DNA of 37,888 nt from Phycisphaerae bacterium (GTDB lineage Bacteria > Planctomycetota > Phycisphaerae > SM23-33), in NCBI GenBank assembly GCA_021108335.1, contig JAIORC010000230.1, positions 1 through 37,888 on the forward strand, read 5' to 3'. Both the position numbers and the translations under genes were made by a program. The stretch's first letter is position 1, and each line of letters opens with the position of its first letter. Of this stretch, positions 1-37,888 are shown in pieces. Below the pieces are notes generated by a model. It worked only from the letters and a program-made list of their open reading frames with translations, searched no databases and was not told the origin of the DNA.

Positions 1-60
1 AAACCCCGCGTTTTTTGCGGGGTAGCCATGAAAGATCGATTCACAATTTCTACGCCATAT
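1..60 (+). repeat. Modular palindrome, GCGGGG-arm class (copy 1, cut by window edge)
   Basis: A short hairpin with arms CCCCGC and GCGGGG around a T-rich loop is followed by the conserved tail AGCCATGAAAGATCGATTC. The same hairpin and tail occur near 37428-37482, and a diverged copy sits at 6289-6350. The left head is missing because the window begins inside the element. ORFs called across it start inside the repeat and are not believable genes. Confidence 0.8.
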
Positions 61-107
61 CTTCCTCAAAACCACTCAACATACCATCCGCCGTCGTGTA
101 TCTATTT

Positions 108-306
108 TTCCCCCAGGGGGCCACCCGATATTCTTTTCTGGGCCATTTTTTTCATGGCTACCCGCCCCCTTCCCTGCGTGGTGGCCTTCCCAGGCCACCA
201 CGGCACGAGCTACAAACCTGCGCCACCAGCGTTAGCGTCGCAGCGGGAACGAAGCGACACCCACTCGGGACGAAAAACACATGGTCCCCTGGGGACCATG
301 CCACCC
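108..306. repeat. Cluster of palindromic repeats
   Basis: Three palindromic units are visible. At 112-126 CCCCCAGGGGG is followed by CCACCC, the reverse complement of the GGGTGG head. At 177-202 a perfect 10-bp stem (CGTGGTGGCC with GGCCACCACG) closes a 6-nt loop. At 280-300 a perfect palindrome has arms CATGGTCCCC and GGGGACCATG around one base and is followed by CCACCC. Between them, 246-265 holds GCGGGAACGAAGCGACA, a diverged copy of the cargo at 3872-3899 and 9759-9786. None of this looks coding. Confidence 0.75.
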
Positions 307-570
307 AAACACATCCGCACACGCGGAAAAACCTTGCCGAATAGCGGTTCCCAGATGGATTAAAGTTCGAGGCGGTTTATTGCCGAAAAATAAGTCTGTT
401 GCGGGAATGTTTATGCGACTTTTGTATGTTCCGCGAGGTGTCGCATGGCAAACGTCGCCATGTCGGCCCACGGGGTATTTGTGCAAATTTACAGTGAGGC
501 TGCGCTAAAACGGTGGCTGCGGGTTTCTCCGCAACCCGTTGATAAAATTCAGCCTTGGGCGCTGTTGAAA
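307..570 (+). other. Non-coding leader or unidentified RNA region before the birA terminator
   Basis: No ORF here has convincing codon usage or a ribosome binding site. The stretch includes a small hairpin (CGGGTT, loop, AACCCG) near 520-540 and runs directly into the intrinsic terminator at 571-608. It could be the body of a small RNA, a birA attenuator leader, or the tail of a transcript from outside the window. I looked for SRP RNA, RNase P and tmRNA motifs by eye and recognised none. Confidence 0.35.
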
Positions 571-608
571 GGGCGGTGGCAGCCAGGCCGCCGCCCTATC
601 TTTTTTTT
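571..608 (+). terminator. Rho-independent terminator upstream of birA
   Basis: A 10-bp stem (GGGCGGTGGC with GCCGCCGCCC, one G-T pair) closes a 6-nt loop and is followed within four bases by eight T residues. It points toward birA, whose start lies about 36 nt downstream. It therefore ends an upstream transcript or acts as an attenuator for birA. Confidence 0.8.
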
Positions 609-644
609 ACCGCGACACCAGCTATCGTACTTGGGACGAACTAC

Positions 645-1472
645 ATGAAACGGGACCAGGATGTGGCGGCGTCTTTTAAAAAAAACCAAAAATTGGATGC
701 GGGGCAGATAGAGCGGGGGCTTGGTACGGCACGGGTAGGCCGGTGCGTGCTGTGCTTCGATGAAGTCGATTCCACGAATGACGTCGCATGGGATTCGGCC
801 AGGCAGGACAATGCCGACGGGCTTGTTATTCTGGCGGAATCGCAGCGCATGGGCCGAGGCCGGCTTGGCAGAAAGTGGCTGAGCAGGCCCGGCGAAAATC
901 TGTTATTCAGCGTGCTGCTGCTGGAGGGGGATGCTCCAATTTCGCAGGAGGCAATAACCATCGCCGCCGGCCTGTCGGTAGCCGAGGGTGTCGAAGATGC
1001 TACATCTCTCAGGGCAGAGCTGAAATGGCCCAACGACGTTCAAATCGGCGGGGCAAAGCTGGCTGGCGTGCTGGTCGAGCGTCGCACGGTCGAAAGCGGC
1101 TCGGCGACGGTTATCGGCGTGGGGTTGAACGTGGCAACGGCTCCGCCAGTGGAAGCGGTGGATAACCCGGCGACGTGTCTGACTGCTCACCTGGAGGCTA
1201 CGCCGGATCGGGTGGAGGTGGTTCGGGCGGTGCTGCGACGGCTGGATGAGTGGCTCACCAGAGTTGCCGGCGGCCAACTGGCGGAATTGCACGATGCCTG
1301 GGTTGCCCGGTGCGGCATGCTGCACCAGCGAGTCAGGGTGTTATCGGGCGGGCAAAATTACGAAGGCAGCATCATCGACGTTGACCCGCTGGCGGGGTTG
1401 GTGCTTATCGACGATTACGGTGTGCGGGTACACCTGCCGGCGGCTGAGACGACGATATTGCCCCGGAAATGA
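645..1472 (+). CDS. birA: Biotin-[acetyl-CoA-carboxylase] ligase
   Basis: Cytosolic enzyme that activates biotin with ATP to biotinyl-AMP and attaches it to the lysine of biotin carboxyl carrier proteins. The biotinyl-AMP loop GRGRLGRKW lies near residue 69, KWPNDV at about 127, followed by KLAGVLVE and GVGLNV; a short C-terminal domain follows. I chose the ATG at 645 (275 aa) over the tracked start at 555. The extra 30 residues would be read through the terminator hairpin and its T-run, and they have no family similarity. About 40 residues precede the catalytic core and show no winged helix, so this looks like a monofunctional class I ligase without repressor function. The next gene starts 73 nt downstream on the same strand. 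Confidence 0.9.
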   Translation: MKRDQDVAASFKKNQKLDAGQIERGLGTARVGRCVLCFDEVDSTNDVAWDSARQDNADGLVILAESQRMGRGRLGRKWLSRPGENLLFSVLLLEGDAPISQEAITIAAGLSVAEGVEDATSLRAELKWPNDVQIGGAKLAGVLVERRTVESGSATVIGVGLNVATAPPVEAVDNPATCLTAHLEATPDRVEVVRAVLRRLDEWLTRVAGGQLAELHDAWVARCGMLHQRVRVLSGGQNYEGSIIDVDPLAGLVLIDDYGVRVHLPAAETTILPRK

Positions 1473-1545
1473 CAAAACATTCGCAAGAACAATCGCTTTG
1501 CCGTATGTTATCTGCACGCCCGCGTGCGGCGGCGAAAGGGATTGA

Positions 1546-3801
1546 ATGAAGCCGGTTCTTACCGACAGGATGGCAGTGATTGTGATTGTAGCAGGGCTGG
1601 TGCTCTGGGTCTGCTGCCTGACGGTCTTGTGGGGCTGGGCGTATGATCCGTCGGGGTCGTTTTCGCTGTTGAGTCTGCTGGCGATGCTGGGCGGCTGTTG
1701 GGTGTTTCTCTCGTTACGCAGCCGGCTGCTTCGTTGGGCGGTAAAAACGCTGCATCTGCTCCGGCTGGAGCAACACATCCCGCTTGGAGATGCGATAGCC
1801 GAGAAGATCGGTTCGACCCGGGAAGACGCCCGCAAGCGGATGCAACTGCTGGCGGCGGGGTCGGTGCTGGCGGTGGTGTGTTTTATTTGCAGTACGTTGT
1901 GCATTCCCGCTGCGGCGGCGGCGGCGACGTTGCTGGGGCAGTTTTTTCTATTCAGCGACTTGATGTGGCGTCTGATTGAAATTGTTACGCTGGCGATGGG
2001 GTCGATTGGCGTCGCTGCCGGCCTGACTGCGGTGGCGTTTGCTTCCAAGGTTGCCCGTGCCAGCGGCGGCAGAGACACATACGCGGCGGTTTATCGCGAC
2101 TGGCTGTGGGGCGTGGGGTTGGCGGCGGCGGTTTTTGCGATCAGTTGGTGGTTCGGGGCGAATTTGATTCTCCTGGTATTTTCGACGGCTTTGGTGATTA
2201 TCGCCGTCGCACTGACAGCTGTCTCTCGCGGCGAACTGGCGACCCATCCACGCAAACCGATGCTGCCCTTCGGAGACCCGCCCCGCCGGGCGAGACTGAA
2301 AATCGCTATGGGCCACGCCTGCTTCGCCCTGGTGCTGCTCATCCAACTTCGCCTGCTGGGCGACGTGTTCTCGGTGAGCTTGCCGCGGCGGATGATGTGG
2401 ATATTCCTGTCGCTGGGGTTGCTGGCGTATTTTCTGAGCCGGGGCGACCGCAAAAGCCATCCGCCCGGCCGCCGACAGATTTTCGGGGCGATTACAGGCG
2501 TAGCAGCAGCGATGCTGGCACAGGCGGCGGAACTGATAGTCTGCCTGTCGCTCGATAAGGGCGTTATGCTGGTGGTTATCCTGGCGGTCGGTACGCAGAT
2601 TCCCCTGGCGGCGATGGCGGCGACGCTGCTGAGCCATCAACGCAAAACTTTCGCCATTGCCGGCGGAACGGTAGGTGGATATCTCACCGCAGCGATGGGC
2701 GGGCTGGCGGTTGCGGTGCTCGGCTGGTTGCTGGGGGGGACGGTCGGCTGGGGCGGCTGGCTGCTCGTAGCCGGCGGGGTCGGGATGATTTTTTTCGGCG
2801 GTTTGAGCGTGTCGCGCCTGACAGGCAAAAAAAGCGAGCGGATCGCGCCGATAGCCTGGGCGGTCGTGCTGGGCGGATCGCTTGTCGCCGGGCTTATAGC
2901 TTCGGTTTGGGCAATAGACGCAGATATCCAAACGGGCACGTGGCTGTCGTCGAAATGCAGTAAATCGCGAGCACAGAAACTATTTTCGCAGCATGGCGTA
3001 CAGCCGGCGGCTACCGGCCGACGGTCTGAATTAATTACAGAATGCGTGGGCGAAGTTTTCACCCGGCGGAAGGGCCGATGGTGGATTGTCGCCACCGCAG
3101 CCGAGGATCTGCCGCCGCGGCCTGTTCGCGGGACGCCCAGCAAAATATTCGCCCGCGTGTTTCCCCGCGGTGCCAATCCCCAGCCGCCGGGTATTTCCAA
3201 ACGCTACAAAAGACGCTGGCCGCCGCTGTCGCATTCCTCGCCGGACTTCTTCCGCTACGCGCGGGGGAATTTCGTCGCGAGCCTGGGGCATGAATTTTAC
3301 GACGGGATTTTCCTGGCTCCGCTGCCGGCGGATCATCCGCAGGCGTGGCGGTGCTACAACGACAAGATGATGCGGCGGTGCATGGCGATGGCCCAGACGA
3401 CCGACGGCCAATGGGGCGTGGTTGCTTTGCGGACGCAGGTCGGGCCAGATCGGGTGCGACACGCGCTTAATGTCGCCCGCACGTTCTACAAGACGGTTCG
3501 CTCCGGATGGGCGGTGGTGGCTATCAGGAAAAAGGGTGTGGACATCCTGCTGCTTGGCCCTGACGAAGCCCTCGCTGGGGCGGAGGAAGCGAATATCGTT
3601 ACCTTGCTTCGCGAGAAGACAAAAAACCAGTACGACGTCTTCCTGGTGCGGATAAACAAACTTTGGCCCGGCTGGGACGAGATGAGGACGATCTACATAT
3701 TCAGCCCGCCTGGCGAAAGATATGCCGGTACGCCCACGATTAAAGGACTTCGCGAATGGCTTACGGCTGCGGTAAAATTGCCCGAGTCAGAAGCCCCATA
3801 G
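1546..3801 (+). CDS. Large polytopic membrane protein with a soluble C-terminal domain, function unknown
   Basis: A 751-residue protein that I do not recognise. Residues 1 to about 465 alternate hydrophobic segments with short polar loops, consistent with roughly 11-12 membrane helices. That layout resembles transporter-like or MFS-like cores, but I see no signature motif. From about residue 470 to the end (SSKCSKSRAQKLF onward) the sequence is soluble, rich in Arg and aromatics, with predicted alpha/beta character (GRWWIVATA, GQWGVVALRT, SGWAVVAIRK). These three W-V-V segments look like spaced strands of related subdomains. The ATG is preceded by GAAAGGG. It follows birA by 73 nt and may be co-transcribed, although nothing links it to biotin. 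Confidence 0.75.
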   Translation: MKPVLTDRMAVIVIVAGLVLWVCCLTVLWGWAYDPSGSFSLLSLLAMLGGCWVFLSLRSRLLRWAVKTLHLLRLEQHIPLGDAIAEKIGSTREDARKRMQLLAAGSVLAVVCFICSTLCIPAAAAAATLLGQFFLFSDLMWRLIEIVTLAMGSIGVAAGLTAVAFASKVARASGGRDTYAAVYRDWLWGVGLAAAVFAISWWFGANLILLVFSTALVIIAVALTAVSRGELATHPRKPMLPFGDPPRRARLKIAMGHACFALVLLIQLRLLGDVFSVSLPRRMMWIFLSLGLLAYFLSRGDRKSHPPGRRQIFGAITGVAAAMLAQAAELIVCLSLDKGVMLVVILAVGTQIPLAAMAATLLSHQRKTFAIAGGTVGGYLTAAMGGLAVAVLGWLLGGTVGWGGWLLVAGGVGMIFFGGLSVSRLTGKKSERIAPIAWAVVLGGSLVAGLIASVWAIDADIQTGTWLSSKCSKSRAQKLFSQHGVQPAATGRRSELITECVGEVFTRRKGRWWIVATAAEDLPPRPVRGTPSKIFARVFPRGANPQPPGISKRYKRRWPPLSHSSPDFFRYARGNFVASLGHEFYDGIFLAPLPADHPQAWRCYNDKMMRRCMAMAQTTDGQWGVVALRTQVGPDRVRHALNVARTFYKTVRSGWAVVAIRKKGVDILLLGPDEALAGAEEANIVTLLREKTKNQYDVFLVRINKLWPGWDEMRTIYIFSPPGERYAGTPTIKGLREWLTAAVKLPESEAP

Positions 3802-3824
3802 TATTTTGTAATAGACGAAATGAT

Positions 3825-4054
3825 GGGTGCCATGCTTCTGCTTGCAGAAGCATGCGGTAAGAAAACGCATTGGGTGCCGTGGCGGGAGCGAAGCGACAGC
3901 CACGAAAGATAGATACTCGATGGCAGTTTTTTAGACATTAAGGCTTTTTAGAATCCGCGTGGGTGCAAGCACCCACCCTACAAGTGTTGGGTGGCCCCTT
4001 GGGGGATGAATCCGTAACAAACATGCTTCTGCAAGCAGAAGCATGGCACCCGAT
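3825..4054. repeat. Five modular palindromes in tandem, both orientations
   Basis: The whole gap between the two membrane-protein genes is repeat DNA. In order: 3825-3854 (+), head GGGTGC, stem CATGCTTCTGC, core GCTTGC. 3866-3912 (+), head GGGTGCCGTGG, cargo GGGAGCGAAGCGACA, tail CCACGAAAGATAGATAC. 3928-3940, the motif TTAGACATTA. 3959-3980 (-), GTGGGT arms with core GCAAGC. 3990-4018, GGGTGGCCCCTTGGGGGAT followed by AATCCGTAACAA. 4022-4054 (-), CATGCTTCT arms with core GCAAGC and reverse head GGCACCC. There is no coding potential. Confidence 0.8.
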
Positions 4055-4119
4055 ACCTGTAATTTTTGCATGTTACAAAATACCAAGTTACGGAGAATGT
4101 TTTAAGGGAAGAAAGAAAT

Positions 4120-4917
4120 ATGACGGAGATGGATAGACAATCTGAGGCGCAACTCTCGCAGGACAGCTCCGAAACCGCCCCGGCTGCCCCGTTTGGGCCG
4201 AAGCTGCTTGGGCCTACCGTATTGCTGACGCTGCCCGGCGGTCCGGCGGTGGGTTTTCTGTTGGCATGGCGGTTTGGCGAGCTTCACCCGTCCCGGCTGG
4301 GCGTGGGCCTGGGCGCAGCGGTATTGGTGATTGCACTGGGCATGTGGCTGTATCGCAGGTTCAGCCGTCGTACGGTTATCGGCCCGCTGTGTCTTGCAGC
4401 CGGCATATCGCTTGGCGTGCTGGCTGGCGGGGTTGCCGGCGGCTGGGCGGACACGTTGAACCTCAACCTTTTTCTCGCCGCTGCTGCCGTCGGTGCGTAT
4501 GTCTTTGTCGTTTGGCTGATCGCCGCCCCGCCGGCGGATCCGCCCCGCCGGATGACGTGGCTGGCGTGGGGGCCTGCTCTGGTAACGGTGCCCGCTCTGC
4601 TGTGCATGGCAATAATGGCGATCCTTCGTAGCGGATTGACCGAGATTAACACGGTGATCTGCCTGTACCTGCTGCTGTGGGTCTCCACTCGGACGATTTA
4701 CTTCTGCCGGGCGCTACGGGGCTGGCCGAGCAGGGCGCGGGTCGCCCAGGCGGTTCGGCTGCTTGCCAGGGGGCTGATGCTCCTCCAGGCGAGCCTGATA
4801 GCAGGCCTGGATATCGGCGACGATAAGCTGGGCGGCGTAATCGCCATTGTGGTTACATTCGTTCTGTTCTGGCTGCCGACGATGCTCGAGAAATTGTTTC
4901 CCGAAACCACGTATTGA
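4120..4917 (+). CDS. Multi-pass membrane protein, function unknown
   Basis: A 265-residue protein. A polar N-terminus of about 30 residues rich in Gln, Ser and Glu is followed by seven or eight hydrophobic segments through residue 255. I see no catalytic motif and do not recognise a family. The ATG at 4120 has an AAGGGAAG ribosome binding site about ten bases upstream. The tracked start at 4066 would put this site inside the gene, so I rejected it. It stands alone: repeats lie upstream and a tRNA gene downstream on the same strand. Confidence 0.7.
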   Translation: MTEMDRQSEAQLSQDSSETAPAAPFGPKLLGPTVLLTLPGGPAVGFLLAWRFGELHPSRLGVGLGAAVLVIALGMWLYRRFSRRTVIGPLCLAAGISLGVLAGGVAGGWADTLNLNLFLAAAAVGAYVFVVWLIAAPPADPPRRMTWLAWGPALVTVPALLCMAIMAILRSGLTEINTVICLYLLLWVSTRTIYFCRALRGWPSRARVAQAVRLLARGLMLLQASLIAGLDIGDDKLGGVIAIVVTFVLFWLPTMLEKLFPETTY

Positions 4918-5019
4918 CGCCGACGGGCGATCTGAGTATATTGCAGGTGTCGGCGCAGGTGTCGTCCTGAGAAACAGCAATATTTCAAAATTACATAAGT
5001 TCGTTTGTAGTAGAAGTTT

Positions 5020-5109
5020 GGAGAGGTGGCAGAGTGGCTGAATGCACCGGTTTGCTAAACCGACGTACGGTTTAAGGCCGTACCGCGGGTTCGAATCCCG
5101 CCCTCTCCG
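5020..5109 (+). tRNA. tRNA-Ser (anticodon GCU)
   Basis: The acceptor stem GGAGAGG pairs with CCTCTCC at 5102-5108, with discriminator G at 5109. The anticodon GCT is at 5054-5056 in loop TTGCTAA, which reads AGC and AGU serine codons. A long variable arm (GTACGG with CCGTAC) marks a class II tRNA. The T arm is CGGG-TTCGAAT-CCCG. The CCA end is not encoded. Confidence 0.97.
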
Positions 5110-5239
5110 TTAGCGGCCTGACGTCCATAAGATTATGGGCGTCGGGCCGTTGTCATTTCCGGCGGAGGCGACAAAAAGATGTTTTTTCCGCTATTGTCTG
5201 ATATCATGTGAGGCAACCATTTTTCAGGGAGATGACGAC

Positions 5240-6283
5240 ATGAACAAAAGGTATTACATTGTAACGGCATTATTTGTGTTTACCCTTCTTTTGCCGCCTG
5301 TCGCGGCGACCGCCGATGAGCAGGACGCCTGGGCCAAATCTCGTCTCGGCAAGACGAGACTTGGCAAAATGTGGATCGGCGAGCCGTTGGAACTGGAAGA
5401 CCTGCGTGGGCAGGTGGTGCTCCTGGAGTTCTGGGGCTATAAGGACACGCTTTGCGTTGCTTCCTTGTCGCACCTGTCGAAGCTGAACAAGAAATACGGC
5501 CGTAACGGGCTTGTCGTTATCGGTACGCACTCCTACGATTCAAGAAAATCCGAAGCAATTTCCGTGGCTATTTCAAAGGGTGTTAATTTCCGCATCATGT
5601 CGCACGCACGCGTCCCCAAAGTCAACGAACTCGAACTCCCGCGCGTATTTGTTTTTAATCATCAGGGCAAAGTGGTTTTCGAGGGTCGTCCTGACGACAA
5701 GATGAACAAGGCCATTGTTAAAGCCCTCAAGGCTCGGCCTGATCCGCTGTTGGGCGGCATGAAATACAAAAAACTCGCCGACGTAGCCAAGAAAATCAAA
5801 ACCGGTAAACTCGGCGAGGCCTACAAGAAATGCGAGGAAAGCAAGGACGCCGACGGCCGACTCGGCGAGGAAGCAGCCTACCTCTTTGCGAACCTGGAAC
5901 ATTACGCCAAAAGGCTGGAAGAGAAAGCCGAAAACGAAAAAGAATCTCCCATCGCCGCAATGATAGCCTTGGCAAAACTGAAGAAAAGCTTCGCCGGAAC
6001 GGAATATGGCGACAACGCCGCCGAAAAAATCAAGAAACTTAAAAAAGACAAAGAGTTTCAAACCGAACTGAAAGCCGACAAGATATATCTCGCCATCCGC
6101 CGCGCGTCATGGCGAGTAGCCCCGCGACCCACCGATAAAGCACAGCAGGCGAAATGGGCAAAAATGTTTGGCAAAGGGCTAAGGGCCATCAAGCTCAAGG
6201 TTGAAAAACTGAAGAAAAAATACCCCGACACCACGGCTGCCGAAAAAGCCGAAACCCTGCTAAACAACCTCATGGGAGAATAA
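5240..6283 (+). CDS. Secreted thioredoxin-like (TlpA/AhpC-type) protein with degenerate active site
   Basis: A 347-residue protein starting MNKRYYIV with a clear Sec signal peptide ending near PVAATADEQ. Residues about 45-170 form a thioredoxin fold: DLRGQVVLLEFWGY, then a strand (GLVVIGTHS), a conserved-position Pro (LPRVFVF) and GKVVFEGR. The usual WCxxC is replaced by WGYKDTLC, so only one cysteine remains and disulfide exchange in the classical way is unlikely. The C-terminal half (about 180-347) is Lys/Glu-rich and helical, probably a repeat or coiled-coil region. The ATG at 5240 is preceded by CAGGGAGATG; the tracked start at 5135 adds residues that overlap this site. Acts in the periplasm by inference. 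Confidence 0.8.
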   Translation: MNKRYYIVTALFVFTLLLPPVAATADEQDAWAKSRLGKTRLGKMWIGEPLELEDLRGQVVLLEFWGYKDTLCVASLSHLSKLNKKYGRNGLVVIGTHSYDSRKSEAISVAISKGVNFRIMSHARVPKVNELELPRVFVFNHQGKVVFEGRPDDKMNKAIVKALKARPDPLLGGMKYKKLADVAKKIKTGKLGEAYKKCEESKDADGRLGEEAAYLFANLEHYAKRLEEKAENEKESPIAAMIALAKLKKSFAGTEYGDNAAEKIKKLKKDKEFQTELKADKIYLAIRRASWRVAPRPTDKAQQAKWAKMFGKGLRAIKLKVEKLKKKYPDTTAAEKAETLLNNLMGE

Positions 6284-6288
6284 TGGCG

Positions 6289-6425
6289 GGTGGCATGGAA
6301 ACGCCGCATTTTTTTGCGGGGTAGCTATGTCCGTCCATACATAATTTCTACGCGATCCCTCCCCCAGGGGGCCACCCAAAGCGTTTTCTTACCCCATGCT
6401 TCTGCGAGCAGAAGCATGGCACCCG
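6289..6425. repeat. Three modular palindromes between convergent genes
   Basis: At 6289-6340 (+) the head GGGTGGCATGG is followed by a CGC/GCGGGG hairpin with a T7 loop and the tail GTAGCTATG. At 6358-6376 (-) CCCCCAGGGGG is followed by CCACCC. At 6395-6425 (-) there are CATGCTTCT arms around core GCGAGC with the reverse head GGCACCC. They fill the gap between the thioredoxin-like gene and the end of feoB, which converge here. The T-rich hairpin could also help end transcription of the upstream gene. Confidence 0.75.
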
Positions 6426-6452
6426 GCTGGGAGTTCGCGGTAACAGCCACGG

Positions 6453-8681
6453 CTACAAAAACAGGCTGCCGACCTGGTAGACTACTGTTGTTACCAGCCA
6501 GGCCAGGACTGTCAGGTAGCCGGCCTGGAAGAAGCCCCACTTCCACGATTGCGTTTCGCGGACGGTTACCGCGAAGGTGGCGACACAGGGCAGCGAGATC
6601 AGGCAGAACAGCATGATGCAGAAGCCCACCAGCGGCGAATAGGTTTTCTGTAGCTTCGTCTGCAATTCCACGGATTTTTCATCCACATCTTCGCCCATTG
6701 AATAGACGATGCCCATTTGCGATACGAAAACTTCTTTGGCTGCGAACGCGCCTATCAGGGCAGTGCCGATTTTCCAGTCGAAGCCCATTGTTTTGACAAC
6801 CGGCTCCATGAACTTGCCCACTCGCCCGGCGATGGTGTATTGCAGTTTTTCCGATTCCCGTTGGCCTACGATTTCCGCCAGTCGATCCGCTTCGTTTTGA
6901 GCAATCTGGGCAATTCGCTGCTTTGATTTCTCGGTAACCGCTGCCGGCGCGTCTGCCGGTGTGGCAGCCTCGATCGCGGCAACGTCTGCCGCAATCTCCA
7001 CTTGGACGACCTTGGCCAGTGCGTCGTAATCCTGGTCGAATTCGGTCTTCCGCGGGAAGGTGGCCAACGCCCAGAGAATAATCGACGCTACCAGGATAAT
7101 CGTGCCGGCTTTGCGGACATACATCCAGATTCGTTCCCACATGTGGAGGAACATGCCCTTGACGGTCGGCATGCGATACGGCGGCAGTTCCATCACGAAC
7201 GGGGCAGCCTCGCCGCGGAGAATCGTCGCGCGGAACAACCGGGCGACGATGACGGCTATCACAATACCGATAAAGTAGATGCCGCACATCATCGGAGTAC
7301 GGTACTCTGTGGGGAAGAAGGCCGCCAGGATCAACGTGTAAATCGGTATACGCGCGCCGCAGCTCATCAGCGGCAGAATCATTATAGTGGTCAGCCGGTC
7401 GCGCTTGCTTTCGAGCGTACGGGTAGCCATGATGCCCGGTACGGTACAGCCGAAGCCGATCAGCATCGGCACGAAACTTTTGCCGTGCAAGCCGATCTTG
7501 TGCATCACGCGGTCCATGATGAACGCCGCCCGGGCCATGTATCCGCTGTCTTCCAGAATGGCGATGCCCAGGAACATCAGTACGATCAGCGGAACAAACA
7601 TGAACACCGAGCCGACCCCGGTGATAATACCCTTAAGCACCAGGCTGCGCAGAAGGCTATCGCCTTCCCAATGGCTGCTGATGAAACCCACCAGGTCTTC
7701 GTTAATCAACTCGCCGAGCATCTCCGACAAAGGACCGCCTATCAGGAACGTCAATTGAAACACCAGGTACATCATGACGCCGAAAATCGGCAGGCCGAGG
7801 ATGGGGTGCGTCAGAACCTTGTCGATCTGGTCGCTGAGGTCGTGGCGGGCCTCGACGGTATGCGTAACGGCCTCGGTGCACGCACCGGAGATATACCCGT
7901 ACCGGCGGTCGGCGAGGATAATCTCGGTTGAGTCGCCGCAGATGCTTTCGATATGGCTGCGCAGCTTCAGGCCTCTGGCGAGGATTTCCTCGGCGTCATC
8001 GGGGCAGAGTTCCTTGATATGCTTGATGGTAACGTCGTCGTCTTCGAGCAGTTTCACGGCATACCAGCGAGGCCGGCGTGCGAGGGCGGATTTCCCGGCG
8101 ATGTAGGCTGTGAGTTCCTTAACGTGCGGCTCGACTTCGGTTCCGTAATTGGGCAGCCGCAGCCTTTCCATAGCCTCGGGATCGTTGGCAGTGGCGATGA
8201 CCGTTTCCAGCAGATCGTCAATGCCCTCGGACTCGGTGGCGACGGTGGGAACGACCGGCACGCCAAGCAGCGCCGAGAGTTTTTCCGCGTCGATGCGATA
8301 GCCGCGAGCCTTGGCGACGTCGCTCATGTTCAGGGCTATAACCACCGGCACGCCAAGTTCGAGCAACTGCATGCAGAGGTAGAGATTCCGCTCCAAATTG
8401 CTGGCGTCGGTTATGCCCACAACCACGTCCGGTTGCTCGTCGATGATGAAATTGCGGGCGACAACCTCGTCGATGCTGTGGGCCGTCAGGCTGTACGTGC
8501 CCGGTAAGTCCACGATGTGCAGTTCCGTGTCGTTGTGGGTAACGGTGCCTTCTATTTTTTCCACCGTAACGCCGGGATAATTGCCCACCTTCAGCCGCGA
8601 GCCGGTAATGGCGTTGAAAAGCGTCGTCTTGCCGCAGTTCGGGTTGCCCGCCAGGGCAATCGTGAGTGTTTTGTCTGACAT
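6453..8681 (-). CDS. feoB: Ferrous iron transport protein B
   Basis: Inner-membrane Fe(II) importer with an N-terminal GTPase. G1 is GNPNCGKT at residues 12-19, G3 is in VDLPGTYSL near 58, and G4 is NMSD near 118. The guanine-dissociation-inhibitor helices follow to about residue 270. The membrane part carries the expected Gate regions (LPIFGVMMYLVFQLTF; MLIGFGCTVPGIMATRTLES; LMSCGARIPIYTLI; GAFAAKEVFVSQMGIVYS). The length of 742 aa is normal. The ATG at 8681 has GAAGGA upstream. It is the last gene of the dtxR-feoA-feoB unit, 88 nt after feoA. No feoC-like gene follows. Confidence 0.97.
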   Translation of the reverse strand: MSDKTLTIALAGNPNCGKTTLFNAITGSRLKVGNYPGVTVEKIEGTVTHNDTELHIVDLPGTYSLTAHSIDEVVARNFIIDEQPDVVVGITDASNLERNLYLCMQLLELGVPVVIALNMSDVAKARGYRIDAEKLSALLGVPVVPTVATESEGIDDLLETVIATANDPEAMERLRLPNYGTEVEPHVKELTAYIAGKSALARRPRWYAVKLLEDDDVTIKHIKELCPDDAEEILARGLKLRSHIESICGDSTEIILADRRYGYISGACTEAVTHTVEARHDLSDQIDKVLTHPILGLPIFGVMMYLVFQLTFLIGGPLSEMLGELINEDLVGFISSHWEGDSLLRSLVLKGIITGVGSVFMFVPLIVLMFLGIAILEDSGYMARAAFIMDRVMHKIGLHGKSFVPMLIGFGCTVPGIMATRTLESKRDRLTTIMILPLMSCGARIPIYTLILAAFFPTEYRTPMMCGIYFIGIVIAVIVARLFRATILRGEAAPFVMELPPYRMPTVKGMFLHMWERIWMYVRKAGTIILVASIILWALATFPRKTEFDQDYDALAKVVQVEIAADVAAIEAATPADAPAAVTEKSKQRIAQIAQNEADRLAEIVGQRESEKLQYTIAGRVGKFMEPVVKTMGFDWKIGTALIGAFAAKEVFVSQMGIVYSMGEDVDEKSVELQTKLQKTYSPLVGFCIMLFCLISLPCVATFAVTVRETQSWKWGFFQAGYLTVLAWLVTTVVYQVGSLFL

Positions 8682-8769
8682 GTGCTGGTTCCTTCGTCGC
8701 AGTGGTGGATAGTGGATATAAGGGTTTGCGTCAGTTCTTGGTTGTCCGTGTGGAGATTAGAAGTTCCCA

Positions 8770-9027
8770 TTAATTTTTCGGGGTAACGAATACCCGGTGT
8801 ACCATGCCGCGTCCCAGTATCAGCCGCGAACCTTTGAGGCTGATCGTGCACGGGCCGGGATTATGATTGTTGATTACCGTAAATGTCGCTCCGGGCAGCA
8901 GGCCCATTTCCGCGAGGCGATGTTGCAGCCCTCTGCCACCGCGGATTTCCACCAGCCGAACGGTCTGGGCTTCGGCTACCTGCATAAGCGGCATTGCAGG
9001 GGCTTTATTTGTTTCGGGGGCAGTCAT
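8770..9027 (-). CDS. feoA: Ferrous iron transport protein A
   Basis: Small SH3-fold cytosolic protein of 85 aa that supports FeoB. Typical FeoA motifs are visible: VEIRGGRGLQHRLAEMGLLPG, then strands ending GSRLILGRGMVHRVFV. The ATG at 9027 is preceded by AAAGGAGATGTC, a strong ribosome binding site, so I rejected the longer tracked start at 9099. The start overlaps the stop of the upstream regulator as ATGA, indicating translational coupling. Its place before feoB supports the assignment. Confidence 0.95.
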   Translation of the reverse strand: MTAPETNKAPAMPLMQVAEAQTVRLVEIRGGRGLQHRLAEMGLLPGATFTVINNHNPGPCTISLKGSRLILGRGMVHRVFVTPKN

Positions 9028-9509
9028 GACATCTCCTTTTTCGGCGAGGCGGGTTCCGAGGCGTTTTCGGTGCCCTGCCGCGCAAAATCTTCTATCCATT
9101 TCCTTTTCGCCGGCGGCGCTTGCCGGATGTAGCGGGCCAGGTCGGTCATCCGCTGCAACACCATCTTATCAATGGCGTGTTCCATGCGGCAGGCGTTGGC
9201 TTCGGCGGTATCTTCCGGCAGGCCCAGTACTTCGGTGAGGAAATCCTGCAGGACGGCATGGCGGTGTTGAACCTCGGTGGCGAATTTTTTGCCTTGGGCG
9301 GTCAGTGAAATCGCCTTGTACGGGGCATAATTCACCAGATTTTTCCTGGCCAGCGTTTTCAGGGCGGCGGTAACAGCCGGCTTGCCGACGCCGAGATGCT
9401 CGGCAATATCGCGCACACGCGCCCGCCCGGCCTGGCCGATAAGGTTCAGGATCGTCTCGAGGTAATCCTCAAGCGAAGCAGTCAATTTTTTCTTCAACAC
9501 GGCTGTCAT
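9024..9509 (-). CDS. DtxR/MntR-family metal-dependent repressor
   Basis: DNA-binding regulator of 161 aa. The N-terminal winged helix (VRDIAEHLGVGKPAVTAALK) is followed by a metal-binding dimerisation domain. EDYLETI near the N-terminus keeps Asp and Glu at the MntR-type positions. ACRMEH carries a Cys where DtxR has its primary-site Cys, so the ligand set looks mixed. Iron is the likely co-repressor because feoA overlaps its stop codon, but this is inference. The start is uncertain: ATG 9509 fits the family, while a tracked TTG at 9545 sits directly after GGAGA, too close for a normal site. The Lys/Glu-rich C-terminal tail has no SH3 domain; FeoA supplies that fold as a separate protein. Confidence 0.9.
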   Translation of the reverse strand: MTAVLKKKLTASLEDYLETILNLIGQAGRARVRDIAEHLGVGKPAVTAALKTLARKNLVNYAPYKAISLTAQGKKFATEVQHRHAVLQDFLTEVLGLPEDTAEANACRMEHAIDKMVLQRMTDLARYIRQAPPAKRKWIEDFARQGTENASEPASPKKEMS

Positions 9510-9547
9510 AAACAATCTCGTAAAATCGCGGGTGAGAATACCCAATC

Positions 9548-9610
9548 TCCATATATAATACTACCAGAAAATGTTCATTTACGCAAACAAAATGTTTAGT
9601 CAGGTGAACA
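9548..9610 (-). promoter_or_regulatory. Candidate promoter and operator of the dtxR-feoAB unit
   Basis: Upstream of the regulator the minus strand carries TATTATATAT as a possible -10 region. Beyond it are a perfect inverted pair TGTTCA (9572-9577) and TGAACA (9605-9610), and inside these an imperfect palindrome TAAACA-TTT-TGTTTG. The AT-rich composition contrasts with the flanks. DtxR-family proteins commonly autoregulate, so this is a candidate operator. It does not match the classical DtxR/IdeR or MntR consensus closely. Confidence 0.35.
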
Positions 9611-9636
9611 ATGCCAGCCAGAACAAGTCATTTCAG

Positions 9637-9860
9637 CGCGGCGGCCTGGGAAGGCCGCCGCGCTAGGGTTAATAGTTTGGGTGACTAGAATTAATAGTTT
9701 GGGTGGCATGGCTTGCTTGCAAGCCATGTGTTTTTGCAGTCTCCCACGATATCGGGTGCCGTGGTGGGAGCGAAGCGACAGCCACGAAAGATAAACATAC
9801 AATGGTGGTTTTTTAGACATTAGACATTATAGTCATTAGTCATTTAGCCCCCCAGGGGGC
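9637..9860. repeat. Modular palindromes and TTAGACATT repeat upstream of mfd
   Basis: In order: 9638-9661, a GGCGGCC/GGCCGCC hairpin with TGGGAA loop. 9669-9703, two direct copies of TAATAGTTTGGGTG. 9701-9728 (+), head GGGTGG with CATGGCTT arms and core GCTTGC. 9746-9800 (+), CGATATCGGGTGCCGTGG with cargo GGGAGCGAAGCGACA and tail CCACGAAAGATA. 9811-9846, TTAGACATTAGACATTA and related heptamers. 9847-9860, GCCCCCCAGGGGGC just before the mfd ribosome binding site. The whole 375-nt gap is non-coding. Confidence 0.75.
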
Positions 9861-9885
9861 AAGCCTTCAGGGTTGAGAGGCGATC

Positions 9886-12800
9886 GTGTTTCAAAGGGTA
9901 TTGGACAGCGAGTTGCTTGGCGAGGCGGCGAGGCAGGTTTTGCCTGGTCGGTCGGTGCGGTTGACGGGCGTGTGGGGCTCGGCTGCGGCGATGGTTGCCG
10001 CTGCGCTGGGGCGCCTGCGTGATGCGCCGGTGTTGTTCGTCGCCAATCACCTCGACGACGCCGACACGGCTGCGGACGATATCGAGCTTTTCTCCGGGCG
10101 GGCTGTGCACCAGTTCCCCGCGTGGGAGGCGCAACTGGCGACCGACCACGTAAGCGAGGAGGTTACCGGCGAGCGGCTGCGGCTGCTGAATCTGCTGGCG
10201 CACCGGCAGGACGGCGACGAACCGGTGGAATTTATCGTCGCCCCGGTAATGGCGCTGCTGCAACCCGTACCGACCCCGCAAGCCCTGGCCGAGGGGCGAC
10301 TTACGCTTTACCGCAACGCGGAAATGGACCTCGAAGACCTGGCCGAATGGTTGGTGGACGGCGGATACGAACACGTCGAGCAGGTGGACGCGACCGGCCA
10401 ATTCGCTCACCGCGGCGGAATTGTGGATATCTTTCCGCCGGGGCAGAATTTCGCGATTCGCGCGGAATTTTTCGGCGATACGCTTACGAGCCTGCGCCGG
10501 TTCGACCTCGACACGCAGCGCAGCACGGATAGCATCGACTCAGCCGACATCGTGGCGATGACGGTCAGCCGGTCGATGGACGTCGATAACGCCAAGGCCG
10601 AGAAGGTTACCGACCTGCTTGCCTATTTGCCGGCTGACACCATTATCTGCATGCTCGAGCCGCACGAGCTGCGCGACCTGGCTGATACGCTCTACGACCG
10701 AATCCGCGACGACCTCGCCGAGGACAGCTCGCCGGTAGCCCTGCGCGAAGTGGGCGGGCTATTCGCGGCGATGGAGCGATTCGCCCGCGTGGAGATGTTT
10801 TTATTCTCCGGCAAATCGAACAGTAAAGCCGTGCCCCTGGGCGTCCGGTCGCTGGAGCGGTTGGCGATAAATACCGCCGAGGCGCTGGACGAGCTGGACG
10901 ACCTCGCCGGCGAAGCCGACGTGTGGGTCTATTGCGAAAACACCGCCCAGCACGAGCGATTCGGCGAGTTGATTGCCGAGCGGTATCCGAAGCTCCACTC
11001 GCGGGCGACGCTGGCTGACGGGCGCGTGGGTTGCGGGTTCTACTGGCCGGCGCTGAAGCTGGTAATTGTCGGCCATCACGAGATTTATCATCGTTACGCC
11101 AAGGTGCGACGGCTGAGGCGGGTGCGGGCGGGCAGACCGATACAGTCGATGGTGGACCTGGCTGAGGGCGATTACGTTGTGCACGTGGGGCACGGCATTG
11201 CGAAATTTGACGGCCTGCGAAAGCTGGATCGCGATGGCCGCAACGAAGAATATCTCCGGCTGATGTTCGCCGAGGGAGCCGTGCTGCATGTGCCGGCCAG
11301 CCAGGTTAACCTTGTGCAGAAGTACATCGGCTCAAGGGGCAGAAGGCCCAGCCTCAGCAGGCTTGGCGGGGGGCACTGGGCGCGGGCCAAGCAGCGGGTT
11401 TCCGAAGCAGTCCAAGACCTCGCCGCCGAGATGCTCCGCATACAGGCGATCCGCCAGGCGACGCCGGGGGTGGAATATCCCCGACGGACAGATTTGCAGC
11501 GGCAGTTCGCCGTGGAGTTTGAATATACCGAGACGGAGGATCAGCTCGCAGCCATCGGGCAGATAGATTCGGACATGGCCCAGGCCCAGCCGATGGATCG
11601 GCTGATCTGCGGCGACGTGGGATTCGGCAAGACGGAGGTAGCGATGCGGGCGGCGATGAAGATCGTCGAAGCCGGCCAACAGGTCGCAGTACTCGTACCG
11701 ACGACGGTATTGGCCGACCAGCACTACCGCACGTTCAGCCAGCGGTTCGCGGATTTCCCCGTGTCGGTGGAGATGATAAGCAGGTTCCGCACGCCGAAAG
11801 AGGCTGCGGGAATTCTCAAGCGGTTAGCCTTGGGGCAGGTGGATATTCTCATCGGCACGCACCGGCTGTTGAGCAAAGACGTGAAATTTCCTGACCTCGG
11901 AATGGTGGTAATCGACGAGGAGCAGCGTTTCGGCGTCGCCGCCAAGGAGCATCTCAAGTCGCTGCGAGCGACGGTTGACGTGTTGACGCTGACGGCGACG
12001 CCGATTCCGCGTACGCTGCACATGTCGCTGCTCGGCCTGCGGGACATATCCAGCCTCGCCACCCCGCCGATGGATCGTCGGGCCATTCACACGGAGGTCT
12101 GCCCGAAAGACGACAGCCTTGTCCGCACGGCGATTCTGCGGGAATTGAATCGCGACGGGCAGGTGTTTTTCGTGCATAATCGCGTGCATGACATCGACTC
12201 CGTCGCCGGTCTGGTGCAGCAACTCGTGCCGGATGCGCGTATCGGCGTCGGCCACGGGCAGATGCCCGAACATGGCCTGGAGCGAGTGATGCTGAAGTTC
12301 ATCCGCGGCGAAATCGACGTGCTTATCTGCACCACGATTATCGAAAGCGGGCTGGACATCCCCACCGCCAACACGATGATTATTCACGATTGCGACCGAT
12401 TCGGCCTTTCGGAGCTGCACCAGCTTCGCGGGCGGGTCGGCCGATACAAGCACCGGGCGTATTGCTATCTGCTGCTGCCGGATCGTCGGGCGGTTTCGCC
12501 GGTGGCAGCCAGGCGGCTCAAGGCGATAGAAGATTTTTCCGACCTTGGGGCGGGTTTTCAGATCGCCATGCGAGACCTGGAAATTCGCGGGGCGGGCAAC
12601 ATTCTCGGCCCGGCCCAGAGCGGGCACATCGCGACTGTCGGCTACGAGTTGTATTGCCAGTTGCTGGAGCAGTCGGTCAAGGTCTTACAGGGCGAGGCTC
12701 CGCCGCCGCAGATCGAAACGCATATCGATCTGGGCATCGACGCGTACATTCCGCGGTCGTATATTCCGTCTTCCCGGCAGCGGCTTGAGGTGTATCGCCG

Positions 12801-13146
12801 GATGGTGCATTGTGGCTCGATAGCCGAGCTGGAACAGGTGCGGGCCGACCTTGGAGACGCGTTCGGAGCGCTGCCGCCGAAACTCGAGACGCTGCTGGAC
12901 GTCGCGGAGTTACGGGTTCTGGCGGCTGGGGTGGGTATTAAAAGTATCGTACTGATGGAACCGGACGTGATTTTCCGCGTCCAAGACTATCGGCTGGCAC
13001 AGAATATTTTTCGCGATGCCGCCGGAAGCGTCCGCCTGCCGGACAAAAAAACCGTCTATTGGCGGCCTGGCGGGGCGTACCTGGAAATGCCCACATTGCT
13101 GAGAGTTCTGCTTCGACGGTTGAGGCAGGGGCAAAAAAGTGTATAA
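9886..13146 (+). CDS. mfd: Transcription-repair coupling factor
   Basis: ATP-driven translocase that removes stalled RNA polymerase from damaged DNA and recruits UvrA. Domains in order: UvrB-like N-terminal module (about 1-330), RNA polymerase interaction domain of CarD type (YVVHVGHGIAKFDGL near 427), and helicase domain 1 with Walker A GDVGFGKTE near 575 and DEEQ near 677. Helicase domain 2 follows with QLRGRVGRYKHRAYCYLL, then the TRCF C-terminal domain (about 945-1086). The 1086 aa are close to the usual 1100-1150. The start is GTG at 9886 with GAGAGG just upstream. It appears monocistronic, with a 104-nt gap before the parvulin gene. Confidence 0.97.
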   Translation: MFQRVLDSELLGEAARQVLPGRSVRLTGVWGSAAAMVAAALGRLRDAPVLFVANHLDDADTAADDIELFSGRAVHQFPAWEAQLATDHVSEEVTGERLRLLNLLAHRQDGDEPVEFIVAPVMALLQPVPTPQALAEGRLTLYRNAEMDLEDLAEWLVDGGYEHVEQVDATGQFAHRGGIVDIFPPGQNFAIRAEFFGDTLTSLRRFDLDTQRSTDSIDSADIVAMTVSRSMDVDNAKAEKVTDLLAYLPADTIICMLEPHELRDLADTLYDRIRDDLAEDSSPVALREVGGLFAAMERFARVEMFLFSGKSNSKAVPLGVRSLERLAINTAEALDELDDLAGEADVWVYCENTAQHERFGELIAERYPKLHSRATLADGRVGCGFYWPALKLVIVGHHEIYHRYAKVRRLRRVRAGRPIQSMVDLAEGDYVVHVGHGIAKFDGLRKLDRDGRNEEYLRLMFAEGAVLHVPASQVNLVQKYIGSRGRRPSLSRLGGGHWARAKQRVSEAVQDLAAEMLRIQAIRQATPGVEYPRRTDLQRQFAVEFEYTETEDQLAAIGQIDSDMAQAQPMDRLICGDVGFGKTEVAMRAAMKIVEAGQQVAVLVPTTVLADQHYRTFSQRFADFPVSVEMISRFRTPKEAAGILKRLALGQVDILIGTHRLLSKDVKFPDLGMVVIDEEQRFGVAAKEHLKSLRATVDVLTLTATPIPRTLHMSLLGLRDISSLATPPMDRRAIHTEVCPKDDSLVRTAILRELNRDGQVFFVHNRVHDIDSVAGLVQQLVPDARIGVGHGQMPEHGLERVMLKFIRGEIDVLICTTIIESGLDIPTANTMIIHDCDRFGLSELHQLRGRVGRYKHRAYCYLLLPDRRAVSPVAARRLKAIEDFSDLGAGFQIAMRDLEIRGAGNILGPAQSGHIATVGYELYCQLLEQSVKVLQGEAPPPQIETHIDLGIDAYIPRSYIPSSRQRLEVYRRMVHCGSIAELEQVRADLGDAFGALPPKLETLLDVAELRVLAAGVGIKSIVLMEPDVIFRVQDYRLAQNIFRDAAGSVRLPDKKTVYWRPGGAYLEMPTLLRVLLRRLRQGQKSV

Positions 13147-13250
13147 TAATTCGGCCAGGTATAAGTGGTTCTTGTAAGGTTTGCCGCGAGAGGAAATTTC
13201 GCGGGGCATGTGGTTTGCCGAACCAACCGGGAATCGCACAGAGGTTGATT

Positions 13251-14972
13251 ATGCGCGCGAATCGAATTTTTTTAATATTTTTAATGTCTTTGATGCTGCC
13301 GGCAGCTATTTCGACAGTAGGCTGTGGCGACGCCAAACGCCCCAAGTGGTTCGGGCGGGAGCGAAACGTGCCGGTCGTCGCACCGGTGGAAACTGCCGAA
13401 CAGCCCCAGCCGGCTCCGGAGAAGAAGAACACCCCGAAGTCCCTCGAACCGAAAGAGAAACAATCCAATACCGCACCCCGCCGGATTTCCAAGACCGATC
13501 CGAAAATCCTGGCGATGGCCGAGGCCAAGCGGAACAGACAGGTTGTTTCTCTTACCTCGAGAAGGCCCGCCCACGGTAAGTCCGGTGCGAGGGCGGCGGG
13601 TTCCACGCCCAGACCTCTCAGCGAGCATGTTGGTATGCAGGACGATCTGCCCGGCGATGACGAACGGCCTCAGCCGAAACTCGAACCCCTGCCGGAACTT
13701 GACCCGCTGATCGATCTTGGCGAAGGCGGCCCCGGCCCCAGCGGCATCCAGCAGGATAATATGGATGACGCCATTGGCCGCACCGCCCCGGCTACCGATA
13801 CCGTTCTGGACCCCGAACCGAACGTCGCCCCCGACGCCGACCGGAAAACGCCCTGGGACAAGAAAGCCCTTAAGCTGGCCGATCAAAACCTCGCCAAAAT
13901 CGACGCGGGCGACCGCGAGGCGAAATTCAAACCCATGCCCAAGGCCAGGGCGATTGTGATGAATCGCGAGGTGATCGTCGCCGGCGCGACGCTGCAGGTC
14001 AACGACCAGTACATCACCGTCGACGATATCCTCGACGGGCTGCACCACGTATTGATCGAAATTCCGCCTCACGTCAAGGGCGATGCGTTCCAGATGCAGG
14101 TAGCCAAAATTCTCGACCAGGAAATCGCATATGAAATCCAGCAGACACTGGTCTATTCCGAGGCGAAGAAATACCTGGAAGAGGAACCCAAAAAACAGAT
14201 CGACGTGGAGATGGAGGAAACCCTTCGCGACATGATCGCCAAAGTCGGCGGCAGCAAGGAAAAGCTCCGCCAGAAGTGCATTCGGGAAGGCTCAACGCTG
14301 GAAGGCATGCTCCAGACGCAGCGGCGAAGCCTGACGGTACGGATGTACATGCGGATCAAGCTCATGCCGGCGATTATCATTAACCGCCGGATGCTCTGGG
14401 ATTATTACCGCAAGAACCCCAAGGAATTCCGCACCGACAAAAAGGTGCAGATGCAGATTATCGCAGCCCCGTTCAAGAAATTCCTGGCCGAGAAGAAAGA
14501 CGACCGCCGCCCCCCGACAGCCGAGGAACTGGCGGCTGCGAAATCCCAGGCTCATAAAATGATTGCCGATTCCCTGCGGCAACTCAAGAACGGGGCGAAG
14601 TTTACCGATGTCGCCAGGCGAGGCCGGGGCATTCGTCGCAGCAAGGGCGGAACCTGGCCGATGATGACCGTGGGCAACTTCCGCGAAGCAAAGGTCGAGC
14701 AGCAGGCGTTCAAACTCGCACAGGGCAAATACAGCGGGATTATCGAGGGCGAATTGGGATATTATATCGTCAAGGCAAAGGCGGTACTGCCGGGCAAAGT
14801 CGTCTCGTTCGAGCAGGCCCAGCCGGATATCGCCGACAAACTCAAGCGGAAGCAATTCGGGAAACTCCGGACGGAATACATGATAAAAGTCTACGATAAA
14901 GCAACCATCACCAGGTCGTTGGACTTCATCAAATTAGCCGTAGAACGAGCGGAACAGAAATACCGCCCGTAG
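13251..14972 (+). CDS. Lipoprotein peptidyl-prolyl isomerase of parvulin (SurA/PrsA) type
   Basis: A 573-residue exported protein. The signal peptide ends in a lipobox-like STVGC, so it is probably a lipoprotein; lgt lies elsewhere in this window. Residues about 30-230 are Pro-, Asp- and Lys-rich and low-complexity, likely a disordered periplasmic tether. Residues about 240-385 are helical (SurA_N-like chaperone part). A parvulin domain covers about 397-513, with QLKNGAKFTDVARR, SKGGTWPMM and EGELGYYIVKA. It likely assists folding of outer-membrane or periplasmic proteins. ATG 13251 follows GAGGTTGATT; the tracked start at 13059 lies inside mfd in another frame and was rejected. Confidence 0.88.
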   Translation: MRANRIFLIFLMSLMLPAAISTVGCGDAKRPKWFGRERNVPVVAPVETAEQPQPAPEKKNTPKSLEPKEKQSNTAPRRISKTDPKILAMAEAKRNRQVVSLTSRRPAHGKSGARAAGSTPRPLSEHVGMQDDLPGDDERPQPKLEPLPELDPLIDLGEGGPGPSGIQQDNMDDAIGRTAPATDTVLDPEPNVAPDADRKTPWDKKALKLADQNLAKIDAGDREAKFKPMPKARAIVMNREVIVAGATLQVNDQYITVDDILDGLHHVLIEIPPHVKGDAFQMQVAKILDQEIAYEIQQTLVYSEAKKYLEEEPKKQIDVEMEETLRDMIAKVGGSKEKLRQKCIREGSTLEGMLQTQRRSLTVRMYMRIKLMPAIIINRRMLWDYYRKNPKEFRTDKKVQMQIIAAPFKKFLAEKKDDRRPPTAEELAAAKSQAHKMIADSLRQLKNGAKFTDVARRGRGIRRSKGGTWPMMTVGNFREAKVEQQAFKLAQGKYSGIIEGELGYYIVKAKAVLPGKVVSFEQAQPDIADKLKRKQFGKLRTEYMIKVYDKATITRSLDFIKLAVERAEQKYRP

Positions 14973-15072
14973 CGGCGAACCGCGAAGCAATACACCCCAA
15001 ACACCCCCAACGGGAAAGTATACGGAAAATTTTGCCGGGCGATGGGGGCTGGCATTGATCAGGAGTTGAAAT

Positions 15073-16272
15073 ATGTTGAGAACGATAATATTAATTTGTG
15101 TTTGCGCCTTGTTTTCAGGGTTCATTTATAGTGTCGGAAGTGCTGACGACGTCAAGAAAGCATCTGCGGAAGCCAAATCCCAAAAACCCAAATATCTTTA
15201 TGTGATAAAGGAAACAGACAAGAAAGGCCGTGATAACTATGGTTATATTGACAAAACCGGTAAAGTAGTAATTACGCCGCAATTCAAACAGGCAGGATAT
15301 TTCAGTGAAGGTCTTGCATGCGTCTGTCCGCGGAATATTTTTGGGTCGCCGTGGGGTTACATCGATACTAGCGGCAAGATGGTCATCAAACCGCAATTCT
15401 GGTACGCAGAGGAGTTCAGCGAAGGTTTTGCTGAGGTAACAACAAAAACAAACAAGAAACTGCTAAGTGGTTTTATAGACAAGAAGGGCAAATGGCTGGT
15501 AAAGCCTCAATTCGAGGGCGCGGGGCAATTTAAGGAGGGTTTGGCAAAAATAGCGGTAAAGAAAAACGGAAAGAAACTAATAGGCTTCATTAACACAAGA
15601 GGGAAAATTGTAATTCAGCCCAAGTTTACATACTCCAGCCTAGTATCCTATTTTTCGGATGGAGTTACTCCTGTAGTGATCGGGGAGGAATTCGGGAACC
15701 AATGGGGGGCTATCAACAAGAAAGGCCAGTGGGTAGTAAAACCGAAATTTGATTTTTTTCTGTCCAATTTCAAAAACGGTATGGCGATAGCAAATATTGA
15801 CGGGATGAAAGGCCTTATAGACACCAAGGGCCATTGGGTGATTAAGCCAAAATATTGGTTTATATTATGGTTTTGCGACGGCCTTGCCCCCGTCGGGTTG
15901 GACAAGGAAGACGAATGGGGTTTTATTGACAAGAAGGGCAAATTGGTAATCAAAATCCACGGTGACATAAACCCCCGCTGTTTTTCCGAGGGTCTGGCTT
16001 CGGTTAGCGGAACGGTTATCAACAAGAAGACCAATCTGGTTTACAAGGGTGTTGGCTATATTGATACAAAGGGCAAGTGGATAGTCAAGCCCAGGTATTG
16101 GCGGGCATATGACTTTAAAAATGGGCTGGCCAGAGTGTGGGGATATGGGGGTAAAACGGCATATATCAACAAGAAGGGGAAGTATGTATGGAAAGAAAAA
16201 GGCTGGAGAGAACCAAGGCCATATCGAATGCGAAAGAAGAAAAAGAAAACCCCGGGAATCCCCAAAAAATAA
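15073..16272 (+). CDS. Secreted WG-repeat protein (copy 1)
   Basis: A 399-residue protein with an N-terminal signal peptide (MLRTIILICVCALFSG) and nine WG-type repeat units. Each unit has the form xGxIDxxGKxVIKPQF, for example YGYIDKTGKVVITPQF and SGFIDKKGKWLVKPQF. WG repeats form beta-rich binding or scaffold surfaces; the ligand is unknown. The C-terminus is highly basic (RMRKKKKKTPG). ATG 15073 has CAGGAG eight bases upstream. It is more AT-rich than its neighbours, with different codon use, which may mean a distinct history. It is followed 40 nt later by a close paralogue that shares the same leader. Confidence 0.88.
   Translation: MLRTIILICVCALFSGFIYSVGSADDVKKASAEAKSQKPKYLYVIKETDKKGRDNYGYIDKTGKVVITPQFKQAGYFSEGLACVCPRNIFGSPWGYIDTSGKMVIKPQFWYAEEFSEGFAEVTTKTNKKLLSGFIDKKGKWLVKPQFEGAGQFKEGLAKIAVKKNGKKLIGFINTRGKIVIQPKFTYSSLVSYFSDGVTPVVIGEEFGNQWGAINKKGQWVVKPKFDFFLSNFKNGMAIANIDGMKGLIDTKGHWVIKPKYWFILWFCDGLAPVGLDKEDEWGFIDKKGKLVIKIHGDINPRCFSEGLASVSGTVINKKTNLVYKGVGYIDTKGKWIVKPRYWRAYDFKNGLARVWGYGGKTAYINKKGKYVWKEKGWREPRPYRMRKKKKKTPGIPKK
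15892..16043 (+). repeat. 152-nt tract perfectly identical to 17123-17274
   Basis: Aligned by eye, positions 15892-16043 in WG copy 1 match 17123-17274 in WG copy 2 without a mismatch. The central parts of the two genes, about 15330-15830 versus 16550-17060, differ at many positions including indels. The leaders and signal-peptide codons (about 15053-15190 and 16293-16430) are also nearly identical. Such a mosaic suggests recent gene conversion after tandem duplication. Confidence 0.9.
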
Positions 16273-16312
16273 GTGCGTAGGTTGGATGTCGGCATTGATC
16301 AGGAGTTGAAAT

Positions 16313-17503
16313 ATGTTGAGAACGATAATCTTAATTTGTGTTTGTGCCTTGTTTTCAGGGTTCATTTATAGCATCGGAAATGCTGATGACGTCAAAAAAG
16401 CATCTGCGGAAGCCAAATTCCAAAAGTCCAAGCATCGCTTTCTCATAAAGGAGGCAGACGAGAAAGGATTTGAAAGATATGGTTATATAGACGAAACCGG
16501 AAAGGTTGTAATCAAACCGCAATTCAAGTATGCGGCACATTTTAGTGAGGGGCTTGCAAGTGTTTCTTCGCGAAGCGCCCTTGGAAGTGGGGGGGGGTAC
16601 ATAGATACTAATGGCAAGATGGTCATCAAGCCAGAAGCCAGGCAGGCATGGGAATTCAGCGAAGGTTTCGCTCCCGTGCAAGTTACTGAGGGACGCCATG
16701 GCAAGACGAAGTGGGGTTTTATTGACAAGAAAGGTAAATGGCAGGTAAAACCTCAATTCAAGGACGCGGGGCCATTTAAGGAGGGCTTGGCAAGAATAGG
16801 TGTAAAGAAAAACGGAAAGATGCTAATAGGTTTCATTAACACAAAAGGGGAAATTGTGGTTCCACCCAAGTTTACAGATACCTGCTTGGTAACCTATTTT
16901 TCAGACGGAGTAACACCGGTTGCTGTCGGCGAAAAATGGGGTTTTATCAACAAAAAGGGTCAGTGGGTAGTAAAACCAAAATTTGATTTTCTATCCAATT
17001 TTAAAAACGGTATGGCGATAGCAGCCATTGGTGGAAAACAAGGCCTTATAGATACTAAAGGCCGCTGGGTGATTAAACCAAAATATTGGTTTATATTATG
17101 GTTTTGTGATGGCCTTGCCCCTGTCGGGTTGGACAAGGAAGACGAATGGGGTTTTATTGACAAGAAGGGCAAATTGGTAATCAAAATCCACGGTGACATA
17201 AACCCCCGCTGTTTTTCCGAGGGTCTGGCTTCGGTTAGCGGAACGGTTATCAACAAGAAGACCAATCTGGTTTATAAGGGTGTTGGCTATATTGATACAA
17301 AAGGCAAATGGATAGTCAAGCCCAAGTATTGGCGGGCATATGACTTTAAAAATGGACTGGCCAGAGTTTGGGGATATGGGGGTAAAACGGCATACATCAA
17401 CAAGAAGGGCGAGTATGTATGGAAAGAAAAAGGCTGGAGAGAACCGAGGCCATATCGGATGCGAAAGAAGAAAAAGAAAACCCCGGGAAAACTCCAAAAG
17501 TAA
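16313..17503 (+). CDS. Secreted WG-repeat protein (copy 2)
   Basis: A 396-residue tandem paralogue of the preceding gene, with the same signal peptide and nine WG units (YGYIDETGKVVIKPQF, WGFIDKKGKWQVKPQF, WGFINKKGQWVVKPKF and so on) and a basic tail ending KKKTPGKLQK. The same CAGGAG ribosome binding site with identical spacing is duplicated before its ATG. Differences concentrate in units 1-5, whereas units 7-9 are almost identical to copy 1. The likely role is extracytoplasmic binding, with the two copies differing in the variable N-terminal half. It converges with purC downstream. Confidence 0.88.
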   Translation: MLRTIILICVCALFSGFIYSIGNADDVKKASAEAKFQKSKHRFLIKEADEKGFERYGYIDETGKVVIKPQFKYAAHFSEGLASVSSRSALGSGGGYIDTNGKMVIKPEARQAWEFSEGFAPVQVTEGRHGKTKWGFIDKKGKWQVKPQFKDAGPFKEGLARIGVKKNGKMLIGFINTKGEIVVPPKFTDTCLVTYFSDGVTPVAVGEKWGFINKKGQWVVKPKFDFLSNFKNGMAIAAIGGKQGLIDTKGRWVIKPKYWFILWFCDGLAPVGLDKEDEWGFIDKKGKLVIKIHGDINPRCFSEGLASVSGTVINKKTNLVYKGVGYIDTKGKWIVKPKYWRAYDFKNGLARVWGYGGKTAYINKKGEYVWKEKGWREPRPYRMRKKKKKTPGKLQK

Positions 17504-17566
17504 TCAGAAGCTATGAGCAATCTCCCCCCGGCCTTCTGCAATCATCTGCAACAGTAAAACAACACG

Positions 17567-17584
17567 GCCCCTAAGGCAAGGGGC
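17567..17584. terminator. Candidate hairpin between convergent WG copy 2 and purC
   Basis: GCCCCT and AGGGGC form a 6-bp stem with a 6-nt loop in the 98-nt gap between convergent genes. There is no T-run on either side, so intrinsic termination is not certain. Confidence 0.35.
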
Positions 17585-17601
17585 GCCCGTGCCCCCTGTG
17601 A

Positions 17602-18501
17602 TTATTCCCAGGGGAAGGTCTGGCCGGTGAGTTTGGTGTATGCGTCGATGTATTTTTCCCGCGTGCTCGAGACAATTTCCGGCGGCAGCGGCGGAGCCGG
17701 CGGGGTCCTGTCGAACTTGATCTTGTCCAGATAGTCCCGCACAAACTGCTTGTCAAAGCTGGGCTGGTCTTTGCCTGGCTTGTAGGAATCGGCAGGCCAG
17801 AACCGCGAGGAATCCGGCGTGAGAACTTCGTCAATCAGCATGATATTGCCGTCTTCATCAAGGCCGAATTCAAACTTGGTGTCCGCCAGAATAATCCCCT
17901 TCTCCGCGGCAAATTCGCGTCCCTTGTTGTAAATCGCGATGGACAGTTCGCACAACCGCGTCATTGTCTCCGCGCCGACGATATCGCAAGCCCGCTCGAA
18001 GCTGATGTTCTCGTCGTGCTCGCCCTGCTCTGCCTTGGTGGCGGGGGTAAAAATCGGCTCGGGCAGTTCGCTGCACTGCTTGAGCTTATCCGGCAGCTTA
18101 ATACCGCAAACCGTCCGGGATTCCTTGTATTCCCGCCAGCCCGATCCGGCTAGATAGCCGCGGACGACGCACTCTATGGGCACGACCTTCGCCTTGCGAC
18201 AGAGCATGAATCGCCCGTCGAGTTCCTCCTGGCCGTGAAGGTCTTCGGGCAGGTCTTTCAAGGCTACCGAAATAACATGATTCGGCACGATATCCTTGAG
18301 CATATCGAACCAGAAGGCGCTGATCTGCGTCAACACACGCCCCTTGTCCGGGATGCCGTTTGGCATTACCACGTCGTAAGCGCTGATGCGGTCGGTAGCT
18401 ACAAGCATCAACTCCGAACCAAGGTCATAGATGTCGCGGACTTTTCCGGTGAGCTTGGGATAACTGCCGACGGAACTCGTTAAAAGTGCTGTTGATTTCA
18501 T
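17602..18501 (-). CDS. purC: Phosphoribosylaminoimidazole-succinocarboxamide synthase
   Basis: SAICAR synthetase of purine biosynthesis, joining CAIR and aspartate with ATP. Motifs: GKVRDIYDLG at the N-terminus, ATDRISAYDVVMPNGIP, the SAICAR signature region ECVVRGYLAGSGWREY and LADTKFEFG. At 299 aa it belongs to the longer, yeast Ade1-like subfamily rather than the roughly 237-aa E. coli type. The ATG at 18501 has GAAAAAGAG upstream. It is the last gene of a minus-strand series, 38 nt after the membrane-protein gene; no other purine gene is nearby. Confidence 0.96.
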   Translation of the reverse strand: MKSTALLTSSVGSYPKLTGKVRDIYDLGSELMLVATDRISAYDVVMPNGIPDKGRVLTQISAFWFDMLKDIVPNHVISVALKDLPEDLHGQEELDGRFMLCRKAKVVPIECVVRGYLAGSGWREYKESRTVCGIKLPDKLKQCSELPEPIFTPATKAEQGEHDENISFERACDIVGAETMTRLCELSIAIYNKGREFAAEKGIILADTKFEFGLDEDGNIMLIDEVLTPDSSRFWPADSYKPGKDQPSFDKQFVRDYLDKIKFDRTPPAPPLPPEIVSSTREKYIDAYTKLTGQTFPWE

Positions 18502-18539
18502 ACTCTTTTTCTACCTGTATATGCCCTTCAGATCAAGAA

Positions 18540-19328
18540 CTACCAGAATCGCAATTCACGATTCGCCAAAAACGCCAGCAGCATCGCAAGCTGGGTCAGC
18601 AGATTCGTCGCCAGCAGAACCTCGCGATCCATTTTGCCTTTTCTGCCGGCAAGATACAATCCACCGCCGACGGCTGCGAGAATCGCCACGCCAAATATAC
18701 TCAATTGCGTCCAGGGAAGATAGGCAAAATACCAAATCGACCAGACCAGCAGCACCGCCATAAGCACCGTGGCGGTCAAAGGCCCGCATCCCCTGGCCAT
18801 CACCGCCGCAGCCGGGCTTGCCTCGGCATCCACGCGGCGGAAATGCGGCAGGATGAACATCGCCCACGCGCCCCACATCGGCAGCAACAGCAAAATTCGC
18901 CCAGCCTTGCATGCGGGACGAATCCATGCCAGCCAATCCCATAAGATCATTTCCTGGCGATGCCAGTCCGTCCGTAGAACAGACAGGCATACCGTCAACC
19001 CCACCGCCAGCATCGCCGCCAGCAACGCCTGATTCACCGGATCCGCTCCCGCCAGAAGCTTTACAACCCCGCGGGCAGAGCGGCGATAGACCAACAGCAG
19101 CATAATCGCGGCGATTATCATTCCCGAAAGAAAATGGGTTTCTTCGCGGGTGCCGAACAACTTGCGGGTCAGCTTCCACAACCCAAACGCCGCCAGTGCC
19201 CACAGAAACGAAACACACCAGATACCCACCCATGCATGGGTAAATCGCTCTGCCGGGCCTGCCGCCAGATGCTCGTCATCGGCCAGGAAAAACAACTGCG
19301 CTGAACGAAATGTCCGTATTATAAACAA
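18540..19328 (-). CDS. Multi-pass membrane protein, function unknown
   Basis: A 262-residue protein with about six or seven hydrophobic segments (WVGIWCVSFLWALAAFGLW; GMIIAAIMLLLVY; ALLAAMLAVGLTVCLSV; LTATVLMAVLLVWSIWYFAY; IFGVAILAAVGGGLYLAG). No motif is recognised. The tracked start is TTG at 19328, only 7 nt after the stop of the upstream TPR/HEAT gene, with GGAAGGGGCGG just before it inside that gene's end; this suggests coupling. A start further in cannot be excluded because no ATG with a good site is obvious. Confidence 0.65.
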   Translation of the reverse strand: MFIIRTFRSAQLFFLADDEHLAAGPAERFTHAWVGIWCVSFLWALAAFGLWKLTRKLFGTREETHFLSGMIIAAIMLLLVYRRSARGVVKLLAGADPVNQALLAAMLAVGLTVCLSVLRTDWHRQEMILWDWLAWIRPACKAGRILLLLPMWGAWAMFILPHFRRVDAEASPAAAVMARGCGPLTATVLMAVLLVWSIWYFAYLPWTQLSIFGVAILAAVGGGLYLAGRKGKMDREVLLATNLLTQLAMLLAFLANRELRFW

Positions 19329-19335
19329 GGGAAAA

Positions 19336-21786
19336 TTACCGCCCCTTCCCCGCAGCGGATTTTTTGCGTTTGGGTCTCGCCGCTTTTTTCCTCTTCGCCT
19401 GTATCCGCCAGTATCGCAAGTAGGCGGTAGCCATCCCGGCTACCAGCTTGTTGGTGTCCTTGGCGTACAATTCAACCAACTGCCTGCTGCCGGCTGTGCC
19501 GGAAGCGCCGATCACCTCGGCGATACGGAAACGCACCAGTGGACTGGGGTCTTCTATCACCGCGCCGAGTCGATTCAGAATCTCGCCGTCCAGGCTGGCG
19601 TCCGCCAGCGAAGCAACCATCTCCGCCCGGACAATCGGCCGGGGATTTTGCAATGCCTTGGTCATCAAGCCCAGGAGAATCTTCATCTTCACAGTGGAGG
19701 CTATCCCCGCCGGAAATGTTGCCCGCTTCTGCTGGACATCCCGCATCCAACATATCAAGCTGCCGATCCGCCGCACCGCCAGTACCTGTTTTTTCAATTT
19801 TCCGTCGGTAAGGGTTTTCTCTATCGCGCGAAGATGGTTGTTGTACTGCCTGGGGCTGACGCTATCCAGATCGTCAACCACCGCCAGCATCGCCATCCGC
19901 GTGATGGTGGCCGCCGCCGGCTTGATCATGGGCAAATCGCTGACCGTACAGTTTGCCTTCTCGCGAGGCGAAACAACCCCGCGAATTTCCAGCTTGACAG
20001 CCTCCAGTGGATGATGAGGCAGATATAACGCCATCGAGCCGACATCAAGCCGGACCTGCCCGGTAACGCTTTTACCAGGCGGCAGATATCGTGGCGCCGG
20101 TAAGATAATTACGGGCACCGACGCGAAAACCAAAGGCCGGTCGCTTTGCCCCTTGAGATTCACAACCAGTCCCAGCCGATTATCCAACAATCCGTTCGAG
20201 CCTATAGTGATGGGCACTTCGGATTTGTTCGTCAATATTGCCTTGACATACATGGGCTGACCGACAGAAACCATCGATTTGACCGGCTGGATTTTCACGT
20301 TGATGAACAACTGCGGCGTCAATCCCAACTGCAGAAAACGCCGGTCCACGGCGTCCATAAGGGCCTGTATCGTTTTGGCGTCTTTTGCGGGAGGAACAGC
20401 CACTTTGTGCTTTTTCGCCAGCGCCCGTAAAATGCGATACGCCAGGCCCGACCGGGAAGCATTCATACCGGCCAGGACGGCCCTTCGGCCCAACTGCCCG
20501 TCGCCTTTTTCGAAGTCGTGCTCGGCTACAAACGCCGCCGCCAGGGCATGAGTATCTATCAGCGGCTTGAGCTTTTTCAGCCCCTCCACGTTGCCCGACG
20601 AAAGCTCCGCCGCACCGATCAGCAATTTGATGGCCTCGCCCGTAGCCCCGTTGGCCTTGGCCTTGCGGGCATAGCGCAACGCCTCCAGGGATTTTCGCTC
20701 GGCAAGCAGGTAATACCAACCCAGGTTCATCGCTATCGACGCCCTGGCCAATTTGTTTTTCTCGCTCGTCCCTTCCACCTCCCCTATTGCCTCGTTGGCG
20801 GTCAACTGGGAACGATACTGCTGCCCCAGACCACGAAGAATCAATTTTGCGCGATCCTCCTGATTGGTCATCCGGTAGGCCTCAACCATCAACGATTGAA
20901 ACTGGGCAACCTGGCTTAGCCGCTCCATGGCCGGGGCAAAATCTTTGATCGCCTGAACATATTCCCCGGCATCCAGCAATGCCGAAAGATACTCACAGGC
21001 AAAGCCCGCCGGTGCCTGGCCCAGAGGCGTATCGCCCTGCCAAAGCTCCCAGGCCTGCTTGTAATACCGCACCCCCATTTTCGTAAGCCCCATCCGGCAA
21101 AGCTGCCCGGCCAATTGCCTGGCAACCCACCATGCCCGCGGATTGCACCGCAACAACCTGAGCATGGTTTCCACACGCAGTTTGGCGGAGGCTTCGGCAG
21201 CCAGTGCCAGCCGGCTGAGCAGGGCATCGTGATTGTACGGATCCAGCTTCAACGCCTCGTTGACCATCGCCAGGGCATCGCTTTTGGCGCCCTGGCCCTG
21301 GAAAATATTCGCCAAACCCAACGCCGCGTTCGCCCGCAGAGGTAGCGGAAGTTTCGGGCTGTCCAGCAGACGCCTGAGCAACGTTGTCCGCTCACTGGCA
21401 TTATCGCGGGCCTGTAATTCAAACCGCAACCAGCGAAACCCCGCGGAATAATCGTTCGGGTGAGCGTCCAGCACCTTTTTCGCAGCCTCGGCAGCCTTGG
21501 CAAAATGCCCCTGGCTTTGATACAAGTCGCACAGCAATCGCTGAACCTGTAAATTGTCCGGCGCCAATTCCAGAAGGTACTTACCGGTAACGACAAGCCG
21601 CCCCGCCCGGGCAGGAGCTTCCGGCCAATGATACAACCGCTCCGCCGAAAACAGCAAAGATTCCGCCGCAATCGACTCGGCCTGTGAAGACGGCTTGGCA
21701 GGAGCGGCAGAGGCCACGGGCGAAACTGCCGCCGCCAAAATCGCCGCACCTCCCGCGATCATGATCCATAATCGGTATCGTAACAA
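19336..21786 (-). CDS. Secreted TPR- and HEAT-repeat protein
   Basis: An 816-residue exported protein. The start is TTG at 21786, supported by GGAAAGGA about eight bases upstream, and a signal peptide ends near SPVASAAPAK. TPR-like helical pairs run from about 60 to 430 (NLQVQRLLCDLYQSQGHFAKAAEAAKKVL; a second set around YYLLAERKSLEALRYARKA). A beta-rich middle section (about 495-610; LTNKSEVPITIGSNG) looks like an Ig-like or CARDB-like module. HEAT-like repeats follow near 690-790 (RAEMVASLADASLDGEILNRL; PSPLVRFRIAEVIGAS), then a Lys/Arg-rich tail. Probably a periplasmic scaffold; the partner is unknown. It sits between the pseudo-HtrA gene and a membrane-protein gene on the same strand. Confidence 0.8.
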   Translation of the reverse strand: MLRYRLWIMIAGGAAILAAAVSPVASAAPAKPSSQAESIAAESLLFSAERLYHWPEAPARAGRLVVTGKYLLELAPDNLQVQRLLCDLYQSQGHFAKAAEAAKKVLDAHPNDYSAGFRWLRFELQARDNASERTTLLRRLLDSPKLPLPLRANAALGLANIFQGQGAKSDALAMVNEALKLDPYNHDALLSRLALAAEASAKLRVETMLRLLRCNPRAWWVARQLAGQLCRMGLTKMGVRYYKQAWELWQGDTPLGQAPAGFACEYLSALLDAGEYVQAIKDFAPAMERLSQVAQFQSLMVEAYRMTNQEDRAKLILRGLGQQYRSQLTANEAIGEVEGTSEKNKLARASIAMNLGWYYLLAERKSLEALRYARKAKANGATGEAIKLLIGAAELSSGNVEGLKKLKPLIDTHALAAAFVAEHDFEKGDGQLGRRAVLAGMNASRSGLAYRILRALAKKHKVAVPPAKDAKTIQALMDAVDRRFLQLGLTPQLFINVKIQPVKSMVSVGQPMYVKAILTNKSEVPITIGSNGLLDNRLGLVVNLKGQSDRPLVFASVPVIILPAPRYLPPGKSVTGQVRLDVGSMALYLPHHPLEAVKLEIRGVVSPREKANCTVSDLPMIKPAAATITRMAMLAVVDDLDSVSPRQYNNHLRAIEKTLTDGKLKKQVLAVRRIGSLICWMRDVQQKRATFPAGIASTVKMKILLGLMTKALQNPRPIVRAEMVASLADASLDGEILNRLGAVIEDPSPLVRFRIAEVIGASGTAGSRQLVELYAKDTNKLVAGMATAYLRYWRIQAKRKKAARPKRKKSAAGKGR

Positions 21787-21864
21787 AACTATTTCCTTTC
21801 CGCCGACGGGCCGTTGATCGCACAGGCTTTCAGCCCATGGTCATCTGTTCAATCGTTCGCGGTT

Positions 21865-23247
21865 CTATTTACGAGACCGAATCACTACTTTTTCAGTTCC
21901 CGTACCTCGTCTTACAATCAGAACAATATCCAGCGGAGGCTTGTTCGACAGCGCTTTATCCAGCAGGTCTTTAACCTGAGCGGCGGTCGTAACCTTCCTG
22001 CCGTTGAGCATGACAATCACGTCGCCCTGCATCAATCCCGCCAAGGCCGATGGGGTTCCGCGACGCACCGCCAGCACCAGCAAGCCGGGAACCCCGGCTG
22101 CAGAACCTTTGTCGAGAAATTTGTCGAGCATTACCTTCTCACGAGCCATAAACCCAAGGGCCGGATGAAAAATCCGCTTGGCCTCGGCAGGCAATTCGGG
22201 CATCGGCTCAAGCTTGACTTTTACCGTCCGGGACGCCCCTCCGCCGGCGGGCAATATCGTCAGGGTAATTTCCCCACTTGCCCGCATAATCGTGCGAACC
22301 AGGTTTTGATTGACCAACCCGGACGAAGCCAGTCTTTCCAACGGCTTGCCATTGAAGCCAATAATCATGTCTCCGTCTTTAAGTCCGGCTTTGTCTGCCG
22401 ACCGCCCCTGAACGACCTGCTCGATCTTTACCGCGGGCACTGTCAAACCCTTGGCCTCGGCAAGCTCCGCTGGAACGGGAGAAAAATTCCCAACCCCAAT
22501 CCATGGAAAACGACGAACCTTGCCGCCTTTGGGACGATTAGCGAGAATGTATACGAATTCCTCGACGGGGGTAAAGCTTATCGGCCTTTCCTCGTTCTTC
22601 AGAGGCATGTTAAGAGACCGCCCGCCGCGACCCAGGGTCTCGAATCGCTGCCACGGCTGGGCCATGACCATACCCACCGCCTTGCCCGACGAATCGAACA
22701 CAACAGAACCAGCCGGGCTTAACGAGCCGCCCGTAACACGAATCAGCCGGGAAGGCACACGCCGGAAACTCGCCACGTAACCCAACCCAAGCGTCGGCGA
22801 TCTCGCCGGATCACTAAGGTTCAACCCAACCGAGACAACCTGGCTGCCAAGGGAAAGGTTCGCCTTCCGTTGAAATCCGATCGCCGACCATGAATGATTC
22901 GCCGAAACCTGCAAAAAAGTCAAGCCGGTCAACGGGTCAATACCTTCCAGCTTCGCGTCGAAAGTTGTCTTCTCCGCACCGGGCAGAATCACTTGCAGCT
23001 TCGTGATGGTTTTGGGGCGAAGCCGCGTATCGATGCCCGTAGCCATGAACAGCCCCGATTTGTGAATACAAACGCCAACCCCCCTGAAAACCTGCGAACC
23101 GGTCTCTTCCTTGATGTGGCACTCGACTACCACAAAGGCACCGACCGCCTTTTTGGCAACCCCCTGCAACAAAACCTGGGAATCCGCACCCACCGCAACG
23201 TGGCACATGCAAAGCAACAATAGCAAACCGGCATATGTCTTCTTCAT
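21865..23247 (-). CDS. HtrA/DegP-like pseudo-protease with two PDZ domains
   Basis: A 460-residue exported protein with a signal peptide (residues 1-20). Residues about 25-215 follow the trypsin-like HtrA fold but lack the catalytic residues. The His position falls in GLFMATG (about 65-71). The Asp region reads GIDPLTGLTFLQV with Gly where DegP-type enzymes have Asp. The GNSGGPL motif is replaced by LSPAGSVVFD. PDZ1 covers about 245-340 (ADKAGLKDGDMIIGFNGKPL) and PDZ2 about 362-455 (SALAGLMQGDVIVMLNGRKV). It therefore probably binds exposed peptides or acts as a scaffold rather than cleaving. The ATG has AAGGAG upstream. It lies 30 nt after lgt. Confidence 0.85.
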   Translation of the reverse strand: MKKTYAGLLLLLCMCHVAVGADSQVLLQGVAKKAVGAFVVVECHIKEETGSQVFRGVGVCIHKSGLFMATGIDTRLRPKTITKLQVILPGAEKTTFDAKLEGIDPLTGLTFLQVSANHSWSAIGFQRKANLSLGSQVVSVGLNLSDPARSPTLGLGYVASFRRVPSRLIRVTGGSLSPAGSVVFDSSGKAVGMVMAQPWQRFETLGRGGRSLNMPLKNEERPISFTPVEEFVYILANRPKGGKVRRFPWIGVGNFSPVPAELAEAKGLTVPAVKIEQVVQGRSADKAGLKDGDMIIGFNGKPLERLASSGLVNQNLVRTIMRASGEITLTILPAGGGASRTVKVKLEPMPELPAEAKRIFHPALGFMAREKVMLDKFLDKGSAAGVPGLLVLAVRRGTPSALAGLMQGDVIVMLNGRKVTTAAQVKDLLDKALSNKPPLDIVLIVRRGTGTEKVVIRSRK

Positions 23248-23277
23248 GTCTTTCTCCTTAGAGTAAAATTTCAGTGA

Positions 23278-24747
23278 TCATTTTTTAGCATTACCCACCA
23301 CACCGGCAAACTTCTGCCGCTGGGCCAAGGTCGCCCCTGCCGATGCCGGCAAACGATTGAACCACCACCACAGCGCAAGCCCGCCCAACACCATAAACGG
23401 CGCAGTAAGCTGATTATGTGTCGGATCGCCAGCCAGCAAATTCAACGGATTTTCGTGCCGGATCGACTCCAGCATGAATCGCGTTATAGGATACATTATC
23501 AGCATCAGGGCGAAAACCTGCCCCTCACGCCGCCGGTACCGATAAAACAGCATCAGCAACACCGCCAGAAGAAATCCATTGAAAATTCCCAACGGCTGGG
23601 CCGGCCGAAGCGCGTTGCTCCACTGATTGCCAAGCAGCGCGTAAAGATCTTCCTGCAAGTACGCATTGGCCGCCTTCCGCTCCTGCCCAAGCAACCGGCC
23701 ATCCTTGTTCCGGTCGAACTGCCCGAGCAGCTCGTCGGCCCGCCTCTGGAAGTACTCCCGGAATTCCGCGAAACTCAACAACCCGTCCGCCGCTGCGGAG
23801 CTGTAATAATCCTGCATAACGACGGGCCGATCAAACCAGATCGCCTCGTCCCACATCTCGCTACCGCGGAGAAGCCCGTCCCCCGCCGCCAAGGCCTCCT
23901 GCCATTCCGCCTTGCTCAACACCCTGTCACGCCCAGCGGCGACGTTGAATAATTTTTCCAACTCAGCCTTGTCGGCAAACATCGCCGCCAACTGATCGTT
24001 GTGGAGTTGCCCGTGCAACTGCGAAACGGGAAGCACCGCCTGGCGGTTAACCACACGGCGGCCGCCTTCATTCTTGCGATATGTCGAATTTTCTCCCAAT
24101 TCCCGCGTTTGCGTAATATACGCATTCAACAGCCGGGCGTCGGGCGTTACCCGGCCGGCCCAATATTGCTCGGAATACGTCGGGCAAAGCGTCTGCCCGT
24201 CGGAATATGGATTCTCGCCCCCGCCGACCTTCAGCAACGGACGGGATATCATGGGAAATTTTATGCTCATCGCCCACGATTCCTCGCAAGGCCCGCCCCA
24301 GCAACAACCGTTGAGCGTACAGCCCATACGCCCGAACGCCAGGCCGATCATCAGGCTCGGGGCTACGATGTCGATATACCGCCGTATCGGCATGCGCTTG
24401 ATTCTCATGTAGGCCAACACCGTAATCGTCCCGCCCAGCAGGCCTCCGAAATAAATCAGCCCGCCGGAAGTAACGTTGAAAATCTCCCCTAAACCGCCCG
24501 CGCTGAAGCTGTCCCAGTTCTTGAACACATAGGCCATCCTCGCCCCGACCACCCCGCCGACAAGCGCCCATATGCCCATCTGGGAAACAAGCTCCGGGCT
24601 TTCGCCGGCCCGCTTCGCCCGCCACTGGGCCAGCAGAATGCCCGCCAGGAACCCGCAGACCAGCATCAACCCATAACCGAAAATGCGCAGCGGAATCTCT
24701 CCGCCGAAGATATGCACCGTACCTAAATCTATAATTATCTGTCGCAT
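23278..24747 (-). CDS. lgt: Prolipoprotein diacylglyceryl transferase with EF-hand insertion
   Basis: Inner-membrane enzyme that transfers diacylglycerol from phosphatidylglycerol to the lipobox cysteine of prolipoproteins. The Lgt core is clear: RIFGYGLMLVCGF, GGVVGARMAYV, GGLIYFGGLLGG, the signature GRMGCTLNGCCWG (139-151), and after the insert RPAQPLGIFNG and RFMLESIRHEN. It has 489 aa against about 260-300 usually; the excess is an insert at about 165-375. That insert carries three EF-hand-like loops: A270-E281 and S317-E328 are degenerate, and D345-E356 (DRNKDGRLLGQE) is canonical. The insert falls between the signature and the final helices, which are normally close in sequence. Position 100 is Phe where E. 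coli has an essential His. It lies 19 nt after panD. Confidence 0.93.
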   Translation of the reverse strand: MRQIIIDLGTVHIFGGEIPLRIFGYGLMLVCGFLAGILLAQWRAKRAGESPELVSQMGIWALVGGVVGARMAYVFKNWDSFSAGGLGEIFNVTSGGLIYFGGLLGGTITVLAYMRIKRMPIRRYIDIVAPSLMIGLAFGRMGCTLNGCCWGGPCEESWAMSIKFPMISRPLLKVGGGENPYSDGQTLCPTYSEQYWAGRVTPDARLLNAYITQTRELGENSTYRKNEGGRRVVNRQAVLPVSQLHGQLHNDQLAAMFADKAELEKLFNVAAGRDRVLSKAEWQEALAAGDGLLRGSEMWDEAIWFDRPVVMQDYYSSAAADGLLSFAEFREYFQRRADELLGQFDRNKDGRLLGQERKAANAYLQEDLYALLGNQWSNALRPAQPLGIFNGFLLAVLLMLFYRYRRREGQVFALMLIMYPITRFMLESIRHENPLNLLAGDPTHNQLTAPFMVLGGLALWWWFNRLPASAGATLAQRQKFAGVVGNAKK

Positions 24748-24766
24748 AAGCGCTTATGGCTTCCGG

Positions 24767-25123
24767 CTATCGAATTTCGTCGATCTTGTTGTCTTCCCCG
24801 ACCAGCACGACCTTTGGCGTTATCGCCTTTGCTTCGTCCGGCGGGGCGTAACCGTAGGCCATGATGATTATCTTGTCGCCTACGTCAACCAGCCGGGCCG
24901 CCGCGCCGTTGATGCAAATCACGCCGCTGCCGCGCTCGCCCTCGAAGACATACGTCTCAAACCGTTGACCGTCCGTGAGATCGGCAACCAACACGCACTC
25001 GCCGGGCAAAATCCCCGATGCCTCCAGCATCTCGACATCGATAGTGATCGAACCCACGTAATCAACGCAGGCCTCGGTTATCGTGGCCCGGTGAATCTTG
25101 GCTCGCAACATTTTCAATAACAT
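24767..25123 (-). CDS. panD: Aspartate 1-decarboxylase
   Basis: Pyruvoyl enzyme making beta-alanine from L-aspartate for pantothenate and CoA synthesis. The self-cleavage site G24-S25 is seen in DYVGSITID, with ser25 numbering exactly as in the E. coli enzyme, which supports the ATG at 25123. Other motifs: KIHRATITEA, FETYVFEGERGSGVICINGAAARL and DKIIIMAYG. The 118 aa are normal. The ribosome binding site AGAGG lies nine bases upstream, at the boundary of a repeat array. No panB or panC is nearby. Confidence 0.97.
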   Translation of the reverse strand: MLLKMLRAKIHRATITEACVDYVGSITIDVEMLEASGILPGECVLVADLTDGQRFETYVFEGERGSGVICINGAAARLVDVGDKIIIMAYGYAPPDEAKAITPKVVLVGEDNKIDEIR

Positions 25124-25133
25124 ATCCGTTTAC

Positions 25134-25195
25134 CTCTGAATAAAGTTCGCTAGTTTTCTGAATTTCACTCGTTCTCTGAATAAGGTTCGCTAGTT
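25134..25195 (-). repeat. Three contiguous imperfect repeats in the panD leader
   Basis: Units at 25134-25155 and 25174-25195 match at 21 of 22 bases (CTCTGAATAARGTTCGCTAGTT on the plus strand). Between them, 25156-25173 is a shortened diverged unit (TTCTGAATTTCACTCGTT). The unit nearest panD ends in the sequence that supplies its AGAGG ribosome binding site. The remaining 25196-25308 shows nothing further except a GGGTGGCCTGGCCCC motif near 25275. Confidence 0.85.
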
Positions 25196-25308
25196 CAATG
25201 GTGTAACATTGTAAAGCCCCGCCGCTCAAGCGTCTAGGAAGATTGCGGTTTTTTACGAGCATTGGTGGCACATCGGGTGGCCTGGCCCCTTGTGGGAAGT
25301 GCGTGTTA

Positions 25309-26367
25309 TCACACTGTCAGCGAGTGTAGCCTTTTGATTCGCTCGGTAACTGGCGGGTGCGTGTCGAAGATGCTTTTGGAGCGTTCTTCGAATTTCTTGA
25401 CGGGATGGACGATGAACAGCGGCGCGGTGGCGCGATTGGCGACTTCGAGCACTTCCTCATCGGAGGACAGTTTCGCCAGTGCGTTGGCCAGGCCGTCGGG
25501 GTTTCGCGTGAGTTCGACAGCTCCGGCGTCGGCGAGATATTCCCGTTGCCGGCTTAGGGCCATCTGTATAATCCTGGCCAGTATCGGCGCGAGAATCGCC
25601 AGGACAATAGCAACGACTGTCAGGATGATGTGCAATATGCCGTTGTCACTGTCGCTCTTTCGCCGCCGGCCTCCCGCACCGCCCCACAATACGCTCCGCA
25701 GGAACACGTCGCAGAGCATCACGACGCAGCCGACCATGACGGCCATCAGCGTCGCGTAGAGTATGTCGTAGTGGCGGACGTGGCTAAGCTCGTGGGCCAT
25801 CACGCCTTGGAGTTCGTCGCGGTTGAGCCTGGTTCGCAGGCCGGTGGTAATGGCTACGGCGGCGTGCTTCGGATTTCGCCCGGTGGCAAAGGCGTTCATC
25901 GCCGAATCGTTGATGATATAGATTTTGGGCATTGGCTGCCCGCCGGCCAACGTCAATTCCTCGACCACGTTGAACAGTTGCGGATCATTGGCCTTTTGTA
26001 TCTGCCTCGCCTTGCTCATGCCCAGCAGCACGTTGCCGCCGCCGTAAAAACTCGCCAGCGTCATTACAAACGCAACCCCGCCGGCAATAAGGGCGACCAT
26101 AATCCCGAAATGCCAATTGATTTCCGTCGCCTGCTCCACCGGAGCGTCATGGGGAATTTCAGAAGGCATTTCGCTGCCTTGTGTCTGATGCTCGTAAACT
26201 GCGTTACCATACGCATCATAATCCGGTTCCGAACCGCCGATGCTCATCCCCCAGACAATACCGATCAGCAAACCAAGCCCCATGAAAAAAATCATGAACC
26301 CGGTAATCAGCAAAACGCTGTTCCGCTTGTTGCGGGCAATAAGGGTGTGGAACGTTTCAACCGGCAT
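25309..26367 (-). CDS. M48-family (HtpX-like) membrane zinc metalloprotease
   Basis: A 352-residue integral membrane peptidase. Two N-terminal membrane helices (about 15-40 and 75-100) are followed by the catalytic domain with MAHELSHVRHYD near residue 190, giving the HExxH zinc site. Two further hydrophobic segments (LYATLMAVMVGCVVMLCDVFL; ILTVVAIVLAILAPILARI) precede REYLADAGAVELTRNPDGLANAL, which holds the third zinc ligand Glu. A glycine-rich start and an inserted segment of about 45 residues between the first two helices are slightly unusual. The ATG has GAGGAA six bases upstream. It follows lemA by 47 nt, a pairing common for these families, and likely works in membrane-protein quality control. 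Confidence 0.93.
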   Translation of the reverse strand: MPVETFHTLIARNKRNSVLLITGFMIFFMGLGLLIGIVWGMSIGGSEPDYDAYGNAVYEHQTQGSEMPSEIPHDAPVEQATEINWHFGIMVALIAGGVAFVMTLASFYGGGNVLLGMSKARQIQKANDPQLFNVVEELTLAGGQPMPKIYIINDSAMNAFATGRNPKHAAVAITTGLRTRLNRDELQGVMAHELSHVRHYDILYATLMAVMVGCVVMLCDVFLRSVLWGGAGGRRRKSDSDNGILHIILTVVAIVLAILAPILARIIQMALSRQREYLADAGAVELTRNPDGLANALAKLSSDEEVLEVANRATAPLFIVHPVKKFEERSKSIFDTHPPVTERIKRLHSLTV

Positions 26368-26414
26368 AGATATTCCTCGCGACCAAAATTCTCAACAGAT
26401 GACTACGCCGTCAA

Positions 26415-26969
26415 TCAGAACGAAACCTTCGGCGCTTCGCGTTGGGCGGTGTCTTCCAATTCGAACATATCGCGTTTCGTGAACTTGAACATGCCGGCGA
26501 CCATATTGTTGGGGAACTTGAGAATGTCGATATTGTACACCGCCACCGAGTCGTTGTAGTGCTGGCGGGAGAAGGCTATCTTGTTTTCCGTGCTGGTCAG
26601 CTCTTCCTGGAGCTGGGCGAAGTTTTCGTTGGCCTTGAGGTTGGGATAACTCTCCGACAGCGCGAAAAGCTTGCTCAGCGCGCCGGTTAGCATGTTCTCG
26701 GCCCCGGCCTGCTCGGCGACGCCGTTGGCGCTGATAGCCGTATTGCGGGCCTTGATGACGTTTTCCAGCGTTTCCTTCTCGTGCGAGGCATAACCCTTGA
26801 CCGTCTCCACGAGGTTCGGGATAAGGTCGTACCGCCGCTTGAGTTGCACGTCGATCTGGCTCCAGGCTTCCTCGCAGCGAACCTTCTTGTGAACCAGTCC
26901 GTTGTAAATCGCGACAACCACGACAATAACCAACAACGCTACGCCCAATGCTATGTATAATCCAGTCAT
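26415..26969 (-). CDS. lemA: LemA family protein
   Basis: A 184-residue protein with one N-terminal membrane helix (LYIALGVALLVIVVVVAIYNGLV) and a long helical bundle exposed outside. LemA hallmarks are ARCEEAW-like VRCEEAWSQIDVQLKRRYDL, IPNLVETVKGYASHEKETLENV, and NEFAQLQEELTSTENKIAFSRQ-like text near the end. Its exact role is unknown; it often accompanies HtpX-like proteases, as here. I chose ATG 26969 because AAAGGGA then has normal spacing; the tracked TTG at 26975 would lie almost on top of it. Confidence 0.93.
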   Translation of the reverse strand: MTGLYIALGVALLVIVVVVAIYNGLVHKKVRCEEAWSQIDVQLKRRYDLIPNLVETVKGYASHEKETLENVIKARNTAISANGVAEQAGAENMLTGALSKLFALSESYPNLKANENFAQLQEELTSTENKIAFSRQHYNDSVAVYNIDILKFPNNMVAGMFKFTKRDMFELEDTAQREAPKVSF

Positions 26970-27173
26970 GTCCAATCCCTTTCCGCCCAGCGGGGCAGAT
27001 TATCGATTTTATTTCAGTATCTCATTCAATCCCGACCGTCCAGGATACCCGCATTTATACCCCTTCTCCAGATGCTTTTTCAAGGAAGTATTTGCCTTAT
27101 TCGAATCACCGGTTGAAAGACACGCCCCTGCCGTGTAACCTTATCGTTACTTCACTGAATTAAGGAATCTGCC

Positions 27174-28154
27174 ATGAATACTCTCAAACGAATTCTGGTA
27201 ACTGGTGGTGCGGGGCTGATCGGTTCGCATCTTTGCGGGCAGTTGCTCGACAAAGGCCATGACGTTATCTGCATGGATAATTTCTTCACCAGCCAGAAGC
27301 GCGATATCGCCAAGCTGCTGGATTATCACAACTTCGAGCTGATCCGCCACGACATCACCCAGCCAGCCAGGCTGGAAGTGGACGAAATCTACAACCTCGC
27401 CTGCCCGGCCAGCCCGGTGCATTACCAGTTCAACCCCGTCCAGACCCTCCAAACTTCCATCGCCGGGGCAATGAACATGCTCGGCATCGCAAAGCGAACC
27501 CGCGCGAAAATTCTCCAAGCCTCCACCAGCGAAGTCTACGGCGACCCGGATATATCCCCCCAGCCGGAAAGCTACCGCGGCCGCGTGAACCCCATAGGCC
27601 CGCGAGCCTGCTACGACGAAGGCAAACGCTGCGCCGAGACGCTGTTCTTCGACTATCACCGCATGCACGGCGTGGACATTCGCGTGGTGCGGATTTTCAA
27701 CACCTACGGGCCTGGCCAGCATCCGTACGACGGCAGGGTTGTGAGTAATTTTATCCTCCAGGCGCTCAACAACGAAGACATCACCATTTACGGCGACGGC
27801 AGCCAGACCCGCTCGTTCTGCTACGTGGACGATCTCGTCGAGGCGATGATCCGCATGATGAACAATACCGAAAACTTCACAGGTCCGGTCAATCTTGGCA
27901 ACCCGGACGAATTCACCATAAAGCAACTTGCCGAGATCATTATCGAGTTGACGGGTTCAAGCTCGAAACTGGTCTATGGCCCGCTGCCCGCCGACGACCC
28001 CACGCAGCGACGACCTGACATTTCGCTGGCAAAGGAAAAACTCCAATGGCAGCCGGCTACGAACCTCCGCGAAGGATTAACCAAAACCATTGAATATTTC
28101 AAAGGCCTGAACCTCGATCACTACTCCAGGCCTACACTGAACCAGGTACAGTAG
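27174..28154 (+). CDS. UDP-glucuronate decarboxylase-type NAD-dependent sugar epimerase
   Basis: Extended short-chain dehydrogenase of 326 aa that probably converts UDP-glucuronate to UDP-xylose for surface polysaccharides. The Rossmann motif [10 protein letters not shown] is at 10-19, followed by [11 protein letters not shown] and [13 protein letters not shown]. The STSEVYGDP block, the catalytic YDEGK and RIFNTYGP are present. The PASPxHYQxNP and [14 protein letters not shown] signatures match UXS enzymes better than GalE. ATG 27174 has AAGGA eight bases upstream. It is divergent from lemA across a 204-nt gap in which I see no other gene. Confidence 0.92.
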
Positions 28155-28175
28155 GCGGCAAAGCCGCCAAATGAC

Positions 28176-28259
28176 TAATGTCCAATGTCTAATGACTAAA
28201 AACAACGAACAACGACAGCGGCGGTTTGTTTTGATTGGTTTTTTAGACATTGGACATTA
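28176..28259. repeat. Inverted TTAGACATTGGACATTA repeats ahead of mutS2
   Basis: TAATGTCCAATGTCTAA at 28176-28192 is the exact reverse complement of TTAGACATTGGACATTA at 28243-28259, so a 17-bp stem can form around a 50-nt loop. The right arm continues GACATTA and ends about 12 nt before the mutS2 ATG, which lacks an obvious ribosome binding site. Related heptamers occur at 3930, 9813 and 37582. Confidence 0.85.
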
Positions 28260-28272
28260 GACATTAAATATT

Positions 28273-30909
28273 ATGGATGCTTACACGTTAGACAAAATCG
28301 AGTTCGACGCTGTGCGGCGGATACTCAGCGGTTTTTGCAGTTGCTCGCTGGGCAGGAAGGCTGCGCTTACCATTGCCCCGAGCGCCAAAATCCACGTCGT
28401 CCAGCAATGGGTCGAGCAAACCACCGAAATGGTCGAGGTCGTTCGCGAGACCGGCCTGCCGCCGCTTGGCGGAGCTGGGGATATTTCCGATGCGTTGACG
28501 CGGGCCGTTCCAGGCCATGGCGGCAGCGTGGAGGATTTTTCCGAAATCGCCGATACGCTGACCGCCATCGGTAACTGCCGGGTTTTTTTGCGGAGCCTGC
28601 CCGAACGCCTGAAACTCATACACGCCCTTGCCGGCGGATTGGGCAATTTTTCCGCGGAAGTCGAAGCCATTCGCGCCATCATCGCCCCGGACGGAGAAAT
28701 CCGCGACGACGCGTCGGCTCGCATGGGCGAACTCCGCCGCGAAATCGCCGCCACCACGCAGAAAATTCACGACGTTATCCACAGCTATCTGCGGAACCCG
28801 GAGGTTAAAAAGCTGCTGACCGGCGCTCATGTTACGCTGCACGGCGACCGGTATGTGTTGCCGGTGCGCGTTGACAATCGAGGCCGGCTGCCGGGCGTGG
28901 TGCACCGGGCCAGCAACACCGGCCAAACCGTCTTCGTCGAGCCGAACGCCTCCGTCGAGCTGAACAATCACCTTGTCGATCTGCACGACCATAAGCGGCA
29001 GGAAATCGAAAGACTGCTCAGCGACCTTGGCGTGAAGATCACCGCCCGGCTCAAAAGTATCCGCAATTCGCTGCGGACGCTTGGACAGTTGGACCTGCTC
29101 AGCGCCAAGGCCCAGTACGCCTACCAGTTCGACATGACCGCCCCAACGATTACGCATCGTAAGGGGCTGGAGTTTTTCCGGGCACGCCACCCGCTGCTGG
29201 AAGCCGCCAGCAAGGCCCGCGACAGCCTCGCCGCAAACCCCAACGACCCGCAGACCAAAACCGCCCCCGCCTTCCCGCACGGCAGCAAGACCCACCAGGC
29301 CATTCATTCCGTCGTGCCGATTGACGTTCGGCTGGGCAGCGACTTTGATATCCTGGTAATCACCGGCAGCAACACCGGCGGCAAAACGGTCGCCATGAAA
29401 ACCGTCGCGCTGCTGGTGGCGATGGCCCAGTCGGGAATGCACTTGCCGGTACAGCGCGGCGCGAGGCTGTCCGTATTCGACGACGTGCTGATAGACATCG
29501 GCGACGAGCAGTCGCTCGAGCAATCGCTCAGCACGTTCGGCGGGCACATAGAGCGGCTGAAGTACATTCTGGGGCGGCTGAAGAAAAACGGGCAGAATTG
29601 TCTGGTGCTGCTGGACGAACTCGGCAGCGGCACGGATCCGGACGAGGGCGGCGCGATCGGCCAGGCCTTGCTGGACGAGCTGCAACGCCTGGGCTGCCTG
29701 GCGATGGTGTCTACGCATTTCTCGATACTCAAGGCCTACGCGCTGAACCACGACCGCGTCGATAACGCCTCGGTGGAATTCGACACCCGGACACTTGGGC
29801 CGACGTACCACCTGCGAATCGGCACGCCCGGCGAAAGCCACGCCATCACCGTCGCCGAAAAACTCGGTCTGCCAAAGCGGGTTACCGACGCCGCACGGGG
29901 CCACATGTCCAAACGCGGCAGCCAGTTCCGTAAGGCACTGCGGCTGACCGGGGCTGCACGTCAACAAGCCGAAGCCGCCCGTGCCGACGCCGCGGCTGCC
30001 CAGGTTCAGGCCCAGGGACAGGCCGAGGCCTTCGAAGAAAAAATCGCCGACGTCGCCCGCCTCAAGGAAGACTTCACCACCTGGTTGGCCAGAATAAACG
30101 AACTGAAACCCGGCGACGAGCTGCTCATACCCGCAACCGGCAAGGCGGCCACGCTGGTGCGTCTGGAGTTGCACAAGCAGATCGCCCTTGTCGAACAGCG
30201 CGGCATGCAGCGAGAAATTCCGCTGGCTGAGCTTATGCCGGACGTCGGGCAAACCGCCGTGCGTCAACAGATGACAGCCATCCGGCAAGACGCCTCAGCC
30301 AGGGCTGCCTCCGCAGAAGAGCAACTCGCCGAGGCGCAAAGACTCCGGGACGAAGCAAAGAAAGCGGAAAAACAGCACAAAGACCGCGCAAAACAGTTTG
30401 ACGCATGGCTGGGAAGAATCGCTAGGGTCAAAATCGGCGACGAAATAACCATCAGCCAAAAACCGGGCCGGGGCAAATTGGTCAAGATCGACTTCGCCGG
30501 CCTGCGGGCTACCGTCGAACTAGCCGGCGGCAAAATTATCCAGTTGTCCCTCCAGGATATCTTCCCGCAGATCGGCCCGTTCGCCGCCAGGTCTGATCGC
30601 CACCATGCCGCCGGGAAACCCCGCCGCAAACCCGCCGGTTCCGCGAAATCTCGCGAGGACAAAAACCGCCCCATCCCCCACGGCAAAACCGACGGCAAAG
30701 CCGCTGCAAAAAATCGTCAAGCCGTCCTGGCCACCCCGCCCGGCCAAAAGGTCTACGTCGTGCCGTTCAAAACCGCCGCCACCCTCGTCCGCATAGACAA
30801 AGCCGGCCAAAAAGCCACCGTCCTACGCGGCGCATTCGAAATCCAGATACCACTAAGCGACCTCGAACCGGTGGGATACCCAAAAGCAACAACGGAAAAG
30901 AAAGGCTGA
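28273..30909 (+). CDS. mutS2: MutS2-type ATPase lacking the Smr domain
   Basis: An 878-residue MutS2 homologue; the family acts on branched DNA and on collided ribosomes. MutS core: clamp region, GRYVLPVR-like DRYVLPVRVDNRGRLPG, Walker A GSNTGGKT near 362-369, signature LSTFGGHIERL near 420, and Walker B CLVLLDELGSGTDP near 443. A coiled coil follows. The family normally ends with one KOW-like segment and a nuclease-like Smr domain. Here no Smr motif (DLRG-type) is visible. Instead there are three KOW/SH3-like segments, at about 609-658, 718-768 and 822-871, each ending in a V/IPLxxL-like strand (REIPLAEL, IQLSLQDI, IQIPLSDL). The long minus-strand ORF at 28288-30288 is a shadow. Confidence 0.93.
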   Translation: MDAYTLDKIEFDAVRRILSGFCSCSLGRKAALTIAPSAKIHVVQQWVEQTTEMVEVVRETGLPPLGGAGDISDALTRAVPGHGGSVEDFSEIADTLTAIGNCRVFLRSLPERLKLIHALAGGLGNFSAEVEAIRAIIAPDGEIRDDASARMGELRREIAATTQKIHDVIHSYLRNPEVKKLLTGAHVTLHGDRYVLPVRVDNRGRLPGVVHRASNTGQTVFVEPNASVELNNHLVDLHDHKRQEIERLLSDLGVKITARLKSIRNSLRTLGQLDLLSAKAQYAYQFDMTAPTITHRKGLEFFRARHPLLEAASKARDSLAANPNDPQTKTAPAFPHGSKTHQAIHSVVPIDVRLGSDFDILVITGSNTGGKTVAMKTVALLVAMAQSGMHLPVQRGARLSVFDDVLIDIGDEQSLEQSLSTFGGHIERLKYILGRLKKNGQNCLVLLDELGSGTDPDEGGAIGQALLDELQRLGCLAMVSTHFSILKAYALNHDRVDNASVEFDTRTLGPTYHLRIGTPGESHAITVAEKLGLPKRVTDAARGHMSKRGSQFRKALRLTGAARQQAEAARADAAAAQVQAQGQAEAFEEKIADVARLKEDFTTWLARINELKPGDELLIPATGKAATLVRLELHKQIALVEQRGMQREIPLAELMPDVGQTAVRQQMTAIRQDASARAASAEEQLAEAQRLRDEAKKAEKQHKDRAKQFDAWLGRIARVKIGDEITISQKPGRGKLVKIDFAGLRATVELAGGKIIQLSLQDIFPQIGPFAARSDRHHAAGKPRRKPAGSAKSREDKNRPIPHGKTDGKAAAKNRQAVLATPPGQKVYVVPFKTAATLVRIDKAGQKATVLRGAFEIQIPLSDLEPVGYPKATTEKKG

Positions 30910-30961
30910 AGGCGGGAGGCTGTAGGTTATGCATCTGCCATGCCGCCGGTTGTCTGACAAT

Positions 30962-31147
30962 TCACTTTGCAAAGATCGCTAAGAATCCACATTTTTTGCA
31001 ACGCTTTGCACGCGTTGTTTTGCCACCGAAGTAGGTTGCCCTGGCCAGCAGGCTGGACCCGTTGCTCTTGAACTTGAGGTTAGAGATTCCATACCCATGG
31101 ACATTGCCTGACTCAAAGGTATCATTTCCACACATAGGACATTTCAT
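30962..31147 (-). CDS. Small zinc-ribbon protein
   Basis: A 61-residue protein starting MKCPMCGND with CPMC near the N-terminus and CKKC near the C-terminus, enough for one zinc-ribbon. The middle is basic and Ser/Gly-rich. ATG 31147 is preceded by AGAAAGGAAGG, a strong site, so I rejected the longer tracked start at 31210. It follows the next gene by 16 nt and is probably co-transcribed with it. Similar small two-CxxC proteins are often annotated as domains of unknown function; I cannot assign a role. Confidence 0.75.
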   Translation of the reverse strand: MKCPMCGNDTFESGNVHGYGISNLKFKSNGSSLLARATYFGGKTTRAKRCKKCGFLAIFAK

Positions 31148-31163
31148 GTCCGCCTTCCTTTCT

Positions 31164-31610
31164 CTATATAAAGAATGTGATCTCGTAAGAAAGCAGATCC
31201 TCGGATTCATCTTCCGGAAACGAGACAGTGATCTCCTGGCCGGGAAAATCTCGTTTGAGTTTCGTTTCCCACATATCCTTCAGCTTCCGACCAAGGTGGA
31301 CGACCTGCTCTCGTGTCGGCTCTTCCTTCACATTGGGAAACAGGTCGACAATATGGGTATGGTTCATGACTGCCTGCACGGATGTTTTGTCTCCGTTGGT
31401 CGACTTCATCCAGTCCTGATAATTCCTCTTGTCGATACCAGCAAAGAAAGCGCAACCGTCGTACAGCTCAAACTCCGGCCAGAAAAGCTCAGCATAGGCG
31501 ATTGCGTGCTCGAAATTGCCAACGCACTGCGCCCACGCATCGATATCAATGCCGTCGCCGTTGTTCCACTCGGCGAGTTCAGGAATCAGTTTGTTAATTT
31601 CTTCTGACAT
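31164..31610 (-). CDS. Acidic cytosolic protein, function unknown
   Basis: A 148-residue protein (MSEEINKLIPEL...) rich in Glu, Asp and aromatics (AELFWPEFELYDGCAFF), without signal peptide or membrane segment. I do not recognise the family. The composition and isolation resemble immunity-type or accessory-genome proteins, but that is only an impression. ATG 31610 fits better than the tracked start at 31694, whose extra residues come from repeat DNA. No Shine-Dalgarno is visible; a TATATT lies eight bases before the ATG, so a leaderless transcript is possible. It is paired with the zinc-ribbon gene. Confidence 0.7.
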   Translation of the reverse strand: MSEEINKLIPELAEWNNGDGIDIDAWAQCVGNFEHAIAYAELFWPEFELYDGCAFFAGIDKRNYQDWMKSTNGDKTSVQAVMNHTHIVDLFPNVKEEPTREQVVHLGRKLKDMWETKLKRDFPGQEITVSFPEDESEDLLSYEITFFI

Positions 31611-31711
31611 AACATAATAATATACAACACAGCCGGTGGCCCCTTGGAAGATAGAATCCGTAACAAGCCCCCTGGGGGGCACTCGGCCGGGCATCTTACT
31701 CGCCGGCGATG

Positions 31712-33175
31712 TTACGTTTTGATTGAATCGAGCATAATAACCGCGACGGGGCCGAACAGCAGTACCGGCAGGAATGCGCCCCAGAACTCCGGCAGGCCCA
31801 TATAGCGGCAGATTTGGATGAACCCGAAAAATGCTCCCACCATCAGCAACGCCAGCAACGCCGAGGCTTTGATGTTCCGCTGGCGGGACAGAATAAACGG
31901 CAGCCCCAGCAGCAGCATGATAATGTTGTTGAACGGGTCGGCAAAACGGGTGTATTTGGCCATTCGAACCGCGTGGGAATCCCTGGCCCGTTTAAGCTCC
32001 AGAATTCTCCCCAGTTCCGCACTGCTGGAATAATCCAGCAATTTGCCGGACTGCTCCAATTCCAGTTCACCCTCGGTCAAATCGGTGGCGTGGAACAACG
32101 CCCCTTCCCGGAGTTGCCAATACGCCTTATTCTGCGGCCCCGGCACCCAGAAAGTCTCCCTGGCAACGATAGTCGCCAAAACCCGCTCCTCCTTGCCGCG
32201 GAAGTCGAATTTCGGATTTTTCAGTGTATGGGGAATTACTTTTCCGTCTGCGCCCCTGGTGGCTGCGGTGAATATTTCCGCCTGGATATTCATGTTGAAG
32301 TGCTCATCATATCCGGTAATGTTGTTGGCTTTTTGGACAATGGTATTTGGCTTTATTGTAAAAGCGGGGTCTTTTTCCCGCTCTTTTTTCACGTATTTTT
32401 CGAGCGCAATTTCGTTTATCTGCTGCGGGCCTATAACGGTATAAATTTCCCCGGTTGTCTGGATACTCCTCCAGGCTTCCTGCCCATAGCTCTTGGTGCG
32501 TGAAATTTCCGCCTGCTCCGCCAGCCAGCCGTTTCGTCGTTCGAACTTCGCCGGGCGTGCGCTAACGGCTGTTATATGAGCCAGGTAGCGAAAATCCGGC
32601 GTCCGAAGAATCACCATAGGGTGAATCATCTTGTGAGTAGCGGGATCGAACCACGGCGAATACCACACGGAATTATTGCCGTCATTGATAAACCGTACTT
32701 GGAACCGCTCGGTTTTCTGCGGGTCGTCCGGGTCGATAATCAACTCCGAACGGACGTTGGGGATTATGAATTCCCGGTCGATTACGACCAAACCGCTCAG
32801 TAGTATCGATATGAGAATAATCGGCCAAACCACACGATGCAGACTCATGCCCGACGCGAGCATCGCCGTCAATTCGTTGGTGTGATTCATGCGGGCGACA
32901 CTGAACGCCGCCGCCAGAACGATAATAATGCCCCCCAATTCACTGAAATAAACAAACGTCTGATGGGTATAGTAACTGAGCATACACATCACCATCGCGC
33001 CGAAAGTATAGTCCTTGCCCGTGGCGGGATCGGTCAGTTCCAGCATCTCGGAAAATTCGTCGATGTTGACACCGAGGTCCCCCACCACGCGAATCGCCAT
33101 CAGCGCAATGAAACACATCAGCAACGCCTGTAAAAACGTGCGTAGAATATATCGATCAAGGGTCTTGACTAACAT
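31712..33175 (-). CDS. LptF/LptG (YjgP/YjgQ) family permease, second copy
   Basis: Inner-membrane protein of the lipopolysaccharide export ABC system. The N-terminus (TLDRYILRTFLQALLMCFIALMAIRVV) and the block MNHTNELTAMLASGMSLHRV match the family's coupling-helix region. Three helices lie before and three after a large periplasmic beta-jellyroll (about 150-385); the tail ends LLFGPVAVIMLDSIKT. At 487 aa it is longer than the roughly 360 typical of E. coli proteins, the excess being in the periplasmic part. The ATG has GGGAGA upstream and lies 12 nt after its partner, so both are likely expressed together. I assign it as LptG-like by gene order only. No LptB ATPase is seen here. Confidence 0.88.
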   Translation of the reverse strand: MLVKTLDRYILRTFLQALLMCFIALMAIRVVGDLGVNIDEFSEMLELTDPATGKDYTFGAMVMCMLSYYTHQTFVYFSELGGIIIVLAAAFSVARMNHTNELTAMLASGMSLHRVVWPIILISILLSGLVVIDREFIIPNVRSELIIDPDDPQKTERFQVRFINDGNNSVWYSPWFDPATHKMIHPMVILRTPDFRYLAHITAVSARPAKFERRNGWLAEQAEISRTKSYGQEAWRSIQTTGEIYTVIGPQQINEIALEKYVKKEREKDPAFTIKPNTIVQKANNITGYDEHFNMNIQAEIFTAATRGADGKVIPHTLKNPKFDFRGKEERVLATIVARETFWVPGPQNKAYWQLREGALFHATDLTEGELELEQSGKLLDYSSSAELGRILELKRARDSHAVRMAKYTRFADPFNNIIMLLLGLPFILSRQRNIKASALLALLMVGAFFGFIQICRYMGLPEFWGAFLPVLLFGPVAVIMLDSIKT

Positions 33176-33187
33176 TTCGCCATCTCC

Positions 33188-34855
33188 CTACTTCCTGCTC
33201 AACCGGTAATAAATTACCACATCCGCCACGGCCATCGCGACAATGCCGCCCCAGATCATAAATACCCCTACCATTTCCGACGACTTGGGGTTGGAAATCA
33301 TTTTCTTGCCCATCATAATCAGGATGAGCATTATTACCGCCGGTACCAGCGCCACAACAAAGGCTACCAGCACCTGCCCGCCCCGGAAAACAATCCCCAA
33401 CGCCGCTCCCATCGCCACCAGGAACACGCAACTAATCCCAAAAGCGATTCGCGCGTGCATTTCGGCGATGATTTCCCCCTTAATCTTGCCAGCCCGCGAC
33501 TGGCGCAACTCCGTCACCGAAGCCTGAATGTTGAGGTCTTTGGTAAACCGCTCGGGATTCCTGTAAATTTCCCCCAGCGGGACATCGTCCAGTTCGGCAT
33601 CGTCAGGCAAAACGATCTGTCCCCAGGTCAGACTGCTTTTACGGACGGCTTCCTCGGTATCGCCTTTATGTACCGGAACGCTGACGCGTCCCCGCAATTC
33701 GATGGTAATTCGAGACGGCCTGACAACCTGTGGTTTTGAGATGATCACCGTTGCGGTATCGGCGGAATAAACTTTCACCGTCGAACCTTTGACAACCTGC
33801 AACTGGACGCGACGGAGTCGGCCATCGGGCATTTTTTCGCTGAACAAGGTCGCCTTGGAACCATCTACCGACGCCTTCGGCGCGATTAACACCAACTGCT
33901 CATCGGCCTGGCCTTTACCAACGGCGCTACGATGCAAATCCTTAAATGGTTTATGGGCGTTAATCGTGGCGACAAGCTTTGACAACATCCGGTTACGGCG
34001 TATCTTGCCGGCAATTTTGCCCATACGACGCTGAATTTCTCCATGCTTGGTGATGTCGTCCAAAGTCGCCAGGAGTTTCCCCCAACTGTAGAAGGCGGGC
34101 TTGTCCTCACTGCGACTGGGAATCTCGATATTTTCAAACGGTACTTCCTCGCCCATCTGGACACCGCCTGGAATATTGGAAAAAGGCCCGGCTACATTCT
34201 CCAGAAATACCGAGGCGTAAAAAATGTCTGTCTTGGGATCCCGCACGGTATCCAGGTAGGCCTTTTGGGCGACGACGACTTTAAGTACCGGAATTCTTTG
34301 GCCGGTTTGATTCAGCTTGGTTTCCATCCTGGCGGCAACGACCCCCCATAGCACATTATTTTTTTCGTCCACATACGTGGCATGGATCATGGTTTTGTCG
34401 TCCAGCTTGACGTACGCGTCCTTTTTGATTTTGTGATAGGCGATTCGCTTGATATTTTTCACGACGGCCTGTTCGCCGGCTTTGAGCATGATGGGGGAAA
34501 CGAAATTTGTCAGGACCAGAGAGATAACCATCACAACGGCCCCCAGAGCTACAGCCGGCTGAAGAACCGTAATTATCGATATCCCGCTCGCCCGACAGGC
34601 CAGCATTTCCCGGTCCTGTGCAAAACGCCCGTAAACCATCGACGCGGCGAACAATGCGGCAAAAGGCATGGTGAACGACAGCATCACCGGCAAGGTATAG
34701 ACGAACAGCGCCGCAACCTGACCGGTCGCCAGACCCTCTTTACGCAGTGGCTCGACGATGGCAAACACCGTCATCAGCAACGTAAAGGCTACCAGCGCCA
34801 AGCCGGCTACCCGGAGCAAATCCTTAATAATGTACCAATGTAACGTCCGAAGCAC
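33188..34855 (-). CDS. LptF/LptG (YjgP/YjgQ) family permease, first copy
   Basis: A 555-residue permease paired with the next gene as the probable heterodimeric membrane part of the Lpt exporter. N-terminal helices (LHWYIIKDLLRVAGLALVAFTLLMTVFAIV; FTMPFAALFAASMVYGRFAQDREMLACRASGISI) carry the family coupling motif. A very long periplasmic portion of about 300 residues follows, then three C-terminal helices (IAFGISCVFLVAMGAALGIVF; VLVAFVVALVPAVIMLILIMM). The start is GTG at 34855 with GAGG six bases upstream. The enlarged periplasmic section may fit a different lipid cargo. Confidence 0.87.
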   Translation of the reverse strand: MLRTLHWYIIKDLLRVAGLALVAFTLLMTVFAIVEPLRKEGLATGQVAALFVYTLPVMLSFTMPFAALFAASMVYGRFAQDREMLACRASGISIITVLQPAVALGAVVMVISLVLTNFVSPIMLKAGEQAVVKNIKRIAYHKIKKDAYVKLDDKTMIHATYVDEKNNVLWGVVAARMETKLNQTGQRIPVLKVVVAQKAYLDTVRDPKTDIFYASVFLENVAGPFSNIPGGVQMGEEVPFENIEIPSRSEDKPAFYSWGKLLATLDDITKHGEIQRRMGKIAGKIRRNRMLSKLVATINAHKPFKDLHRSAVGKGQADEQLVLIAPKASVDGSKATLFSEKMPDGRLRRVQLQVVKGSTVKVYSADTATVIISKPQVVRPSRITIELRGRVSVPVHKGDTEEAVRKSSLTWGQIVLPDDAELDDVPLGEIYRNPERFTKDLNIQASVTELRQSRAGKIKGEIIAEMHARIAFGISCVFLVAMGAALGIVFRGGQVLVAFVVALVPAVIMLILIMMGKKMISNPKSSEMVGVFMIWGGIVAMAVADVVIYYRLSRK

Positions 34856-35077
34856 GTCTTACCTCAATGCCGCCTCAATATTATCTCAATACGGTTTCAC
34901 ATTCTCCCGACGGCGGAAAACGTCATCCGCCCGCAAACACCCAATCGCCGGGCACTACACTGTAGCGAATCCACGCCCCATAGTCCACGCTCTTTACCTC
35001 TCAAGAGCAAGGAAATCACCATTGAAAAAATGCCTCGCCACCGAAGATCAGTGGTTTCGAGCGGCTGGAAGGAAGTT

Positions 35078-35290
35078 TCAGGCCAGGTTGGCGTGTTCGT
35101 TGTACAGGCGGATTGCGGTGTTCATCATGCTGTTTTTGAGGCTGAGAGATACCGGGCGGACGCGAACCCGGCAGCGGGCGTGGGGGGTGGTCGGTTCGTA
35201 TTTTCCCATGAAATCGGCGTTGCCATTCCGCTCGGCAAGAGTTGCCTCGGAAATGCGTCGGCAAAGCGATGTGGAAAACAACTTCTGCAT
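35078..35290 (-). CDS. Small hypothetical protein
   Basis: A 70-residue ORF whose second half (MGKYEPTTPHARCRVRVRP onward, 43 residues) shows strong C/G preference at third codon positions, like real genes here. The first half is weaker, so the ATG at 35206-35208 (minus strand) may be the true start. No signal, membrane segment or known motif is visible. The gene lies downstream of the cyclase terminator and has no clear operon partner. Could be a short conserved protein or a gene remnant; the surrounding 34856-35077 and 35291-35424 hold nothing else I can support. Confidence 0.4.
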   Translation of the reverse strand: MQKLFSTSLCRRISEATLAERNGNADFMGKYEPTTPHARCRVRVRPVSLSLKNSMMNTAIRLYNEHANLA

Positions 35291-35424
35291 AACGACTACC
35301 CGTTTCTGATACGAGGGGTTTACTTTCCGCTACCCCCAAGGGGATCCCGATCCCCACTTGTCACACTTTAATTGTATAGCCATTTCGCAAAATCGTCAAG
35401 GTACCCTTTTCAGAAAGTTCCCAT

Positions 35425-35472
35425 AAAAAACGCGGCTGTAACGCCAGTAATAACAGGGTGTTACGAGCCGCG
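35425..35472 (-). terminator. Rho-independent terminator of the diguanylate cyclase gene
   Basis: On the minus strand CGCGGCT pairs with AGCCGCG and an inner GTTA with TAAC, giving a long interrupted stem (35431-35472) immediately followed by TTTTTT (35425-35430). It lies about 180 nt beyond the stop of the minus-strand cyclase gene and points the right way. Confidence 0.8.
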
Positions 35473-35499
35473 GTGCTGCAATGGGAAATAGACTTGAGG

Positions 35500-35640
35500 T
35501 GTAGGGTGGGTGCTTGCACCCACGCGGTTTTTGCGGCGGCCAGGGAAGGCCGCCACGCAGGAATGAAAAATTCATTTCTGCGTCGCTCTTCATGGCGACC
35601 CAAGCATTTGGGATGGGTGGCATGATGGCCGGGGCTGTTG
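35500..35640. repeat. Modular palindromes downstream of the cyclase gene
   Basis: 35503-35526 (+): GTAGGGTGGGT with core GCTTGC and ACCCACGCGG. 35533-35552: GGCGGCC/GGCCGCC hairpin with AGGGAA loop. 35557-35584: hairpin CGCAG-AATGAA with TTCATT-CTGCG. 35615-35628: GGGTGGCATGATGGCC. The first two are inverse copies of units near 3959 and 9638. Non-coding. Confidence 0.7.
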
Positions 35641-35649
35641 GCGTTTACT

Positions 35650-37119
35650 TTACCCCAGCCAGTTGGGCAGGCGTGGGACCAACTGGTTCTCAGTCCGGCA
35701 AACTGTGGTGATGGTTTGCTCCCGCATTTCGTGGAAGGCGATGATGCGATCCTTGCCGAGGTCCTTGGCGCAATACAACGCCCTGTCCGCCATCGACACC
35801 AACCCATCAGCCGATTGCGGAGTGTCCCGCCGCAGGGACGCCACCCCGATGGAAAGAGTTATCGGAACACGCAGCCGTTTGTCTTTTTGCAGGGCACTCG
35901 CCATCCTGACGCGGATACGTCCCGCCACTTCCAGGGCATCTTCGATTGAGGTCTCGGGCAGCAGCAATACGAACTCGTCACCGCCGTACCGCGCAGCGAT
36001 GTCGGACTCGCGAAGGGCTGCCTGTATTTCCTCGGCGGTAATCTTCAAAACTTCGTCGCCCAACTGATGGCCGAGCGTGTCGTTGATCTCCTTGTAATGA
36101 TCCAGATCGATCATGCAGCAGCTTAAATCTTCGTCGTATCGAGACGCCTGGCTGAACTGCCTGGCCAGTTGCTCGTTGAAATAGCGACGATTGGCCAGAT
36201 GCGTCAGGGCGTCGGTTATCGCCATTTCCCTGAGCGTCAGCATCGATTCTTCCAACAGCTCGTTCTTGCCCTGCAACTCCTCGGTACGCTCAATAACTTT
36301 TCGTTCCAGCCGTTCGTTGCTGGCGAGCAGTTCGTCGCGCTTGCGGGTTATCTCGGCAGCCATGTCGTCCATCGCGACGGCAAGTACGCCTACTTCGTCG
36401 CGCCGGTTCAAACCGCTGCGAGCCTGGAAATCGCCACCGGCCAGGCGGCGGGTTACATGCACCAGTCGGCGTATCGGATGCACCAGCACCCGATTGATAA
36501 GCACATATCCGAGCGGAATGGCAAAAAACGCAATCCACACCGCTGCGTATAAAATTTTCTGCTTAGCCTGAACCAATGCCTGCTTCGTCTCGCTGATATC
36601 CAGAACCATGCGAACCCCGCCGGCTAGTCGCTCCTTCAGCCAGACTTTGTCCCGCGAGATAATCGGACGGGTGATTAAAACGTATCGGCCGTTATGGCGA
36701 GACAGATTCAATTTCGACGGCCCAGCCCGGAACAACCGCTGCCATGGCTCCGTCTGGCCGCTACGGACAGCCGAAGAAACCACGTTCCCCTCGGCATCGA
36801 CAATGGCAACGTAGGGCACGGAATTTTTCTCGAATCTCACCAGATCCCTGGTCAGATCGTCCAGACAGTCCCAGCGTTTGTCGCGGAGGTCGGTCTCGGC
36901 GGCGAAGCTCAACGCCTTGCCCAACTGTTCGGCGTGGATGTAGTTGTTCCGCCACACCATTTCCCTGACCGCTCGGTAATAGTACCACCCGCCGGCAGCG
37001 ACGACCGCGACGATAACGCAAGTCAATACCAGCACAGACTTTATCTGTAGGCCAAGGCCTGTTCGGCCCACTTGTTTTTTTCCGCCATTACCTCTTTTAT
37101 CCGTAACCATATACACCAT
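35650..37119 (-). CDS. Membrane-bound diguanylate cyclase with periplasmic sensor and HAMP
   Basis: A 489-residue c-di-GMP synthase. Order: membrane helix 1 (about 27-48), periplasmic Cache-like sensor (about 50-185, YVAIVDAEGNVVSS), helix 2 (about 190-212), HAMP (PIRRLVHVTRRLAGGDF), coiled coil, then the GGDEF domain from about 300. The active site RYGGDEF is intact near residue 377, and an RESD allosteric I-site lies five residues before it, so it is probably product-inhibited. DALTHLANRRYFNEQL and DLDHYKEINDTLGH are typical. ATG 37119 is used; ATG 37110 is an alternative. It is a lone minus-strand gene with its own terminator. Confidence 0.95.
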   Translation of the reverse strand: MVYMVTDKRGNGGKKQVGRTGLGLQIKSVLVLTCVIVAVVAAGGWYYYRAVREMVWRNNYIHAEQLGKALSFAAETDLRDKRWDCLDDLTRDLVRFEKNSVPYVAIVDAEGNVVSSAVRSGQTEPWQRLFRAGPSKLNLSRHNGRYVLITRPIISRDKVWLKERLAGGVRMVLDISETKQALVQAKQKILYAAVWIAFFAIPLGYVLINRVLVHPIRRLVHVTRRLAGGDFQARSGLNRRDEVGVLAVAMDDMAAEITRKRDELLASNERLERKVIERTEELQGKNELLEESMLTLREMAITDALTHLANRRYFNEQLARQFSQASRYDEDLSCCMIDLDHYKEINDTLGHQLGDEVLKITAEEIQAALRESDIAARYGGDEFVLLLPETSIEDALEVAGRIRVRMASALQKDKRLRVPITLSIGVASLRRDTPQSADGLVSMADRALYCAKDLGKDRIIAFHEMREQTITTVCRTENQLVPRLPNWLG

Positions 37120-37293
37120 GCCTTGTAGGGATTACCCGCGCAGGGAAACCCCGAGTCCGCCCATTCGGTAAACGGGCATTGCAGAAACACATGGAGACCT
37201 CAAAAACCCCTACTCCAATAGAAACTTTATGATACCAATTCGCCCGAAGCGAATCTCACGGGAATTTTTTTTGAGGGAACTTTGGGGAATTGG

Positions 37294-37574
37294 CGGGTGC
37301 CATGCTTCTGCTTGCAGAAGCATGTTTGTTACGGATTCCCTCATAACCATCGTCGTTGGGTGGCATGGTCCCCAGGGGACCATGGTTGTTCGATACTGGG
37401 CAATTTCCCACGATGTCGGGTGGCATGGAAACCCCGCGGTTTTTGCGGGGTAGCCATGAAAGATCGATTCACAATTTCTGTGTCTATCTTTCATGGCCAT
37501 CGGCTTCGCCGCTGACCATGCCACCCGATATCGTGGGAGGCAGAACACGGCTTGCAAGCAAGCCGTGCCACCCA
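37294..37574. repeat. Five modular palindromes before the last gene
   Basis: 37294-37324 (+): GGGTGC head, CATGCTTCT arms, core GCTTGC. 37358-37384 (+): GGGTGGCATGGTCCCC and GGGGACCATG. 37407-37482 (+): CCCACGATGTCGGGTGG head, CCCCGC/GCGGGG hairpin, tail AGCCATGAAAGATCGATTC. 37484-37540 (-): head CCCACGATATCGGGTGG, cargo around GCGAAGC, tail CATGAAAGATAGACAC. 37546-37574 (-): CACGGCTT arms with core GCAAGC and reverse head CCACCC. A TTAGACATC motif follows at 37585. The rest of 37120-37675 shows no gene. Confidence 0.8.
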
Positions 37575-37675
37575 AACCAGATGTTAGACATCAGGCATTA
37601 TGGTTGCTTGTACCCGACGTCTCTAAAAATCGGGGCTTTCGGATTTCCTTTCAGTTGCTTACTATTACCGCAGAC

Positions 37676-37888
37676 ATGAAGAAATTCCATCGCATTATGA
37701 TGGCCTTGGCGGGCGTGATGATCCTGCTGTTGATTGGCCTGTCGCTTACCTCTGCCTTCCTTGGGGCGGATACTTCTGCGGAGCTTTTCAACAGCCCGCC
37801 GCTGGTTGTGTTCTGGTCGCTGCTGGCGGCAGGCCTTGCCGTCGGGCTGACTGCGTGGCGGAGCATGATTCGTCAGCCGGGCCTGGCG
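37676..37888 (+). CDS. N-terminus of a membrane protein, possibly ResB-like (cut by window end)
   Basis: The first 71 codons of an ORF that runs off the window and so is absent from the ORF track. It starts MKKFHRIMMALAGVM with a first membrane helix (about 7-28), then ELFNSPPLVVFWSLLAAGLAVGL, a second helix. A short polar stretch followed by FNSPPLVVFW resembles the start of ResB-type cytochrome c biogenesis proteins, but too little is visible for certainty. No strong Shine-Dalgarno precedes the ATG. Confidence 0.55.
   Translation, partial: MKKFHRIMMALAGVMILLLIGLSLTSAFLGADTSAELFNSPPLVVFWSLLAAGLAVGLTAWRSMIRQPGLA

Follow-up and report, generated by a model that had tools for sequence, protein, structure and literature searches.

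The window analysed here, a 37,888-nucleotide stretch of a Phycisphaerae genome, carries a mutS2 gene whose product keeps its ATPase core intact and has three KOW/SH3 modules but no Smr domain (Table 1). The protein matched the NCBIfam equivalog model TIGR01069 (mutS2) at 618 bits, against a cut-off of 400, and its core/lever/clamp region (about residues 5–310) and ATPase (346–595) were colinear with B. subtilis MutS2 when aligned to 7qv3 by phmmer. Walker A (GSNTGGKT, residues 365–372), Walker B with its catalytic glutamate (LVLLDE, 444–449), the signature region (from residue 418) and the H-loop (STHF, from 480) were all intact, and the alignment with B. subtilis MutS2 also extended through the residues near Walker A and B on which splitting depends. 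Pfam searches found no MutS domain I or II, MutS_V being the only match upstream of the KOW modules, and the 7qv3 alignment begins at residue 5. Placement within MutS2 was further borne out by a KOW module after the helical stalk, identified by a PF20297 match, AF2 barrels and Foldseek. The overall order is ATPase, helix, KOW1, helix, KOW2, basic disordered linker and KOW3, and, because this triple-KOW arrangement was seen again in about 30 independent genomes, an assembly artefact was rejected.

Table 1 Features of the mutS2 gene, in positions of the window and residues of the product.
Feature	Residues	Position	Strand	Evidence
mutS2, Smr-less triple-KOW form	878 aa	28273..30909	+	Translation; TIGR01069
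Core, lever, clamp region	1–340	28273..29292	+	phmmer alignment to 7qv3 residues 5–313
ABC ATPase	346–545	29308..29907	+	Pfam MutS_V (2.9e-31); 7qv3 alignment; motif positions
Helix 1	about 546–608	29908..30096	+	AF2 helix at model residues 18–79
KOW1	611–658	30103..30246	+	AF2 barrel; HMM of single-KOW relatives
Helix 2	about 659–718	30247..30426	+	AF2 helix; hhalign of helix–KOW units
KOW2, most divergent copy	719–768	30427..30576	+	Alignment; profile comparison; AF2; HMM
Disordered basic linker, variable length	about 769–808	30577..30696	+	Mostly pLDDT <50
Short helix and KOW3	809–820 and 821–867	30697..30873	+	AF2 pLDDT 80–90; Foldseek; column counts

The genes near mutS2 (a sugar epimerase and LptF/LptG) gave no clue to its function. 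Just downstream, an 82-aa open reading frame on the reverse strand (30962–31210) encodes a zinc-ribbon-like product with two CxxC pairs and a weak DUF6487 match, followed by two LptF/LptG-type permease genes side by side (31712–34855, reverse strand). Also on the reverse strand, positions 23278–24747 encode a prolipoprotein diacylglyceryl transferase (Lgt) that is unusual in length and shows an EF-hand-like match around residue 320.

A sequence-only reading of the locus had described three related C-terminal segments, ending in REIPLAEL (647–654), IQLSLQDI (756–763) and IQIPLSDL (857–864), and these do close three homologous modules. Profile comparison by hhalign, from an alignment of 22 sequences, matched module 1 to module 2 at E 3e-12, module 1 to module 3 at E 1e-14 and module 2 to module 3 at E 1e-8. 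The charged linkers described between them held for one spacer only, the segment leading into module 3 being disordered and basic, whereas modules 1 and 2 are joined by a helix of conserved length. In the AF2 model of residues 530–878 (monomer, 8 sequences, mean pLDDT 71, pTM 0.30, carrying no partner information), the region reads as helix, barrel, helix, barrel, disorder, short helix and barrel, with five strands in each barrel. Helix 1 is much shorter than the canonical MutS2 coiled-coil region, and the match to TIGR01069 is interrupted at profile position 566. KOW2 is followed by a conserved LFPQxGPF motif and then by the linker, which in the alignment columns for residues 769–805 spans 21–83 residues in relatives, has a median net charge of +7 and occupies the position where canonical MutS2 continues into Smr. 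The proposed KOW identity was upheld by Pfam, where the third module matched PF20297, the MutS2 and Smr-associated SH3 family (MSSS/KOW), at 30.3 bits (cut-off 26.8). It was the only module above cut-off in the full protein, and a second MSSS/KOW stretch appeared once the C-terminus was scanned by itself. Modelled separately with AF2, KOW3 scored 80.6.

A tree of the 48-residue modules was too short for firm assignment of their origins, so HMM scores were used instead. An HMM of single-KOW relatives from the class scored KOW1 at 61.6, KOW3 at 38.2 and KOW2 at 18.2 bits, and the best non-self match of KOW2 was KOW1, which together indicate that KOW1 is the ancestral MutS2 KOW and KOW2 a copy of the helix–KOW1 unit. 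Modules 1 and 2 are each preceded by a helix, about 55 residues long, that closes with a W(L/V)-type motif. The two helix–KOW units (553–658 and 664–768) matched one another at E 2e-18, which argues that the duplicated unit was the helix plus the KOW. KOW3 appears to derive from some KOW of the same kind.

The absence of a C-terminal Smr domain, also asserted in the sequence-only reading, was confirmed. No Smr match was found in the protein up to E = 10 in Pfam HMM searches or in the source genome (91% complete), and a separate smr gene was found in 0 of 38 genomes of the order, while control genomes gave matches as expected; a hidden Smr domain and, within this order, simple domain fission were thereby ruled out. 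The canonical C-terminal Smr is thus missing, though the equivalog cut-off does not demand it, and the protein was classed as a Smr-less MutS2 variant. That an Smr domain should have been expected there is another matter, as its lack is normal for planctomycete MutS2. In a sample of 292 genomes of the phylum, MutS2 was above cut-off in 90, and an Smr domain lay in the same frame in three of these. In two more, from family f71, MutS2 was cut by contig ends and Smr lay on another contig, while the other ~85 end after one KOW (about 27 C-termini were read directly), making Smr loss the rule in the phylum. On a tree of the MutS2 core, whose rooting and deep branches are only moderately supported, Smr presence and absence need very few changes, with one change for the Smr-bearing group. 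Smr loss therefore appears to be old and phylum-wide, a single loss being sufficient on this tree, and to have come before the KOW expansion. Separately, 13 of 19 sampled genomes of family f47 (for example G332, G306 and G178) encoded a Smr-less MutS2 together with a stand-alone Smr gene, mostly of ~100–130 aa, a fission-like case unlike the order with the triple KOW. Two genomes of family f35 (G144 and G159) encoded a second MutS2-like gene whose match covers model positions 4–518 only and which may represent a distinct subfamily lacking the C-terminus.

These results also bear on the earlier suggestion that the KOW modules shift the role of the protein away from nucleic-acid cleavage. The case for it is weaker than was stated, as Bacillus MutS2, though Smr-bearing, leaves mRNA uncut when it splits ribosomes, and the loss of Smr probably preceded the KOW expansion.

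The order-specific C-terminal profile was matched by 20 of 20 good genomes of the order, and the whole C-terminus was recovered in one match in 30, with two more split across contigs. Among 397 genomes of the class, 86 outside the order matched helix 1 and KOW1 only, with no KOW2 or KOW3 in an open frame, and in the 292-genome phylum sample KOW1 and KOW2 were both matched by the source genome alone. A class- or phylum-wide trait was ruled out by these searches. On the MutS2 core tree the triple-KOW form was one clade with full support, indicating a single gain confined to one order of Phycisphaerae and complete wherever the gene is unbroken.

A Smr-less MutS2 with two KOW modules was found in family f91 of the same class (L118, L119, L120, L121, L130, L131 and L132). 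In each of the seven proteins read, the distal KOW is carried on a disordered linker rich in proline, and a proline-rich tail is also present. The order profile missed this distal KOW, so other independent double-KOW forms could go unseen. Family f91 grouped with f13, a single-KOW family, and not with the triple-KOW clade, and its distal KOW profile scored best with the f13 KOW (69 bits, versus 31 with KOW3), making a second, independent gain likely. An AU test of f91 and the triple-KOW forms as one clade gave a borderline p of 0.051, which leaves their independence short of proof.

Mean pairwise identity within the order was 0.74 for the ATPase, 0.60 for KOW3, 0.58 for KOW1 and 0.47 for KOW2. 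KOW3 is thus the best conserved and KOW2 the least conserved of the three modules. The weak conservation and divergence of KOW2 would suit a lineage-specific decoration, in which the extra barrels give the dimer stability or a tether, or else bind RNA loosely, and have no special part in replacing Smr, as would the phylum norm of a single-KOW Smr-less MutS2 kept without added modules. However, KOW3 is conserved to the same degree as KOW1, its loop residues G853, F855 and E856 are invariant across 22 members of the order by column counts, it has been lost in no uninterrupted order member, and a similar distal KOW is retained in f91. Decoration of this kind is accordingly regarded as rather unlikely.

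Foldseek placed B. subtilis MutS2 (9a5o and 8r55) as the best solved matches of KOW3, which superposed on the uS10-bound KOW chain 8r55_z with an rmsd of 1.4 Å over 46 residues at 28% identity. The earlier suggestion that the KOW modules could favour ribosome binding gains indirect support from this kinship. In B. subtilis, the MutS2 KOW binds uS10 on collided ribosomes through a loop that includes Q668, I671, L672 and K673 and is equivalent to NusG F165 (PMC10897456). In the computed alignment, the residue facing L672 is the invariant F855 of KOW3 (22/22), while the same position in the hhalign register is a hydrophobic L, M or V in KOW1 (21/22) and mostly glycine in KOW2. KOW1 and KOW3, but not KOW2, are therefore predicted uS10 binders, though the hydrophobic loop residues could alternatively serve barrel packing. 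KOW3 also resembled Spt5, NusG and Tudor domains, and such likenesses raise the question of a transcription-coupled factor, whose KOW array, like those of NusG/Spt5, would connect ribosomes with RNA polymerase or with nascent RNA. Foldseek matches to DSIF KOW6–KOW7 and archaeal Spt5, and a weak match of the KOW3 profile to Spt5/NusG (E 0.03), speak for it; as Bacillus MutS2 outranks NusG/Spt5 for KOW3 and the whole MutS2 splitting core is retained, we consider it very improbable.

Bacillus MutS2 is ATP-driven and splits stalled ribosomes. The B. subtilis protein cannot split ribosomes without ATP hydrolysis and a Walker B mutation abolishes MutS2 activity, whereas Smr deletion impairs it partly, and Smr loss or KOW mutation reduces recruitment and activity (PMC10897456). 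The partial effect of Smr deletion, set against the total effect of the Walker B mutation, indicates that a Smr-less MutS2 can work, and since Smr loss or KOW mutation reduces activity but does not abolish it, compensation by extra KOW contacts is plausible. On the most likely reading, to which we give an even chance, the order form still splits ribosomes, with multivalent KOW recruitment. The MutS2 dimer, as in B. subtilis, would engage stalled or collided ribosomes and split them using ATP, with each dimer recruited by more than one KOW contact, where the canonical protein uses KOW and Smr together. KOW1 would retain the ancestral docking on uS10, KOW3, tethered by the flexible basic linker, would give the second contact given elsewhere by Smr, and KOW2 would be mainly a structural spacer or the binder of a different partner; the C-terminus was probably rebuilt by KOW accretion once Smr was gone. 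We infer the ribosome as target, its splitting and the replacement of Smr by KOW3. The domain content, the lack of Smr, the one origin, the conservation, the ATPase motifs and the kinship of KOW3 are established by the sequence and model work. The conservation of all modules across the order and the distal KOW on a disordered linker in f91 count in favour of multivalent splitting, while the missing RqcH in the order and the many partners bound by KOW/SH3 barrels count against it. More tentatively, and with considerable doubt, the KOW array may replace Smr in collision sensing itself: after Smr loss, MutS2 would have regained two-point disome recognition through a distal KOW on a flexible linker, gained independently at least twice (in the order and in f91), in bacteria lacking RqcH.

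RqcH is the usual downstream partner of MutS2. The two proteins co-occur across bacteria (PMC11633108), and in the phylum sample (n = 292) RqcH, detected by NFACT_N in 102 planctomycete genomes, was associated with MutS2 (both in 69 genomes, MutS2 only in 27, RqcH only in 33, neither in 163; Fisher p 3e-20, not corrected for phylogeny). As the MutS2 with which RqcH co-occurs is nearly always Smr-less, this association argues that Smr-less MutS2 keeps a ribosomal role in the phylum. Within the order, NFACT_R was found in 0 of 38 genomes and NFACT_N was not above cut-off in any of 60 relatives, nor was RqcH found in the Phycisphaerae genomes of the phylum sample; membership of the RQC pathway, judged by RqcH in the same genome, is thus not indicated here. 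SmpB is encoded by 36 of the 38 order genomes. With RqcH absent and MutS2 kept, either the split subunits must meet a different fate in this lineage or MutS2 plays some other role. One such role would be on DNA, the protein being a recombination-controlling MutS2 whose KOW modules bind branched DNA or RNA–DNA hybrids and whose ribosomal role was lost along with RqcH, and MutS2 of some bacteria is indeed described as an anti-recombinase (PMC4739419). This reading seems improbable given that Smr, which is linked to endonuclease activity, is missing, that the nearest structural match of KOW3 is a uS10-bound KOW and that no DNA-binding domain has been gained.

The recognition of collided ribosomes in bacteria has, to our knowledge, so far been described via Smr proteins (SmrB and MutS2), and the order form may show how it proceeds without Smr. 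A phylum with Smr-less MutS2 in which one order has multiplied its KOW modules offers a natural experiment for telling which contacts are important, and in the same order MutS2 is also found apart from RqcH, its usual partner.

A triple-KOW, Smr-less MutS2 has apparently not been described before, judging from a mostly open-access literature. Plant MutS2A likewise lacks a C-terminal Smr, and the portion of its description consulted mentions no multiple-KOW expansion (PMC12292046). The KOW arrays of Spt5/DSIF share tandem KOW barrels with the order form, but have no MutS ATPase and other partners. Closer at hand, the single-KOW MutS2 of other Planctomycetota is likewise Smr-less but stops after KOW1, at about 640–700 aa, and its nearest class families share the shortened helix before that module. 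The double-KOW form of f91 likewise carries a disordered linker and a distal KOW where Smr would otherwise lie, though it lacks helix 2 and KOW2, its linker and tail are proline-rich and it is probably an independent gain. With B. subtilis MutS2 (PDB 7qv3, 8qpp and 8r55), the order form shares the colinear core, lever, clamp and ATPase and, after the helical stalk, a KOW of the same kind. However, the B. subtilis protein has one KOW and a C-terminal Smr, whereas the order form has a shorter stalk, a doubled helix–KOW unit and, where Smr would lie, a third KOW on a linker.
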